DNA of 64,000 nt from Truepera radiovictrix DSM 17093. GTDB taxonomy: Bacteria > Deinococcota > Deinococci > Deinococcales > Trueperaceae. Positions 1-64,000 of this stretch are shown one piece after another (position 1 is the first letter of the stretch; each line of letters begins with the position of its first letter). A model generated the notes under the pieces. That model was given only the letters and a program-made list of their open reading frames with translations, searched no databases and was not told the origin of the DNA. The stretch lies in contig NC_014221.1 in assembly GCF_000092425.1 (NCBI RefSeq), positions 2,113,001-2,177,000 on the forward strand, written 5' to 3'. The position numbers and the translations under genes are program-made.

Positions 1-18
1 CCTAGACATCTTCTAGTT

Positions 19-285
19 CTAGACATCGTCGCTGACGTAGACGCGGTCGAAGTCGCTGGCCAGCTGCAGCCTTTCGTGGAGCGCCCGCGCGCGCTCGAGG
101 AGCCCGCGCAGCGTCTCGGTGTCCTGCGCCAGCGCCGCGAGCACCTCCCGCCGCTCCGCGTCATCCGCGCCCTCGAGCCGCTTTTGTAACGCCTCCGCCC
201 GAAAGGCCGCGCTCAGGACCTGGAGCGATTCGGCAGCCGAGCGGTAAGCCCGCAGCGTCGCCTCGACGTCTTCCATCGTGTTCAC
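19..285 (-). CDS. small coiled-coil hypothetical protein
   Basis: The 88-residue product is rich in Ala, Glu, Leu and Arg with no Pro or Gly stretches, so it is probably almost entirely alpha-helical, perhaps a two-helix hairpin. No signal peptide, membrane segment or catalytic motif is visible, and I do not recognise the family. The start is a GTG at 285 with GAGGAAGG just upstream; an ATG three codons further in is the alternative. The stop sits at the window edge among CTAG-rich bases. Its neighbour uspA diverges from it. Function unknown. Confidence 0.6.
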   Translation of the reverse strand: MNTMEDVEATLRAYRSAAESLQVLSAAFRAEALQKRLEGADDAERREVLAALAQDTETLRGLLERARALHERLQLASDFDRVYVSDDV

Positions 286-397
286 CCCTTCCTCGCTTTG
301 TAGTTTAGGGGAAACCGCAAAGGGGCGACGAGGTTCGTCGGTGTTTTTCGGGCGGCCGCGTCGACGTCTATCTCACGAGCCCGTGACGAGCACGCTG

Positions 398-408
398 TAC
401 CCTAGGGC
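398..408 (+). promoter_or_regulatory. leaderless -10 box of uspA
   Basis: TACCCT lies at 398-403, five bases before the ATG at 409, and no Shine-Dalgarno sequence is present. This fits the TANNNT -10 of leaderless genes in Deinococcus, where transcription starts at the start codon itself. No good -35 hexamer is seen 17-18 bases upstream. Confidence 0.45.
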
Positions 409-852
409 ATGTTTACGCACCTTCTCGTCCCCGTCAGTCGCACCGAGGCCGTGGGGCGGGCGCTCGAGGTCGCCCTCGCGCTGGCGCAACCCGCACAGAG
501 CCGGGTGACGCTGCTCCACGTGGTCGAACGCCTTCAGGACACCGACGACGAAGAGCCCTGCGACGAAACCGATGAGGCCTTCGGCAGCTTTTACGAGCGG
601 CTCGAGCAGCAGGCGGCGCGCGACCTGGAGACCGCCGGCGAACGCTTTCGCGGCGCGGGGGTGGCGCTCTACACCAAAGTGCTTCTGGGAACGCGCGTCG
701 AGACCCTGGTGCAGTACACCCACGAACACGACGTCGACCTCGTCGTGATGCAGTCACACCCCGTCGACCCCGCCGACCCGGCGAGGGGGTGGAACACGAT
801 CAGCTACAAGGTGGCGCTCTTGGCGCCCTGTCCGGTGCTGCTCGTTAAATAA
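409..852 (+). CDS. universal stress protein (UspA family)
   Basis: A 147-residue single Usp domain of typical length. It opens with the family beta strand and following helix (FTHLLVPVSRTEAVGRALE), has the VTLLHVVERL strand, and ends with CPVLLVK. The usual nucleotide-binding G-2x-G-9x-G(S/T) pattern before the last strand is not evident: the region reads SHPVDPADPARGWNT. It may therefore belong to the non-ATP-binding class. It is cytoplasmic and presumably acts in stress survival. It is monocistronic and divergent from the small coiled-coil gene. Confidence 0.85.
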   Translation: MFTHLLVPVSRTEAVGRALEVALALAQPAQSRVTLLHVVERLQDTDDEEPCDETDEAFGSFYERLEQQAARDLETAGERFRGAGVALYTKVLLGTRVETLVQYTHEHDVDLVVMQSHPVDPADPARGWNTISYKVALLAPCPVLLVK

Positions 853-902
853 GCACCCGTCCTCCAGCTCCCGTTTCACAGGGCGCGAAGGCGACACGAG
901 CG

Positions 903-919
903 GTGTTCGGTTCGAACAC
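903..919. promoter_or_regulatory. inverted repeat upstream of the VIT transporter gene
   Basis: GTGTTCG-GTT-CGAACAC is a perfect 7+7 palindrome with a 3-base centre, about 170 bases before the VIT gene. It is long enough to be a regulator site (for example for metal or redox control of the transporter), but no promoter can be placed firmly beside it. It is not a hairpin terminator because no T-run follows. Confidence 0.3.
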
Positions 920-1089
920 ATAGAACCCTTGCGCCCCAGGCATCATCGGTCTGTCTCGGAGCTTGCCAAAGGCGCGTCACTGCGATGCCGTCTGCGCGCC
1001 GTTCCGCTGACCTATTGAAAACACCGCCGGCCTCTTTGCGACCCGTGAGGCGTCGAGAGGGCTGAAAAACGTCTCGGAAAGGACCCCTT

Positions 1090-1836
1090 ATGGCTCACGA
1101 CGCCGAGCTCGCCGCCGAACACGAACCCGAAGCGATCCGCGAACGCCTTGCCGCGACGCGGCGGCACTCCTACCTCGGCGACGCCGTCTTGGGCGGCATC
1201 GACGGCTGCGTGACGACCTTTGCCGTCGTGGCGGGCACGGTGGGGGGCGGCTTTTCGGACGCGGTGGCGCTCGTGTTGGGGCTCGCCAACCTCATCGCAG
1301 ACGGCTTTAGCATGGCGGTGAGCAACTATCAAAACGCGCAGAGCCAACGCGAGGCGCTTTTAGACACCCGCCGCACCGAGGAGCGGCACATCGCGGCGGT
1401 ACCCGAGGGCGAACGCGAGGAGGTGCGGCAGCTTTTTGCGGCCAAAGGGTTCACCGGCGAGGCCCTCGAGGAGATCGTCCGCGTCATCACGCAAGACCGG
1501 CAGCTGTGGGTCAACACCATGCTCACCGAAGAGCACGGTCTGGCTCTCGAGGGGCCAAAGCCGCTGCGGGCCGCGCTGGCGACCTTCGCGGCTTTTTTGC
1601 TGGTCGGCGCCCTGCCGCTCCTGCCCTTTCTCCTCCCCGGCCTGGAGCGGTCAGAGACCTTTGCCTTAAGCGCCGGGGTCACGGGGTTGGCCTTTTTCGG
1701 GATCGGTGCCGCCAAGGGCTGGGTCGTCGGGCGCCCCTTGCTGCGCGCGGGGGTGCAGACGCTGCTCCTTGGGGGGGCGGCGGCGGCGCTCGCCTATCTC
1801 GTCGGCTACTGGCTGCGCACGACCTTCGGGATCTAG
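1090..1836 (+). CDS. VIT1/CCC1 family metal transporter
   Basis: A 248-residue membrane protein of the VIT1/CCC1 family, which moves Fe2+ or Mn2+ across membranes. TM1 carries the family hallmark LGGIDGCVTTFAVVAG, followed by a second segment ending DGFSMAVSNY. A soluble acidic metal-binding-type helical region (about residues 85-150, rich in Glu, with EERH, EEH and EREE) precedes three C-terminal TM segments. AAAGGA lies upstream of the ATG. It stands alone. In this family the likely role is iron or manganese export or detoxification, fitting the manganese-rich physiology of Deinococcota (inference). Confidence 0.88.
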   Translation: MAHDAELAAEHEPEAIRERLAATRRHSYLGDAVLGGIDGCVTTFAVVAGTVGGGFSDAVALVLGLANLIADGFSMAVSNYQNAQSQREALLDTRRTEERHIAAVPEGEREEVRQLFAAKGFTGEALEEIVRVITQDRQLWVNTMLTEEHGLALEGPKPLRAALATFAAFLLVGALPLLPFLLPGLERSETFALSAGVTGLAFFGIGAAKGWVVGRPLLRAGVQTLLLGGAAAALAYLVGYWLRTTFGI

Positions 1837-2111
1837 GCGCGCGAGGCGTGCCGCAAAGGGGTGACAAGGCCCGCGAGCCCCGCGCTACGGAGAAACGCCG
1901 CGCACCACCCTCGCGCTTCCCTGGCAGCTCCGCTGCTCTTCGCAAGTACGGGCTAGGCGCTGCAGCACCAAGCGCTATCAGCGCAGTTGCACGGCGCGTT
2001 ACCCGGGGCGTAGAGGCTTAAGCGCCGTCACGCACGGCGACAGTCGGAGATAGACGACAGACGGAGATGAACGGAGCCAGGCTCTCGAAGGCACCCCGCC
2101 TCGGCTCCGGG
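1837..2111. other. intergenic, no feature recognised
   Basis: This 275-base stretch separates the convergent VIT and hydrolase genes. GC-rich sequence without a convincing terminator hairpin, RNA gene or reading frame. Confidence 0.4.
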
Positions 2112-3854
2112 CTATTTCGCCCCGTAAAGTGGCAACGACACCCGCCCCGAGACCGTCACGGGCGTCGGCAGCAGGGTGTAAGAGGTGGCGTACTGCGGGT
2201 GGAAGGTAAAGACGAGCAGCCCGAGCTCATCGCCCGCCGAAAGCTGCGCGCTCACGCCGACGAGCTCGAGAGTGTGGTCTCCTAGACCGCGCAGTGGCGC
2301 GAGCTGATCGTTAACGAGCTCGACCCTGCCACGCGCGTTGCGCCGGCCTAGCCCCACCAGCACAATAGGCGCTTCTGGATTGGGCGCACCTTCGAGGCGA
2401 AGCTCCGCCGTCGGTAGACCCACGAGCGCCCGCGGCGCCTCTACCAGCTCGAGGGGGACGAAGCGGTACGCGGTCGTCAGCTCAGCGCGCTCTTCGTACG
2501 AGAGGAGCGCCAAAAGGTTGGGAACGTCACGCGCCAGTGTCTCGGGAGCGCCAAGGCCAGCCACGGCGCGCGCGACGCGCAAGGACGCGTCGGCAGGTAG
2601 ATGACGCAAAAGGGCTTCGAGGCGGCTGGGCGAGAGGCGGCGAAGCAGCGTCAAGGTGCCCTCTACAAGGGGGCCATTTGTCAACGTCGTGGTCGGCACG
2701 GTCCGGCTTACGCCCCCCACCGGTATCTCCTTGAGCAACACGCCACTCGCGTCGTTTTGGGTTACGCAGAGCTGCGGAACGGCGAGTCCCCGTCGGCCCA
2801 GCAGCTTCTCCTGCAGAAAGCTGACCATCAGTTCGGCCGTATCAAGCCGCCGCCCCCCGCAGACCACGGTGCTTTTGATCCCCGAGACCGAGGCGTCTTG
2901 TAACACCGGGAGCTGATGCCCCCCGCCCTGCACGAGAAGCCGCACGTCGTTGCCGGCGCGGCGCAAACAAGCCGCTTGACGTGCGGCCTCATTCAGATTG
3001 AAGAGCGTGTCGTTCACCCCCTGCACCAAAAACGCCGCCACGCGCGGCACCTGGCGGCCCTCGAGGTTGTCGCAAAACGACGCGAGCGAGTTGCGGTAGA
3101 CGCGCTCCAAAACGGGCTCAGGTACGCGCTTGAGGGCGAGCGCGCTGAGAAACGCCTCCGGGATAAAGGGGTCGAGCCGTCCCCTTGAACCGACCAACCC
3201 ACCGGCAAAGAGCAGGTCAATCCATAGCGACTTGGGTACCCCCCCTGGATTCAGACTGTAACGCAGGTCAAACCAGGTTCCCGAGGGCACAATAGCGTCA
3301 AAGCGCCCGTCTAGCGCCGAGCCGATAAGCTGAAACCCACCGCCATACGAGTAGCCGAGCGCCCCCACCAGTGGGTCACCCTCGCGGTAGCGCAGATACG
3401 GGCCCAAGTTGGCTTCCGCCCAATCGAGAATCGCGCGGACGTCGCGCCCCTCGAAGTCGGGGTCCATCACCTTGACGCTGCCGCCGCTCTCGCCAAAACC
3501 GCGCTGGTCGAAGGTGATGACGAACATGCCGCGCTGCCACGCCTTAAGCGCGGCGCGCACCGTCGTGTCCGTGGCCGCATCCGACCTCAAGTCCTTCGAG
3601 CGGCTGCCCCCGAAGCCGTGCCCGTGCAACACCAGCGGGGCGCGCTGCCCACGGGCGAGGGCGGGCTGAAACACGGTTGCGGCGATCGGCGTACCGTCAA
3701 ACGAGGTGATGGTCACGTCGTAGGCGGCGCGCGCCAACGCGCCACCGCGCTGGCGCAGCGCCTCAACCGGCGGTGGGGTCGGGGTCGCGTTTGAACACGC
3801 GACCAACACGAGCGTCAGGAGAAGCCAAGACACGCTGACGTTACGGCGCCACAT
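2112..3854 (-). CDS. lipoprotein alpha/beta hydrolase (CocE/S15-like)
   Basis: A 580-residue exported hydrolase. The N-terminus is a lipoprotein signal (MWRRNVSVSWLLLTLVLVAC, lipobox LVAC), so it is probably membrane-anchored on the outside. The alpha/beta-hydrolase core has the nucleophile elbow GYSYGGG, an oxyanion-type HGHGFGG segment, an Asp in QGVNDTLF and a His in GGGHQLP, giving a complete Ser-Asp-His triad. About 200 C-terminal residues form a beta-rich domain, as in the X-Pro dipeptidyl-peptidase/CocE group. Substrate unknown (ester or peptide). The start at 3854 is chosen because GGGAGG precedes it at the right distance; an in-frame upstream ATG would spoil the signal peptide. Confidence 0.8.
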   Translation of the reverse strand: MWRRNVSVSWLLLTLVLVACSNATPTPPPVEALRQRGGALARAAYDVTITSFDGTPIAATVFQPALARGQRAPLVLHGHGFGGSRSKDLRSDAATDTTVRAALKAWQRGMFVITFDQRGFGESGGSVKVMDPDFEGRDVRAILDWAEANLGPYLRYREGDPLVGALGYSYGGGFQLIGSALDGRFDAIVPSGTWFDLRYSLNPGGVPKSLWIDLLFAGGLVGSRGRLDPFIPEAFLSALALKRVPEPVLERVYRNSLASFCDNLEGRQVPRVAAFLVQGVNDTLFNLNEAARQAACLRRAGNDVRLLVQGGGHQLPVLQDASVSGIKSTVVCGGRRLDTAELMVSFLQEKLLGRRGLAVPQLCVTQNDASGVLLKEIPVGGVSRTVPTTTLTNGPLVEGTLTLLRRLSPSRLEALLRHLPADASLRVARAVAGLGAPETLARDVPNLLALLSYEERAELTTAYRFVPLELVEAPRALVGLPTAELRLEGAPNPEAPIVLVGLGRRNARGRVELVNDQLAPLRGLGDHTLELVGVSAQLSAGDELGLLVFTFHPQYATSYTLLPTPVTVSGRVSLPLYGAK

Positions 3855-4026
3855 AGAAACCGCCTCCCTTAGTGCCCCGGCCACACCAGCCTACCCCGTC
3901 GGGATCGTGGGCTTCTCCCTCGGGCCAGGTGTCGCCGTACACCAACCTTTTTTCGACGCCCCCCACGCAGCCACCACGCCAGCTAACGCCTCGAGCTCGC
4001 CGCGGCCAGCGTGAGGCGCTAGCCCC

Positions 4027-5915
<1,889 letters not shown>

Positions 5916-5947
5916 CACGACGCATGCGGAGGAGATGTGGAGGCGCT

Positions 5948-6871
5948 ATGCGTTTAGGCATGATTGGACTTGGACGGATGGGCGGCGACATGTCCCGCCG
6001 CCTGCTCGCAGATGGTCATGAGGTCGTGGTCTACGACCTGAGCGAAGCGGCGGTGGGAGCGCTCGCCGCGGCGGGCGCGCACCCCGCGCGCAGCGTCGAG
6101 GACCTCGTGGCGCAACTCAGCGCACCCCGCGTGCTCTGGCTGATGCTGCCCTCGGGCACCGTTACCGAGAGCGCTTTTGGAGAAGCGCTCGCCGCCCTCT
6201 CGGAGGGCGACGTGCTCGTCGACGGCGCTAACTCACACTGGAAAGATTCGTGCGAGCGGGCCGAGCGGGCGGCGAAGCGGGGCGTTCACTTCGTCGACGC
6301 GGGCGTCTCGGGGGGCGTGTGGGGGCTCCGCGAGGGGTACAACCTGATGATCGGCGCGAGCCCCGAGGCCTTCGGGGTGCTCGAGCCCGCCCTGAAGTCG
6401 CTCGCTCCGGCGGGCGGTTACGCCCACGTCGGCCCCGCGGGCAGCGGCCACTTCGTCAAGATGATCCATAACGGCATCGAGTACGCCATGATGCAAGCGT
6501 ACGGCGAGGGCTTCGAGGCGCTCGCCGCTTACCCTCACGCCGAGCTCGACCTGCACCAGATCGCTCGGCTCTGGACGCGCGGTTCGGTGGTGCGCTCGTG
6601 GCTTTTGGAGCTCGCCGCCCGCGCGCTCGAAAAAGACGTGCGCCTAGCGGACGTCCGCGCCTACGTCGACGATTCGGGGATGGGCCGCTGGACGGTCCTC
6701 TACGGGGTCGAAGCGGGGGTGCCGATGGCGGCGATTTCGGCGGCGCTCTTCGCGCGCTTTTCCAGCCGCCAGACCGACTCGTTCGCCGCCAAGCTCGCCG
6801 CCGCGCTGCGTAACGAGTTCGGCGGCCACGCGCTGCACAGGCTCCCCGAAGGCGAACGGGAGGTCGAATGA
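5948..6871 (+). CDS. gnd: 6-phosphogluconate dehydrogenase (decarboxylating, short form)
   Basis: 307 residues, matching the short GndA/YqeC-type enzymes rather than the 470-residue E. coli form. The N-terminal Rossmann fold has GLGRMGG; substrate-binding motifs DAGVSGGVWGL and the catalytic Lys/Asn segment GHFVKMIHNGIEYAMMQ are intact. It oxidises 6-phosphogluconate to ribulose 5-phosphate with NAD(P)+. The start at 5948 is set by GGAGG just upstream (GTGGAGGCGCT-ATG). It overlaps zwf by ATGA at 6868-6871, so the two are translationally coupled. The 43-bp repeats sit directly before its ribosome-binding site. Confidence 0.9.
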   Translation: MRLGMIGLGRMGGDMSRRLLADGHEVVVYDLSEAAVGALAAAGAHPARSVEDLVAQLSAPRVLWLMLPSGTVTESAFGEALAALSEGDVLVDGANSHWKDSCERAERAAKRGVHFVDAGVSGGVWGLREGYNLMIGASPEAFGVLEPALKSLAPAGGYAHVGPAGSGHFVKMIHNGIEYAMMQAYGEGFEALAAYPHAELDLHQIARLWTRGSVVRSWLLELAARALEKDVRLADVRAYVDDSGMGRWTVLYGVEAGVPMAAISAALFARFSSRQTDSFAAKLAAALRNEFGGHALHRLPEGEREVE

Positions 6872-8325
6872 CGCCTACGCAAAACGGCGAACACCGCTGC
6901 GCGTTCGTCATCTTCGGCGCGAGCGGCGACCTCGCCGCCCGCAAACTCCTGCCGGCGCTTTTCGAGCTGCACCTGCGCGGCGCGCTGCACCCCGAGACCG
7001 CCCTGGTCGGGTTTTCCCGCCGCGACTGGTCGGACGACACCTTTCGGGAGCGCGCCCGAGCGGCGCTGCAAGAACACGCCCCCAAGAGCTTCGACGAGGC
7101 GGCTTGGGCCGAACTCGCACCCAGGCTGTCGTTCGTCTCCGGCGGTTACGACGACGCCGAGGCCTACCAAAAGCTAAAAGAGCACCTCCAAAACCTGGGC
7201 CAAGACAACCGCCTCTTCTACACCTCGACACCGCCGAGCACCTACGCCCCTATCGCCGAGCGCCTCGGCGAAGCGGGTATGGCCAGAAGCGCCGGATGGG
7301 TGCGCCTCATCGTCGAGAAACCTTTCGGCCACGACCTTAGAAGCGCTAGGATGCTCAACGAAACGCTCCTCAAGCACTTCCGCGAGGAACAGATCTACCG
7401 CATGGACCACTACCTCGCCAAGGAGACCGCGCAGAACATCGCGGCGCTACGCTTTGCCAACGCGCTCTTTGAACCCACCTGGAACTCGCAGTACGTCGAC
7501 CACATCCAGGTCACGATGGCCGAACCCATGGGGATGGAGGGGCGCGGCGGTTTTTACGACGAGGTCGGGGTGATCCGCGACGTCATCCAAAACCACCTCC
7601 TGCAGCTCGTGGCCCTGACCGCTACCGAACCTCCCGCCCGCTACGACGCCAAAAGCGTGCGCGACGAAAAGGTCAAGGTGTTTCAGGCGATGGCGTGCTC
7701 CAACCCGCAACACGCGGTGATCGGCCAGTACCGCGGTGACGGGCGCGTCAAGGGTTACCGCGAGGAAGAGGGGGTGGACCCGCGCTCGCGCCAGGGCACC
7801 TACGCCGCGCTGGAGCTGCGCATCGACAACTGGCGTTGGGCCGGCGTGCCCTTTTTCGTCCGCAGCGGAAAACGCCTCAGAGCCAAGTCGAGCGAGATCG
7901 TTATCGTCTACAAGCGCCCTCCGCACATCCCCTTCGAGCTGCGCGCGCCGGTGCAGCACGACCGCATCGTCTTGCGGCTGCAACCCAACGAAGGCATCAG
8001 CCTCCGCTTCAACGCCAAAAAGCCGGGGCAGGGTATCAGCTTGAGCCGCGCCAGCATGGACTTCTACTACGACAAAGAGTTTCGCAGCCGTAACCCCGAC
8101 GCCTATGAAACGCTGCTCGAGGATGCCATGATGGGTGACGCCACGCTCTTTATGCGCGCCGACGAGGTCGAGGCGCAGTGGCGCGTGGTGACCCCGCTTT
8201 TGGAAGCCTGGGAGGCCTCATACGACGAACCGGCCTTTTACGACGTCGGCAGCTGGGGGCCCGACGAGGCCAACGACCTGCTCGCCAAACGCGGGCGCAC
8301 CTGGCATACGCCGGCGGTGGAGTAA
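6868..8325 (+). CDS. zwf: glucose-6-phosphate 1-dehydrogenase
   Basis: A full-length 485-residue G6PDH, the entry enzyme of the oxidative pentose phosphate pathway, making 6-phosphoglucono-lactone and NADPH. The nucleotide-binding motif FGASGDLAARKL is near the N-terminus and the active-site motif RMDHYLAKE (family RIDHYLGKE) is central. With gnd immediately upstream it forms a two-gene NADPH-producing operon; the lactonase that links the two reactions is not in this window. Its stop codon overlaps the first unit of a heptamer repeat array. Confidence 0.95.
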   Translation: MTPTQNGEHRCAFVIFGASGDLAARKLLPALFELHLRGALHPETALVGFSRRDWSDDTFRERARAALQEHAPKSFDEAAWAELAPRLSFVSGGYDDAEAYQKLKEHLQNLGQDNRLFYTSTPPSTYAPIAERLGEAGMARSAGWVRLIVEKPFGHDLRSARMLNETLLKHFREEQIYRMDHYLAKETAQNIAALRFANALFEPTWNSQYVDHIQVTMAEPMGMEGRGGFYDEVGVIRDVIQNHLLQLVALTATEPPARYDAKSVRDEKVKVFQAMACSNPQHAVIGQYRGDGRVKGYREEEGVDPRSRQGTYAALELRIDNWRWAGVPFFVRSGKRLRAKSSEIVIVYKRPPHIPFELRAPVQHDRIVLRLQPNEGISLRFNAKKPGQGISLSRASMDFYYDKEFRSRNPDAYETLLEDAMMGDATLFMRADEVEAQWRVVTPLLEAWEASYDEPAFYDVGSWGPDEANDLLAKRGRTWHTPAVE

Positions 8326-8358
8326 GCCAGAAGCCAGATGTCAGGAGTCAGTAGCCAG
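8324..8358 (+). repeat. five tandem heptamers (consensus NNGYCAG)
   Basis: AAGCCAG, AAGCCAG, ATGTCAG, GAGTCAG and TAGCCAG follow one another without a gap, starting inside the zwf stop codon. A second array of the same length and consensus lies at 15371-15405. Both are on the + strand between co-directional genes. Confidence 0.8.
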
Positions 8359-8439
8359 TAGGTGGTTAGGTTGCGCCTTGCAAGCTACACGCCACCCTCT
8401 TAGCGCCAGCTAACGCATCACCAGCCAAAAGGAGCGAGC

Positions 8440-8628
8440 ATGTCCGACCAACAAGACGATCAAGCCGACAGCCAAGCCCGCAACCCCGACCGCGCGCAGC
8501 CCGAACTCACCGAGCTCAACCTGCTCATCCAAGAGCTCGAGAACGAAACCGACCCGGAGCGCAAAGCGGCGCTGCGGCGACAGCTCGAGCAGATGGAGCG
8601 CGAGGTCGGGGAGGCGAACAGCCGGTAG
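8440..8628 (+). CDS. small acidic hypothetical protein
   Basis: 62 residues, highly charged, with an Asp/Gln-rich unstructured start and a helical second half (LNLLIQELENE then RRQLEQMEREV) that could form a short coiled coil. AAAGGAG sits seven bases before the ATG, a strong Shine-Dalgarno, which is the main support for a real gene. No family recognised. Confidence 0.6.
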   Translation: MSDQQDDQADSQARNPDRAQPELTELNLLIQELENETDPERKAALRRQLEQMEREVGEANSR

Positions 8629-8681
8629 AGCCGCCACGCTAAGCTACAGCTCCTCCCGAGCCGAGCGCGTACGCTCAAAAG

Positions 8682-9296
8682 GTGGCGCTCGCCGTGGACC
8701 TCACCAACCTCGACCTCTGGGCGGTGGTGACCCAGCTGCTCCGCAGCCTCGACCTTTTGGGCGTCGCGCTGCTCGCGACCGCGCTCGCGCCCGAGCTCCT
8801 GCTCCCCTTGGTCGGCTTTTTGGTCTTCCGGGGCGAGTTCGGGTTTTGGGGCGCGCTGCTCGCCGCCACGGCGGGGGCGATGCTCGGTCAGTGGGCCATC
8901 TACCTAGCCGCCCGGGCCGTCGGTGAGGCGCGCCTGCTCGCCTTAAGCCGCCGCTACGGGCGCTTGCTGAGCGAGCGGGACGTGCGGCGGGTGTTGGCGC
9001 TCTCCGAGCGCTTCGGAGCGCCTCTGGTGCTCTTCGGACGCGCCATTCCCACCCTGCGGAGCCTCGTGTCGGTACCCGCTGGGCTGCGCAGGATGCCGCT
9101 CGGGCGCTTTTCCGTGTTCACGGCGCTCGGTACGGGTTCGTGGAACGCGCTGCTGCTCTACGCGGGGACGCTTTTGGGCCGCAACTGGCGACAGGTCACC
9201 CAGGTGCTGCAGAGCTACAGCGCAGCCGTCTGGGTGCTCCTCGCGCTCGCCGTAGCGGGGCTCGTCGTGCGGCGGCTTGGGCTGGAGCGCGTATAA
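8682..9296 (+). CDS. DedA/SNARE-associated family membrane protein (first copy)
   Basis: 204 residues with the DedA architecture: an N-terminal ELLLPLVGFLVFRGE segment, the family's conserved reentrant/TM region, the loop GRAIPTLRSLVSVPAGLRRM (family GRFxPxxRxxxxxxAG) and two C-terminal TM helices. DedA proteins act in membrane homeostasis, some as undecaprenyl-phosphate or phospholipid flippases. The GTG start has no Shine-Dalgarno but has TACGCT six bases upstream, so it may be leaderless. A second DedA gene follows. Confidence 0.87.
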   Translation: MALAVDLTNLDLWAVVTQLLRSLDLLGVALLATALAPELLLPLVGFLVFRGEFGFWGALLAATAGAMLGQWAIYLAARAVGEARLLALSRRYGRLLSERDVRRVLALSERFGAPLVLFGRAIPTLRSLVSVPAGLRRMPLGRFSVFTALGTGSWNALLLYAGTLLGRNWRQVTQVLQSYSAAVWVLLALAVAGLVVRRLGLERV

Positions 9297-9454
9297 GCGC
9301 ACCCGCACGAGGTCGTCGCCACGACCGACCACCGGCACCACCTGGCTGCCCGCGCCCGCTCCCGTCCACCCCCCCCCTCGGGGTTTGCGACTCGCCCTTT
9401 TGTGGCTTGCCATGAAGTAAGCCCCGCGCGTATTCGCTATAAAGGCCTCCATAC

Positions 9455-10078
9455 ATGTCGCTCTTTCTAGACAACCTGCTAGGGTTTATCGTCGGGGTCA
9501 TCGACCTGCTGGGTTACCCCGGCCTCATCGTGCTGGGGGCGCTCGTGCCACCCGAAGCGGTGCTGCCGTTTGCCGGTTTTCTCGTCGCCTCAGGCGAGCT
9601 GACCTTCCTCTGGGCGCTGCTCGCGGCGACGCTCGGCGCCACCATCAAGCACGGCGCCTTTTTTCTCGTGGCGCGCTCCCTCGGCACCGAACGCATCCGC
9701 GAGGTCGTCGAGCGTTACGGGAAGTTTTTTCTGCTCTCGACGAGCGGGCTCGAGCGCGTGCTCGCCCTTTTTGAGCGGGTGGGGGGGCGCCTCGTCTTTT
9801 TCGGGTGCTTCGTCCCCAACGTGCGCACGCTCGTCGCCGTCCCCGCGGGGTGCGCGCGGATGCGCCTGTGGCGCTTTTTGTCGGTGCACACCCTCGGCAC
9901 CCTGCTCTGGAACGGCGGGCTGCTGCTGGCCGGCACCCTCGTCGGCCGCAACTGGGAGGTCGTGCGCGACGCCCTTTCGACCTACAAGCAGGTGATCTAC
10001 GTCGGCCTCGGCCTCCTCATCCTCGGCGCCCTGCTCAAGCGCTTCTGGCCGCGCTTGCGGGCCAAAGGGGCGTCTTAA
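9455..10078 (+). CDS. DedA family membrane protein (second copy)
   Basis: 207 residues, parallel in layout to the preceding DedA protein: PPEAVLPFAGFLVASGE near the N-terminus, GCFVPNVRTLVAVPAGCARM as the conserved loop, then LGTLLWNGGLLLAGTLVGRNW. The two copies align along their length but are clearly diverged, so an old duplication is likely. TATAAA lies 11 bases before the ATG. Its last four bases overlap, in opposite direction, the stop of uvrC. Confidence 0.87.
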   Translation: MSLFLDNLLGFIVGVIDLLGYPGLIVLGALVPPEAVLPFAGFLVASGELTFLWALLAATLGATIKHGAFFLVARSLGTERIREVVERYGKFFLLSTSGLERVLALFERVGGRLVFFGCFVPNVRTLVAVPAGCARMRLWRFLSVHTLGTLLWNGGLLLAGTLVGRNWEVVRDALSTYKQVIYVGLGLLILGALLKRFWPRLRAKGAS

Positions 10079-11931
10079 CCAGCCTCGGCGCCCCCCGTCT
10101 CCGCCGCGCGCACCTCCGGCGCTTTGAGCACCGACGCCCGCTCGTTGTCGAAGGCGCTAAAGAACGCCACCACCGCCTCGGCTGCCACGCGGCCCATCCC
10201 GGGTATCCGGGCGAGCTCGTCGACGCCCGCGCTTTTAAGCTCGTCGATACTTGAAAAGCGCGCCAAAAGCGCGTCTCGGCGGGCGGGGCCGATCCCTGGG
10301 ATGTCGTCCAGGACGCTCCGCGTCATCGCCGCCCCGCGCTGCTTGCGGTTAAAGCCGACCGCCGTGCGGTGCGCCTCGTCGCGGATGTTGATCAGTAGGC
10401 GCAGCGCGGGGTGCGTCTCGGGGACCAAGATCTCGGGCGCCCCCTCGCGGATGATGGTCTCCTGCTTTTTGGCGAGCCCCAGCAGGGGCAGCTCGAGCCC
10501 GGCGTCTTTGAGCGCGCGACGCGCCGCCGAGAGCTGCCCCTTGCCGCCGTCGATAAGGAGCAGGTCGGGCACGGGCAGTTTGTCGGCGAGCGCCCCCGTA
10601 AAGCGCCGGTAGACCGCCTGGTGCATGGCGTAAAAGTCGTCGGGGCGCGTCAGACCCGTGATCCGCATTTTGCGGTACTCGGACTTTCTGGCTCGCCCTC
10701 CCTCGAAGACGACGATGGAGGCGACCGTGTGGGTGCCCATGAGGTTACTGATGTCAAAGCCCTCGATGCGGTAGGGCGCGCTCTCGAGACCGACGAGCGC
10801 CTGCAGCTCCTTGACCCCCGGCGCCTCACCGCGCCGCTCGAGGAGCGCGAGCTCGGCCTCGAGCCCCGTGTGGGCGTTGCGTTCGGCCATCCCCATGAGC
10901 TCGACTTTGTCGCCGCGCTGCGGCACCCGGAGCTCGACGCGCTTGCCCGCGCGCTCCGACAAAAACGCGCTCCACACGTCCAGGTCGATCTCCTGCGGGA
11001 CCAAGACCAGAGGCGGCACCTGCATCGCCTGACCGTAGTAGTCGGCCATGAAGCGCTCTAAAATCTCCGCCGGGCTCGCCCCCTCGGCGTTGGTCAAAAA
11101 GCGCTTGTCGCGCCCCACGACCCGCCCGCGCCGCATCTGAAAAAGCTGCACCATGGCGAAGTTGCCCGCTTGAGCGACGCCCAAAAAGTCGAGGTCGTCT
11201 TCTGAAGCGCGCGTCACGTCCGAGTCGTAGCCGGTCAGGCGCTGCAGCGCCTGGAGGCGGTCGCGGTAGAGGCGGGCGAGCTCGAAGTCTTGCCGCGCGG
11301 CGGCGGCGCGCATCTCGCTCTCGAGCTGCTCGGCCGTACCGGCGACGTCACCCTCCAAAAACGCGCGCACCTGACGGACGACCTTGGCGTACGCCTCCTC
11401 GGAGACGTTGTCGATGCACGGGGCGAGGCAGCGGCCCATGTGGAAGCGCAAGCAGGGTTTTTTGCGCTTTTGCAGCGGTACCCCGCTGTTTTGCCGCAGC
11501 GGGAAGATCGCGCCGACGAGCTCCTGCACCTTGCGGACCGCGCCGGGGTTGGGGTAGGGCCCGAAATAGGTCGCCCCGTCTTTAAGGACGCGCCGGGTAA
11601 AGAGGAGCATCGGGTAGGCTTCGCGGGTGAGCTTTAAAAAGGGGTAGCTCTTGTCGTCTTTAAGGAGCACGTTGTAGTGCGGCTTAAAGCGTTTGATGAG
11701 GTTCGCCTCGAGGATGAGCGCCTCGACCTCGGACTTGGTGACGATAAACTCGAGCCGCTCGGCGCGGTTCCGGATGAGCTGCGCCTTCTGCGCCGCCGTG
11801 GCGCTAAAGTAGCTGCGCACCCGGCTGCGCAAGTTGACGGCTTTGCCGACGTAGATGACCTCCCCGCCAGGGGCGTGAAAGAGGTAGCAACCGGGTTTGG
11901 TGGGCAACACGGGGAGTTCGGCGGCGGTCAT
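10075..11931 (-). CDS. uvrC: excinuclease ABC subunit C
   Basis: UvrC (618 residues) makes both incisions in nucleotide excision repair after loading by UvrB. Domains in order: GIY-YIG nuclease (1-90, PGCYLFHAPGGEVIYVGKA), a Cys-containing region (C-x8-C with nearby Cys, CLRFHMGRCLAPC), the UVR/UvrB-binding helix pair (about 200-235), the RNase H-like 5' nuclease (YRIEGFDISN, LLIDGGKGQL), and two helix-hairpin-helix motifs (IPGIGPARRDALL, ARIPGMG). The ATG at 11931 has TAAACT eight bases upstream and no Shine-Dalgarno, suggesting a leaderless transcript. Confidence 0.96.
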   Translation of the reverse strand: MTAAELPVLPTKPGCYLFHAPGGEVIYVGKAVNLRSRVRSYFSATAAQKAQLIRNRAERLEFIVTKSEVEALILEANLIKRFKPHYNVLLKDDKSYPFLKLTREAYPMLLFTRRVLKDGATYFGPYPNPGAVRKVQELVGAIFPLRQNSGVPLQKRKKPCLRFHMGRCLAPCIDNVSEEAYAKVVRQVRAFLEGDVAGTAEQLESEMRAAAARQDFELARLYRDRLQALQRLTGYDSDVTRASEDDLDFLGVAQAGNFAMVQLFQMRRGRVVGRDKRFLTNAEGASPAEILERFMADYYGQAMQVPPLVLVPQEIDLDVWSAFLSERAGKRVELRVPQRGDKVELMGMAERNAHTGLEAELALLERRGEAPGVKELQALVGLESAPYRIEGFDISNLMGTHTVASIVVFEGGRARKSEYRKMRITGLTRPDDFYAMHQAVYRRFTGALADKLPVPDLLLIDGGKGQLSAARRALKDAGLELPLLGLAKKQETIIREGAPEILVPETHPALRLLINIRDEAHRTAVGFNRKQRGAAMTRSVLDDIPGIGPARRDALLARFSSIDELKSAGVDELARIPGMGRVAAEAVVAFFSAFDNERASVLKAPEVRAAETGGAEAG

Positions 11932-11976
11932 CGAAACCCAGTTTACCGCGCCCAGAGCCCGCCTTTTGACCCCGGC

Positions 11977-13245
11977 CTACCTCGTTTGGCGCCACAGGAG
12001 GCGCCAGAGCAGCCCCAGGGCGAGCCACCCCAGACCGGTCAGCCACACGGCCGTTTCGACGAAGAAGGCGAGCCCCGCGCACGCCACGAGCCCCGAGAGC
12101 GCGACCGCGGGCCCGTAGAGCCGCTCCTCGGCGGGGAGGCGCAGGGCCGCCAGGTTGGTCAGGGCGTAGTAGACGAGGACGAAAAAGGCGCTAAACGACC
12201 AGGTCGTGCGCACGTCGCCCGTCAGCGTGAGGAGCGCAATGACGCCCCCGACGAGCAACGTCGCCACCGCCGGCGAGCCGCGCGCGTCGAGGCGGGCGGT
12301 CACGGCGGGGACGTCGCCGCCGCGACCCATCGCGAAGAGCACGCGAGAAAGCCCCAGCACGAGGTTAAGGAGCACCCCGAGCATGGCGGTCATGGCCCCG
12401 ATGCTAACAAGCAGCGCGGTCCCCGGGAGGGCGAACGAGCGCGCGGCAAGCGCCAGGGGCGCAGCGCCCCTTTGCGCCTCGGCGAGCGCGTCCGCCCCGA
12501 CCACGCCGACGCCGACCACCGCCACCGCGGCGTAGAGGAGCAGGGTGACGAGTAGCGTCGTGACGATCGCCCAGGGGATCGTGCGGCGCGGGTCACGCAC
12601 CTCTTCGCCCAACGTCGCGACGCGCCCGTAACCGGTGTAGGCCACGAACATGAGCGCGGTCGCGTGCAGCAGCTCTCGCCAACCGCCCTCCCCCGCCCCG
12701 ACCGGCCACAGGGGGACGAGGTTGGCCGAGCGCACGCTCGGCAACCCGGCGGCGACAAAGAGCAGGAGCGAAAAGAGGGTCACGGAGACGATGGCGAGGT
12801 TTGTGGCGCTCGAGCGCCTCACCCCGCCGAGCACCACGAGCGTGGTCCCGGCGGTTGCCGCGAGCGCCAGCAACGCGAGCGCCCAGGGGGCGTGCACGCC
12901 CAGGAGCCCCAACAGGTAGCCGCCGAAACCGAGCGCCGCCGTCGCCGCCGAGGCGCTTTTGGCGACCAGGAACGACCACCCCGCCAAAAAACCCAGCCAA
13001 GGGTTAAGGTAGCGGTACCCGTACGCGTAGGTGCCGCCCGCGACCGCGTAGTTGGCCGCGAGCTGCGCGCTCGAGAGCCCGTTGAAGGTCGCTAGAAGCG
13101 CCCCCAAAAGCACCGCGAGCACCACCGCGGGCCCCGCGACACCCGCCGCGATCCCGATGGAGACGAAGACCCCCGTGCCGATAATCGACCCGAGACCGAC
13201 GATGACGGCCCCCGGGAAACCTAGGTGGCGTGTGAGCTGCTGCAC
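11977..13245 (-). CDS. APC family amino acid permease
   Basis: 422 residues with about 12 membrane segments. TM1 has the APC-superfamily signature GLGSIIGTGVFVSIG, whose unwound glycine loop binds the amino-acid backbone; a later GRGGDVPA loop is typical of the family. Substrate cannot be told. The GTG start at 13245 is preceded at five bases by TAGACT (complement of 13251-13256), again with no Shine-Dalgarno, so it looks leaderless. It runs divergently from the sugar ABC operon. Confidence 0.88.
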   Translation of the reverse strand: MQQLTRHLGFPGAVIVGLGSIIGTGVFVSIGIAAGVAGPAVVLAVLLGALLATFNGLSSAQLAANYAVAGGTYAYGYRYLNPWLGFLAGWSFLVAKSASAATAALGFGGYLLGLLGVHAPWALALLALAATAGTTLVVLGGVRRSSATNLAIVSVTLFSLLLFVAAGLPSVRSANLVPLWPVGAGEGGWRELLHATALMFVAYTGYGRVATLGEEVRDPRRTIPWAIVTTLLVTLLLYAAVAVVGVGVVGADALAEAQRGAAPLALAARSFALPGTALLVSIGAMTAMLGVLLNLVLGLSRVLFAMGRGGDVPAVTARLDARGSPAVATLLVGGVIALLTLTGDVRTTWSFSAFFVLVYYALTNLAALRLPAEERLYGPAVALSGLVACAGLAFFVETAVWLTGLGWLALGLLWRLLWRQTR

Positions 13246-13320
13246 AGGCGAGTCTACCGCACGGGCGTCAGCTTAGCGCCACCCCGCGCGAGCTCCGGTC
13301 GCAGGGGAGGGCCCAGAGGC

Positions 13321-13350
13321 TTGACAAAAGGCTAGGGGCTCGGCCATACT
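13321..13350 (+). promoter_or_regulatory. promoter of the sugar ABC operon
   Basis: TTGACA (13321-13326, perfect -35) and CATACT (13345-13350, -10) are 18 bases apart. It is the best sigma-70-type promoter in the window and lies in front of the permease-permease-binding protein-GH4-LacI gene run. Confidence 0.8.
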
Positions 13351-13360
13351 CTGGGGAAAG

Positions 13361-13374
13361 CTAACACGTGTTAG
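13361..13374. promoter_or_regulatory. palindromic LacI-type operator
   Basis: CTAACACGTGTTAG is a perfect 14-bp palindrome with the central CG typical of LacI-family operators. It starts 10 bases after the -10 box, so a bound repressor would cover the transcription start. The LacI-family gene at 18296 is the obvious candidate ligand-responsive repressor (inference). Confidence 0.75.
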
Positions 13375-13456
13375 TAGAGCGAGCGCCCGTCGAAACCGCC
13401 CTTCGCCTTGCGTCGCCGCCCGGTTTTAGCCCCAACGGTCGCTTATGGAGGTGCAG

Positions 13457-14383
13457 GTGGCTCTCACGACGTCAGCCGAACCGCCCCGCCGCGAACGGAG
13501 CGCCCTAAAGCGCGCGTTCACCAAAGAGGCGCTTACCGCCTGGCTCTTTATCCTCCCTAGCTTCGTGGGCTTTTTCTTTTTCTACGCGCTCCCCGCCTTT
13601 CGCGGCCTGATGATCTCGTTTACCGACTGGAACCTCCTGCGCGACCCCAACCCGGTCGGGCTCGCCAACTACGAGCGGATGCTCGCCGACCCGCTCTTCT
13701 GGAACGCCTTGCGGGTAACAGGCCTCTACGTCCTCGCCAACATCCCCATCCAGACCGTCCTGGGCCTTTTGCTCGCCGTGCTGATGAGCCGCCTTACGAC
13801 CTCGATGTTCGTGCGCGGCACCCTGATCCTGCCCTACTTGATGTCGAACGTCATCGTGGCTCTTATGTGGCTCTGGCTGCTCGACCCGCTGCTGGGGTTC
13901 GGCAACGCGCTGCTGCAGATGTTGGGCTTTAGTCGGCAGCCCTTTTTCGGCTCCCCGGATCAGGCCATCTGGACGATCGCGGCGGTCAACATCTGGCGCC
14001 ACATGGGTTTTACCGCGCTCCTCTTTTACGCCGGCATGCAGGGCATTCCGGGGTCCTTGTACGAAGCGGCCCGCATCGACGGCGCCTCGGAGAACCGGAT
14101 GTTTTGGAACATCACCCTGCCGCTCCTGCGCCCCGTGACGGTGTTCGTGCTGGTCACCTCGCTCATCGGGTCGTTTCAGATCTTCGACACGGTCGCCGTC
14201 ACCACGCAGGGTGGGCCGGTCAACGCGACGCGGGTGCTGGTTTGGTACATCTACGAGAACGCCTTCCAGTTCTCCAACATGGGCTACGCCACCGCGCTCT
14301 CAATGACGCTCTTTGCCATCCTCATCGTGATCACCCTTTTGCAGCTCCGCTTTCTCCGCTCCGACCAGTCCGACTTGGCTTAG
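13457..14383 (+). CDS. sugar ABC transporter permease (MalF type)
   Basis: 308 residues, six TM segments, with the EAA loop YEAARIDGASENRMFWNITL that contacts the ATPase. It is the first gene after the LacI-operator promoter. An in-frame ATG at 13445 exists, but GGAGG at 13447-13451 would then lie inside the gene; it sits five bases before the GTG at 13457, so the GTG is preferred. No ATPase gene is encoded in the operon, so a shared MsmK/MalK-type ATPase elsewhere must energise it (inference). Confidence 0.9.
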   Translation: MALTTSAEPPRRERSALKRAFTKEALTAWLFILPSFVGFFFFYALPAFRGLMISFTDWNLLRDPNPVGLANYERMLADPLFWNALRVTGLYVLANIPIQTVLGLLLAVLMSRLTTSMFVRGTLILPYLMSNVIVALMWLWLLDPLLGFGNALLQMLGFSRQPFFGSPDQAIWTIAAVNIWRHMGFTALLFYAGMQGIPGSLYEAARIDGASENRMFWNITLPLLRPVTVFVLVTSLIGSFQIFDTVAVTTQGGPVNATRVLVWYIYENAFQFSNMGYATALSMTLFAILIVITLLQLRFLRSDQSDLA

Positions 14384-14392
14384 GAGGCCGCC

Positions 14393-15310
14393 ATGGTAGA
14401 GTCCACGACCGCTCGAGCGTCCGCAAGGCACCGCCCCGGCGTCCCCTGGGGGCGCATCTTGGCCTGGGCTGCGCTGGTGCTGCTCCTCGTCATCACGCTG
14501 CTGCCCTTCTGGGTGGTCATTAAAACCGCCTTTTCGAGCCAGCGCGCGCTCTTCGGCGCCGCCGGCTCGCTCCTACCCGCCGACCCCACGCTCTTCAACT
14601 TCCGCCGCGCCCTGGGGCTCGCGAGCCTGGAGGAGATGATCGCCGCAGGGGGTTCGGGGCAGAGCCTCAACTTTTTGCTCTACCTGCGCAACTCGGTCAT
14701 CTTCACGGGCCTGATCGTCGTGTTTCAGATTTTTTTCTCCGCCATGGCGGCCTACGCGTTTGCCCGCCTGAAGTTCCCGGGGCGCAACCTCATCTTCCTG
14801 CTCTACCTCGCCGCCCTGATGGTCCCCGGGATCGTGCTCTTCATCCCCAACTTCGTGCTGATTCGCCAGCTCGGTTGGCTCAACACCTTCCAGGGGATGG
14901 TGGCGCCTTACCTCTTGATGACGCCCTTTGCCGTCTTTTTCCTGCGGCAGTTTTTCTTGTCGCTGCCGCGTGAGCTCGAGGAGGCCGCCCGCCTAGACGG
15001 CGCGAGCCCCTTCGGCATCTTTTGGCGCATCGTCTTGCCGATCAGCCAAACCCCCCTGGCGACGCTCGCCATCTTGACCACCATCAACATGTGGAACGAG
15101 TACTTCTGGCCGTTTCTGGTGGGGCGCCAGGAGAACGTGCGCGTTCTCACCGTAGGTCTTGGGATCTTCCAGAGCCAGACGCCGCAGGGCGTCCCCGACT
15201 GGACGGGGCTCATGGCCGGAACGCTCCTCAGCATCATCCCGATATTTCTGCTGCTGCTCTTTTTGGGCCGCCGCATCGTCGATTCGCTCGCCTTCAGCGG
15301 CCTGAAGTAG
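14393..15310 (+). CDS. sugar ABC transporter permease (MalG type)
   Basis: 305 residues with six TM segments and the EAA loop LEEAARLDGASPFGIFWRIV. It partners the MalF-type permease, nine bases after its stop, with AGGAGG before the ATG. The first extracytoplasmic loop is longer than the minimum, as in MalG proteins. A five-unit heptamer repeat separates it from the binding-protein gene. Confidence 0.9.
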   Translation: MVESTTARASARHRPGVPWGRILAWAALVLLLVITLLPFWVVIKTAFSSQRALFGAAGSLLPADPTLFNFRRALGLASLEEMIAAGGSGQSLNFLLYLRNSVIFTGLIVVFQIFFSAMAAYAFARLKFPGRNLIFLLYLAALMVPGIVLFIPNFVLIRQLGWLNTFQGMVAPYLLMTPFAVFFLRQFFLSLPRELEEAARLDGASPFGIFWRIVLPISQTPLATLAILTTINMWNEYFWPFLVGRQENVRVLTVGLGIFQSQTPQGVPDWTGLMAGTLLSIIPIFLLLLFLGRRIVDSLAFSGLK

Positions 15311-15370
15311 GGGCCTGAAGTGATCTAACCAGGAGGTGCGCCCGTCAGAGCTGAAGCAGACAGGAGAAAG

Positions 15371-15405
15371 TAGTCAGCAGTCAGTAATCAGCAGCCAGTA
15401 GCCAG
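15371..15405 (+). repeat. five tandem heptamers (consensus YARYCAG)
   Basis: TAGTCAG, CAGTCAG, TAATCAG, CAGCCAG and TAGCCAG lie head to tail, ending 16 bases before the GGAG of the binding-protein gene. Same unit, copy number and strand as the array at 8324-8358. Confidence 0.8.
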
Positions 15406-15431
15406 GAACCCCACGCCACGAAGGAGAACCG

Positions 15432-16745
15432 ATGAGCCAGCTTCACCGCCTCGCCCTTTTAAGCGCCCTTAGCGCCATCACCGGCACCGCGCTCGCCCAG
15501 ACCACCATCCGCTACACCCTTTGGGACGCCAACCAACTCCCCGCCTACCAGCAGTGCGCGGACGCTTTTAGCGAGCAGAACCCCGACATTCAGATCGCCA
15601 TCGAACAGCTCGGCTGGGACGACTACTGGACGAACCTCACCACCGGCTTCGTCGCGGGGACCGCGCCGGACGTGTTTACGAATCACCTCTCGCGCTACCC
15701 CGAGTTCGTCGCCAACAATCAGCTCGTGGACCTGCAACCCTTGGTCGAGCGCGACGGTGTCGATACGGAGCAGTATATCGGCGACCTAGCGGAGCTCTGG
15801 ACGCGCGACGGCGCCCGCTACGGGCTCCCCAAAGATTGGGACACCGTCGCCGTGTTCTACAACGTCGCCATGCTTGAGGAAGCGGGGATCGACCCCGCGG
15901 TGATGGAGGACTGGACCTGGAACCCCGAGGACGGCGGCACCTTTCAGGAGGTCGCGGCGCAGCTCACGCTCGACGCTAACGGCAACAACGCGCTGTCGCC
16001 CGACTTCAACCCCAACAACGTGCGGCAGTACGGCTTTATCCTCCCCGGCGAGGGGGGTGGCGGCGGGCAGACCGAGTGGAGCCACTTCGCGGCCTCGAAC
16101 GGCTGGACGGCCGTCAACGAGATCTGGGGGAACGAGTACTACTACGACGCCCCCGAGTTCATCGAGACCATCAGCTGGCTGCAGGACGTGGTCAACAACC
16201 GCCGGCTGTCGCCGCTCGTGTCGGACGTCGCGGGCATCGGGGCGAACGCGCTCTTCGCCGCCGGTCAGGGCGCGATGGTCACCGACGGCTCGTGGATGAT
16301 CGGTCAGTACATCAACAACTCGCCCTTTGAGGTCGGCATCGCCCCGCTCCCCATCGGCCCCGAAGGGCGCAAAAGCATGTTTAACGGGCTGGCGGACTCC
16401 ATCTGGGTCGGCAGCCAACACCAAGACGAGGCCTGGGAGTGGGTGAAGTTCCTGGGTTCGGCCGAGTGCCAGAACCTCGTCGGCGCCGCCGGGGTGGTCT
16501 TCCCCGCCATTCAGTCGGGGGTCGACGCGGCTATTGAAACCTGGGAGGCGCGCGGCGTCGACGTCACCCCCTTTACCGACCTCGCGGCCGAAGAGGGCGC
16601 GACCTTCCTCTTCCCCATCACCGACAACTACGCCCGGGTCACCTCGATTCTCACCAACGCGCTGCAGAGCATCTTTATCCAAAACGCCGACGTCGAACAG
16701 ACCCTGACCCAAGCCAACGCGGAGATCAACGCGCTGTTCCAGTAA
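15432..16745 (+). CDS. sugar ABC transporter substrate-binding protein
   Basis: 437 residues, an extracytoplasmic family 1 solute-binding protein. The signal peptide ends TALA-QTT and, unlike many in Gram-positives, has no lipobox. The mature start TIRYTLWDANQLPAYQQC and the GTAPDVF motif are typical. It binds a sugar outside the cell and delivers it to the two upstream permeases. GAAGGAG precedes the ATG. Binding protein last, after the permeases, is an unusual order; the hairpin following it may raise its level relative to the downstream enzyme gene. Confidence 0.92.
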   Translation: MSQLHRLALLSALSAITGTALAQTTIRYTLWDANQLPAYQQCADAFSEQNPDIQIAIEQLGWDDYWTNLTTGFVAGTAPDVFTNHLSRYPEFVANNQLVDLQPLVERDGVDTEQYIGDLAELWTRDGARYGLPKDWDTVAVFYNVAMLEEAGIDPAVMEDWTWNPEDGGTFQEVAAQLTLDANGNNALSPDFNPNNVRQYGFILPGEGGGGGQTEWSHFAASNGWTAVNEIWGNEYYYDAPEFIETISWLQDVVNNRRLSPLVSDVAGIGANALFAAGQGAMVTDGSWMIGQYINNSPFEVGIAPLPIGPEGRKSMFNGLADSIWVGSQHQDEAWEWVKFLGSAECQNLVGAAGVVFPAIQSGVDAAIETWEARGVDVTPFTDLAAEEGATFLFPITDNYARVTSILTNALQSIFIQNADVEQTLTQANAEINALFQ

Positions 16746-16760
16746 AGTATAGGTGACGCG

Positions 16761-16784
16761 CTGTGCTGCTCCAGGGCAGCACAG
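16761..16784 (+). terminator. stem-loop after the binding-protein gene
   Basis: CTGTGCTGC-TCCAGG-GCAGCACAG forms a 9-bp stem with a 6-base loop, 15 bases after the binding-protein stop. There is no T-run, so it is more likely an mRNA-stabilising or partial attenuating element than a full terminator. A second short palindrome (CGCCCCT-CC-AGGGGCG, 16806-16821) follows before the GH4 ribosome-binding site. Confidence 0.65.
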
Positions 16785-16839
16785 TCCACATACGCCCCCC
16801 ACGTACGCCCCTCCAGGGGCGCGCCGTCTTAGGAGCCTC

Positions 16840-18255
16840 GTGACCAAAATCACCTTTATCGGTGCCGGCAGCACCGTGTTCGCCAAAAACCTCCTCGGCG
16901 ACATCCTGAGCTTTCCCGAGCTCGCGGGCGCCGAGATCGCGCTTTTTGACATCGACGCCCAGCGCCTAAAGACCTCGGAGGTCGTCGCGCACAAAGTCGC
17001 CGACGCGCTCGGCGCCAAACCCCGCATCCTCGCCACCACCGACCGTGAGCGGGCGCTCGACGGCGCCGATTACGCGCTCAACATGATCCAGGTCGGCGGG
17101 TACAAACCCGCGACGCTCATCGACTTCGAGATCCCCAAAAAGTACGGTCTGCAGCAGACCATCGGCGACACGCTCGGTATCGGCGGCATCATGCGGGCGC
17201 TGCGCACCGTCCCCGTGCTTTTGGCGATGGCGCGCGACATGGAGCGGCTCTGCCCGGAGGTACTGCACCTCAACTACGTCAACCCGATGGCGATCAACTG
17301 CTGGGCGCTAAGCCGCGCCTCGAGCGTCCGCACCGTCGGCCTCTGCCACAGCGTGCCGCACACGGCGGGCGAGCTCGCGCGCGACCTCGGCGTGCCGGTA
17401 GGTGAGATCACCTACCGCGTCGCGGGCATTAACCACGTGGCCTTTTACCTCACCTTCGAGCGCCGCGGCGAGGACCTCTACCCGGCGCTCCGGCGGATCG
17501 TCGACGAGGGGCGGGTGCCCGAGACCAACCGCGTGCGCTACGAGATGCTGCGGCGGCTCGGGTACTTCGTCACGGAGTCCAGCGAGCACTTTTCGGAGTA
17601 CGTGCCGTGGTTTATCAAACGCAGCCACCCGGAACTCGTCGAGGCGTTTAACATCCCCATCGACGAGTACCTGCGGCGCTGCGAGTTTCAGATCGCCAGC
17701 TGGGAGCGCATGCGCGCGCTTCTCGAGGACCCCGCGACCCGGTTCCGGGTCGAGGACACCGCGAGCGAGCACACCGACCACACCCCCACGGACGGCTCGG
17801 TACGCGACGAGGCGAGGCTCACCGAGCAGCTGCTCACCATCAAGCGCTCGCCGGAGTACGGCTCTTTGATCATCCACTCGTGTGAAACGGGGGAGCCGCG
17901 CGTGGTCTACGGCAACGTGATGAACCGTGGGCTTATCGACAACCTCCCCGAGTGCTGCGTCGAGGTACCCTGTCTGGTCGACGGCAACGGGGTGCAGCCG
18001 ACCAAGGTGGGCGCGCTGCCGCCGCAGCTCGCCGCGCTGATGCAGACCAACGTGAACGTGCAGGCGCTCACCGTCGAGGCCATCTTGACGGGGCGCAAAG
18101 AGCACCTCTACCACGCGGCGATGTTTGACCCGCACACGGCGGCCGAACTCAGCTTGGAGGAGATTCACGACCTCGTCGATGACCTCTTGGCGGCGCACGG
18201 CGACTGGGTGCCGGAGGCGTTTCGCCCCCCGCACCGACGCGAGCTCGCCCTGTAG
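16840..18255 (+). CDS. melA: GH4 family glycosidase, alpha-galactosidase-like
   Basis: 471 residues. GH4 enzymes hydrolyse glycosides by an NAD+- and Mn2+-dependent oxidation-elimination mechanism. The NAD site is GAGSTVF at the N-terminus; NYVNPMAINCWA, the metal-binding Cys in GLCHSVPHT and the His in AGINHVAFYL follow. The CHS form of the metal motif is that of MelA-type alpha-galactosidases rather than the phospho-glucosidases, so the transported sugar may be an alpha-galactoside such as melibiose (inference; alpha-glucosidase remains possible). The start is GTG at 16840 because AGGAG precedes it and the Rossmann strand begins there; the longer frame adds unrelated residues. Confidence 0.88.
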   Translation: MTKITFIGAGSTVFAKNLLGDILSFPELAGAEIALFDIDAQRLKTSEVVAHKVADALGAKPRILATTDRERALDGADYALNMIQVGGYKPATLIDFEIPKKYGLQQTIGDTLGIGGIMRALRTVPVLLAMARDMERLCPEVLHLNYVNPMAINCWALSRASSVRTVGLCHSVPHTAGELARDLGVPVGEITYRVAGINHVAFYLTFERRGEDLYPALRRIVDEGRVPETNRVRYEMLRRLGYFVTESSEHFSEYVPWFIKRSHPELVEAFNIPIDEYLRRCEFQIASWERMRALLEDPATRFRVEDTASEHTDHTPTDGSVRDEARLTEQLLTIKRSPEYGSLIIHSCETGEPRVVYGNVMNRGLIDNLPECCVEVPCLVDGNGVQPTKVGALPPQLAALMQTNVNVQALTVEAILTGRKEHLYHAAMFDPHTAAELSLEEIHDLVDDLLAAHGDWVPEAFRPPHRRELAL

Positions 18256-18295
18256 CCACCCGCTACGCCCGCGCTAGGCGTAAACTAACCCTTAG

Positions 18296-19363
18296 GTGGC
18301 TAAGCAACCCCCTCCGACGAAGCGCCCGGCAAAACGCCCGACGAGCTTTGAGGTCGCCGAGCTCGCGGGCGTGTCGCGGAGCACGGTGTCTTTGGTGTTA
18401 AACGGGGTGCCCAAAGCCAACATCAGCCAGGCGACGCAGCAGCGCGTGCTCGAGGCGGCGCGGGCGCTCGGCTACGTGCCCTCGGCAGCCGGGCGCACCT
18501 TGGCGAGCGGCCGCACGCGGACCCTGGGGCTTTTAATCTGCCACGCCGAACACTTAAGGGTCGACGCCTTTATCCCGCAGGCGCTTTTTGGCCTCAACCA
18601 GGTCAGTCAGCGCTACGGCTTTAAGGTGATCGTCGAGGCGGTCGAGGAGCCGCGGCCGGGGGCGTACCTCGAGCTCGTGCGGGCCAAACAGGTCGACGGC
18701 TTGGTGGTGCTCAACCCGCGGCGGGGCGACGCGCAGCTCTCGGAGCTCGCGCGCGAGGGGTTCCCGTTGGTCATCATGGGCGCCTCTGAGATACCGGAGG
18801 TGTGCACGGTCTCGAGCCGCGACAACACCCTCGGCGCGCGGCGGGCGGTAACGCACCTCATCGCTCTGGGGCACACCCGCATCGCCCACATCTCGTACGG
18901 GGGGCTCGAGTACCGGGGCGCCGAGGAGCGCTTCGAGGGCTACCGGCGCGCGCTCGAAGCGGCCGGTCTCCCCTTCGAGGGGGCGCTCGTGCGCGAGGGC
19001 GACTACAGCGCCGAGAGCGGCTTTTCGGCGATGGCGTCGCTTTTGGAGGCCGGAGCGGGCTTCACCGCGCTCTTCGCCTCGAACGACACCGTGGCGCTGG
19101 GCGCGATGGCGGCGCTTCGGGAACGCGGCCTCAGGATCCCCGAAGACGTTGCCGTCGTCGGTTACGACGACATCCCGCTGGCCGCCTTCGCGGCGCCGCC
19201 GCTCACGACCGTGCGCTCCCCGGCGCTCGAACACGGTCGGCTCGCCGGGGAGATGCTCGTCAGCTTGATCCGCGGCGAGCGCCCGGAGCGCACCCAGGTC
19301 GACTTTGAGCTCGAGCTCGTGGTGCGCGCGTCGTGCGGCGCCGCGTCGCCCCCGAGGCGCTAA
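18296..19363 (+). CDS. LacI family transcriptional regulator
   Basis: 355 residues. The HTH plus hinge helix is at about 18-70 (EVAELAGVSRSTVSLVLNGV then AARALGYVPSAAGRTLASG), followed by a periplasmic-binding-protein-like sugar sensor domain. It probably represses the operon through the palindrome at 13361-13374. The GTG start has no Shine-Dalgarno; TAAACT lies nine bases upstream, so a separate, possibly leaderless, transcript is likely in addition to read-through. Its stop overlaps antiparallel the stop of the M3 peptidase gene. Confidence 0.92.
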   Translation: MAKQPPPTKRPAKRPTSFEVAELAGVSRSTVSLVLNGVPKANISQATQQRVLEAARALGYVPSAAGRTLASGRTRTLGLLICHAEHLRVDAFIPQALFGLNQVSQRYGFKVIVEAVEEPRPGAYLELVRAKQVDGLVVLNPRRGDAQLSELAREGFPLVIMGASEIPEVCTVSSRDNTLGARRAVTHLIALGHTRIAHISYGGLEYRGAEERFEGYRRALEAAGLPFEGALVREGDYSAESGFSAMASLLEAGAGFTALFASNDTVALGAMAALRERGLRIPEDVAVVGYDDIPLAAFAAPPLTTVRSPALEHGRLAGEMLVSLIRGERPERTQVDFELELVVRASCGAASPPRR

Positions 19364-21417
19364 GCGACCTCTGACGGCGTGACCTCGTCGCTTGGACGCA
19401 CCGCCGTCTCCCCCAGACCCAAATTGCGCCGCAAGAGCGCCTCGGGGTCGGGGTCACGCCCCATGAACTCGCGAAAGAGCACCTCGGGGGGGGCGCTGTC
19501 GCCGCGCGACAAGATGGCCTCGACGAAGGCGCGCCCCGTCTCCGGATTAAAGAGCCCCTCGCGCTGAAAGCGGGAGAAGGCGTCCGCGTCCAGCACCTCG
19601 GCCCACTTGTACGAGTAGTAACCGGCGGCGTAACCCCCCGCGAAGATGTGCGTAAAGGCGGTGAGGAAGCTGTTGTGGGCGAACTCGGGGCGGATAGCAA
19701 AGGGCGCCATCACGCGCTGGGCGAACCCCACGGGGTCGCCCGAGGCCGGGTCGTAGGTGATGTGCAGCGCCAAATCGACGGCGCCATAGGAGAGCTGGCG
19801 CATCTGCGCGTTCGCCCCCGCAAAGGTGCGCGCGGCCCGCAGCTTGTTAAAGAGCTCCTCGGGGAGCCTCTCGCCCGTGTCCACGTGGCGGGCGAAGAGG
19901 TCCAAGGCGGGACGCTCCCAGCACCAGTTCTCCATGATCTGGCTCGGCAGCTCCACAAAGTCCCAGGCGACGTTTGTACCGGCGCGCGCGCGCACCGAGA
20001 CGCGGCTCAAGCAGTGGTGGAGCAGGTGACCGAACTCGTGAAAGGTGGTCTGCACCTCGCTGTGTGTCAGCAGCGCGGGGCGCCCCCCCTCGGGCGGCGA
20101 GAAGTTGGCGGCAATCAGCGCGACGTGCGGGTCAAACCCCCCTGCCGTCGGCCCCCCCGTGATGAGCGGGTTCATCCAGGCGCCGCTGCGTTTGTCCTCG
20201 CGCGGGAACCAGTCCGTATAGAACGACCCCAGGTGCGTCCCCGAAAGGTCGTGGAGGTCGTAGTAGGCGACGTCGGGGTGCCAGACCTCGGGGTTGTCGC
20301 GGCGCGTCACGCGCACGCCGAAGAGCGTTTCGGTGAGCTCGAAAAGCCCGGCGAGCACCCCCTCGAGCGGGAAAAAGGGGCGCAGCGCCTCCTCGTCGAA
20401 GGCGTAGCGCTCGCGCCGCAGCCGCTCGGTGACAAACGCGACGTCCCAGGGTTGCAGCTCACCGAGCCCCAGGGCCGCGGCGAAAGCGCTCAGCTCCGCG
20501 ACCTCGCGCTGCCAGTGGGGGCGGGTGCGCTCGGTGAGCTCCGTAACGAAGGCCAGCGCGCGCGCGCCACTCCCCACCATGCGCGGCTCGAGCGCGTAGT
20601 CGGCGTGGTCGGGGTAGCCGAGCAGCTGGGCGCGCTCGCGCCGCAGCGCCAAGATGCGCCCGATCACCTCGCGGTTGTCGAACGCCCCCCCGCTGGCGCG
20701 GCTCGTGTAGGCGCGGTACATCGTCTCGCGCAACGCCCGGTTCTCCGCGTAGGTCATAAAGGGGACGTACGAGGGCGCCTGCAGCGTAAAGCGCCACCCC
20801 GAGAGCCCTTTGGCCTCGGCGCTCGAGCGGGCGCGCTCGAGCGCCGAGGCGGGCAACCCAGCGAGGTCGGCCTCGTCGGTCAGGAGGAGCTCGAAGGCGT
20901 TGGTGGCGTCGAGGGTGTTCTCGGAGAACTTCGCCCCGAGCTGCGACAGCTCGACGTTGATCGCCTCGAGGCGGGCCTTGTCGGCGCCGCTCAACTCCGC
21001 CCCGGCGCGCCGAAACTCCTGCAGAGTCTTCTCGAGGTGCCGCCGCGCCACCCCCTCTAGGCGCGCGGCCTGGGGGCTCTCGGCTGCCTCTTTCACGGCC
21101 CGCCAGAGCCCTTCGTGCAGCGGCAGGCCCGTTAAAAAGGCCGTGTAGCGCGGCAGCACCGCGTTATACGCGGCTCGCAGCTCGGGCGAATCTTGGACCG
21201 AGACGAGGTGCGCCACCAACCCCATGGGCCGACTTAAGCGCTCGGTCAGCGCGTCGAGCGCCAAGATGGTGTCGAAGGTGCGCGGCCCGGAAGCCGTGAC
21301 GAGCGCCTCTAAGGCCGTCTGGGCCTCCGCGAGGGCCGTATCCAAAGCTGGTTCGACGTGGTCGGGGCGAATCGCTGAAAAGGGAACGCGCGGCTCCCGC
21401 GAAAGAAGTGGGTTCAT
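19360..21417 (-). CDS. M3 family oligopeptidase (oligopeptidase A-like)
   Basis: 685 residues, a cytoplasmic zinc metallopeptidase of the thimet oligopeptidase/PrlC family that degrades short peptides. The zinc motif is FHEFGHLLHH (HExxH) with the downstream family Glu segment ENWCWE, and the C-terminal YYSYKWAEVLDADAF is typical. The ATG at 21417 has AGAGGAG five bases upstream; the frame extends 13 codons further, which is not needed. It converges with the LacI gene. Confidence 0.92.
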   Translation of the reverse strand: MNPLLSREPRVPFSAIRPDHVEPALDTALAEAQTALEALVTASGPRTFDTILALDALTERLSRPMGLVAHLVSVQDSPELRAAYNAVLPRYTAFLTGLPLHEGLWRAVKEAAESPQAARLEGVARRHLEKTLQEFRRAGAELSGADKARLEAINVELSQLGAKFSENTLDATNAFELLLTDEADLAGLPASALERARSSAEAKGLSGWRFTLQAPSYVPFMTYAENRALRETMYRAYTSRASGGAFDNREVIGRILALRRERAQLLGYPDHADYALEPRMVGSGARALAFVTELTERTRPHWQREVAELSAFAAALGLGELQPWDVAFVTERLRRERYAFDEEALRPFFPLEGVLAGLFELTETLFGVRVTRRDNPEVWHPDVAYYDLHDLSGTHLGSFYTDWFPREDKRSGAWMNPLITGGPTAGGFDPHVALIAANFSPPEGGRPALLTHSEVQTTFHEFGHLLHHCLSRVSVRARAGTNVAWDFVELPSQIMENWCWERPALDLFARHVDTGERLPEELFNKLRAARTFAGANAQMRQLSYGAVDLALHITYDPASGDPVGFAQRVMAPFAIRPEFAHNSFLTAFTHIFAGGYAAGYYSYKWAEVLDADAFSRFQREGLFNPETGRAFVEAILSRGDSAPPEVLFREFMGRDPDPEALLRRNLGLGETAVRPSDEVTPSEVA

Positions 21418-21641
21418 GGGAACTCCTCTGACAAGGCGGCGTAGATCGCGAGGCAACTCCTGTCACCTTACCACGGCGCCCAAAGAGCTCCACGGTATTA
21501 CGAGTAAGGTGCCGCGAGTACGGCGCCCCAAGCGCGGCGCTACAAACCAAGTAGGCGCGGCGCAGCGAGAGCACTCGCGCCTAGCGGGACGCGAGCAGCG
21601 CGTAAGAAAGCTGTGAGAGCCGTTCCGGTAGCTTGTGCTTC

Positions 21642-23657
21642 ATGAACGCAGCCACGCCACCCAAGCGGGCGCTTTTTAATTGGTTGGAAGGTGCGTTGGC
21701 AATTGGGGCCGTGCTCCTCGTTTTGGGGCCCCTGTTTTGGGCGTACGCCGCGCTCTACGAGCGTACGGCGGATGGGTTTACCCCCCTAGTGGCGCTGCGC
21801 TTCGCCCTCGCGCTCCCCCCCCTGGTGATGTTCGGCTTGTCGTTTTCCCTGCGCGGCGCGCTCCCCGAAGAGGTCGGTTTTGCGCTGCGCGTCACCACCC
21901 TCGGCCTCACCTTCTGGAGCGCGTTCGAGGCGCTCTTCGACCTTTTAGCGCCACACGAAGCGAGCGACTGGTTGGAGCTCCTCTTTATGTCGCTGGTCAC
22001 CTGCGGCCTCCTCGCGCACCTCGCGGCGAGCGTCAGGAGCGTGCAGCGCGCGCAGCAGCGGGCGCGCGACGCGGCCGAGCGCGACCCGCTCACTGGGCTT
22101 TTCAACCGCCGCGGGATTGAACACCACTACGCGGCGCTCCCCCCCAAAACCCCCCTTACGGTGATGATGCTCGACCTCAACGGCCTGAAAAGGCTCAACG
22201 ACCTCGGCGGGCACAGCGAAGGGGACGCGCACCTGCGCCTCGTGGCGCAGACCCTACAGGCACACCTGCCTAGAGCCCTCCTCGGGCGCTGGGGCGGCGA
22301 CGAGTTCGTCGCCCTGCTGCCGCACTGCACCGCGCAGGAGACGCGCGCCCGCCTCCTCAAGGTCGAAGGGGTGCTGCAGCGCCACACCGGCCCCCACCCC
22401 TTCGCCGCCGGTTGGGTCGAGACCCGTAGCGGCGAACCCTTGGGCCGCGCCGTCGCGCTCGCCGACGCCCGCATGTACGAGCAGAAAGAGGCGCAGCAGC
22501 AAGAGCAGCTGCGCCTCACCGGGGAGCGCGTCGCCTTCGGCGCCGAGGCCTTCGCCGCGCGCATCTTGCACCTCGAGCGCCCCGAAGAGGTGATCGGCGT
22601 GGGGCTCGCGACCGCGCGCACGCTGCTCGGCTTCGACACGGCGCTCTACTTCGAGCGCCGCGGCGAGGCGTTCGAGCTGCGCGCCGCCGACGGCTACCGC
22701 GCTGAAGAGCTGCCCCGGAACGGGCAGCTGCACACCCTGCATAAGGGCCGCGGGGTGAGCGGCCAGGTGCTGCAGCGCGGCGCCGCGGTGTGGGAGAGCG
22801 ACTACCCGAGCAGCCCCCTGGCGCTCCCCGAATACGTCGCGGCGGGCGTCAAAAGCCTCATCAGCGTCCCCGTACGCGACCGCGGCGCGATCGTCGGGGT
22901 CTTTAGCCTGGTGATGTTGAGCACCTGGAAAGCGATCACCCCGGCGGCGCGGAGCGTGCTCGAGGGGGTGGCGCTGCGGCTCGGGCACGCCCTCGAGCAC
23001 CGGCGCGTGCTCGGCGAGGTGCGCGCGACCCTCGAGGGGGGGCTGCTCGCGCTCGGGGTGGCGCTCGAAGCGCGCGACCTCGAGACGGCGGGGCACACGC
23101 AGCGCGTCGTAGAGGGGGCCGAGCGGCTCGCGCGGGCGCTCGGCCTCCCCGCCGAGCTCACCGAGGCGCTCCGCTTCGGCGCCTACTTGCACGACATCGG
23201 CAAGCTCGCCGTACCCGACGCCGTGCTGCTTAAACCCGGCAAGCTCACCCCCGAGGAGTGGGAGGTGATGAAGCTGCATAGCAGCAAGGGCTTCGACATC
23301 GCCTCGAAGCTGCCGACGCTGCACCCGGAGGTGCTCAACGTCATCCGGCACCACCACGAACGCTGGGACGGCGGCGGCTACCCCGACGGCCTCGCCGGTC
23401 GCGCCATCCCCTTGGTCGCCCGCATCTTCGCCGTCTGCGACGTTTACGACGCGCTCACCTCAGCGCGCCCCTACAAACCGGCGTGGAGCCCCGCCGCGGC
23501 GCGGCGGGAGCTCCTCGCCCAAGCGGGGCGGCAGTTTGACCCGGAGGTCGTGCGGGCGTTTCTCGCGCTGCCCGACCCCCCCGATACCACCCCCCGCGCA
23601 GCACCCCCCGCGCACCGAACGGCGCCCCTAAGAACGCCCGAGGCCGCGCCGCCCTAG
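21642..23657 (+). CDS. membrane GGDEF-GAF-HD-GYP cyclic-di-GMP protein
   Basis: 671 residues. About four TM segments (1-125) are followed by a GGDEF diguanylate cyclase domain (about 140-280, intact RWGGDEF), a GAF sensor domain (about 295-450) and an HD-GYP phosphodiesterase domain (about 455-640, HDIGKLAVPD, HHERWDGGGYPDGL). Both synthesis and degradation motifs look intact, so it may do either. The usual inhibitory RxxD site just before GGDEF is missing (RALL there), so product inhibition is unlikely. The ATG is seven bases after TAGCTT with no Shine-Dalgarno. Its last 30 bases overlap the opposite membrane-protein gene. Confidence 0.9.
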   Translation: MNAATPPKRALFNWLEGALAIGAVLLVLGPLFWAYAALYERTADGFTPLVALRFALALPPLVMFGLSFSLRGALPEEVGFALRVTTLGLTFWSAFEALFDLLAPHEASDWLELLFMSLVTCGLLAHLAASVRSVQRAQQRARDAAERDPLTGLFNRRGIEHHYAALPPKTPLTVMMLDLNGLKRLNDLGGHSEGDAHLRLVAQTLQAHLPRALLGRWGGDEFVALLPHCTAQETRARLLKVEGVLQRHTGPHPFAAGWVETRSGEPLGRAVALADARMYEQKEAQQQEQLRLTGERVAFGAEAFAARILHLERPEEVIGVGLATARTLLGFDTALYFERRGEAFELRAADGYRAEELPRNGQLHTLHKGRGVSGQVLQRGAAVWESDYPSSPLALPEYVAAGVKSLISVPVRDRGAIVGVFSLVMLSTWKAITPAARSVLEGVALRLGHALEHRRVLGEVRATLEGGLLALGVALEARDLETAGHTQRVVEGAERLARALGLPAELTEALRFGAYLHDIGKLAVPDAVLLKPGKLTPEEWEVMKLHSSKGFDIASKLPTLHPEVLNVIRHHHERWDGGGYPDGLAGRAIPLVARIFAVCDVYDALTSARPYKPAWSPAAARRELLAQAGRQFDPEVVRAFLALPDPPDTTPRAAPPAHRTAPLRTPEAAPP

Positions 23658-24518
23658 GAAGACGCGTCGGGCCTTGAGCGGGCGATGTGCCGCGAGCGTG
23701 CGCAGCGTGCGCAACAGGATCAGGCTGGCGACCAACAGCTCACCACCGTCCTCGAGCACGGTCAGGAGCTCGTCGCGCCGCAAGAGCGAGGCGATGAGCT
23801 CGAGCGCGTCCGCCACGACCACCCCGGACGTGGCGGCCCAAAGCGGCCACGCGGGCAGCGACGCGGCGGACGCCAGGGTGAAGAGCGCTGGCGGTGCGTG
23901 CCCCCACCCGAGCGCCGCGGCGAGCAGCGGCAGCGACACCGGAGCGTGCGCCGCCCAAAAACCCCCTAGCGCGTGTGGGAGCAGCGCACCGTGCAACAGG
24001 TCGAGCACTCCACCCAACAGGGTGAAGGGGACGAAGAGCCCAACCATCTGCCACCAGTGCGCCCTGTCGGCGCTCGAGCCCCGGTAGTAGGCGGCCACGA
24101 GCCCCGCCGCGAGGGGTAGCCCCAGCGCCAACCAGAAGAGCAGCTCACCGACGTCCCACGCCCGCAGGCCGTGAAGGGGCGGCAACGCGTGGACCAGCGC
24201 GGCGCTCGCGCGCTCGTGCAGCGAGAGGGCGTCGTCGAGGCCCACAAACCCGAAGACGAGCGTCCAAGCAGCGGCGCTCCGGTAGCGGGTGCGGTAAAAG
24301 AGCCGGAGCGAGGCGAAGGTCAGCGCGAGCAGCTTGAGGTGCTGCCACCGCTCCGGCACCCCCCCTTCGGCCTCGAGCCGCCAGCTCAGGGGCAGCTCCC
24401 CGTACCCGGGAGCGAGGCGCAGGTGCACAGCGATAAAGAAGAGGTCGACGCCGAGGAGCAGGGCCACGAGGGCACCCGTGCGAAGGCGCCGCAGCGGGGG
24501 CGGCATACCGGCCATCAT
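23628..24518 (-). CDS. multi-pass membrane protein, unknown function
   Basis: About 296 residues with roughly eight hydrophobic segments (ALVALLLGVDLFFIAVHL first). A soluble-side motif GLDDALSLHERAS near the middle is conspicuous. I do not recognise a family. The start is uncertain: ATGs at 24518, 24515 and 24506 are all possible and none has a Shine-Dalgarno; GC-rich codon use supports the frame. The 3' end overlaps the GGDEF protein gene by 30 bases. Confidence 0.6.
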   Translation of the reverse strand: MMAGMPPPLRRLRTGALVALLLGVDLFFIAVHLRLAPGYGELPLSWRLEAEGGVPERWQHLKLLALTFASLRLFYRTRYRSAAAWTLVFGFVGLDDALSLHERASAALVHALPPLHGLRAWDVGELLFWLALGLPLAAGLVAAYYRGSSADRAHWWQMVGLFVPFTLLGGVLDLLHGALLPHALGGFWAAHAPVSLPLLAAALGWGHAPPALFTLASAASLPAWPLWAATSGVVVADALELIASLLRRDELLTVLEDGGELLVASLILLRTLRTLAAHRPLKARRVFLGRRGLGRS

Positions 24519-24626
24519 AGGGGTTTTGCACCCGCGCGGGGTGACGCGTGGCCAGCTCCGCGCGCCGACACCCCCCCACCTCAGCAGCACCCCTGCGGGA
24601 GCGGCTGCGGTGGTCTCAGCGAGGGC

Positions 24627-25802
24627 TCACGCGGGGACGCGTAGGGCGAGCGCGAGCGCCTCCCCACCGCCGATGCAGATCGACGCCACACCGCGCCCGC
24701 CACCGCGCCGCCTCAGCGCGTGCGCAAGCGTCCCCACGATGCGCGCCCCCGAAGCGCCGATGGGGTGACCCAAGGCGACCGCGCCGCCGTGGACGTTGAC
24801 CCGCTCGGGCGAGAGCCCCAGCTCCTGAAGTGCGGCCATCACCACCACCGCAAATGCTTCGTTGATCTCGAAGAGGTCGAAGTCGCTCGGGGACGCCGCT
24901 AGCTTTTTGAAAAGCCCCCGCATCGCCCCGACGGGCGCCACGGTAAACCACTCCGGGTCGGTCGCGTGGCCGCTATAGCCCTCGATCACGGCGAGCACCG
25001 GTAGCCCCCGCTCGCGGGCCGTCTCCTCGCGGCACACCACCGCCGCCGCCGCGCCGTCGTTGATCGTCGAGGCGTTCGCCGCGGTGACCGTACCCGCGGG
25101 GTCGAACGCGGGGCGCAGCGAAGCGATCTTGTCGAACTTGACGCGCGCGGGCTCCTCGTCCTCGCCGACTATCACCGTCCCCTTGCGCCCCGGCACCTCG
25201 ACCGGCACGATTTCGTCCGCGAACGCCCCCGACGCGGCCGCCTCCTGCGCCCGCCGGTACGAGCGCTCGGCAAAGGCGTCTTGGGCCTCGCGCGAAAAGC
25301 TGTACTTGGCGGCGCACAGCTCGGCGCACGAACCCATGTGCTTGTCGTAGTAAGCGTCCCAGAGGCCGTCGTGCACCATGTGGTCGAGCAGCTGCTGGGT
25401 ACCCATCCTGAGCCCCGCGCGCGCCCCCGGCAGCAGAAAGGGGGCGTTGCTCATCGACTCCATCCCCCCGGCGACGACGATCTCGGCGTCACCCAGGGCG
25501 ACCATCCGCGCGGCCTGAATGATCGCCTCCATCCCGCTGCCGCAGACCTTGCTCACCGTGACCGCCGGGGTGCGGTCGTCAAGCCCCGCGTACCGCAGCG
25601 CCTGCCGCGCGGGCGCCTGCCCCATCCCCGCCGGCAAGACGTTACCCATAAAGACGGCGTCGACGTCCTTCGCCTCAAGCCCCGCGCGGCTCACCGCCTC
25701 GCGGATAGCGACCGCCCCTAGCTGCGACGCTTTAAGGGGTGAAAGCGCCCCCTGAAAGGCCCCGAAGGGCGTCCGCACGGCCGACGCGAGCACGACGTTC
25801 AC
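24627..25802 (-). CDS. acetyl-CoA acetyltransferase (thiolase)
   Basis: 391 residues, the standard thiolase length. It condenses or cleaves acetoacetyl-CoA. The acyl-accepting Cys is in KVCGSGMEAI, the catalytic His in GHPIGASGAR, the NEAF motif is present (FEINEAFAVV), and the second Cys is in CIGGGEAL. GTG start with GAGGTG upstream. With the 3-hydroxybutyrate dehydrogenase at 44 kb it could serve ketone-body or polyhydroxybutyrate metabolism, but biosynthetic versus degradative roles cannot be separated by sequence. Confidence 0.92.
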   Translation of the reverse strand: MNVVLASAVRTPFGAFQGALSPLKASQLGAVAIREAVSRAGLEAKDVDAVFMGNVLPAGMGQAPARQALRYAGLDDRTPAVTVSKVCGSGMEAIIQAARMVALGDAEIVVAGGMESMSNAPFLLPGARAGLRMGTQQLLDHMVHDGLWDAYYDKHMGSCAELCAAKYSFSREAQDAFAERSYRRAQEAAASGAFADEIVPVEVPGRKGTVIVGEDEEPARVKFDKIASLRPAFDPAGTVTAANASTINDGAAAAVVCREETARERGLPVLAVIEGYSGHATDPEWFTVAPVGAMRGLFKKLAASPSDFDLFEINEAFAVVVMAALQELGLSPERVNVHGGAVALGHPIGASGARIVGTLAHALRRRGGGRGVASICIGGGEALALALRVPA

Positions 25803-25926
25803 CGGCGCACCTCGAGCGGTGCGGCTAAACGGTTGGGCGCGTAGTGCGTGTTCTCGTTCATGCCTCTAGCCTACAGGAGGCTCGCGCGCCCTAGCGCCCC
25901 CCTCCCGCGCCGCCGGTACACCGCGC

Positions 25927-27501
25927 TCAGCGGCCGTTCTCGCTCAACGACGCGATCAGCTCCTGCTTTAGCGTCCACAGCGGCTCGCTCAAAGAGACGT
26001 GGTAGATGTGCGGGTTCACCAAGCGCCGCACCCCGGAGTTGAGCGCCTCGATGTCGCGCGTGCGCAGCTCGCGCATCGCCGGGATGTCGGGCAGCTCGCG
26101 CACCAAGCGGCCCTCTTCGAGTACCGGCAGCAGCAGGGGTTCGACGCGGCTCACCTCGCCCGCGCGCAGCGTGCGCCGCCTCGAGGGGTCCGAGGGGTGG
26201 TGGAGGAGCAGCCGCTCGTCCCCTTGGGGCGGCTTGGGCGTCTCGTCCGCGAGGGTGATGAGGTCGGCCGTGGCGTTGCCGCGCGCGTCGTAGAGGCGCC
26301 ATGCCCCCTTGTCGCCCGGGTTGAGCACCTTGTCGCGCGAATCCGAGAGCTTGATCGCCGGCTGCCACCTTTCGCCGTCGTGGAGCGAGACGAGCTTGTA
26401 CACCCCGCCCAGCGCGGTGTCGCCTTCGGAGGTAATAAGGCGGGTGCCGACGCCGTAGACGAGGCGGCGGATGATCGCCTCGGGGTCGAGGCCGTACGCG
26501 GGCGCCTCTTCAGAGATCTGCGTCAGGATCTGCCAGATGACGAGCTCGTCGAGGTTGCTGCTGAGCACGATGGCGACGTCTGGAAACCCCGCCTCGTTGA
26601 GCAACTTGGCGGCCTGGATGCTGAGGTACGCGAGGTCGCCCGAGTCGAGGCGCACCCCGACCGGTTCGTGCCCCTTGCGCCGCAGCTCCTCAAAGACCGT
26701 GATGGCGTTCGGGATGCCGCTATGCAGCGTGTCGATGGTGTCGACCAAGAGCACGCACTCGTCGGGGTAGGTCTCGGCGTAGGCGCGAAAGGCCGCCAGT
26801 TCGCCCAACCCGAGGGCGACAAAGGCTTGCACCATCGAGTGCGCGTGGGTGCCCTTGGGCGGAAACCCCAAGACGTGCGAGATGCCGGCGTTCGAGGTGA
26901 AATCGGCGCCGCCGATCAGCGCCGCGCGCGTGCCCGCGTTCGCCCCGCGGTCGTGCGCGCGGCGAACGCCAAATTCGAGCACCAGGCCGCCGCGCGCGCT
27001 CTCCTTGACGCGCGCGGCCTTGGTGGCGATGAGCGTCTGGTAGTTGAGCTGCGCCAAGAGGGCCGTCTCCAAAATCTGCGCCATGATCAGAGGCCCTTCG
27101 ACGACCGTCAGCGGCACCCCGGGGTGCACCACCCGCCCCTCGGGGATCGCTCGCAGCGTCAGGCACTCGAAGGTGCCATGCCGTTTAAGCCACGCCAGAA
27201 AGTCGTCGCCGAAAAGCCGCTCGCCGGTGCGGCCCCTCATGCTCTTGAGCGCTTCGATATCCGCTTCCTGAACGCGCGCCTCTTTCATCCAGTCGAGCAG
27301 CCAGCCCAGCCCCGCGTTGACGCAGTAACCCGCCCGGTGGTCGCCGTAGTTCGGGAGGTCGCGGAAAAAGTGGTCGAACTGCGCCCGCTTCTCGGCGAGA
27401 CCGGTGCGGAAGTAGAGCTGCGCCATGGTGAGCTGGTAGAGGTCGGTAAAGAGAAACCCCTCGGCGAGACGCTGCTGAGCGAAGGTCATGCGTGCTAGCA
27501 T
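25927..27501 (-). CDS. pncB: nicotinate phosphoribosyltransferase
   Basis: 524 residues, the long bacterial form. It joins nicotinate and PRPP to give nicotinate mononucleotide in NAD salvage. Motifs: [10 protein letters not shown] near the N-terminus, the EFGVRRAHD and [11 protein letters not shown] segments, and the phosphate-binding GVRLDSGDL. Alternative start at 27489. It diverges from hflX across a 390-base region. Confidence 0.93.
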
Positions 27502-27624
27502 GCCACATCGCTACCGCCAACGTCAGCGAAACGTGAGCGGCCGGGCGCGCCGCTAAGGGCCGCGGTCTCTTGGCGCCGCGCTAGCACCGTCGCGCCAGGC
27601 TAGGCGGCTAGGGCCAGCGTGCGC

Positions 27625-27893
27625 TATACTAGCTGCACGGTCATGGTGAGGCGAACTGTTGGCAACGTTTGAGGCGCGCGCATGAGTGACCCGGCCGGGT
27701 GCAGCTCTCCAAGCGCCCCCGAGGTGCGGCGCTGAACGCCAAACGCCCACACGCGTGCCCTTCGCACGCCCTATCCCTTGCACACAACCTAACCACGCCC
27801 CGCGTCGCACCCCGCTGCACGCGCTCGCCCCTATGCACCCCTTGGGCGCCCGCGCCGAGGTAGGGGGCACCCTTACACGCTGAGGAGGACCCG
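27625..27893 (+). promoter_or_regulatory. hflX promoter and long 5' leader
   Basis: TATACT at 27625-27630 is a consensus-like -10, although no -35 is recognisable. If used, the hflX leader would be about 255 bases, long for this genome. It contains a CCCGGCCGGG palindrome (near 27691-27700) and a C-rich stretch, and ends in TGAGGAGG. No known riboswitch core was recognised. Confidence 0.45.
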
Positions 27894-29600
27894 ATCAACA
27901 AAGTTCACGGTAAACTCTCCGGTTTAAAAACCTCGCAGGTCAAACGCCTCTCCAACCTCTACCGGCGCCGCCTGGACCCGAGCGCCGTCGTCTCACAGGA
28001 GTTGGCTCGAGCCCTCGGCGAGCTGTCGCTGGAGTTTCACAAACCCGTCTCGGTGCTCGTCGACCGGCGCGGGCGCGTCGTCACGGTGGCGCTCGGCGAC
28101 GCTGCCGACACGCCGCTCCCCGCACGGCCCGGCGAGGCCGAGGGGCGGCTTTACGGGTTGCGGCTCGTGCACACCCACCTCAAAGGGGGTGGCCTGTCGC
28201 AGGGCGACCTCTCGAAGCTGTTTTTAAACCGCCTCGACGCCGTGGTCGCCGTCGACGTGCGGGCGAACGCGCGCGGCGACGCCGAGGTGACGCAGGTGCA
28301 CCTCGCGCAGATCGCGCCGCCCCGCGCCGAGGCGGAAGACTGGCTCATCTCGCCCCCTATGAGCATGCAGCGCGCCGAAAAGCTCGACTTTTTGGAGCTC
28401 ACCAGAGCCCTCGAGGAGGAGCTGAGCCGGAGCGCGCGCGCGCGTGAGACGAAGCGTTCGTCGCAAGAGCGCGCCGTCTTGGTCGGCCTCAACACGGGCG
28501 AGAGCCCCTTCGAGAGCGACTCGAGGCTGGCTGAGCTCGCCGAACTCGCCCGCAGCGCGGGTGCGACGGTCGCCGTGATGAGTAAGCAGCAGCGCGCCGC
28601 ACCGGACCCGCGCACGCTGATCGGGCGCGGCAAGCTGCAAGAGCTCGTCTCCAGGGCGTACCACGAGGACGCCGACCTCTTGATCTTCGACCGCGAACTT
28701 AACCCCGCGCAGGCGCGCGAGATCGCCCAGGAGACGCAGCTCAAGGTCGTCGACCGCACCCAGCTCATCTTGGACATCTTCGCGCAGAACGCGCGGGGCC
28801 GCGAGGCGCAGGTGCAGGTCGAACTCGCGCAGCTGCAGTACCAGGTGACGCGCCTCGCCGGCCGCGGGCGCGCCATGAGCCGCCTCGGTGGGGGGATCGG
28901 CACGCGGGGGCCGGGGGAGACGAAGCTCGAGGTCGACCGCCGCCGCATCCGCGACCGCATCGCGGCGCTCCAAGCCGAGGTCGCCCAGATCAGCCAGCGC
29001 CGCGCCGAGGGGCGCAAGGGCCGCAAGGCGTCGGAGGTACCGGTCATCGCCCTGGTCGGCTACACGAACGCGGGCAAATCCACCCTCTTTAACGCGCTCG
29101 CCAAAGCCGACGTGCTGAGCCAAAACCGCCTGTTTGCCACCCTGCGCCCGACGACCCGCGAGGGCTGGCTGCCGGCCTTGGGCGCGTGGGGCGGCAAGGT
29201 GCTCTACACCGACACGGTCGGTTTTATCCGCGACCTGCCCGAGGAGCTCGTCGACGCCTTCCGGGCCACCTTAGAGGAGCTGCACGACGCCGAGCTCTTG
29301 CTCCACGTCGTCGACGCCGCCACCCCCGGCGCACCCGACCGCGTGGCAGCCGTCAACCGCATCTTGGACGACCTCGGCGTCGAGGTGCCGCGCACGGTGG
29401 TGCTGAATAAAGCCGACCTCGCCGCTCCGGCCGAGCTCAAAGACCTCGCCAAGCGCTACAACGCTCTTGGCGTGTCCGCTGCTACCGGCGCTGGACTAGA
29501 CGCGCTCAAAGCGTCGCTGGCGCAGCTTCTGGAGGGGCCGCGCCACGTCCCGCTACCCGACGACCCGGGGCGCGCTTACGGCATGACCTTTCACGACTAG
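27894..29600 (+). CDS. hflX: ribosome-associated GTPase HflX, apparent AUC start
   Basis: HflX (568 residues from 27894) binds and splits ribosomes under stress. The N-terminal HflX domain is followed by a G domain at about 345-560 with G1 GYTNAGKST, G3 DTVGF and G4 NKAD. The usual family N-terminus (V-G-L-K-x-x-Q-x-x-x-L-x-x-L-Y-R-R-R) is encoded between 27894 and 28001, yet no ATG, GTG or TTG exists there after the in-frame stop at 27861. The only start with a ribosome-binding site is ATC at 27894, five bases after GAGGAGG. The TTG at 28002 would delete conserved sequence and has GGAG too close. Confidence 0.9.
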   Translation: MNKVHGKLSGLKTSQVKRLSNLYRRRLDPSAVVSQELARALGELSLEFHKPVSVLVDRRGRVVTVALGDAADTPLPARPGEAEGRLYGLRLVHTHLKGGGLSQGDLSKLFLNRLDAVVAVDVRANARGDAEVTQVHLAQIAPPRAEAEDWLISPPMSMQRAEKLDFLELTRALEEELSRSARARETKRSSQERAVLVGLNTGESPFESDSRLAELAELARSAGATVAVMSKQQRAAPDPRTLIGRGKLQELVSRAYHEDADLLIFDRELNPAQAREIAQETQLKVVDRTQLILDIFAQNARGREAQVQVELAQLQYQVTRLAGRGRAMSRLGGGIGTRGPGETKLEVDRRRIRDRIAALQAEVAQISQRRAEGRKGRKASEVPVIALVGYTNAGKSTLFNALAKADVLSQNRLFATLRPTTREGWLPALGAWGGKVLYTDTVGFIRDLPEELVDAFRATLEELHDAELLLHVVDAATPGAPDRVAAVNRILDDLGVEVPRTVVLNKADLAAPAELKDLAKRYNALGVSAATGAGLDALKASLAQLLEGPRHVPLPDDPGRAYGMTFHD

Positions 29601-29744
29601 TCACGACCAAGACGTAAAGTCGCCACGTAGGTTGCCACCTCTAGTTGAGAGCCTTTCGAGCCGGGTGCAGCGCCCGTAGGGTTGGTAGCGCCAGATCGCG
29701 CGTAGCCTCCGCTACCGGCACCAGACTCGTAGCCCTTACAGCCT

Positions 29745-29781
29745 TTCACACCCCTTAAGGGGCTGCGGTAGAGTAGGGCGC
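29745..29781 (+). promoter_or_regulatory. psuG promoter with palindrome in the spacer
   Basis: TTCACA (29745-29750) and TAGAGT (29769-29774) are 18 bases apart, and the ATG follows the -10 by seven bases, so the gene looks leaderless. The perfect palindrome CCCCTTAAGGGG (29751-29762) fills the spacer and could be an operator. Confidence 0.55.
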
Positions 29782-30675
29782 ATGAGGTTGCATCCGGCAG
29801 TTGCGCGCGCGCTTGCTACGGGGCAAGCGGTCGTCGCCCTCGAGTCCACCGTCATCACCCACGGGTTGCCCCGCCCGCAGAACCTAGCGCTCGCGCGAGC
29901 TTTGGAGCGCGCCGTGCGGGAGGCGGGCGCCGTGCCCGCCACGATTGGGCTTTTAGGTGGGGAGGTGGTCGTCGGGCTCTCGGACGGTGAGCTCGCCTAC
30001 CTCGCCGAAGCACCGGCCGCCAAAGCCACGCTCTGGAACCTCGCCGACCTCACCGTGCGGGGTGCGGACGCCGGCACGACGGTCGCCGCCACCTTGCACC
30101 TCGCCGCGCGCGCGGGCATCTTGGTCTTCGCCACGGGCGGGATCGGCGGGGTGCACGGCGCCTACGACGAGTCAGCCGACCTCGCCGCGCTCGCGCGCTA
30201 CCCCTTGGTGGTCGTCTCGGCGGGGGCCAAATCCATCCTCGACCAGGCGGCGACCTTGGAGCGGCTCGAGAGCCTCGGGGTGAGCGTCATCGGCTACCGC
30301 AGCGACCGCTTCGCGGGGTTCCACGTCCCCCAGACCGCGCTCCCCGTCCCCGCGCGCTGCGACACGCCCGAGGAGGTGGCCGAACGCTTCCGCGCGGCGC
30401 GCGCGCTGGGGCTACCGGGCGCCTTGCTGGTAGCCAAGCCCGTCTCGGAGGGCCTGACGGCCGAGGAGGTGGACGGCTGGTTGGGGCGCGCGCAGCGGGA
30501 GGCGGCCGCAGCGGGTCTGCGGGGAAAGGACGTGACGCCCTTTTTGCTGCGCCGCTTCGACGAGCTCTCCGAGGGGCGCGCGACCGACGTGAACGTACGC
30601 CTTCTAGAGGAGAACGCCAGGCTCGGGGCGCAGGTCGCGCTCGCGCTACAGCGCGCGCCGGCCAGCACCCCTTAG
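29782..30675 (+). CDS. psuG: pseudouridine-5'-phosphate glycosidase
   Basis: 297 residues, standard PsuG length. It cleaves the C-glycosidic bond of pseudouridine 5'-phosphate to uracil and ribose 5-phosphate. Family motifs visible are ALESTVITHGLPRPQN near the N-terminus, TVAATLHLAARAGI, FATGGIGGVH and SAGAKSILDQ with its catalytic-region Lys. The pseudouridine kinase partner psuK is not adjacent, so it is either elsewhere or the substrate arrives already phosphorylated. Confidence 0.93.
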   Translation: MRLHPAVARALATGQAVVALESTVITHGLPRPQNLALARALERAVREAGAVPATIGLLGGEVVVGLSDGELAYLAEAPAAKATLWNLADLTVRGADAGTTVAATLHLAARAGILVFATGGIGGVHGAYDESADLAALARYPLVVVSAGAKSILDQAATLERLESLGVSVIGYRSDRFAGFHVPQTALPVPARCDTPEEVAERFRAARALGLPGALLVAKPVSEGLTAEEVDGWLGRAQREAAAAGLRGKDVTPFLLRRFDELSEGRATDVNVRLLEENARLGAQVALALQRAPASTP

Positions 30676-30689
30676 GGAGGTGAGCGCTG

Positions 30690-31889
30690 GTGAACGAGCT
30701 AGGGCACGACGCGTCGCTCAGGCGCCCCGCGCGGGCCAGTAGGCGTGCGGGTAGCGCCACGCGTTCGCCGCTGCGGCAGAGCCGCCTCGCCGAGAGCTTG
30801 CGCGAAGCGCGCCAAGATAGGGGGCTCGAGCTGCGCGACGTGTCGGTGATCACGGGGGTGCGCATGAGCTACCTCGAGGCGCTCGAGGCGGGTGACTACG
30901 GGCGCCTGCCGGAGGACGCCAAGGGCAAAAACGCCCTGCGGCTCTTTGCGCGCGCGGTCGGCCTCGACCCGGCGCGGATGCTGCTGCTCTACGCCCAAGA
31001 GCGGCGCGGCGTCTACGCCCCGCCGCCGGAGCTCGAGCTGCCCCGCGACGACGCGCGCCCCCCCAGGCCGGTGTGGGGCCGTTTGGGGCGGTGGTTGGCG
31101 ACCCTGGCGCTCATCGCGGCGACCCTTGGGGCCGCGCTGTGGGTCTTTAACACCCTCCTCTTCCCCCCCGCCGGCACACCCGCCCCCCAAGCCACCCTCA
31201 ACGCCCCCATGGAGGCGCCCCGGAGCCCCTCGGCCGCACCTGGTACGGTGGACCTCGCGACCGCCGACGTACCCGTGAGGCCACCCCCGACCACGCCACC
31301 AGCCGCGGAACCTGCGGAGGCTCCGGCGCCCCAGGTAGAGGCGCTCCCGACCGATGTCCCCCCGGCCGCCGTGGCGCCGTCCACCACCGGCCCCACCGTC
31401 ACAGACCCTACAGCGATCACCCCGGCGACCTCAGCCCCTACCCCGAACGCCGCGCCGCTCGAGGCCGACGCGGCGCTGGACGCGCCCGCGAACGACGCTG
31501 AGCCCGTCGCCGAGGAACCGGCAGCGCCGGCAAACGCCCAGGCGGCGGCACAGGCAGACGCGCAGACAAACGGGCAGCTCAGCGAACCGATCAACGGGCA
31601 AACCGCCCAGGCGGAGGCGCCAGCGCCGGAAACGGCCCCGCCCACCGTCACCATAAACGTCACCGCGCCGGCGTGGCTCGAGGTCTACACGGGCGGCGCA
31701 CGGCGCGAAGGGGAGCGCCTCGTCTACCGCCTCGCCGAACCGGGCGAAACCCTGACCTTCGAGGGGCCGGTGTTCATCTTTACCGGCAACGCGGGGGGCG
31801 TCGCGGTCTCCGTCGGCGGCGGCCCCGCCGAACCGCTCGGCGCGCCGAGCCGCGTGGTCGGCCGGGTATTCCCCGCCGAGTCACCCTGA
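30690..31889 (+). CDS. RodZ-like helix-turn-helix membrane protein
   Basis: 399 residues. An N-terminal RodZ/HTH_25 domain (about 30-95, RLAESLREARQDRGLELRDV) faces the cytoplasm, a single TM follows (WLATLALIAATLGAALWVF, about 130-150), then a 150-residue Pro/Ala/Thr-rich linker and a C-terminal DUF4115 beta domain (APAWLEVYTGGARREGERLV). RodZ links MreB to the wall-elongation machinery and sets rod shape. GGGAGG precedes the GTG start. The linker has many imperfect TPA/APT repeats. Confidence 0.88.
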   Translation: MNELGHDASLRRPARASRRAGSATRSPLRQSRLAESLREARQDRGLELRDVSVITGVRMSYLEALEAGDYGRLPEDAKGKNALRLFARAVGLDPARMLLLYAQERRGVYAPPPELELPRDDARPPRPVWGRLGRWLATLALIAATLGAALWVFNTLLFPPAGTPAPQATLNAPMEAPRSPSAAPGTVDLATADVPVRPPPTTPPAAEPAEAPAPQVEALPTDVPPAAVAPSTTGPTVTDPTAITPATSAPTPNAAPLEADAALDAPANDAEPVAEEPAAPANAQAAAQADAQTNGQLSEPINGQTAQAEAPAPETAPPTVTINVTAPAWLEVYTGGARREGERLVYRLAEPGETLTFEGPVFIFTGNAGGVAVSVGGGPAEPLGAPSRVVGRVFPAESP

Positions 31890-31985
31890 GCTGCCCGAGG
31901 CGCCCGCGCACCGCGTTTGGCGCCATGCCGCAGCACCGTATACCGCAGCGCGGCGCGCGCCTCAAGGTCGGCGTAAACTAGCTTG

Positions 31986-33140
31986 ATGCTCTGGTCACTC
32001 GCCCTGCAGTCGCTTCGGCTCCGCCCGGTGCGCACCTTTTTGACGGCGCTCGGGATCGCCGTCGCGGTCGGTTCGACCGTGATCTTCCTGTCGCTCGGGG
32101 AGGGGCTCCGGCAGATCTTTGCCGAGGAGCTGAGCGGTCTGGGGCCGGACATTCGCGTCGGCGCCGACGAGTTCGACGCGCTCTCGCTCTCTGCGCTCCC
32201 CGAAGTGCCGCTGACGCTCGCCGATGAGCTGCGCGCAGAGGCGCCGCAGCTCGGAATCACGAGCGTCGTCCCGATTCTTATCTATACCCGCGCGGGGTTT
32301 ACACCGACGAGCACCTTCGTCTTTCAGGGGCTGCCCACCGACATCGACATCCGCAGCGTCTACTTCGACTACACGGTCATTGAGGGGCGGGCGTTAGACG
32401 CAAGCGACGAGGGCGCCTTTGTCGCCGTCGTCGGCGAGCAGGCCGCGCTGCGCAACGACATCGCGCTCGGCGACACGCTGCGCCTGAACCCCGAAGCCAG
32501 CTTCGAGGTCGTCGGCATCGCCCGCTCGGGCGGCGGGCTCGTCGACAGCACCATCGTGCTGCCGCTGACGAGTCTGCAGACGGCGCTTGACCTTCGCGAC
32601 CGCGTCACCCTCCTCGCCGTCAGCCTCACCAACCCGGCGCGGGCCGCCGAGGTCGCCGAGACGCTGAGCGAGCGCTACCCGGACTACGGGTTTCAGACGC
32701 GCGGCGAGGTGCTCGAGGTGCTCGAGCGCGGGGTGCGCGTGAGCGACGTCGTGCGTCTGGGCATCTCGGCGATCGCCCTGATCGTCGGCGCCATCGCGGT
32801 CGCCAACACGGTGCTGATGAGCGTCTTTGAGCGTACCCGCGAGTTCGGCGTGGTGCGCGCGCTCGGCGCCAAACCGCGCTTTCTCTTCGGCTTGGTGCTC
32901 GCCGAGTCGGTGCTTCTAAGCCTCGTGGGGGCGGCCTTCGGGGTGCTCTTGGGGCGCCTCGGCATCTGGGTGGTCAACGCCATCTCAGCCGACCTCATCG
33001 GCCTCGAGGTCGCCGCGCTGACCCTGCGGCTCGGCCTCTTCGCCGTCGCCATCGCCTTCGCCATGGGGCTTTTGTCGGGTCTGCTGCCCGCCGCGCGCGC
33101 CGCGCGCATCCCGATCGCGGTCGCCATGGCGCGGGAGTAG
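31986..33140 (+). CDS. MacB/FtsX-type ABC transporter permease
   Basis: 384 residues. One TM near the N-terminus ([19 protein letters not shown]), a large extracytoplasmic MacB-core domain (about 45-250), and three C-terminal TM segments in the FtsX domain ending [17 protein letters not shown]. Such permeases work by mechanotransmission rather than ordinary import. The ATG follows TAAACT by six bases with no Shine-Dalgarno. The matching ATPase is probably the gene at 35337, beyond the DUF2207 gene. Confidence 0.87.
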
Positions 33141-33213
33141 GGGCGCAGGGGGTATCATCGAGCGGGCGGGGCGCGTTCGCACCGGGGCTTCGGGCCCTCT
33201 GTGAGGTTCTGCC

Positions 33214-35277
33214 GTGACCATCTTCCGCCGTTATCTCCCGCCGCTCCTGCTGCTCCTCGCCGGGGCGCTCGGGAGCGCCTACGCGCAAGACTTTCGCTGG
33301 CTGGACGTGCGGCAGCAGGTCACCGTGCAACCAGACGGCGCGGTCATCGTCCGCGACGAGCGCACGCTAAGCACCCGCGGCGACTTCGGCGAAGCGTTTA
33401 TCTGCGTCGCGCTCGCCCCCGGGCAGACCCTGACGCTGCTCGAGGGGGGCGCCCTCTCCCCCGGCCCGGCGGCCGAGGCCCTGCAGCAGCCCTGTGAGGA
33501 GGGCGAGGGGCAGGAGGTCGTCCTACGCCAAGCCGAGCGGGTCGCCGAGCGGCGCGTCTTTTTCACCTACCGCCTCGAGGGGACCCTCGAGGCCTACAGC
33601 GACGTCGTCGCGTGGTACTGGGAGATCCTGGAGCGCGACCGCCCCCCCGTCGACGGCTACACCCTCACCGTCACCGCCCCCGGCCCGATGGCCGAACCCT
33701 ACGACGCCTTCGTGCACCGCTTTAACAACCCCGAAGCGCCCGTCGTGCGGCTTTCGCCCGACCGCAGCGAGCTGTCGGTGACGTTCGCGCACGTCCCAGC
33801 GGGCGACGGCGTCGAGATCCACTACCTCATGGACCCCGCGCTCTTCGACGCGGCGGTGCGGCGCGCGGGGGTCCAGACGCCGGGGCTCGAGGGGCGCCTT
33901 TTGGAGGAGGCGAGGCTGGCCAACCTCGGCACCCCGGGCGCGCCCACCGTGCACCTCACGGAGGCGCCGCGCGTCGTCGACGCGGGCGCCGTGACGCTCA
34001 CCGGCACAGTCGCGCACGAGGGCGTGGTGACGGCCGTCGCCTACAGCCTCAACCGCGCCGCACCCGCCCCCTGCGACCTCTCCCCTACCCCGCCCTGGAC
34101 CTTTTCGTGCGCCCTCACGGCGCTCGAGCCGGGCGACAACGACGTCACGATCGTCGCGCGGAGCGCCGAGGGGGCGGGGTTCACCACCCACACCCTGAGG
34201 TGGCGGAGCGCCGCCGAACGAGCGCGCGCAAACCCCTTATGGGGTCTTCTGGGGCTCTTTGCGGCGCTCGGCGTCGGCGGCGGGGTGTTTCGGGCGCTCG
34301 GCCGGCAGCGGCGCTCGAGCTACCCTCCCAGCATGCGCTACCCCTTCGAACCGCCCAAGGCGCGCCCCCCGGCCGCCGCCGCGCTCCTCGCGTCGCGCCT
34401 CGCGCCGAACACCCAGGCCGCCTTTCACGCCACCATCATGGATCTGGCGCGTCGCGGCTTCGGGTCGTTCGCCTCGAAGGGGCGGCAGTTCAACATGCAC
34501 CTCGACCTCGAGCAAGACACCTCCGAGCTCCTGCCCTTTGAGGCGAGCGTCCTCGACTACCTCAAACGGGCCGCCAGGAGCCGCCGCGGCGACCCGGCGC
34601 ACCTCGAGTTCCGCGAGCTCAGGCGCTACTCCGAAAAGCACCTCGCCCACTTTTTAAGCGTCTGGTCGGAGGAGCTCAAAGCGTGGCTCACGGCCGAACT
34701 CGGTGGGCCGCGCCTCTCGCCCGCGAGCCAGCGCGCCGCCTGGGGGTGGGCGGCGCTCGGCGTTCTCGGCGCGGCGCTCTGCGGGGTCGGGGCGACGCTC
34801 ACCCTCGGCGCGGCGCAGCTCGCCCTCCTCGGGTGCGCGCTCGCCTGCGGCGCCCTCAGTCTGGTCGCCGCCGCCTTGCTACCTGCGTGGCGCGCGGAGG
34901 TCGCGCCGGAGGCGCTGGGCTGGCAGGGCTTTCGGCGGACGCTCTCGGACTACACCCGCATGAAAGACGCCCCCGACGACTTTTTCCGGCTCTGGGACGT
35001 CTACTACTGCTACGCCGCCGCCCTCGGGGTGGCCGAGCGGTTCCTGCGCAACCTCGAGCGCGCCGCGCCGCTACGCAACCTCGACGAAGGGGCGCTCGCG
35101 AGCCGCGCGGCCTGGTTGGGCCACGGCGCCATGAGCGGCCAGAGCTTCGCGGGCGTCAGCAGCGCCGCCCTGTCGCTCGGCAGCGCCCTCAGGGCGGCGG
35201 GGGCGTCGGCCTCGTCGGGGGGGTCGGTCGGCGGCGGCGGCGGGGGGGGTGGGGGCGGCTCCTCGGGGGGCCGCTAG
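33214..35277 (+). CDS. DUF2207 domain membrane protein
   Basis: 687 residues. Signal peptide ending SAYA-QDF; a large extracellular DUF2207 beta domain (about 30-230), an Ig-like stretch, a TM (WGLLGLFAALGVGGGVF, about 345), a cytoplasmic helical region, two further TM segments near 515-560, and a glycine/serine-rich tail typical of the family (a run of glycines at 35228-35260). Function of DUF2207 proteins is unknown; they often sit in envelope operons. It lies between the permease and the ATPase of one apparent ABC transporter. Confidence 0.85.
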   Translation: MTIFRRYLPPLLLLLAGALGSAYAQDFRWLDVRQQVTVQPDGAVIVRDERTLSTRGDFGEAFICVALAPGQTLTLLEGGALSPGPAAEALQQPCEEGEGQEVVLRQAERVAERRVFFTYRLEGTLEAYSDVVAWYWEILERDRPPVDGYTLTVTAPGPMAEPYDAFVHRFNNPEAPVVRLSPDRSELSVTFAHVPAGDGVEIHYLMDPALFDAAVRRAGVQTPGLEGRLLEEARLANLGTPGAPTVHLTEAPRVVDAGAVTLTGTVAHEGVVTAVAYSLNRAAPAPCDLSPTPPWTFSCALTALEPGDNDVTIVARSAEGAGFTTHTLRWRSAAERARANPLWGLLGLFAALGVGGGVFRALGRQRRSSYPPSMRYPFEPPKARPPAAAALLASRLAPNTQAAFHATIMDLARRGFGSFASKGRQFNMHLDLEQDTSELLPFEASVLDYLKRAARSRRGDPAHLEFRELRRYSEKHLAHFLSVWSEELKAWLTAELGGPRLSPASQRAAWGWAALGVLGAALCGVGATLTLGAAQLALLGCALACGALSLVAAALLPAWRAEVAPEALGWQGFRRTLSDYTRMKDAPDDFFRLWDVYYCYAAALGVAERFLRNLERAAPLRNLDEGALASRAAWLGHGAMSGQSFAGVSSAALSLGSALRAAGASASSGGSVGGGGGGGGGGSSGGR

Positions 35278-35336
35278 GGGTGGGAGCGGCGCGCACCGCA
35301 CGTTTTGGAGGCCGTGAGGCGGCTATGCTAGAGCGT

Positions 35337-36065
35337 ATGCCCGCTGCCCCCACGGACGCCCTGTTAACGGCCAGCAACCTCCGCAAAACCTACCCCGACC
35401 CCGGCGGCGAGGTGGTCGCGCTGCAGGGGTTTTCCTACACCTTTCCGGCGGGGCAGATCACCGCCATCATGGGGCCGTCGGGGTCGGGTAAGACGACGCT
35501 GCTCAACCTCCTCGCCGGGCTCGACACCCCTACGAGCGGCACCGTCAGGCTCGGCGGGGAGGTGATCAGCGCGCTGCCGGAAAACGCTCGAGCCGAGGTC
35601 CGGCTGCGGCGCTTCGGGTTTGTCTTCCAGTCGTACAACCTCGTCGCCGTGTTAAACGCCTGGCAGAACGTAGCCTTCCCGATGGGGCTCGCCGACGTCG
35701 GGGCGGCGGAGCGCAAAGCGCGGGCGCTCGCGCTCCTTAAGCGCTTCGGTCTGGAGCGGCGCGCCCATCACCTGCCGCACAAGCTCTCGGGCGGCGAACG
35801 GCAGCGCGTGAGCGTGGCGCGGGCGCTCGCGAACGACCCGGCGGTCATCTTCGCTGACGAACCGACCGGCAACCTCGACTCGAAAAGCGGCCGCGTGGTG
35901 ATCGCCGCCCTGCGCGAGGCGGCGCAGGAGGGGCGCACGGTGATCCTGGTGACCCACGACCTCAGGCTCGTCGACGAGGTCGACGGCGTGCTCGAGCTCG
36001 CCGACGGGGTGTTGGAGCGCGTGCGCCCCACCAAACGGCGCGCGCAACCGGTCGGCGCGCCCTAA
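35337..36065 (+). CDS. ABC transporter ATP-binding protein (LolD/MacB type)
   Basis: 242 residues. Walker [11 protein letters not shown]-loop VFQSYNLV, signature LSGGERQRV, Walker [14 protein letters not shown] and H-loop LVTHD are all intact; the NLDS and overall length are those of MacB/LolD ATPases, which pair with FtsX-type permeases like the one at 31986. Start: ATG at 35337 lies seven bases after TATGCT; the ATG at 35325, which has GAGG upstream, is the alternative. A much longer open frame upstream is a shadow of the DUF2207 gene. Confidence 0.92.
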
Positions 36066-36069
36066 GCCT

Positions 36070-36097
36070 GGTCGCCCACACCCCAGCGAGGGCGACC
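36070..36097 (+). terminator. stem-loop after the ABC ATPase gene
   Basis: GGTCGCCC and GGGCGACC (8 bp) enclose a 12-base loop just after the ATPase stop. No T-run follows, so termination efficiency is uncertain. Confidence 0.5.
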
Positions 36098-36135
36098 CGA
36101 GGCCCAAAACACGGATACTGAAGGAAGGAGCAACG

Positions 36136-36567
36136 ATGACACGTTCGACAGACCTCTCGGTCAGGAAAGACGCCGCACGACCCGCTGGGCTCTTCGCGCA
36201 CCCCGCGCAGCTCGGCGCGCTGCTCGCCTTCCTCGGCGTGGCGCTCGGCGCGTTCGGCGCCCACGCCCTAGAGGGCGTTTTAAGCGAAGGGCGCCTTGCG
36301 ACCTATCAGACCGCCGCGCGCTACGGGATGTACCACGCGCTCGGGCTGCTCGCCGTCGGCGCGCTGCCGCGCCCGACGTGGCGTGCGGCCCCGTGGCTCT
36401 TTTGGGGGAGCGTGGTCTTCTCCGGTAGCCTCTACGTGCTCGCTCTCAGCGGCGTCGCGCTCTTTGGCGCCGTCGCCCCCATTGGCGGTGTGCTGCAGCT
36501 CGTCGGCTGGGCGCTGCTCTTCGTGTCGCTGAGGGGCGCTTGGGTGAGAGCTCATCAGAGCGCCTAG
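36136..36567 (+). CDS. DUF423 family small membrane protein
   Basis: 143 residues, four TM segments. The family signature FLGVALGAFGAHALEG and the following YQTAARYGMYHALGLL and GVLQLVGWALLFVSLRG are clear (YgdD/YwdK family). Function unknown. The start is supported by GAAGGAG eight bases upstream. Confidence 0.9.
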   Translation: MTRSTDLSVRKDAARPAGLFAHPAQLGALLAFLGVALGAFGAHALEGVLSEGRLATYQTAARYGMYHALGLLAVGALPRPTWRAAPWLFWGSVVFSGSLYVLALSGVALFGAVAPIGGVLQLVGWALLFVSLRGAWVRAHQSA

Positions 36568-36809
36568 GGACCTCCTACACCGGGATTCGCTACGTCGGGA
36601 TTTGGCCGCCACCAAATCCCGCCACCACCGCTGGGGGTTTCCCCTCGTTGCACCCGGAGCCACCTAAAGGTGAACGCTCAGCCGGTGCTCCCTGCCCTAG
36701 CCAAACCGTGAGGCGGCACCAAGTAACGCGGTCAGCCGCTGTCCATAATCGGGGTGCACGTGCCGGGTTAGACCGGACGACACTACGGCGACACACTGGA
36801 GGGGGACCG

Positions 36810-37451
36810 ATGACCCAGCAGCAAGCACTTCTTTCCTGGCTTAAAGACGCCCACGCGATGGAGGTCGGCGCCCTACCGACCCTGCGGGGGCACGCCGCCG
36901 CCGCACAGAAGTACCCCGAGCTGCACGCCAAGCTCACCGCGCACGCCGAAGCGAGCGCGCGCCACGCCGAAATCCTAGAGGGCTGCATCGAACGCCTCGG
37001 CGGCCACCCCTCGGTCCTCAAAGAGGCCGTCGGCGCCGTGATGGGCAGGGTCGGCGGGGTCGCCAACTTGCCGGCCAAAGACACTGTGATCAAAAACACG
37101 CTTGGCGACTTTGCCGCCGAGAACTTCGAGATCGCCTCCTACACGTCGCTCATTGCCGCCGCCGAAAAGCTCGGCGACCAGGAGACGGCGCGCGTCTGCA
37201 AGGAGATCCTTCGCGACGAGGAGGAGATGGCCGGTTGGCTCGAGGGGCAGATCGCGACGCTCACCCAGAGCTTTCTCGATGACAGCACCGGTGACGAAGA
37301 CGAGGCTTGGTACAGCTCGCTCGAGGGCGCCAAGCACAAGGCGGCGGAGCTGGGGTCGCACGTCGACCAGCGCGGCGCGCTCCTCGCGCTCGGGCTGCTC
37401 TTCGCCGGCATCGGGACTCTGCTCATCATCAACCACGCGAGCCAAGACTAA
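36810..37451 (+). CDS. DUF892/YciE-type ferritin-like protein
   Basis: 213 residues. A four-helix ferritin-like bundle (about 5-165) with likely metal-ligand Glu and His residues (DAHAMEVGAL, HAEASARHAEI, AAENFEIASY, RDEEEMAGWL), then a C-terminal TM (LLALGLLFAGIGTLLII). Related YciE/YciF proteins are stress-induced. The membrane tail is an addition to the usual soluble family. The ATG at 36810 has GGAGGGGG upstream; the frame extending to 36540 is not supported. Confidence 0.85.
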   Translation: MTQQQALLSWLKDAHAMEVGALPTLRGHAAAAQKYPELHAKLTAHAEASARHAEILEGCIERLGGHPSVLKEAVGAVMGRVGGVANLPAKDTVIKNTLGDFAAENFEIASYTSLIAAAEKLGDQETARVCKEILRDEEEMAGWLEGQIATLTQSFLDDSTGDEDEAWYSSLEGAKHKAAELGSHVDQRGALLALGLLFAGIGTLLIINHASQD

Positions 37452-37530
37452 CGCACCCAGCTTTCACCTGAGGTCACGCAGCGCGCCGCACGGGACTTAC
37501 AGCCGTGCGGCGCAGAGCTTTTGAGGCGTC

Positions 37531-37722
37531 ATGGTGGAAGATCCCGAAACCCCGTCGGACGACGCGCCTAGGCGACCCGGCCCGAAAGGTGACGGCGACC
37601 AGAACCTCGAGCGCGACGCCGACCCGGACGGCTTGGGTGAGAAAAAGCTCCGCGAGAACCGCGCGGCGCTCGAGGCGACAGAAGTGCTAGACCCTTATGA
37701 TGTCAACGAGCAGGGCCCGTAA
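37531..37722 (+). CDS. small acidic hypothetical protein
   Basis: 63 residues, rich in Asp, Glu and Pro, probably disordered, no recognised family. TGAGG precedes the ATG at a suitable distance and the gene ends well before the strong terminator, which supports it as a real but short gene. Confidence 0.5.
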   Translation: MVEDPETPSDDAPRRPGPKGDGDQNLERDADPDGLGEKKLRENRAALEATEVLDPYDVNEQGP

Positions 37723-37858
37723 AAGTCGGTTAGCTGCGCCCTCACCCGAAAACCCTAAGCGCGCACCTTCCAAGGTGGTCAGAACGCGTCTCGAAGACGG
37801 CTTTCCAAACGGGGGCGTCGCACCTTGTGCGCCCAGCTCGCGCACAGCCTTAGCAGAC

Positions 37859-37888
37859 AAAGCGTCTCATGGGTCGTTGAGACGCTTT
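37859..37888. terminator. strong bidirectional-looking terminator
   Basis: AAAGCGTCTCA-TGGGTCGT-TGAGACGCTTT is a perfect 11-bp stem with an 8-base loop, ending in TTTT on the + strand and carrying AAAG on the left arm, so it can act on both strands. It separates the small + strand gene from the - strand transglutaminase operon. Confidence 0.85.
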
Positions 37889-37973
37889 TGAGCAACGTTT
37901 TGGGAAGCTGCCGCTAGCAACTCCCCGCAAGAGCGCCCACGCCTAGACGTAGGGGTCAACGCGAGGGCAACGC

Positions 37974-38894
37974 TTAGGGGCGCAGCACCTCGCCGCTTTC
38001 GTACTCGACCGCCGTCAGGCCCGCGCGCTTGCTGCAGCTGAGCTCACCGCCGTAAGGAGCACGAAACGTTCCCGAAGTCGGCGCGACGTCGCTATAGTCG
38101 CGACCCACGGCGACGGTGAGGTAGTCCGGTCCGGGGCAGCGACGGTTGGTCGGATCGAAACCGTAGGCGGCGTAACCGTCTCCGTCTGGCAGGATCACTT
38201 CGACCCAAGCGTGCGACCCGCCTTCGCCTAACAAGTGTCCCGAAACGTAGCGGGCGGGCACCTTAGCAGCGCGGAGAAGCGCGATCATCACGTGCGCGTA
38301 GTCCTGACAGAGCCCTACCCCACCCGCGAGCGCCTTTGCGGCGGGGGTGCGGGTGTCGGTCACCCCAAAGCCGTAACGCATGTGGCGGTGCACCCAGTCG
38401 TTTACAGTCGCGGCGAACGTCAGGGCGCCCGCGTAGGTGGCGCGCAACTCGAGCGCCACCGCCTTGATGTGTGCGTCGGCGGTCGTGAGCGGCGTCGCCG
38501 CCAAAAAGCGCTCGGCATCGGTAGCCGTAACCCTTACGGGGCGCAGCTGAGCGTTACAACACAGCGTGCTCAGGGACTCGAAGCGTAGCTCGTGCGGCAG
38601 ATACCCCGCCTGCGCCTCGAGCACGGCGTTGCCAAAGGGGTCTTGGCGGCACGTCACCTCGACCTCGGGGGTCACCGAAAGCCGAAAGGCCTGCAAGGTC
38701 TGGCCCCCATATTCGGCGCGCGGGGTGATCAGCAGGCGGTGCCTCAGCGCTTCGATAGGGCCCGGATAGCGGTAGTGAAACACTTGGTAGAGGGCCTGAT
38801 GGACGCGCCGCACCTCCGGCCAGCGCACCGTCTTGGGGTCGATAAAAGCGCTCGGCAACTCGGCGCCGAGGTCAGCGTGTAGGGGCGTGACCAT
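37974..38894 (-). CDS. transglutaminase-like protein (last gene of ATP-grasp operon)
   Basis: About 306 residues. The N-terminal half is the bacterial transglutaminase N-domain (FHYRYPGPIEALRHRLLITP); the papain-like core has the Cys in VGLCQDYAHV, the His in SHAWVEVILPDG and the Asp in YGFDPTNR, so the triad is complete. Proteins of this family act as proteases or acyl transferases. It follows the second transglutaminase gene by ten bases and has no Shine-Dalgarno, so coupling is likely. The TTG at 38900 is an alternative start. Confidence 0.82.
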   Translation of the reverse strand: MVTPLHADLGAELPSAFIDPKTVRWPEVRRVHQALYQVFHYRYPGPIEALRHRLLITPRAEYGGQTLQAFRLSVTPEVEVTCRQDPFGNAVLEAQAGYLPHELRFESLSTLCCNAQLRPVRVTATDAERFLAATPLTTADAHIKAVALELRATYAGALTFAATVNDWVHRHMRYGFGVTDTRTPAAKALAGGVGLCQDYAHVMIALLRAAKVPARYVSGHLLGEGGSHAWVEVILPDGDGYAAYGFDPTNRRCPGPDYLTVAVGRDYSDVAPTSGTFRAPYGGELSCSKRAGLTAVEYESGEVLRP

Positions 38895-38904
38895 CTGCAA
38901 GGCG

Positions 38905-39756
38905 TTAGCGCACGCCCTCTGCGCTCGGCGAACGCTCCGGTAGCACGAAGGTGTCCGGCACCTCGTCCGCCCAGACCTTCATGCGGCTTAGGCGCGCTGC
39001 GCCATACGAGGTCGAGAAGGCCGCGTCCACGGCGTCGCGGCCGTAGGCGATGAGCACCCGCCCGGTGCGCGGGCGGTTATGCCGCGCGTCGAAGGTGCGC
39101 CACGCGCCATCTAAGTAGGCCTCGAACCAGGCGTGAAAGTCCATCGGTACGGGATCGGGGGGGACGTTGATATCCGGTAAAAAGCCCGAAACGTAGCGAG
39201 CGGGGATGTTGAGCGCGCGGCAGAAGACGATACCCAGATGCGCAAAGTCGCGGCAGACGCCGCGGCGCTCGCGGTAGGCCTCAAACGCGCTCGTCGCGGG
39301 GGTGCTGCCCGCTTGGTAGCGGATGTTGGCGTGTAGCCAGTTGCAGATCGCCTGCACCTGCGCCCAACCGCCTTCAATGTGCCCGAACATCTCCCAAGCG
39401 TCGGCGATAAAGAACTCGAGCTGACAGTAGCGGCTCGGTAGGGTGTAGACCATGACCTCGTCGGGCAGCTCGGCGACGGGTGTTTTGGGTAGGTCGGGGA
39501 GCACCGGGTCGGGGGTCGCTGGCACCTCGGCGACCGCGTCGCAAAAGAGGCGTAGCGACCCCGGGGACACCACCGTGCGCCACACCTCATTGCCGAAGGT
39601 GTCGGTATAGGTGTGCAGCGCCCCCGCGGGTTCGGTTTCACGGTGCTCCGACACGAGTTTGTGGTAACGGCTCTCGGTGCGTGGGCGCACGATGGTCATG
39701 AGAGGTACCTCGTACTGCGCTTCATAGACGAGTTCACAGCCGACACGGACACGCAT
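38905..39756 (-). CDS. transglutaminase-like protein (third gene of ATP-grasp operon)
   Basis: 283 residues. The catalytic Cys is in RRGVCRDFAHLGIVFCRAL, His in MDFHAWFEAYL and Asp in FDARHNRPRTG, with the characteristic ARYVSGFLPDI between. It is clearly paralogous to the next gene in the operon but diverged. Many members of this family lie next to ATP-grasp and alpha-E genes, as here. Confidence 0.88.
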   Translation of the reverse strand: MRVRVGCELVYEAQYEVPLMTIVRPRTESRYHKLVSEHRETEPAGALHTYTDTFGNEVWRTVVSPGSLRLFCDAVAEVPATPDPVLPDLPKTPVAELPDEVMVYTLPSRYCQLEFFIADAWEMFGHIEGGWAQVQAICNWLHANIRYQAGSTPATSAFEAYRERRGVCRDFAHLGIVFCRALNIPARYVSGFLPDINVPPDPVPMDFHAWFEAYLDGAWRTFDARHNRPRTGRVLIAYGRDAVDAAFSTSYGAARLSRMKVWADEVPDTFVLPERSPSAEGVR

Positions 39757-39790
39757 GACGCTCCCTTTCCGCTCATCGAAGCTTTGAGCG

Positions 39791-40888
39791 TTAAAACTGA
39801 CGCTGGCTCTGCGTTTGGCTCTGCGCTCCCGAACCCTGCACCTGGCTTTGAGCTTGGTTCCGAGCCCCCCCCTGTACCTGCGTTTGAACCTGACCGAGCC
39901 CCTGCTGCCATTGGCTCTGAACCGGGCGCAGAGGCGCCGGGAGGTTTTTGAAGTACGCTCTCGTGGTCACGTCCGAAATCGCGGCGAAGTCGGATAGGAG
40001 CGTTTCCATGCTCGGGTCCTCGCGCTCGGTAATCTGCTCGAAGCTCTCCATGTAGTGGAGCCGTGCGTAGAGCCAGCCCGCGAGCCTCGCGGGTTCGCTC
40101 GAGACCCCCTGGTTGCGCGCCTCGATCTCCTGCAGGGCCTCAAAAAGGGCGCGCGCGCAAAAGCGCACGCTGCGCGGAAAGGTCGGATCCAAGAGGAGAA
40201 ACCCGACGATGCGGCGCGGCTCTAGAGCCCCATGAAAACTTTTACGAAACGCCTCAAACGCGCTGATGGACTTAAGGAGCGCCATCGAGCGGTGCGTTTC
40301 GACGCCGCGCACCAAAGGTTCCTGACCCCGGTACTGCCGGTAACGCACCATAAGGATGCGCAGCACGTTGTCGGCGCGCTCCAAATAGCGCCCCGCCTCG
40401 AGAAAGTACCACCCCTCGTTGCGCGGCAATGTCGCCTCGGCGGTGCCGAAAAAGAGCGTGCTCGCCTCGCGCACCCCCTCGCAGTAGTCGTGGAGCATCC
40501 CCTCTTCATCCCCCTGCGGAGCCGCGCAGAGGGTGAAGTAGGCGCGGTTCAGGACCTCCCACATCTCCGACGAGATGCGGTCGCGCAGCGTGCGGGCGTT
40601 TTCGCGGGCGGCGGTGAGGCTCGAGCGGATGCTGCCGGGGTTGTCCGGATGCAGCGTGAGCCACTCGGGGACGGTGTTGCGGTCGGCCCGTTCGAAGTGG
40701 CTGCGAAACTTCGCCTCGTTGCCGGTCATGGTCAGTAGGGGCGCCCACTGCTCGGCGACGAGCCCCTTAAACAGGTAGGGCGCTTCGGCCATCGCGTGGT
40801 AGTTGACGTCTAGAAGGCGCGCGGTGTTCTCGGCGCGCTCGACGTAGCGCCCCATCCAGTAGAGGTTTTCAGCCAGCCGACTGAGCAC
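39791..40888 (-). CDS. alpha-E domain protein with glutamine-rich tail
   Basis: 365 residues. The all-helical alpha-E (DUF403) domain fills residues 1-315, opening with the signature MLSRLAENLYWMGRYVERAE. About 46 C-terminal residues contain 17 Gln and no Lys (for example QGLGQVQTQVQGG), an addition not part of the domain. Start GTG overlaps the ATP-grasp stop (TAGTG), so the two are translationally coupled. The alpha-E domain is a partner of circularly permuted ATP-grasp enzymes in predicted peptide-modification systems; its biochemical role is unknown. Confidence 0.9.
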   Translation of the reverse strand: MLSRLAENLYWMGRYVERAENTARLLDVNYHAMAEAPYLFKGLVAEQWAPLLTMTGNEAKFRSHFERADRNTVPEWLTLHPDNPGSIRSSLTAARENARTLRDRISSEMWEVLNRAYFTLCAAPQGDEEGMLHDYCEGVREASTLFFGTAEATLPRNEGWYFLEAGRYLERADNVLRILMVRYRQYRGQEPLVRGVETHRSMALLKSISAFEAFRKSFHGALEPRRIVGFLLLDPTFPRSVRFCARALFEALQEIEARNQGVSSEPARLAGWLYARLHYMESFEQITEREDPSMETLLSDFAAISDVTTRAYFKNLPAPLRPVQSQWQQGLGQVQTQVQGGARNQAQSQVQGSGAQSQTQSQRQF

Positions 40889-42414
40889 TAGCGCCCCCCC
40901 TCCTCACTCGGGTTCTCAAGTTCCTCGTCGTCCGCCCCGTCGTCTAACACCCAAGTGTCTTTCGAACCGCCCCCCTGCGACGAGTTGACGACCAACGAGC
41001 CGCGCTTTAGAGCGACCCGGGTGAGCCCGCCCGGCATCACCACGGGCGTTTCGCCGAAAAGGATGTAGGGCCGCAAGTCCACGTGACAGGGCTCCAACAC
41101 GCCGCTGTCCGGGAAGTAGGTGGGGTGGGTTGAAAGCGCTACGATGGGCTGCGCGATGTAGTTGCCGGGGTTGGCCCGCACCCTCTTGAGAAACGCTTCG
41201 CGCGCCGCCGCGTCCACCTCGGAGCCGACCAACATGCCGTATCCCCCTGCCCCGCCGACCTCTTTGATCACGAGCCGTTCGGCGTTTTCGAGAATGTAGG
41301 GGAGCCTCTCGGGGTCGCTCCCCAGATAGGTCTCGACGTTCGGCAGGAGGGGCGCTTCACCCAGGTAGTAGCGGATCATCTCCGGGACAAAGGCGTACAT
41401 CGCCTTGTCGTCGGCGACCCCCGTCCCGACCGCGTTGGCGAGCGCCACGCGGCCCGAACGGTAGACGTCCATCAGCCCCGGCACCCCGAGTGCGGAGTCG
41501 GGCCGGAAGGTCAGGGGGTCTAAAAAGTCGTCGTCGATGCGGCGGTAGATGACGTCGACCTGCCGCCTACCTTGGGTCGTGCGCATCCACACGCGCCCCT
41601 CGTCGCAGTAGAGGTCGCGCCCCTCGACGAGCTCGACCCCCATCTGCTGCGCGAGGTAGCTGTGCTCGTAGTAGGCGCTGTTGTACTGGCCCGGCGTGAG
41701 CACCACGATGGTGGGTTCGGAGACGTCGCGCGGCGAGAGGCTCTGCAGGCACTCAAAGAGCGCCGTCGAATAGTGCGAAATAGGCCGCACGCGGCACCCC
41801 ATCATCAGCTTGGGGAAGGTGCGCGCCATCACCGTGCGGTTTATCAGCATGTACGAAACCCCGCTCGGCGAGCGGAGGTTGTCCTCCAAGACGCGGTAGG
41901 TCCCCGCCTCGTCACGGATGAGGTCGCAGCCGACCACGTGCGTGTAGGCGCCATATGGCAGCGCGACCCCTCTCATCTGGGGGCGAAAGTGCGGGTGCTT
42001 GAGCACGAGGTGCCGCGGCACCCGTTCGTCTTTCAGGATCTCCTGCTCGAAGTAGATGTCGCGCAGGAACAGGTTGAGCGCTCGCACCCGCTGAATCAGG
42101 CCCGCCTCGAGGTGCGCCCACTCGTGCGCGGGGATAACTCGCGGAAACGGATCGAAGGGGAAGGTGCGCTCGGTGCCTTGCGCGTCGCCGTAGACCGTAA
42201 AGGTGATGCCCTGGTTGCGCAAGGTCAGGTCAATGAGCGCGCGCCGCCGCCTAAACTCGTGCGAGCCGTAAGCGTTAAAGCCTGCCACCAGCCCCGCGTA
42301 GTGCGGCCTGGGCGACCCGGGCGCCTCAAACGCCTCGTCGAAGGCAGCCCCCACCGGGTAGGACCCAAAGAGATCCGGACTGGGTGACTGCGAGGAGGGG
42401 GGAGCAGCCGGCAT
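40888..42414 (-). CDS. circularly permuted ATP-grasp enzyme
   Basis: 508 residues, DUF404/DUF407 type. Visible motifs are LEDNLRSPSGVSYMLINR, YRRIDDDFLDPLTF and the nucleotide-binding EVGGAGGYGMLVG, as expected for permuted ATP-grasp ligases that form amide bonds between a carboxylate and an amine. It heads a four-gene operon with an alpha-E protein and two transglutaminases. TATTAT lies five bases before the ATG at 42414 (complement strand), so the operon mRNA is probably leaderless; the frame extends 19 codons further without a ribosome site. Confidence 0.9.
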   Translation of the reverse strand: MPAAPPSSQSPSPDLFGSYPVGAAFDEAFEAPGSPRPHYAGLVAGFNAYGSHEFRRRRALIDLTLRNQGITFTVYGDAQGTERTFPFDPFPRVIPAHEWAHLEAGLIQRVRALNLFLRDIYFEQEILKDERVPRHLVLKHPHFRPQMRGVALPYGAYTHVVGCDLIRDEAGTYRVLEDNLRSPSGVSYMLINRTVMARTFPKLMMGCRVRPISHYSTALFECLQSLSPRDVSEPTIVVLTPGQYNSAYYEHSYLAQQMGVELVEGRDLYCDEGRVWMRTTQGRRQVDVIYRRIDDDFLDPLTFRPDSALGVPGLMDVYRSGRVALANAVGTGVADDKAMYAFVPEMIRYYLGEAPLLPNVETYLGSDPERLPYILENAERLVIKEVGGAGGYGMLVGSEVDAAAREAFLKRVRANPGNYIAQPIVALSTHPTYFPDSGVLEPCHVDLRPYILFGETPVVMPGGLTRVALKRGSLVVNSSQGGGSKDTWVLDDGADDEELENPSEEGGR

Positions 42415-42906
42415 AGAAAATAATAGCACGTGTCCTTTTGACTGGAGCAAGCGGTACGTAAACGCCCGCATTTCCGAGAAACGTCACCCCAAAACCGATA
42501 AGACGTCCTCTCTACCGGGAACATTGCGCAGTAAAAGTAAGGGTTCAATGCCGGGTTGGCCTTTGAACGCGCGCGTAGCGGGCACGGTGTCGGTTGACGA
42601 GGTCACCAGGTCACCAGCATGGGCAACGCGAAACGTTTAGGGACCTGCACGGCGCTTGCGCGTGGAGGGTGTCTACACGCTGTAGCGCACCGTCTGTGGG
42701 GCAGCGTCGACCCGTGTCCTGTACTGACCCTCCGCTCGCACAACCTGAACCAGAGTGTTTGGACGCTCCAGACAACCCCACCTTTTAGAGGTGGAGGCTG
42801 AGCGGCCCAACCGGTTGTCAGACCTGCCAAACCCAAGCGCGCCGCGCATCCCAAGGTGGCTGAGGGGGGCTCGCGGCGGCGCCACACGTCGCATAGACTA
42901 GAGGCG
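42415..42906. other. intergenic region between the ATP-grasp operon and gluQ
   Basis: 490 bases holding the leaderless promoter of the ATP-grasp operon (TATTAT near 42420-42425, complement) at one end and TAGACT before gluQ at the other. The middle has one 6-bp stem (CCACCT-TTTAG-AGGTGG, 42778-42794). Apart from these no gene or RNA is recognised; the composition is lower in GC than its surroundings, suggesting decayed sequence. Confidence 0.45.
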
Positions 42907-43917
42907 ATGCCGCCGAGCGACGCCACCGCGCCCCACACCCCCTCCCACTTGCAAAGGGAGCCGCGCGGCCGCTACGCCCCCTCCCCCACCGGCGCCCTGC
43001 ACCTCGGCAACGCCCGCACGGCGCTCGTCGCCTTCTGGCACGCCCGCGCGCAGGGTGGGGCGTTCGTGATGCGCGTCGAAGACCTCGACACGAAGCGCTC
43101 GCGTGAAGCGTTCGTCGCGACCAACCTAGACGAGCTGCGCTGGTTGGGGCTCACGTGGGACGAGGGGCCGGACGTCGGCGGCCCCTGCGGCCCCTACCGG
43201 CAGAGCGAGCGGTTTGGACGCTACGAACGGGCGCTAGCGAGGCTCGAGGCCGCCGGCCACCTCTTCGCCTGCTACCTGTCGCGCAAAGACCTGCAGGAGC
43301 TCGCGAGCGCGCCGCACGGCGCGGCCCCCGTGTACGGCCCTGCGCAGCGGGCACTCAACGAACGCTTAGGGGCCCAGAAGCGGGGGGCGGGCAAGGCGCC
43401 CAGCCTGCGCTTTCGCGCCCCACCGGGTCAGGTCGCCTTTACCGACCTGCTCGCGGGCAGCGCCACGTTCGACGCGCAGCGCGACGTGGGCGACGTCGTC
43501 GTGCGGCGCGCCGACGGCGAGTGGGCCTATCAGCTCGCGGTGGTGGTCGACGACCTCGAGATGGGTATCACGCACGTCGTGCGCGGCGACGACCTCCTGC
43601 CGAGCACCGGCACGCAGCTGCTGCTCTACCGGGCGCTCGGCGCGCCGCCGCCCACCTTTTTGCACGTGCCGCTGCTTTTGGAGGCGGACGGGACGCGGAT
43701 GGCCAAACGCAAGGGGTCGCTGACGCTCTCGGCGCTCAAAGCGGCGGGCGTCCGGCCCGAACGGGTGGTTGGGCTGCTCGCGTACAGCCTAGGGCTCCTC
43801 GCCGAACCCACCGAAGTCAGCGCGCAGGAGCTCACGGCGTCGTTCGACGTCGGCCTGTTACAACGCGAGGCGTTCCGCCTGGACGAAGGGGGTCTCGGGT
43901 GGCTCTACGGCCGTTAG
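42907..43917 (+). CDS. gluQ: glutamyl-Q tRNA(Asp) synthetase
   Basis: 336 residues. It is a paralogue of GluRS without the anticodon-binding domain and attaches glutamate to the queuosine of tRNA-Asp. The catalytic signature RYAPSPTGALHLGNARTAL is at 33-52, and the KMSKS equivalent is MAKRKGSLTL. Length is close to other GluQ-RS enzymes and too short for GluRS. The ATG lies seven bases after TAGACT with no Shine-Dalgarno, so leaderless. Confidence 0.88.
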   Translation: MPPSDATAPHTPSHLQREPRGRYAPSPTGALHLGNARTALVAFWHARAQGGAFVMRVEDLDTKRSREAFVATNLDELRWLGLTWDEGPDVGGPCGPYRQSERFGRYERALARLEAAGHLFACYLSRKDLQELASAPHGAAPVYGPAQRALNERLGAQKRGAGKAPSLRFRAPPGQVAFTDLLAGSATFDAQRDVGDVVVRRADGEWAYQLAVVVDDLEMGITHVVRGDDLLPSTGTQLLLYRALGAPPPTFLHVPLLLEADGTRMAKRKGSLTLSALKAAGVRPERVVGLLAYSLGLLAEPTEVSAQELTASFDVGLLQREAFRLDEGGLGWLYGR

Positions 43918-44016
43918 CGCCTGAGCGCTCTCGAGCCTCACTACACCCCGTGGCGGGCAGTTGTCCAGGACGGCGCCGCCAACGCAGCAGACCCACGGGG
44001 GAGCCCTTTTGGCAGG

Positions 44017-44775
44017 CTACCGCGCCGTCCACCCCAGATCTAACATCTGCGCCGACCCCGTGACGCCCCACGCCGCTTCCGAGCAGAGGAACACGACCGA
44101 GGCGGCGACGTCTTCTGGCTCCAAGAGCTTTTTGATAGCGACGTTCTCGAGCAGCACCTTCTGCTCGACCTCCTCGGGCGAGATGCCGCGCGTGCGGGCC
44201 TGGTCCTGGATCTGGTTGTCGACCAGGGGCGTGCGGACGTAAGCGGAGCAGAGCGCGTTGCAGGTCAGGCCGTAGGGGCCACCCTCTAGGGCGGTCACCT
44301 TGGTGAGCCCCAAAAGCCCGTGCTTGGCGCTGACGTAGGCGGCCTTAAAGGGGCTCGCGGTAAGAGCGTGCGCGCTCGCGATGTTGACGATGCGCCCGTG
44401 CTCCGCGGCGGTCAGGTAGGGCCAAGCGTACTTGGTGAGCAAAAAGGGCGCGCGGAGCATCAGAGCCAACATGGCGTCCCAGGTCTCCTCGGGAAAGTCG
44501 GGGATGGGGTCGATATGTTGAAAGCCGGCGTTGTTGACGAGGATGTCCAGCCTGCCAAAGTGCGCCGCGGTCTCCTCGACCACCCGGCGGCACGCCGCTC
44601 GCTCGGTGAGGTCGGCTTGAAAAAACCGCCCGCCGACCGCCTCCGCGACCGCTTGCCCCCCCTCTGAAACGTCCACCACGGCGACGCGGACGCCGCTTGT
44701 AGCGAGCGCCTCCGCGCACGCCCGCCCGATGCCGCTGCCGCCCCCCGTGATGAGCGCTACTCGGTTCTCCGTCAT
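44017..44775 (-). CDS. 3-hydroxybutyrate dehydrogenase (SDR family)
   Basis: 252 residues. A short-chain dehydrogenase with the NAD-binding [15 protein letters not shown], catalytic Ser in NIASAHAL and YVSAKHG (Tyr-x3-Lys). The C-terminal [18 protein letters not shown] closely follows the 3-hydroxybutyrate dehydrogenase subfamily, which interconverts 3-hydroxybutyrate and acetoacetate. GGGAGG is placed right for the ATG at 44775. Confidence 0.87.
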
Positions 44776-44875
44776 GCTCCCTCCCAAAAAGAACGTCGCC
44801 CCATCCTAACCGCTCGTTGCTCACCCCTCCCGCGAGATCGCCGTTTCGGGCTACACTGCCCCTTTGGAGACCCTT

Positions 44876-45961
44876 ATGCCCGAGCCCAAACCCGACCTCA
44901 CCGACCGCCCCGCCGCGCTGGGGTTTGCCATGCCCCCCGAGTGGACGCCGCACGCCGCGACCTGGACGAGCTGGCCCTTCGACGACGCCCTCTGGGTCGG
45001 CCACTTAGCGGCCGTCCGGGAGGAGTTCGCCGCCTTGGTCGCCACCGTGGCCCGCTTCGAACCGGTCATCTTGAACGTGCGCGACGACGAAGCCGAGGCG
45101 AGCGCGCGCGCCGCCCTGGAGCGCGCGGAAGCCCCCATGGCGCAGATCACCCTCCACCGCATGCCCTTAAACGACGTCTGGTTCCGCGACAACGGCCCGC
45201 TCTTTATCCGTAACGCCAAAGGCGAGGTGGCGCTCACCGATTGGCGCTTTAACGCTTGGGGGGGCAAGTACGCCCCCTGGGACGAGGACGACCGCGCCCC
45301 GCAGCGCGTCGCTAAGACCCTCGGGATGACCCGCTTCGCGGTGCCCTACGTGATGGAGGGGGGATCGCTGGAGCTCAACGGCCAGGGGGTCTGCCTCACC
45401 ACGCGTTCGTGCCTGCTCTCGCCGGCGCGCAACCCCGAGCTGACCCAAGGGGAGATCGAGACCCTGCTGCGCGACGTCTTGGGCGTCCGGCAGGTCGTCT
45501 GGCTGCCGGGGGGGTTAGAGGGTGACCACACGGACGGCCACATCGACACCATCGTTCGCTTTACCGACGACCGGACGATCGTCTGCGCGGTCGAGGCCGA
45601 CGAGGACGACCCCAACTTCGCGACCATGGCGCACAACCGGGCGCTGCTGGAGGGGCTGCGCGACGCCGAGGGCAACCCCTACCGGGTGGTGCCGCTGCCG
45701 CTACCGAAGACGCGCCTGGAGCTGGAGGGGGTGCGGCTGCCGCCGACCTACGCAAACTTCTATATCGGCAACGGCTTCGTCGTGGTGCCGCAGTACGGCG
45801 ACCCACACGACGAGGGCGCGTTGGAGGTCCTGCGGCCGCTCTTTCCCGGCCGCGAGGTCATCGGTCTGCCGTCGCGCGCGCTGATCACCGGCGGCGGTTC
45901 ATTTCACTGCGTGACGCAGCAGCAACCCGAGGGGGAGATCTACCGTGATGAACGCAACTAA
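44876..45961 (+). CDS. aguA: agmatine deiminase
   Basis: 361 residues. It hydrolyses agmatine to N-carbamoylputrescine and ammonia in polyamine synthesis. Motifs of the peptidylarginine-deiminase fold: WFRDNGP, EGDHTDGHID and the catalytic Cys in TGGGSFHCVTQQQP. GGAG lies seven bases before the ATG; a TTG at 44864 is six bases after a TACACT box and would be a leaderless alternative adding four residues. Its last bases overlap aguB. Confidence 0.94.
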   Translation: MPEPKPDLTDRPAALGFAMPPEWTPHAATWTSWPFDDALWVGHLAAVREEFAALVATVARFEPVILNVRDDEAEASARAALERAEAPMAQITLHRMPLNDVWFRDNGPLFIRNAKGEVALTDWRFNAWGGKYAPWDEDDRAPQRVAKTLGMTRFAVPYVMEGGSLELNGQGVCLTTRSCLLSPARNPELTQGEIETLLRDVLGVRQVVWLPGGLEGDHTDGHIDTIVRFTDDRTIVCAVEADEDDPNFATMAHNRALLEGLRDAEGNPYRVVPLPLPKTRLELEGVRLPPTYANFYIGNGFVVVPQYGDPHDEGALEVLRPLFPGREVIGLPSRALITGGGSFHCVTQQQPEGEIYRDERN

Positions 45962-46856
45962 AGAGGCGCTCAAAGCCAGTGGCCGGCGCGTCAAACTCGC
46001 CGTCGTGCAGATGAGCTGCAGCGACGTCTTGGAGGAAAACTTGAGCAAAGCCGAGCGCTTCGTGCGCGAGGCGGCCCAAGCAGGGGCGAACATCGTCTTG
46101 CTGCAAGAGCTCTTTGAAAACCTCTACTTCCCGCAGCTCGAGCGCGAGGACCTCTTCGCGCTCGCTCACCCCGTGGACGAGCACCCCTTTTTGGAGCGCT
46201 TCGGCGCGCTCGCCGGTGAGCTCGGCGTGGTCTTGCCAGTGTCGTTTTTCGAGCGCGCCAACCAGGCCTACTTCAACAGCCTGATGATGTTCGACGCCGA
46301 CGGCTCGCCCCTGGGCGTCTACCGCAAAAGCCACATCCCCGACGGCCCCGGCTACGAGGAGAAGTACTACTTCAACGTCGGCAACACCGAGGTCAAGGCG
46401 TGGGGGACGCGCTTCGGCAAGATCGGCGTGGCGATCTGCTGGGACCAGTGGTTTCCCGAGGTCGCCCGCCTGATGGCGCTGCAGGGCGCCGACCTGCTCC
46501 TCTACCCCACCGCCATCGGTTCGGAGCCGCAGGAGGCGGGGGGCCTAGAGACCCGCGACATGTGGCAGCGCGCGATGCTCGGCCACGCCGTCTCGAACTG
46601 CGTCTACGTCGCTGCGGCTAACCGCGTCGGGCAGGAGGGCGAGGCGCGCTTTTACGGCTCGTCGTTTATCAGCGACTACAAGGGCGAGAAGCTCGCCGAG
46701 GCCGACCGGGACAGCGAGACGGTCATCTACGCCGACCTCGACTTCGCCGCCGCGCGCCGCTTCCGCGCGGGCTTTGGCTTTTTCCGGGACCGGCGCCCCG
46801 AGCTCTACGGCCGTCTCCTGACGCTCGACGGGGAAACGCAACCCCGAGAAAGATGA
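45948..46856 (+). CDS. aguB: N-carbamoylputrescine amidase
   Basis: 302 residues, nitrilase superfamily. The triad is Glu in LLQELFEN, Lys in GVYRKSHIPDGPGYEEKYYF and Cys in GVAICWDQWFP, with the family's PGYEEKYYF and REAIGSEP-type loop (TAIGSEPQE). It converts N-carbamoylputrescine to putrescine. It begins inside the end of aguA (14-base overlap), so the two enzymes of the agmatine route are translationally coupled. A GTG directly before the ATG is also possible. Confidence 0.94.
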   Translation: MNATKEALKASGRRVKLAVVQMSCSDVLEENLSKAERFVREAAQAGANIVLLQELFENLYFPQLEREDLFALAHPVDEHPFLERFGALAGELGVVLPVSFFERANQAYFNSLMMFDADGSPLGVYRKSHIPDGPGYEEKYYFNVGNTEVKAWGTRFGKIGVAICWDQWFPEVARLMALQGADLLLYPTAIGSEPQEAGGLETRDMWQRAMLGHAVSNCVYVAAANRVGQEGEARFYGSSFISDYKGEKLAEADRDSETVIYADLDFAAARRFRAGFGFFRDRRPELYGRLLTLDGETQPRER

Positions 46857-47133
46857 GAGTACACAAGCAAAGTAAACCGTTCACCGCAGCGCGCGCGGCT
46901 CGCGAGCGGGGGCCGCAGGCCCGCTACGGAGTATCGAAGGGTGAAGGTGCTATAAAAAACCTCACACTTTATGCCGTGTAGGGTGTAAGACGCAGCGTCG
47001 GTGTAACGTGCGGACGATCCAGGGGGTGCTGGGGTTGCTGACAAACGGCCTGAGCGCACCCTACTCACCCGCTGCCGAGGCGCGAGGGCGCGGTCCAAAC
47101 GCGCGTTTGAGATGAGAAGAAGATGTAAGAAGC
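46857..47133. other. intergenic between aguB and the LysM/M23 gene
   Basis: About 280 bases, lower in GC than the flanks. GTGCTATAAAAAA near 46947-46959 could be a promoter element, but no reading frame or known RNA is seen. Confidence 0.35.
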
Positions 47134-47163
47134 TTCACAGTTTCGCCGCCCATCTGTTACACT
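47134..47163 (+). promoter_or_regulatory. promoter of the LysM/M23 peptidase gene
   Basis: TTCACA (47134-47139) and TACACT (47158-47163) are 18 bases apart; the ATG follows after seven bases. The same -35, spacing and distance to the start are found before psuG. Confidence 0.6.
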
Positions 47164-47170
47164 GCACGCG

Positions 47171-48295
47171 ATGTTCTGGTCTCGCCCTGTCCTCGCGTTC
47201 GGCGCCGCACTGACGCTCGTCACGGTGGCCGCAGCTCAAACCACGTACGTCGTGCAACCGGGGGACACCCTAGTGGGGCTAGCAAGAACGCACAACACCA
47301 CCGTCGAGGCGATTCTGGCCGCCAACGACCTCTCGGGTACCGATCTGCTCGCGGGCGCGACGCTGGTCATCCCCGACCCCGCGCGCTACACCGTCCGTTC
47401 GGGCGACACCCTGAGCGGCATCGCCCGAACGGTCGGGTTGCCCGTCGAGGAGCTTATGGCGCTCAACAACCTCACCGACACGCGCATCACGATCGGGCAG
47501 ACCCTCGTCGTGCAGCGTCCCTCCGCGGCGAGCGAAGCGGCCGCCGCGCCCCTGACGGTCGAGGTCGCGCGGGGTGAGTCGCTCTGGGTGATCGCCAACC
47601 GCCACGGCGTCAGCGTCGAGGCGCTCGCCCGCGCCAACGGCCTCTCCCCCGAGGCCAGGCTGCGCGTAGGCGACCGCCTGACGGTACCGGTCGCCTACGC
47701 GGGGAGCGCCGGAACGGCCGACAAAGGGGGTGGCGCCGAACCGCGCGTCACCGTCGCGGCCGGCGAATCGCTCTCGGAGATCGCCGCGCGCCACAACACC
47801 ACCGTCGACGCCCTTATGAGCGCGAACGGCCTTACGAGCGACATCCTCAACCCCGGCGAGACGCTCCTCATCCCCCCCGCGTCACCCAACGTCGACGCCG
47901 GCGCGCCCGGCATCATCTGGCCGCTGCGGGGCGTCATCACCTCGTACTACGGCCCCCGCAACCTGCTGGGCATGACCTACCACTACGGCATCGACATCGA
48001 CGGCGACGTCGGCGACCCCATCGTCGCCGCGATGTCGGGGACCGTCACCTATAGCGGTTGGCTGGGCGGGTACGGGTACCTGGTCATCATCCAAGACGGC
48101 GACATCGAGTACTACTACGCGCACGCCTCCGAGCTGCTCGTCTCGGTCGGGCAGTGGGTCGAAGCGGGGCAGGTGATCGCCCGCGTCGGCGCGACGGGGC
48201 GCGTGACCGGACCGCACCTGCACTTTGAGATCCGCATCGGCGGTCAGCCCGTCGACCCCCTGCCCTACCTCGAGCGCACCGCTCAGCTACCCTAG
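47171..48295 (+). CDS. LysM and M23 peptidase domain protein
   Basis: 374 residues. Signal peptide to about 23 (TVAAAQ), then four LysM peptidoglycan-binding repeats (starting near YVVQPGDTL, YTVRSGDTL, VEVARGESL, VTVAAGESL) and a C-terminal M23 metallopeptidase domain (about 250-370). The zinc-site motifs HYGID (HxxxD) and HLHFE (HxH) are intact, so it should be an active endopeptidase that cuts peptidoglycan cross-links, unlike degenerate EnvC/NlpD forms. Confidence 0.93.
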   Translation: MFWSRPVLAFGAALTLVTVAAAQTTYVVQPGDTLVGLARTHNTTVEAILAANDLSGTDLLAGATLVIPDPARYTVRSGDTLSGIARTVGLPVEELMALNNLTDTRITIGQTLVVQRPSAASEAAAAPLTVEVARGESLWVIANRHGVSVEALARANGLSPEARLRVGDRLTVPVAYAGSAGTADKGGGAEPRVTVAAGESLSEIAARHNTTVDALMSANGLTSDILNPGETLLIPPASPNVDAGAPGIIWPLRGVITSYYGPRNLLGMTYHYGIDIDGDVGDPIVAAMSGTVTYSGWLGGYGYLVIIQDGDIEYYYAHASELLVSVGQWVEAGQVIARVGATGRVTGPHLHFEIRIGGQPVDPLPYLERTAQLP

Positions 48296-48556
48296 ACCCA
48301 GTAGGCGGATGAGGCGTAGCGCGCGAATGCGGGGGGCTGCGGCAGGACCTGCGCGCCACACCCTCGCTCGCCCCTCACGCAAAACACCCCATCCCTTTGC
48401 TCACGACGCCCAAGCCTCACCCTACAGGGCGAGCGGCATACCGCCTGCACGACGCGCGACGTCGCTGGGGGTCTCGAAGGTTGGCGCGCTCCGCATCAGC
48501 TGTCACCTGGACGCCACCTAGATGCCATTCGCTTACAGACCTTTACACTAAAGCTC

Positions 48557-50260
48557 ATGGCGGCCCCGGCTCCCTTAGATCCCGACACGCACCGCCAGCG
48601 CGCGCAGCAGCTTCTGCGGGCGTTTGGCCTGACGCACTTTCGCCCCGGACAACAGGAGGCCATCCTCGGCGCCCTCAGCGGACGCGACGTGCTCGCGGTG
48701 ATGCCCACGGGCGCCGGCAAATCGCTCGTCTACCAGCTCCCCGCGCTCGAGGGCGCGGGGCTGACGGTCGTCGTCAGCCCGCTCATCGCGCTCATGGGCG
48801 ACCAGGTCGCGAGGTTGCAGCGGCGCGGGGTCGCCGCCGCCGCCTTAACGAGCGCGCTTACCGAAAGGCAGCAGGCGCAGGTGTTTGGGGCGCTCCCTGA
48901 GCTGCGGCTCCTCTACCTCTCCCCCGAACGGCTGCAGAGCGCTGCGCTGCGGCGCGCCCTCGTCCGGATACGCGTCGCGCGGCTTGTGGTGGACGAAGCG
49001 CACTGCATCTCGAGCTGGGGCCACGACTTTCGACCCGACTACCGCCGCTTGGGTGCGCTGCGGCGCGCGCTGGGTACACCCCCGGTGACGGCACTCACCG
49101 CAACCGCGACCCCGGCGGTCCGCCGCGACATCGCAGCCTCGCTCGCGCTCGAAGACCCCCTCGAGGTCCTCACCGGCTTCGACCGGCCGAACCTCGCCTA
49201 CCGCGTCTGGTGGGCGCCTTTTGAGCGCCTCAAGCTGCAGCTCGTCGAGCACGCCCTCCGCGCGCAGCCGGGAGCGAGCATCATCTACGCGGGGACGCGC
49301 GCGGGGGTGGAGCGCCTCAGCGCGCACCTCACAAGCCGTGGGATAGCGGCGCGCCCCTACCACGCGGGCATGGCGGCAGAGGCGCGCGCGGCGGTGCAAC
49401 GGGCCTTTTTGGAGGGTCGGGCGCCCCTTCTCGTCGCCACGAACGCTTTCGGCATGGGGATCGACAAACCCGACATCAAGGCCGTGCTGCACGTCGACCC
49501 GCCCACCTCGCTCGAGGCCCTCTACCAGGAGGCTGGGCGCGCCGGCCGCGACGGCGAGAGCGCCCGCTGCACCCTGCTCGTCGGCCCCGGCGAGCTCGAG
49601 CGCCAAGCGCGGCGCGTCGCGCTCAGCACCCCCACGCTGCTCGACCTCAAGCGGCTCTGGGTGCTGCTGCGCAACCACGGGGCGTTCGGCGCGGCGGCGC
49701 CGCCGGTCACGGCCGAAGGGGCTGCCGCGGCGCTCGGCCTCGGCCGGGGCAAACTCGTCGGCGCGCTCGAGCTGTTGGAACGCCACAAGGTGATTCGGCT
49801 CGAGCGGCAAAGGGGCGCGCTCACGCTCGCCCTGGTGGGCCCCACCCCACCCCCGCCCGAGGCTTTCGAGGCGCTGCGCGCCGACACCTTGGCGCTGCAA
49901 AGGGCCAAAGCGGCGCTCTGGGAGGCGGTGCGCCGTTACGCCCTGACGCCCAGGTGCCGCCGCGCGCAGCTCCTCGCCTACTTCGGCGACGAGGCGCCGC
50001 CAAGGGGCGCGTGCCGCTGCGACGTCTGCACGACCGAGGGGCGCACCCCGCTGCTCGGCGACGCTGCGCGGGTGCTGGGGCGCTGCACGCGGCCGCGGCG
50101 GCGGCGCGCGCTCGACGGGGCGTTTGCCACCCCGTTGGAAACCGAGGCGCTCCTAGCTTGGCTGCGGCGCGAGGGGTACGTGCGCGCGGCGCTCGGCTGG
50201 TACCGCGCGAGCGCCGCGGGGCGGCGGGCGCTGGCGCGCGCCGAGGTGAGCGCCCGGTGA
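48557..50260 (+). CDS. recQ: RecQ family ATP-dependent DNA helicase
   Basis: 567 residues. Superfamily 2 motifs: Walker A PTGAGKSL, DEAH box VDEAHCISSWGHDFRPDYR, and motif VI QEAGRAGRDG. The zinc-binding RQC region has four Cys in the pattern CRRAQLLAYF...CRCDVC. The HRDC domain normally following is absent, so it is the short form. It unwinds 3'-5' in recombination and repair. The ATG follows TACACT by seven bases. It overlaps the phosphoesterase gene by GTGA. Confidence 0.93.
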   Translation: MAAPAPLDPDTHRQRAQQLLRAFGLTHFRPGQQEAILGALSGRDVLAVMPTGAGKSLVYQLPALEGAGLTVVVSPLIALMGDQVARLQRRGVAAAALTSALTERQQAQVFGALPELRLLYLSPERLQSAALRRALVRIRVARLVVDEAHCISSWGHDFRPDYRRLGALRRALGTPPVTALTATATPAVRRDIAASLALEDPLEVLTGFDRPNLAYRVWWAPFERLKLQLVEHALRAQPGASIIYAGTRAGVERLSAHLTSRGIAARPYHAGMAAEARAAVQRAFLEGRAPLLVATNAFGMGIDKPDIKAVLHVDPPTSLEALYQEAGRAGRDGESARCTLLVGPGELERQARRVALSTPTLLDLKRLWVLLRNHGAFGAAAPPVTAEGAAAALGLGRGKLVGALELLERHKVIRLERQRGALTLALVGPTPPPPEAFEALRADTLALQRAKAALWEAVRRYALTPRCRRAQLLAYFGDEAPPRGACRCDVCTTEGRTPLLGDAARVLGRCTRPRRRRALDGAFATPLETEALLAWLRREGYVRAALGWYRASAAGRRALARAEVSAR

Positions 50261-51054
50261 CCCCCCCGAAGGCCGCACACGAACCCCATAAGCTCGTCGT
50301 CGTCGGCGATATTCACGCCCAAGAGGCCAAGTTCTGGCACCTCTTGCGGCGCGCCGGGCTCGCCGACGCCGCGCGTCAGCCGACCGCTGCCCTGCGCGAC
50401 CCAGCGACTCGGCTCGTGCTCCTAGGCGACCTCGTGCACGCCAAAACCCGCGCCGCCTACGCGGCGCTCATCGGTGAGGGGCACTACGACGAGTTCCACC
50501 CCCCGCACCTGCAGCGGGCGGAGCGGGCACAGGAGGCGTTTTTAGGGCGCCTCAAGGCGTTTTGCGACGCGGCACCCGGCCAGGTGGTGATCCTGATGGG
50601 CAACCACGACTACAGCGCCGCGACCGGCGAGAGCGGCCCTTTGCGCTCGGACGACCTCGCCCACCTCGAGTGGCTCCCCGGCTACGGCAACCCGCTGCCC
50701 GCGGCGCTGCGCGACTGGATCCTGAGCTGGCCCAGCGAGGTCGTCTTCGGCGGGGTGCACCTCGCCCACGTCGGCCCCTACCCCGAGCACAACCGCTTCG
50801 ACGCGGGCTTTTACCTCGAGAACCGGCGCGACTGGATCCTCGAAGACCGCGACCTGCTCGCCGCCACCCCCTACCGCTTGGGCGTCTACGGGCACACCCC
50901 CGTGCGCGGCGGGGTGCACTTCGCCTCGCGCGGCCGGGCGCTGCTTCTCGACATGAACGGTTACCGCAACGAGTACGCCTTTCTCGAGCTGACCCTCACC
51001 GAGGGGGGGCCTTGCCTCGAGCTGCAGGGGTGCTTTTTTAGCGAGCGCCTCTAG
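50257..51054 (+). CDS. calcineurin-like metallophosphoesterase
   Basis: 265 residues. The metallophosphoesterase metal motifs are in order: GDIHAQ (GDxH), LLGDLV (GDxx), MGNHDYSA (GNHD), HLAHV and GHTPVRGG (GHxP). The substrate is not predictable; proteins of this fold include protein and nucleotide phosphatases and DNA nucleases. GTGA overlap with recQ indicates translational coupling and perhaps a joint DNA-repair task (inference). The open frame upstream is a shadow of recQ. Confidence 0.85.
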   Translation: MTPPKAAHEPHKLVVVGDIHAQEAKFWHLLRRAGLADAARQPTAALRDPATRLVLLGDLVHAKTRAAYAALIGEGHYDEFHPPHLQRAERAQEAFLGRLKAFCDAAPGQVVILMGNHDYSAATGESGPLRSDDLAHLEWLPGYGNPLPAALRDWILSWPSEVVFGGVHLAHVGPYPEHNRFDAGFYLENRRDWILEDRDLLAATPYRLGVYGHTPVRGGVHFASRGRALLLDMNGYRNEYAFLELTLTEGGPCLELQGCFFSERL

Positions 51055-51081
51055 GCCCCGGGGCGCGTGATAAGCTACCCC

Positions 51082-51903
51082 ATGACCGCTCCAGGCTCCT
51101 TTATGTCCACCCTGACGGCGACCGAGGTGTGCACCTACACCCTCGTCTGCGGCGGCAAACCGGTCGGGAGCCAACTGCTACGCACCACGGCGCGGCGCGG
51201 CGAGGTGGCGCTCGAGGCGCGCCTACTCCTCCAGGGCGCGCTCGGCCACTACACGGTCACGCAGACGAGCCGGCTCGAGCTGCCGACGCTGCAGAGCGTG
51301 TGCTTCTCCGAAATCACCGAGGCGCGCGACGGGCGCCGCACCTTCGACCTCAGCTTCGACGCGGGCAGCGGCCTCGTGCGCGCGGTGCGGCGCGTCGGCG
51401 CGCAGAGCGACGCGGCCGATGTCCCCTACGTGCGCCCTTACAGCGACCCTTTGGGACTCCTTTACCGGCTTCGGCAGCACGTCGCTCAGGCTGTAGCGGG
51501 CGACGTCGCGCCCACCGAACGCGTCCCCATGCTCGGCAAAGACGTCCTCATCGAGCGCCATCCCCCCACCGAGGTCGAGACCGCGCTCGGCGTGCGCCGC
51601 GCGTTCGCGCTCATCCTCTCACCGGGGCCGAGCTACGTCTACATCGATACGGCTCCGCCGCACCCCATCGTGCGCCTCACGCAGCGTTTGGAGGGGGCGC
51701 TGCTCGACGCCTTCTTGGTGCGCATCGCGCACGAGGCGCTCCCGAGGGAGAGCGCTAGGGAGTGGGGACGCGCTCGCATCCCGCCGGGGCTCCCCGAGGT
51801 GCCGGAACCTTTCACGCCGGAAAGCCCCGAACACGCGCCCGGCGCCCGCCCCGCTCGGCGCCGCAGGCGGGGCGGCAGGCGCCGGCGTAAAGAGACGCCC
51901 TAG
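51082..51903 (+). CDS. hypothetical protein, unknown family
   Basis: 273 residues. No signal peptide. Beta-strand-rich sequence up to about 225, then a basic Arg-rich tail ([15 protein letters not shown]) that could bind nucleic acid or the ribosome. I do not recognise the family. The ATG at 51082 is five bases after TAAGCT with no Shine-Dalgarno, so a leaderless transcript is likely. Start could also be the second Met a few codons in. Confidence 0.7.
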   Translation: MTAPGSFMSTLTATEVCTYTLVCGGKPVGSQLLRTTARRGEVALEARLLLQGALGHYTVTQTSRLELPTLQSVCFSEITEARDGRRTFDLSFDAGSGLVRAVRRVGAQSDAADVPYVRPYSDPLGLLYRLRQHVAQAVAGDVAPTERVPMLGKDVLIERHPPTEVETALGVRRAFALILSPGPSYVYIDTAPPHPIVRLTQRLEGALLDAFLVRIAHEALPRESAREWGRARIPPGLPEVPEPFTPESPEHAPGARPARRRRRGGRRRRKETP

Positions 51904-51915
51904 AGCATTTCCGCC

Positions 51916-51931
51916 CCGCAGCACCCTGCGG
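51916..51931 (+). terminator. possible short stem-loop after the orphan gene
   Basis: CCGCAG-CACC-CTGCGG gives a 6-bp stem 13 bases past the stop. There is no T-run; weak evidence. Confidence 0.3.
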
Positions 51932-52075
51932 AGCACAGCGACCGTAGCAGGTATCTTTCGGTTAGCCACGCTCCAAACCGCCCAACTTTCCTCTAGCACT
52001 TACATTTTGAAGATGACCTCCTGGCTACCTCTGCGGGGTGGACCTGCACGTTACGGTGCGTGGTTGTGGGTACCG

Positions 52076-52708
52076 CTAACCCAAAGCGGCGTACAGCACC
52101 CCCGAAAGCGCCGCAGCGAGCAGCCCGAGCAGTGCGAACGCCAGCACGAAGGTTAGGAGCGCCTGGCGCGCGCGGTAACCGTGCGCTTCAGAGAGCATGG
52201 CGACGTTGACGAACGCGAGCCAGAGCCACAGCCCCCAGGAGAGGAGGACGAGCACGCCCGAGACCGCCCCCGGAAAAGCGTCCCCGAAAAGCGCGCCGCC
52301 GACAAAGCCCACGGCAAAGAGCAGCAGGCGCGCCTGAAAGCCCGCCAGCAGCGGCCACGCGAGCGCGTGCACGACCGCGGCGTAGGTGCCGCCGCCGCCC
52401 AAAGGCCGCCCGAAGCGCAGCAGGAGCCACCCGAGGCCGAACGCGGTCATAAAGCCCCACAAGGCCCCCTGCAGCGCCGCCCACAGCCAGAGCAACGGGG
52501 GCCAAACTAACGGGGCGCGCTCCCCGAGCCTCGGCGGCTCCCCACCGAAGACGGGCCACGTCTCGCTCGCGAAGTCCACCACCCCGCTCAGCCCCCCCGC
52601 GACCACCGCGACGGTCGCCGCAGCCAAGAGCGGCAGGCCGCGAACGCGCCGCAACACCCCCCTCGGTTCCGCCCACACCTCACGCCACGGCCACGACCTC
52701 GCGAGCAT
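52076..52708 (-). CDS. Yip1 family membrane protein
   Basis: 210 residues with five TM segments and the Yip1-type opening RSWPWREVWAEPRGVLRRV, which resembles the N-terminal motif of bacterial YIP1 proteins. Function in bacteria is unknown. GGGAGGG before the ATG at 52708 sets the start; the frame runs on upstream without support. Confidence 0.78.
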   Translation of the reverse strand: MLARSWPWREVWAEPRGVLRRVRGLPLLAAATVAVVAGGLSGVVDFASETWPVFGGEPPRLGERAPLVWPPLLWLWAALQGALWGFMTAFGLGWLLLRFGRPLGGGGTYAAVVHALAWPLLAGFQARLLLFAVGFVGGALFGDAFPGAVSGVLVLLSWGLWLWLAFVNVAMLSEAHGYRARQALLTFVLAFALLGLLAAALSGVLYAALG

Positions 52709-52820
52709 ACGTCCCTCCCAACGCGGTGCTACAGAACGTCGTTTCGTAAAGTGTAGCAGCTCGCGAGCGAGCAGGTGCTTCACAGCGGCGCCGCCCTGCG
52801 CTATGCTGGAACGCTCCGCC

Positions 52821-54059
52821 ATGACGACCCCCTCCACCCCCCACCCGGACTACGCCCGCAGCCTCGAGTACCTCTTCGCCCAAACCCGCGCGGGCGCCCC
52901 CCGCAGCGCCGGGCGGATGCGCGCGCTGATGGCGCAGCTAGGGCTCCTCTCGCCCCGCAACGTCATCCACGTCGTCGGCACCAACGGCAAAGGGAGCGTC
53001 GCGGCGGCGCTCGCCGCCGCCTACCAGGCCGAGGGGGTGCGGGTCGGGCGGTTTCTGTCGCCGCACGTCTCGGACTTTCGGGAGCGCATCGCCGTAGATG
53101 GCGAAGCAGTCAGCGAGGCCGAGGTCGTCGACTTCGTGGCGCGGCTTAAAGCGCGCGGCCCCCTCGAGCTCGCCGGCGCGCCCCCCGCCTTTTTCGAGCT
53201 GACCCTCGCTCTGGCGTTGGAGCACTTCGCGCGCCGCGGCGTCGAGGTCGCGGTGGTCGAGGCGGGGGTCGGCGCCAAGCACGACGCCACCCGCGCCCTC
53301 GAAAACGTCCGGAGCGTCGTGCTGACCAACGTCGGGCGCGACCACCTGGACACCCTCGGCCCCACGCTCGAAGACGTCGCTCGGGACAAAGCCGACGCCA
53401 TCCGCCCCGGCGTGCCCATCTTGAGTAGCGCCACCGGCGAAGCCGTCGCGGTCCTCGCCGAGGTCGCCTCGGCGCGGCGCAGCCCGCTCTTTCTCGACCT
53501 CCCCAAAAGCCGCCTTTTCGAGCTGCCAACCGGGGCCGCGCCGCGCTCGCCGACCCAGGAGCGCAACGCCCGCCTGGCCGCTGCGGCGCTCCGGTTGGCG
53601 GGGGTGTCGGAAGCGGCCATCGCCACGGGGCTCCAGGCGACGCTGCCGGGGCGCGCCGAACGCTTCTCCCTCCACGGGCGCGAGGTCTTGCTAGACGGCG
53701 CGCACAACCCCGACGCTGCAGAAGCGCTCCTCGAGCTCGCTCGTCCCCCCTTCGTGCTGGTCTTCGGCGCCCAACGCAAAAAGCTCGGCGAGGAGACGCT
53801 GCGGGTTCTGGAGCCGCACGCCGAACGGGTCGTCATCACGGACGTCCAGGGGGAACCGAGCGCGCTCGCACAGCCGGGGCGAAACCACATCCCGGAGCCC
53901 CGAGAAGCGCTTCGGGAGGCGTTGTCGAGCGCTCCCAAAAGCGCTCAGGTGCTCGTCGCCGGGTCGTTCTACCTCGCCGGGCAGCTGCGGCCCTTGTTGC
54001 TGCAGAGCACCCTTGGCGCAGGTGCCTCGGGGACGATATCTGCTAGACTCTCCCCGTGA
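52821..54059 (+). CDS. folC: folylpolyglutamate synthase / dihydrofolate synthase
   Basis: 412 residues. Mur-ligase-type ATP motif GTNGKGSVAAALAAAY, substrate motif LSPHVSDFRERI, and GDARYKLDGAHNP equivalent LLDGAHNPDAAEAL are present. It adds glutamates to (dihydro)folate. The start is uncertain: ATG at 52821 is chosen, ATG at 52803 is possible; neither has a good Shine-Dalgarno. Its TGA overlaps the GTG of yceH. Confidence 0.93.
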   Translation: MTTPSTPHPDYARSLEYLFAQTRAGAPRSAGRMRALMAQLGLLSPRNVIHVVGTNGKGSVAAALAAAYQAEGVRVGRFLSPHVSDFRERIAVDGEAVSEAEVVDFVARLKARGPLELAGAPPAFFELTLALALEHFARRGVEVAVVEAGVGAKHDATRALENVRSVVLTNVGRDHLDTLGPTLEDVARDKADAIRPGVPILSSATGEAVAVLAEVASARRSPLFLDLPKSRLFELPTGAAPRSPTQERNARLAAAALRLAGVSEAAIATGLQATLPGRAERFSLHGREVLLDGAHNPDAAEALLELARPPFVLVFGAQRKKLGEETLRVLEPHAERVVITDVQGEPSALAQPGRNHIPEPREALREALSSAPKSAQVLVAGSFYLAGQLRPLLLQSTLGAGASGTISARLSP

Positions 54060-54715
54060 GTTTGTCCCCCGTCGCCGTGCGCGTGCTGGGCGCACTGCTC
54101 GAAAAAGCGCACACCACCCCCGAGAACTACCCGCTCTCACTGAACGCCCTCGTGCTGGCCTGCAACCAGAAGACGAGCCGCGACCCCGTCACCGCCTACT
54201 CGGAGCGCGACGTCGAGGAGGCGCTGCAAGGGCTGCGCGACCGCGGCCTGGTGAGCTCGAGCCAAGGGGTGAGCGAGCGCGTGGTCAAGCATCAGCACCG
54301 CCTTGAGGAGGCGCTCTCCCTCTCGCGCCCCGACCTCGCCGTGCTCGCGGTGCTCATGCTGCGCGGCCCTCAGACCGCCGGCGAGCTGCGCAGCCGCACG
54401 GAGCGCTACACGCACTTCCCGGACGTCGCCGCGGTCGAGGCGAGCTTACGGCGGCTCGCCGAACACCGCCCCCCGCTCGCTCGCGCCGAAGCGCGCGCTC
54501 CCGGCCAGAGCCAGACCCGCTGGGTGCACCTGCTCGGGGCAGACCCGGAGAGGGCCAAACCGAGAGCGCGCCCGGCTGCCACGCCACCTGCAACCGACGG
54601 CCCGACCCTGGAGACGCTGCAAGCGGAGGTCGCGACGCTCAAGCGGCAGGTGGCGCGGCTCTTACAGCACGCGGGGCTCGAGGAGTCTATGACGGCCGAT
54701 GACTTTAGAGAATAG
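54056..54715 (+). CDS. UPF0502 (YceH-like) protein
   Basis: 219 residues. Two winged-helix-like domains typical of UPF0502 (VRVLGALLEKAHTTPENYPL near the start, and LMLRGPQTAGELRSRTERYT in the second), plus a C-terminal helix (ETLQAEVATLKRQVARLLQH). Biochemical function unknown. GTG start overlaps the folC stop; TAGACT lies six bases upstream, so a leaderless transcript of its own is possible. Confidence 0.9.
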   Translation: MSLSPVAVRVLGALLEKAHTTPENYPLSLNALVLACNQKTSRDPVTAYSERDVEEALQGLRDRGLVSSSQGVSERVVKHQHRLEEALSLSRPDLAVLAVLMLRGPQTAGELRSRTERYTHFPDVAAVEASLRRLAEHRPPLARAEARAPGQSQTRWVHLLGADPERAKPRARPAATPPATDGPTLETLQAEVATLKRQVARLLQHAGLEESMTADDFRE

Positions 54716-54720
54716 GGGCG

Positions 54721-55490
54721 GTGAACCTCGTGCAAGGTCGTGTCTACACCGTTGTGGGGTTGGCCGAAAGCGAGCGCACGTTAGCGGGACATGACACTTT
54801 AAGCTCGGAGACGCGCACACCTTCCCCGCCGACGCGCCGCTCGCGGTCCCCAACCGTTTGCTTTACGGCCTCGACGACACCGCGCGCCGCGCTAGCTTCG
54901 CCGAAACGCCCGCAGCGGTCGACCTCAGCGCGTTCCCATTTCTCGACCTGGCCCAGAAAGGGCACGCGACGCGCGTGTTCACCGTGCCCTACGGAACGTT
55001 GAACGGGCCGGCCCAGACCTTGCCGGACCCACCCAACGCGCTCGGGCCCTCTTTTTGTGCCGCGAGTTAGGGGGCTGGACGCGCTCGGTGGCGCGGTGTC
55101 CCCGCCTCTCCAGAGCGCGAGGCGCGCTGCCAAGCCTCGTGACCATAGCTACCTACCCCAGGGAACGCTTGATCACGCTCCTGCGCGACCGGACGCCCGA
55201 AACGCACCCCGAAGACGCCGCGCTCGGCTGGACCTCGCACGCGCTGACTATCGCGCCTTGCTCACCGCCCCAACCGCGGCCCTTCTCGCCGTGAGATGCG
55301 TCTACGGGCTTTCGCGGGGCGGGCTCGAGCGGGCTTTCGAGGGTTTCCATCACGACGCCCAAGCGGGGACGTCACGCGCCAAAGAGGCGTTGCGGCGACG
55401 ACACGAACGCGACTTCAGCGAAGCTGACGTGGCGCTGGCCAAACAGGTCGCTCGAGCCTACGGGATCCACCGCACCCCTCCCCGGACACC
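54721..55490 (+). pseudogene. frameshifted gene remnant(s) of unknown family
   Basis: Protein-like sequence runs in three frames: from the GTG at 54721 to about 54796, then one base out of phase (from FKLGDAHTFPAD at 54798, open to 55070), then in a third frame from about 55137 (TIATYPRERLITLLRDRTPE) and back at about 55225 (RLDLARADYRALLTAPTAAL to about 55490). A one-base deletion after GACAC near 54797 explains the first shift. It may be one decayed gene or two. No family recognised. Confidence 0.5.
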
Positions 55491-55511
55491 TCCTGGGGGG
55501 CTAACACCCGC

Positions 55512-55562
55512 TATACTCAGCTTTACGCGAGCGCCGAGAGCGCTTTTTTGTTTGGAGTCTTC
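55512..55562 (+). promoter_or_regulatory. rimO promoter and hairpin/T-run leader
   Basis: TATACT at 55512-55517 is a good -10. In the leader AGCGC-CGAGA-GCGCT (55530-55544) is followed by six T, the shape of an intrinsic terminator, then GGAG at 55554-55557 and the rimO ATG. It could act as an attenuator, or end transcription of the decayed upstream gene. Confidence 0.6.
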
Positions 55563-56915
55563 ATGTCTGGCAAAGTCGGTTTTGTAAGTCTGGGCTGCCC
55601 CAAAGCCCTGGTGGATTCCGAGCGCATCTTGACGCAGCTGCGCGCCGAAGGGTACCGCGTGGTGCCGAGCTACGACGAGGCCGAGGTGGTGGTGGTCAAC
55701 ACCTGCGGCTTTATCACCCCGGCGGTCGAGGAGTCGTTAAACGCCATTGGAGAGGCTTTAGCGCACACCGGCAAGGTGATCGTCACGGGCTGTTTGGGCG
55801 AGCGCCCCGAAAAGATCATGGCGCGGCACCCGAGCGTGCTGGCGGTGACGGGCCAAGCGGACGTCGCGGGCGTGATGGCGGCCGTGCACCGGGTCCTGCC
55901 CCCCGATGACAATCCCTTTACCAGCCTCGTGCCGCCTCAGGGGGTCAAACTCACCCCGCGCCACTACTCGTACCTCAAGATCGCCGAGGGCTGCAACCAC
56001 AAGTGCGCGTTTTGCATCATCCCGCAGCTTCGCGGGCTGCAGGTGTCGCGCGACGCGGGCGAGGTGCTCTACGAAGCGTACCGCCTGGTCGCGAGCGGCA
56101 CCAAAGAGCTCTTGGTGATCGCCCAGGACAGCAGCGCCTACGGCGTAGACCTCCGGCACCGCGAGAGCGCGTTTCAGGGGCGGCAGGTCGCGGCGCACCT
56201 CGTACCGCTCGTCCGGGAGCTCTCGGACATGGGCGCGTGGGTGCGGCTGCACTACGTCTACCCCTACCCGCACGTGCGCGAGCTCATCCCCTTGATGGCC
56301 GAGGGGAAGCTGCTCCCCTACCTCGACGTGCCCCTGCAGCACGCCTCGCCGAAGGTGCTGAGAGCGATGCGGCGGCCCGGCGGCGCCGAGAGCCACCTCA
56401 AGACCATCCGGGCGTGGCGCGCGGTCTGTCCAGAGCTCGCCATCCGCTCGACGTTTATCGTCGGCTTCCCCGGCGAGACGGAGGAGGACTTCGAGCAGCT
56501 TCTGGACTTTTTGCAAGAGGCGCGGCTCGAGCGCGTCGGCGCCTTTACCTATAGCGAGGTGCCCGGCGCAGTCGCCAACGGCTTCCCGGACCAGGTACCC
56601 GAAGCGGTCAAACAGGAGCGGTTCGACCGGCTCATGGCGGTGCAGCAGCGCATCAGCTTGGAGAAAAACCAGGCGAAGGTCGGTCGGGTGCTCGAGGTTA
56701 TCGTCGACGACTACGGCGAGCTGCCGGGCGAGGTCGTCGGCCGCACCAAAGCCGACGCCCCCGGCATCGACGGCACCGTGCTCGCTACGGGCGACGGGAC
56801 GACCAAGATCGGCGACATCGTGAGGGTCAAGGTGACCGGCGCGACCGCCTATGACCTCTCGGGCGAGGTCGTCTCGCAGGTCCCGTGGCGGCCGAACGTG
56901 CTGACGCTGGCCTAA
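55563..56915 (+). CDS. rimO: ribosomal protein S12 methylthiotransferase RimO
   Basis: 450 residues. Radical SAM enzyme that adds a methylthio group to an Asp of ribosomal protein S12. Order: N-terminal MTTase domain ([27 protein letters not shown] with three iron-sulphur Cys), radical SAM core with C-x3-C-x2-C in [16 protein letters not shown], and a C-terminal TRAM domain. Start ATG 55563 is set by GGAG five bases upstream. The hairpin/T-run in the leader suggests regulated read-through. Confidence 0.95.
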
Positions 56916-57216
56916 GCGCGGGCGCCTATAGCGGTTTATGCAGCAGGTAGCGTCTGGTTAGAGACGCTCGCACCTTGATAAGCAGAGAAGAGGCCGCTCG
57001 GTCTGCACGTTCCGAGAGGCTACCGGTAGCACGTTCTGTGACCTGTTAGGAGACACCGATCGCGAAGGGGCGCTCGGCACCCCCGAAAGGTGTGTACGCG
57101 ACCCGTCTAGGACTGGCTGTAACCTGGCTGTGCTGGCTACCGATCCGGCGCGCGTGACGTGCGTCTCACGCCGCACGGGGTGCGCGTCTTAGGGTAAGGC
57201 GAAGGAGCTCGACCCG
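56916..57216. other. intergenic, nothing recognised
   Basis: About 300 bases, lower GC than the genes. Many short inverted pieces but no convincing terminator, RNA gene or reading frame. A GAAGGAG near 57200 belongs to the next small gene. Confidence 0.35.
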
Positions 57217-57462
57217 ATGGCCCAGCCCGCTGCGCGCACCCCCCGCCGCACCCTGAGCGCCGACGACCTAGGCACGCTCATCCGCCTCGTCTCCGAGGGT
57301 TACGTGGTGACCTACCGAGGCTCGAGCCTCAAGGTGCGGCGGCGCTACCGCAGGCTGATCGTCGCCCTTGAAAAGCGCCGCGCACAGGAGCTGAGCGTCG
57401 AGGTGACCGCTAGAGGATCTTCGACAAAAACAGCTTCGTCCGCTCCTCCTGCGGGTTCGTAA
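57217..57462 (+). CDS. small basic hypothetical protein, 3' end antisense to aapP
   Basis: 81 residues, Arg-rich in the middle ([18 protein letters not shown]). GAAGGAG lies ten bases before the ATG. The last 53 bases overlap the end of the opposite aapP gene, so the C-terminal 16 residues read non-natural sequence and may be a recent extension after loss of the original stop. No family recognised. Confidence 0.4.
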
Positions 57463-58204
57463 AGAAGTGCTCGGGCGTGCCGACCTCGACGATCTGCCCC
57501 CTATCCATAAAGATCACCCGGTCACCGACCTCGCGGGCAAAGCCCATCTCGTGCGTCACCACGATCATGGTGATCCCCTCTTTGGCCAGGTTGACCATAA
57601 CTTGCAGCACCTCGCCGATCACCTCGGGGTCAAGGGCCGAGGTCGGTTCGTCGAAGAGCATCACCTTGGGTTCCATCGTGAGCGCGCGGGCGATGGCGAC
57701 GCGCTGCTGCTGACCACCTGAGAGCTGCCCCGGGTACTTGTTGGCCTGCTCGGGGATGCCGACTTTTTCGAGAAAGTAGCGGGCGCGCTCCTCGGCTTTC
57801 GACCGCCGCCACTTGCGCACCCGGATGGGCGCCAAGGTGATGTTGTCCAAAACCGTCAGGTGCGGGAAGAGGTTGAACTGCTGAAACACCATCCCGGTTT
57901 CGCGGCGGATCTGATCGATCTTTTTGACGTCATCGGTGAGCTCGATGCCGTCGACGACGATCTTCCCCTCTTGGTGCTCCTCGAGCCGGTTGATGCACCG
58001 GATCAGGGTCGATTTGCCCGACCCCGACGGCCCGATAATCACCACCACCTCCCCTTTGTTGACCGACAGGTTGATGTCTTTAAGGACGTGAAAGTCGCCG
58101 TACCACTTGTTGAGCCCTTCGATCTCGATGATGCGGCTCCCCCCCGCGGGGGCGTCCGCGCGCACGTTTTTGGTCTCTTTAGCTTCGGAGACGACCGTAA
58201 CCAT
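57410..58204 (-). CDS. aapP: amino acid ABC transporter ATP-binding protein
   Basis: 264 residues, GlnQ/AapP family. Walker [11 protein letters not shown]-loop [11 protein letters not shown], signature [13 protein letters not shown], Walker [14 protein letters not shown] and H-loop VVTHE are intact; the PTSALDPE and QQQRV forms are those of polar amino acid uptake ATPases. It is the last gene of the aapJ-Q-M-P operon, eight bases after aapM, with AGGAGGAG before the ATG. Confidence 0.95.
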
Positions 58205-58212
58205 CTCTCCTC

Positions 58213-59439
58213 CTAACGCGTGCCGACGCCCAACTCTTTCTCGAGCTGCCGGCTCGCCACACTCATCCGGTAAGCGAAAAACCAGTACACCACGGCCAAA
58301 AAGAGGGAGAGCTCGAGGCGTATACCGCCGACGACCTGCAACGAGGCGTTTTGCTGCGCGACGATGTTGTGCACCTGAAAAAAGTCCGCCAACCCGACGA
58401 TCAGCACCAGCGAGGTGTCCTTAAAGAGCCCGATCGCCTGCCCGACGATCGCCGGGATCACCGCCTTGAGCGCCTGCGGCAGGATAATGAGCCGCATCGC
58501 TTGCCACCCCGAGAGCCCCAGAGCCCGCGCCGCCTCGCTCTGCCCCTTGGGCACGGCTTGAAGCCCGCCGCGCACGTTCTCCGCCATGTACGCCGCCGAA
58601 AAGAGCGTGAGCGCCACCAGCGCCCGCGTCAGCGCGCTCACCCGCTCCGGACCGACGTTGAAGATGAGGGGCACCATGAGCGAGGCGATAAAGAGCCAAG
58701 AGATAAGGGGCGCCCCGCGGATGATCTCGATGTAGGCGATGCAAAAGAGCTTGATCGCCGGCAGCTTGCTGCGGCGCCCCAGCGCGAGGGCGACGCCGAT
58801 GGGAAAACTCACCCCGATCCCCACGAACGAGAGCACGAAGGTGAGCATCATCCCGCCCCACTCGCGGGTCGGGACGACGCGCCAGGGGCCCGAACGCACC
58901 CCCGGCAGCCCGTAGAGGAGGAAAAACGCCCCCACGAAGGCCGCCGCCCAGAGCCAGGGGAGCGCCCGTTTGAGCGGTGCCGAACCCTGCAGGGCGCTGC
59001 CGAGGGCAAACCCGAGCACCGTCGCCACGCTCACCCCGACGTACGGCCAACGCACGCTCTCCCAAAAGAGCAGCGCCACGAGCGTGAGGAAAAAGACCAG
59101 AGCAGCGAACTGCCAGAACACCCCGCGGAAGATGCGCCCGACCCCGTCGGTCGCGGCGCCCGCCGAAAGGCCGAGCAGCAGCATCCCCACCCCGACCGCG
59201 GCGAGCGGGCGCCAGAGCAGTTCGGCGGGGTAGCGAAAGACCGCGAAGAGCCGGAGGTTGTTCCACACCTGCTGCCACGACGCGCCCAGGAACACCCAGC
59301 TGAGCAGCCCGTAGAGGAGCCAGGCCAGAAGCGCCGCGACGAGCACCGTGGTGATCGCGTTCGGCAGCGAGCTAAAGAGGTTTTTGCGCAGCCACGCGCC
59401 GGCGCCCGTCTGCACCGTAGGGGGGGGACGCGCGACCAC
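58213..59439 (-). CDS. aapM: amino acid ABC transporter permease (AapM type)
   Basis: 408 residues. Several N-terminal TM segments (extra relative to minimal HisM-type permeases, as is usual in AapM) precede the permease core with its EAA loop [20 protein letters not shown]. The GTG start is one base after the aapQ stop, so tightly coupled. With AapQ it forms the transmembrane channel of a broad-specificity L-amino acid importer. Confidence 0.92.
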
Positions 59440-59440
59440 C

Positions 59441-61291
59441 TTAACGCTCCACCAGCGCGAGGCGCTCGTTGACGATATTCAGGATAAAGGCGAAGATCAG
59501 GCTGATCGTCAAGTACCCCGCGATGATGATCAAGATGATCGGCACGGTCGCCCCCGTCTGGTTGGCGACAATGCGCCCGATCGCAAAAAAGTCGGGGTAG
59601 GTAATTAGCAGCGCCAAAGACGAGTTTTTCGTGAGGTTGAGGTACTGGCTAATCAGCGGGGGCAAGATGATGCGCAGCGCCTGCGGAAAGACGACCAGGT
59701 TAAAGGTCTGCGCGTCGCTCAATCCGAGCGACTTGGCCGCCTCGCGCTGCCCTTTGTTGACCGCCTGGATCCCGCCGCGGACGATCTCGGCGATAAACGA
59801 CGCCGTGTAGATCACAAGCCCCAACAGCAGCGCCATAAAAGCCGCCGTGAGCCGGACGCCCCCCTCGTAGTCGGAGCGGGGGATCGTCGGCACGCTGAGC
59901 ACCAAGGGGCCGGTCGGCAACACCTCGACGGTCGCTTCTAATGCCCCCGTCTCCGCCGCCTCATCACCGCTAGCGGTCGGCGTGCGCGGCGCTCCGAAGA
60001 GCGCCGCGGGGCTCGCCGACGCCGCCGGCGGGGGCGCCGCCTCGGCCTCCGCCGTCTCCGCCGCCCCCCCGGCGCCGACCGGCTCGAACTGCGGCATCCG
60101 GAACTGCCCGTTGCGGTCGGCGACCACGCGGCGCTCAAAGTTCTCGACTGTCAACACGAGCGGCACGCCGTTAAACCCCGTGCCCGCCTCGCTCACCTCT
60201 TCGCCGGGGTCGTACTCGCCGTTGCCGTTGCGGTCTTCGTACAAAAAACCCGACGACGGGAAGTTGAGGTAGTGGATGCTGAGGCGCGACGCCGCATCGC
60301 TCTCGGGGTCGGCGAAGGTGACCTCGGCGGCGCCGACTTCGTGGTCGCGCAGCGCCGGAAAGCGAAAGGAGCTGTAGACGCGGCGCCGCGACTCGTTAAA
60401 GCTCTGCGTGATGTCACGCAGCTGCCCCTCGGGGATGGTGACGCGCACAGCGGCGTAGGGCAAAAAGCGCGACGAGCCCCCCTCCCCCTCGACGAACACG
60501 GTCCCGCGCCCCCGGTCCGGCAGGTAGTTCGTAGAGGTCGGCGGGAGCTCGGACGTCCTTTCGGTCACCACGTAGCCCACGGCGGCGAGCCCGAGCGCCG
60601 CCACCAGGGGCAAGAGCCACGGGTTGCCGGGGCGCTCGGAGCGCCGGATCTGCACCCACCGCACCCAGACGAGGAGGACAAAGAGCGCCACGGCGCCCAC
60701 GAGCCACGGCACCCAGGCCGAAAAGCTGTACGACGGGTAGAGCCAGGGGAGCGCCAGGCCAACCTGGCTGAAGTACGCCCCGCCGGGGAGCTCGATAGGG
60801 CCCGAGATGCGCGGGGGCAGGGGTACGAGCACCGCGAAAAACCAGAACACCAGCTGCACCGCCAAGGGGGTGTTGCGGATCGTCTCGACGTAGATCGAGG
60901 CGATCTGCCGGAGCAGCCAGTTCGACGAGAGCCGCATCACCCCCACCAAGATGCCGAGGAGCGTCGCGAGCACCACCCCGACGAGCGACACCTTGAGGGT
61001 GTTTAACACCCCCACCCAGAGCGCCCGCGCATAGGTGTCTGCGGTGTTGTACCGGATGGGCGACTCGCCGATGGGGATACCCGCGCGCGCGCGCAAAAAG
61101 TTGAAGTTGGCGGGGATGTTGGCGCGCTCTAAAGCCGTCGTGACGTTGTTGTAGAGGACCCAAAAGCCCATCACCACGAGGGCCAGAAAGATAAGTTGCG
61201 CCAAGATACCGATCACTTTGACGTTGCGGTAAAACGGGATGCGTTCTTTGCCCCCGGTGGGCCGTATCGACCGCGTTGCCACGCTTTTCAC
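59441..61291 (-). CDS. aapQ: amino acid ABC transporter permease AapQ with inserted domain
   Basis: 616 residues, roughly 200 more than ordinary AapQ. TM segments are in 25-245 and 475-610; the permease EAA loop (KGQREAAKSLGLSDAQTFNL) is at 513-532. Between them, about residues 245-470 form an extracytoplasmic insertion with an EF-hand-like loop DRNGNGEYDPGE (353-364: Asp, Asn, Asn, Gly, Tyr, Glu at positions 1, 3, 5, 6, 8, 12), a CNA/SdrD-like strand pattern (VVADRNGQFRMP), and an Ala/Pro/Glu-rich linker. The start at 61291 lies in an AGGGAGG context; upstream is a hairpin after aapJ. Confidence 0.9.
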   Translation of the reverse strand: MKSVATRSIRPTGGKERIPFYRNVKVIGILAQLIFLALVVMGFWVLYNNVTTALERANIPANFNFLRARAGIPIGESPIRYNTADTYARALWVGVLNTLKVSLVGVVLATLLGILVGVMRLSSNWLLRQIASIYVETIRNTPLAVQLVFWFFAVLVPLPPRISGPIELPGGAYFSQVGLALPWLYPSYSFSAWVPWLVGAVALFVLLVWVRWVQIRRSERPGNPWLLPLVAALGLAAVGYVVTERTSELPPTSTNYLPDRGRGTVFVEGEGGSSRFLPYAAVRVTIPEGQLRDITQSFNESRRRVYSSFRFPALRDHEVGAAEVTFADPESDAASRLSIHYLNFPSSGFLYEDRNGNGEYDPGEEVSEAGTGFNGVPLVLTVENFERRVVADRNGQFRMPQFEPVGAGGAAETAEAEAAPPPAASASPAALFGAPRTPTASGDEAAETGALEATVEVLPTGPLVLSVPTIPRSDYEGGVRLTAAFMALLLGLVIYTASFIAEIVRGGIQAVNKGQREAAKSLGLSDAQTFNLVVFPQALRIILPPLISQYLNLTKNSSLALLITYPDFFAIGRIVANQTGATVPIILIIIAGYLTISLIFAFILNIVNERLALVER

Positions 61292-61488
61292 CTCCCTCGG
61301 CGCCGTGCGCCCCTAAACCCAGCGCTGCAGTTTAAGCCCCCTCGTCCCGCGCCGCGTCGGCGGTAGCGTCGTTGCTCCCGCTACTGCGAGAGGCGGCGCC
61401 ACGGAACGCTGCTGCAAAGACCATCTCGAAGGGCATGCACAGCTTAGATACTTAGACAAGAGGCCGTACCTGCTACGAGAACCGAAAC

Positions 61489-61517
61489 GGGGGCAGCGAC
61501 GCTGGGCCGCCGCCCCC
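61489..61517 (-). terminator. stem-loop between aapJ and aapQ
   Basis: GGGGGC and GCCCCC with a further three pairs form a stem of about nine pairs with one mismatch, 28 bases after the aapJ stop (- strand). No T-run. A hairpin directly after the binding-protein gene is a common way to hold its mRNA level above the permease genes. Confidence 0.6.
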
Positions 61518-61544
61518 ATCAGGGACCCTCTGGTCGCTTCGCGT

Positions 61545-62564
61545 TTACCTAAAGGGCATGCCGTAGATGAGCCCGCCCTCGTAGTACTGCGCGTTGAGGC
61601 CGCGCGGGATGTTGAAGGGGGTGCCTTCGCCCAGGTTGCGCTCGTAGATCTCGCCGTAGTTACCGACCGCTTCGATGGCGGTAGCGATCGCGTCGGCCTC
61701 GAGCCCGATCTGCTCGACCGCGCTCGGTTCGGCGCCGAGGATGCGCTGGATGTTGGGGTTCGTCGAGGTCTCGGCGAGCTCGCGCACGTTTTCAGAGGTG
61801 ATGCCGTACTCCTCGGCCTCCATCAGCCCGAAGATCACCCACTTCACCACGTCGTACCACTCGTCGTCGCCGTGCAGCACCGCCGGGGCGAGGGGTTCTT
61901 TGGAGATGGTCGCGTCTAAGATGCGGTGCTCTTCGGGGTCGCTCAGCGAGATGAGCAGGCTCGCCAACCCCGACTTGTCGGTCGTCCAGGCGTCGACCGC
62001 CCCGTCGTCGTAAGCGGCGACGAGCTGGTCGGAGGTTTCAAAGATCACCGGCTCGTACTGGATGTCGAGCGCCGACATCACGTCGGCCAAGTTGAGCTCG
62101 GTGGTGGTGCCCGACTGCACCCCGATGCGGCGGCCCTCGAGGTCCTCCAGCGACTCGATCCCCGAATCGCGCCGGACCATAAAGCCCTGGCCGTCGTAGA
62201 AGATGACGGGGCCGAAGTTGAGGCCGACTTCGGTGTCGCGGCTGCTCGTCCAGGTGGTGTTGCGGATCAGCACGTCGACCTCGCCCGTCTGCACCGCCGT
62301 AAAGCGCTCCTGCGCCGAGAGCGGCCGGTAGGTCACCGCGTCCGCGTCACCGAGCACGGCCGCGGCGATCGCCTTGCAGAAGTCGACGTCGAAACCCTCG
62401 TGCTCACCCTCCTCGTTGACCGTCCCAAAGCCCGGCAGCACGTCGTTGACGCCACACACCAGCGAACCGCGGTTACGCACCTCGGCGAGTTTGCCCTGCG
62501 CCTGCGCGACCGTAAAGGAGGCGATAAGAACACATAGCGCGCTACCGACGAACCATTTCCGCAT
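61545..62564 (-). CDS. aapJ: amino acid ABC transporter substrate-binding protein
   Basis: 339 residues. Signal peptide ending AQA-QGK, then a periplasmic type II solute-binding fold (RGSLVCGVNDVLPGFG, EGFDVDFCKAIAAAVLGDAD). It captures L-amino acids outside the cell and hands them to AapQ/AapM. AAAGGGGA precedes the ATG at 62564. First gene of the aap operon. Confidence 0.93.
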   Translation of the reverse strand: MRKWFVGSALCVLIASFTVAQAQGKLAEVRNRGSLVCGVNDVLPGFGTVNEEGEHEGFDVDFCKAIAAAVLGDADAVTYRPLSAQERFTAVQTGEVDVLIRNTTWTSSRDTEVGLNFGPVIFYDGQGFMVRRDSGIESLEDLEGRRIGVQSGTTTELNLADVMSALDIQYEPVIFETSDQLVAAYDDGAVDAWTTDKSGLASLLISLSDPEEHRILDATISKEPLAPAVLHGDDEWYDVVKWVIFGLMEAEEYGITSENVRELAETSTNPNIQRILGAEPSAVEQIGLEADAIATAIEAVGNYGEIYERNLGEGTPFNIPRGLNAQYYEGGLIYGMPFR

Positions 62565-62597
62565 GTTTTCCCCTTTCACGTTTGGTGCTTGCCGACT

Positions 62598-62627
62598 ACC
62601 TTACCGTTTCGCCCGCCCCCTTGTAAA
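62598..62627 (-). promoter_or_regulatory. promoter of the aap operon
   Basis: On the - strand TTTACA (62622-62627) and TAAGGT (62598-62603) are 18 bases apart, and the aapJ ATG is about 30 bases beyond, leaving room for the AAAGGGGA Shine-Dalgarno. Confidence 0.55.
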
Positions 62628-62788
62628 GCTGTCAGGCGCTGCTTCGCACGTTGTCCCTGCGCGAGGGGGCCCCCGGATAAAAATACACCAAAAAGGGGCG
62701 CGCCGTTTGAGATGATGCGGTGCGCCGTACACGTTTCGGGTGACGCGGCGCCATGGGCATGGGCCACCCGGGTGCAGCGGCGTAGATA

Positions 62789-62849
62789 GCGAACCCCTAC
62801 CGCAGCTTAGCCCTCCTCTCGTGAGGGCTAGCTAGGGTAGGGGTTTCGC
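62789..62849. terminator. nested inverted repeat downstream of the V-ATPase genes
   Basis: Outer arms GCGAACCCCTACC (62789-62801) and GGTAGGGGTTTCGC (62836-62849) enclose an inner hairpin TAGCCCTC-CTCTCGT-GAGGGCTA (62808-62830). One or two unpaired bases interrupt the outer arm. There is no long T-run. Position fits the end of the V-ATPase transcript on the - strand. Confidence 0.65.
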
Positions 62850-62873
62850 AGCGGGCGCGACGTTACGGCCGGT

Positions 62874-63578
62874 TCAGCCCACCTGCGCGGTCGCTTCCGG
62901 CGGGCCCGAGCGCTGCGCCTTGCCCTCCGTGCGCGCGCCTTCTTGCGCCTCGGCCTCCTCACGGGCGTCGAGCTTCGCCTTGATGCGCTTTAACACCGTG
63001 ATCTCTTCGAGCGCGCGCTGATCCAAAACGCTGCGGATGTCTTTGATCTGCTGCGCTACCCCGGGGATGACGATCTGCTCGAGCGCATTGACGCGGCGCG
63101 AGGTCTTTTTGATCTCCTCGCCAACCAGGCGCAAGCGCGTCTCGGTCGCGGCGACCCGGACGAGCGCCTCGGTGAGCGCCCGAAACTGCGAGGCGGCCTC
63201 GAGCGTACGCGCCCCCGCCCCGACGGGCGAAAAGGGGAGCGAACGGTCAAAGGTCGGCGGTTGCACCTGTGGCACCTTGACCCCGAAGAGGTTTTCAACC
63301 TTGACGTCAAGATCAAGCCCCGTCCGAGCGGCGAGGCTGAGGCTCTCGACCGCCTCGGGGCCGTCCCACGCTTTGGCGAGAAACAGGCTAAAGTACGCCT
63401 CGCGGCCCGCTTGGTTGAGCGCGCGGCGCGCCTTTAAAGAGGCCTGCACGAGGCTAAAAAACTCGCCGATGAGCGCGTCACGTTTGCGCTTTAAGAGGTC
63501 GGCGCCGCGGTTGGCGAGCTTGAGCTGCTCGCGGCGCTGCAGCAGATTGGATCGGGTCGGGGCGATCGTTTCGGCCAT
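62874..63578 (-). CDS. atpD: V-type ATP synthase subunit D
   Basis: 234 residues, the central-stalk D subunit of the A/V-type ATPase. The opening PTRSNLLQRREQLKLANRG and the coiled-coil halves with a central hinge are typical. It is the rotor shaft that links the ion-driven ring to the catalytic A3B3 head. AAAGGAG lies before the ATG. It follows subunit B, as in Thermus and Deinococcus. Confidence 0.93.
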   Translation of the reverse strand: MAETIAPTRSNLLQRREQLKLANRGADLLKRKRDALIGEFFSLVQASLKARRALNQAGREAYFSLFLAKAWDGPEAVESLSLAARTGLDLDVKVENLFGVKVPQVQPPTFDRSLPFSPVGAGARTLEAASQFRALTEALVRVAATETRLRLVGEEIKKTSRRVNALEQIVIPGVAQQIKDIRSVLDQRALEEITVLKRIKAKLDAREEAEAQEGARTEGKAQRSGPPEATAQVG

Positions 63579-63647
63579 GGTTCTCCTTTTGCCGTCGTCA
63601 CGCGTCGGGGGTCAGCAGCACACCGCCCCCCGACCGGACGCTGACGA

Positions 63648-64000
63648 CTAGATGCCCTTTCGCGCTCCCCACAGCTCGTCCATCTTGGCGCCGTAGTACT
63701 TGTCGATCTGGTCGCGCGAGAGCCGGGTGAGCTCGCTCTTGGGCAGCATCGACAGGATCGACCAGGCGATGTCGAGCGACTGCTCGATGGAGCGGTCCTC
63801 GGAGCCCTGGTTGATAAAGTGCTTTTCAAAGGCGTCGGCGAACTTGAGGTAGAGCTTGTCGTTCTCCGACAGGGCGTCCTCACCGGTGATCGCCACCAAC
63901 CGCCGCAGGTCGAGGCCGTTGGCGTAGGCCGACTGGAGCTGGTCGGCGATGTTTTTGTGGTCGGCGCGCGTCTTGCCCTTGCCGATCCCGTTATTCATGA
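63648..64000 (-). CDS. atpB: V-type ATP synthase subunit B (C-terminal part, cut by window edge)
   Basis: Only the last 117 or so codons are in the window; the gene continues beyond 64000. The C-terminal domain of the non-catalytic B subunit is recognisable (DHKNIADQLQSAYANG, RRLVAITGEDALSENDKLYL, INQGSEDRSIEQSLDIAW). It ends with LWGARKGI 69 bases before atpD. Confidence 0.92.
   Translation of the reverse strand, partial: MNNGIGKGKTRADHKNIADQLQSAYANGLDLRRLVAITGEDALSENDKLYLKFADAFEKHFINQGSEDRSIEQSLDIAWSILSMLPKSELTRLSRDQIDKYYGAKMDELWGARKGI

Follow-up and report, generated by a model that had tools for sequence, protein, structure and literature searches.

An AUC start codon of hflX in Truepera radiovictrix, the conservation of AUH starts in long-form HflX, and a possible dependence on IF3

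Introduction

To our knowledge, very few bacterial genes have discriminated start codons, and all of these except infC are restricted to particular clades. IF3 represses AUH and GUC starts, as described for infC and for sigR of Streptomyces (PMC5472188). In S. aureus, AUU and AUA starts give about 10-30% of the expression obtained with AUG (PMC13009471). The HflX protein of E. coli splits 70S ribosomes, and IF3 keeps the subunits apart, preventing their re-association (PMC9067457).

Here we analyze hflX in a stretch of 64,000 nucleotides of the genome of Truepera radiovictrix DSM 17093 (NC_014221.1, positions 2,113,001 to 2,177,000; hereafter, the window), for which an earlier note, made from the sequence alone, proposed an AUC start and a parallel with infC. 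The parallel is apt: in the same genome, infC (C1 near 1307700, L233) starts with ATA behind GGAGGTG (GGAGGTGAAGTTCATAGCC), and in other Trueperaceae its start codon is ATT, ATA or ATC. Both genes combine a discriminated, broadly conserved AUH start with a Shine-Dalgarno (SD) sequence, and both products act on the separation of ribosomal subunits; as expected of a gene of the infC type, hflX has a start outside ATG, GTG and TTG, no in-frame alternative, and conservation of the start together with the SD among relatives. The two genes differ in that IF3 is itself the discriminating factor for infC (autocontrol), whereas no inspection of start codons is known for HflX; discrimination at hflX would fall to IF3, which would make any control of this gene cross-control. 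The other described cases are less close. The GUC start of sigR, repressed by IF3, resembles that of hflX as a clade-kept non-canonical start that limits a protein, and one hflX of the Trueperaceae (L031) even has GTC; sigR, however, encodes a sigma factor and is reported as a Streptomyces feature (PMC5472188), whereas the AUH starts of hflX span many phyla. Expression-limiting AUH starts with a compensating extended SD, as proposed for hflX, appear in PMC13009471 for pcnB of E. coli (AUU) and for cvfC1, ccpN and citZ of S. aureus (AUU or AUA), but these genes have a narrow phylogenetic range and unrelated functions. The control of hflXr and hflX in Listeria and Bacillales (PMC9067457, PMC8632094) shares with the control proposed here a dependence of HflX production on the state of translation, but it acts through a leader ORF or attenuation and not through the start codon. 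By analogy, hflX is best described as a gene that would work like an IF3-discriminated one.

The start site of hflX in the window

As the earlier note had stated, the hflX frame contains no ATG, GTG or TTG between the upstream TAG and the TTG at 28002, and the ATC at 27894 follows GAGGAGG with a spacer of five nucleotides, ACCCG (Table 1). The codons after the stop read GGG GCA CCC TTA CAC GCT GAG GAG GAC CCG ATC AAC AAA GTT CAC. The TTG at 28002 directly adjoins an AGGAG, with zero spacer, and the frame ends with TAG at 29598-29600. The AUC start that the note had put forward is supported by conservation of the codon in Trueperaceae and far beyond, and we hold the identity of the start codon and the wide conservation of its non-AUG class to be nearly certain.

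Table 1. Features of the hflX locus (positions in the window)
Feature	Coordinates	Strand	Basis or remark
In-frame stop TAG	27861-27863	+	11 codons upstream of the ATC start; sequence, translation
Shine-Dalgarno GAGGAGG	27882-27888	+	5-nt spacer to ATC; sequence
ATC start codon of hflX	27894-27896	+	ATH conserved in Trueperaceae and other phyla; coding conservation starts here
hflX coding sequence, long form, 568 aa and stop	27894-29600	+	TIGR03156; Pfam PF13167, PF16360, PF01926
N-terminal domain of long-form HflX, residues 1-190, probably JAMM/MPN-like	27894-28463	+	AlphaFold2 model; structural matches; H93-x-H95-x7-S102-x2-D105
TTG, first canonical start in frame, rejected as start	28002-28004	+	A start here would lose residues 1-36, conserved and within the folded domain; position not conserved in relatives
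HflX N-terminal domain proper (PF13167)	28521-28784	+	Pfam
HflX middle region (PF16360)	28791-29024	+	Pfam
GTPase domain (PF01926)	29046-29411	+	Pfam

The gene is preceded by a divergent intergenic region of 392 bp (27502-27893) that separates it from a minus-strand nicotinate phosphoribosyltransferase-like gene. Searches of the region before hflX for a consensus sigma-70 promoter, a terminator and an Rfam element found none, the predicted structure of the start region is not unusual (z 0.79), and the leader yielded neither a conserved structure nor an Rfam family that would support additional regulation of hflX.

The long form of HflX

The product matches TIGR03156 (GTPase HflX) with 430.9 bits (E 3e-129), above the cut-off of 216.75, as well as the three Pfam domains of HflX. 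We use "long form" for HflX proteins with about 190 additional N-terminal residues, which the solved HflX structures among the PDB matches lack and which no Pfam model covers. AlphaFold2 models residues 1-190 with a mean pLDDT of 93 (93-97 for the first residues), and the top structural matches of this domain are nearly all JAMM/MPN proteins (JAMM1, Rpn11, RadC), with a Z of only 6.4 and a Foldseek E of 1.5e-3. The zinc-ligand motif HxH-x7-S-x2-D is present, with H93, H95 and D105 invariant among 46 sequences and S102 taken from the window sequence; among the invariant columns of the same 46-sequence alignment there is no Glu before the HxH. Judging from the model and these matches, the N-terminal domain is probably JAMM/MPN-like.

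Conservation of the start codon in Trueperaceae and other Deinococcota

A search of 39 Trueperaceae genomes from 17 genera yielded 36 distinct loci. At the position aligned with 27894, 34-35 of these have ATC, ATT or ATA and one has GTC; the lower count follows from a conservative rule that treats an NTG anywhere from codon -3 to codon +1 as canonical, so that L037, with ATT at the aligned position, is scored as GTG. This alignment, which the earlier note had proposed as a check, shows that the ATH class is retained beyond what chance would give (34 of 36 loci under the conservative rule); the ATG that the note had envisaged in relatives, as a sign of an error or mutation in the window, occurs in none of the 36. 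The typical context is GGAG(G)-N5-8-ATH-GAN-AAG-GTN-CAY-GGN. Pairwise identity by codon phase is about 0.28-0.34 in all phases upstream, reaches 0.94/1.00/0.44 at the start codon and then takes values of 0.72/0.80/0.44 in the next codons; because this coding pattern appears at the aligned ATH and is absent upstream, coding begins at that codon. The third base of the start codon varies like a silent site and is never G. The first downstream NTG lies anywhere between codon 3 and codon 61 in the relatives, with no conserved position.

In one Trueperaceae genus (g8; L012, L015, L016, L038, L039), ATC occurs without an SD, and a TANNNT box lies 8-10 nt upstream, as if the hflX mRNA were leaderless with AUC as its first codon, an arrangement that would be very unusual.

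Among the other Deinococcota, for which the family names are inferred, the codon is ATC in one sister family and ACG in another (preceded by ATT in three of four). In a Marinithermus-like lineage and its neighbours it is ATT, ATC or ATA, and a stop lies two codons before it; one Marinithermus-like genus, unlike its family neighbours, has ATG. In Thermaceae, hflX starts with ATG, GTG or TTG, in some cases close behind a TATAAT-like box.

Distribution of AUH starts across bacteria

Long-form loci outside Deinococcota were collected with a profile of the long-form N-terminal region, with loci drawn evenly within two phyla and, for the domain-wide draw, mostly one genome per family. With phylum names partly deduced from the genome at the centre of each draw, ATH was found in 78 of 96 distinct long-form loci of the Desulfobacterota sample and in 33 of 41 of the Acidobacteriota sample; the domain-wide sample has ATH in 31 of 40 stronger matches and in about 5 of the 13 weakest. 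In Cyanobacteria, a label inferred from sequence, ATH stands at the aligned position in 29 of 30 loci, with an NTG at most three codons upstream in about five. A further, Myxococcota-rich set, with ATH in 22 of 79 loci and TTG or ATG in most others, came from a scan with a profile that included, as a probe, a Firmicutes-like consensus; the scan returned mostly Myxococcota, and therefore the phylum-wide and domain-wide samples were also drawn.

An in-frame stop precedes the ATH by no more than two codons in 35 loci, as in aaaggaggaataa followed by ATT in Desulfobacterota, and in 98 loci there is no canonical start from the stop (at most 12 codons upstream) to codon 8 or the conserved N-terminus. 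Canonical NTG starts in long-form hflX are used by Thermaceae, the Marinithermus-like genus, many Myxococcota, Fusobacterium and several divergent groups; the ATG of Fusobacterium comes with a good SD, which obligatory feedback does not predict. Short-form hflX genes (E. coli, Azospirillum, Cytobacillus, Collinsella) start with TTG or ATG. No relatives were found in viral contigs, and among plasmid records only Fusobacterium has most of the long form.

On a FastTree phylogeny of 202 long proteins, the distinction between non-AUG and NTG starts requires 19 changes, compared with a mean of 56 for shuffled labels, and the midpoint root is non-AUG; on the same tree, about 40-41 codon changes stay within ATH, about 11 lead from ATH to ATG, and 3 reverse that step. 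This distribution favours a non-AUG start as the probable ancestral state of long HflX. Judged from these alignments, the AUH start of long HflX is an ancient bacterial trait, as is that of infC; it is seen in at least five phyla and in most of the sampled groups, although it is not universal, and it suggests that a brake on the amount of HflX arose early and was retained widely. A literature search, which was limited to open-access papers and is no proof of novelty, found no report of an unusual hflX start codon.

Start codon class and initiation signals

The class of the start codon is associated with the presence of an SD, as a correlation on related sequences that ignores kinship: an SD 4-mer lies upstream of 193 of 210 ATH starts, as against 11% in shifted controls, and of 23 of 28 TTG starts, whereas only 4 of 57 ATG starts have one, below the 11% null. 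A TANNNT box at leaderless distance precedes 20 of the 57 ATG starts, compared with 9.7%. Lineages with AUG almost never have an SD, and weak initiation therefore seems to be retained in them by the absence of this signal.

The gene for the GTPase Der was used as a control. Its start is canonical in all 25 Desulfobacterota loci in which the N-terminus was found (ATG, with TTG once) and in 27 of 28 loci of Trueperaceae (TTG, GTG or ATG); therefore, AUH starts are not a general habit of these genomes. At the same position in Trueperaceae (L418-L447), der nearly always has TTG or GTG, not ATG.

The base before ATH is a pyrimidine, most commonly C, in 161 of 210 loci, with about half expected. U at position -1 helps pairing with the initiator tRNA. 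In Cyanobacteria (L448-L475), the conserved ATH mostly has no clear SD; CCT is the usual codon at -1, and ACG is frequent at -2 (ACG CCT ATH); with ATH kept in this way, another initiation signal may exist at the hflX start of this phylum.

Proposed mechanism and alternative explanations

We propose that AUC 27894 would be read by initiator tRNA as fMet, aided by the strong SD, and that HflX synthesis would be held low during ordinary growth because IF3 rejects AUH starts. A shortage of IF3 relative to 30S subunits would raise HflX synthesis, at the very time when the cell would benefit from a factor that splits 70S ribosomes. Taken as a whole, this explanation, which comprises the AUC start, its age as a trait of long HflX and an output limited by IF3, is in our estimate quite likely to be correct. 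Its most specific part, feedback linked to IF3 as opposed to plain low expression, we hold to be about evenly balanced; the action of IF3 on hflX and the homeostatic purpose are inferred.

The serious rival is that the AUH start merely sets a constant low level of HflX, under selection for scarcity of a protein that in excess would harm translation, with no IF3 homeostasis; we consider this a real, if somewhat less than even, possibility. There is a precedent in pcnB, cited in PMC13009471, and the rarity of the SD in AUG lineages, even below the null and to be compared with an SD in 13 of 26 Der starts of Desulfobacterota, suggests that weak initiation is conserved rather than AUH per se. However, IF3 discriminates against AUH starts generally, so that some dependence on it is hard to avoid, and the excess of changes within ATH over changes to ATG suggests a preference for the AUH class itself. 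The observations fit plain low expression as well as feedback through IF3.

A canonical start, either TTG 28002 or an upstream codon, with the isoleucine codon as a conserved internal residue or untranslated, appears very improbable. Gene callers restricted to ATG, GTG and TTG would pick 28002, and some relatives have in-frame NTG codons farther upstream, but stops lie 0-2 codons upstream of ATH in 35 loci, codons evolve as coding after ATH and not before it, and the SD is centred on ATH. In addition, residues 4-24 form a strand (4-6) and a helix (13-24) of the confident AlphaFold2 fold, so a start at 28002 would cost folded structure. A sequencing error or local mutation at 27894, which the earlier note had raised, is rejected with virtual certainty by the presence of ATH in many genera and phyla whose genomes were sequenced independently.

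Implications

The IF3-limited start proposed here leads to a broader, tentative view, which we regard as less likely than not: long hflX might be a second pan-bacterial gene governed by IF3, beside infC, in which IF3-sensitive weak initiation is conserved either through AUH with an SD or through AUG with no SD, often leaderless in appearance, so that HflX output would sense the balance of IF3, free 30S subunits and idle 70S ribosomes. The wide occurrence of AUH starts would also mean that HflX is probably mis-annotated in many genomes, shortened by about 20-60 residues, and that gene callers need to allow AUH for this family. The trait yields a prediction that can be tested in tractable bacteria such as cyanobacteria. 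More generally, it would point to a general link between the stringency of initiation and ribosome rescue, through a second such gene that encodes another subunit-separating factor and is found in at least five phyla.
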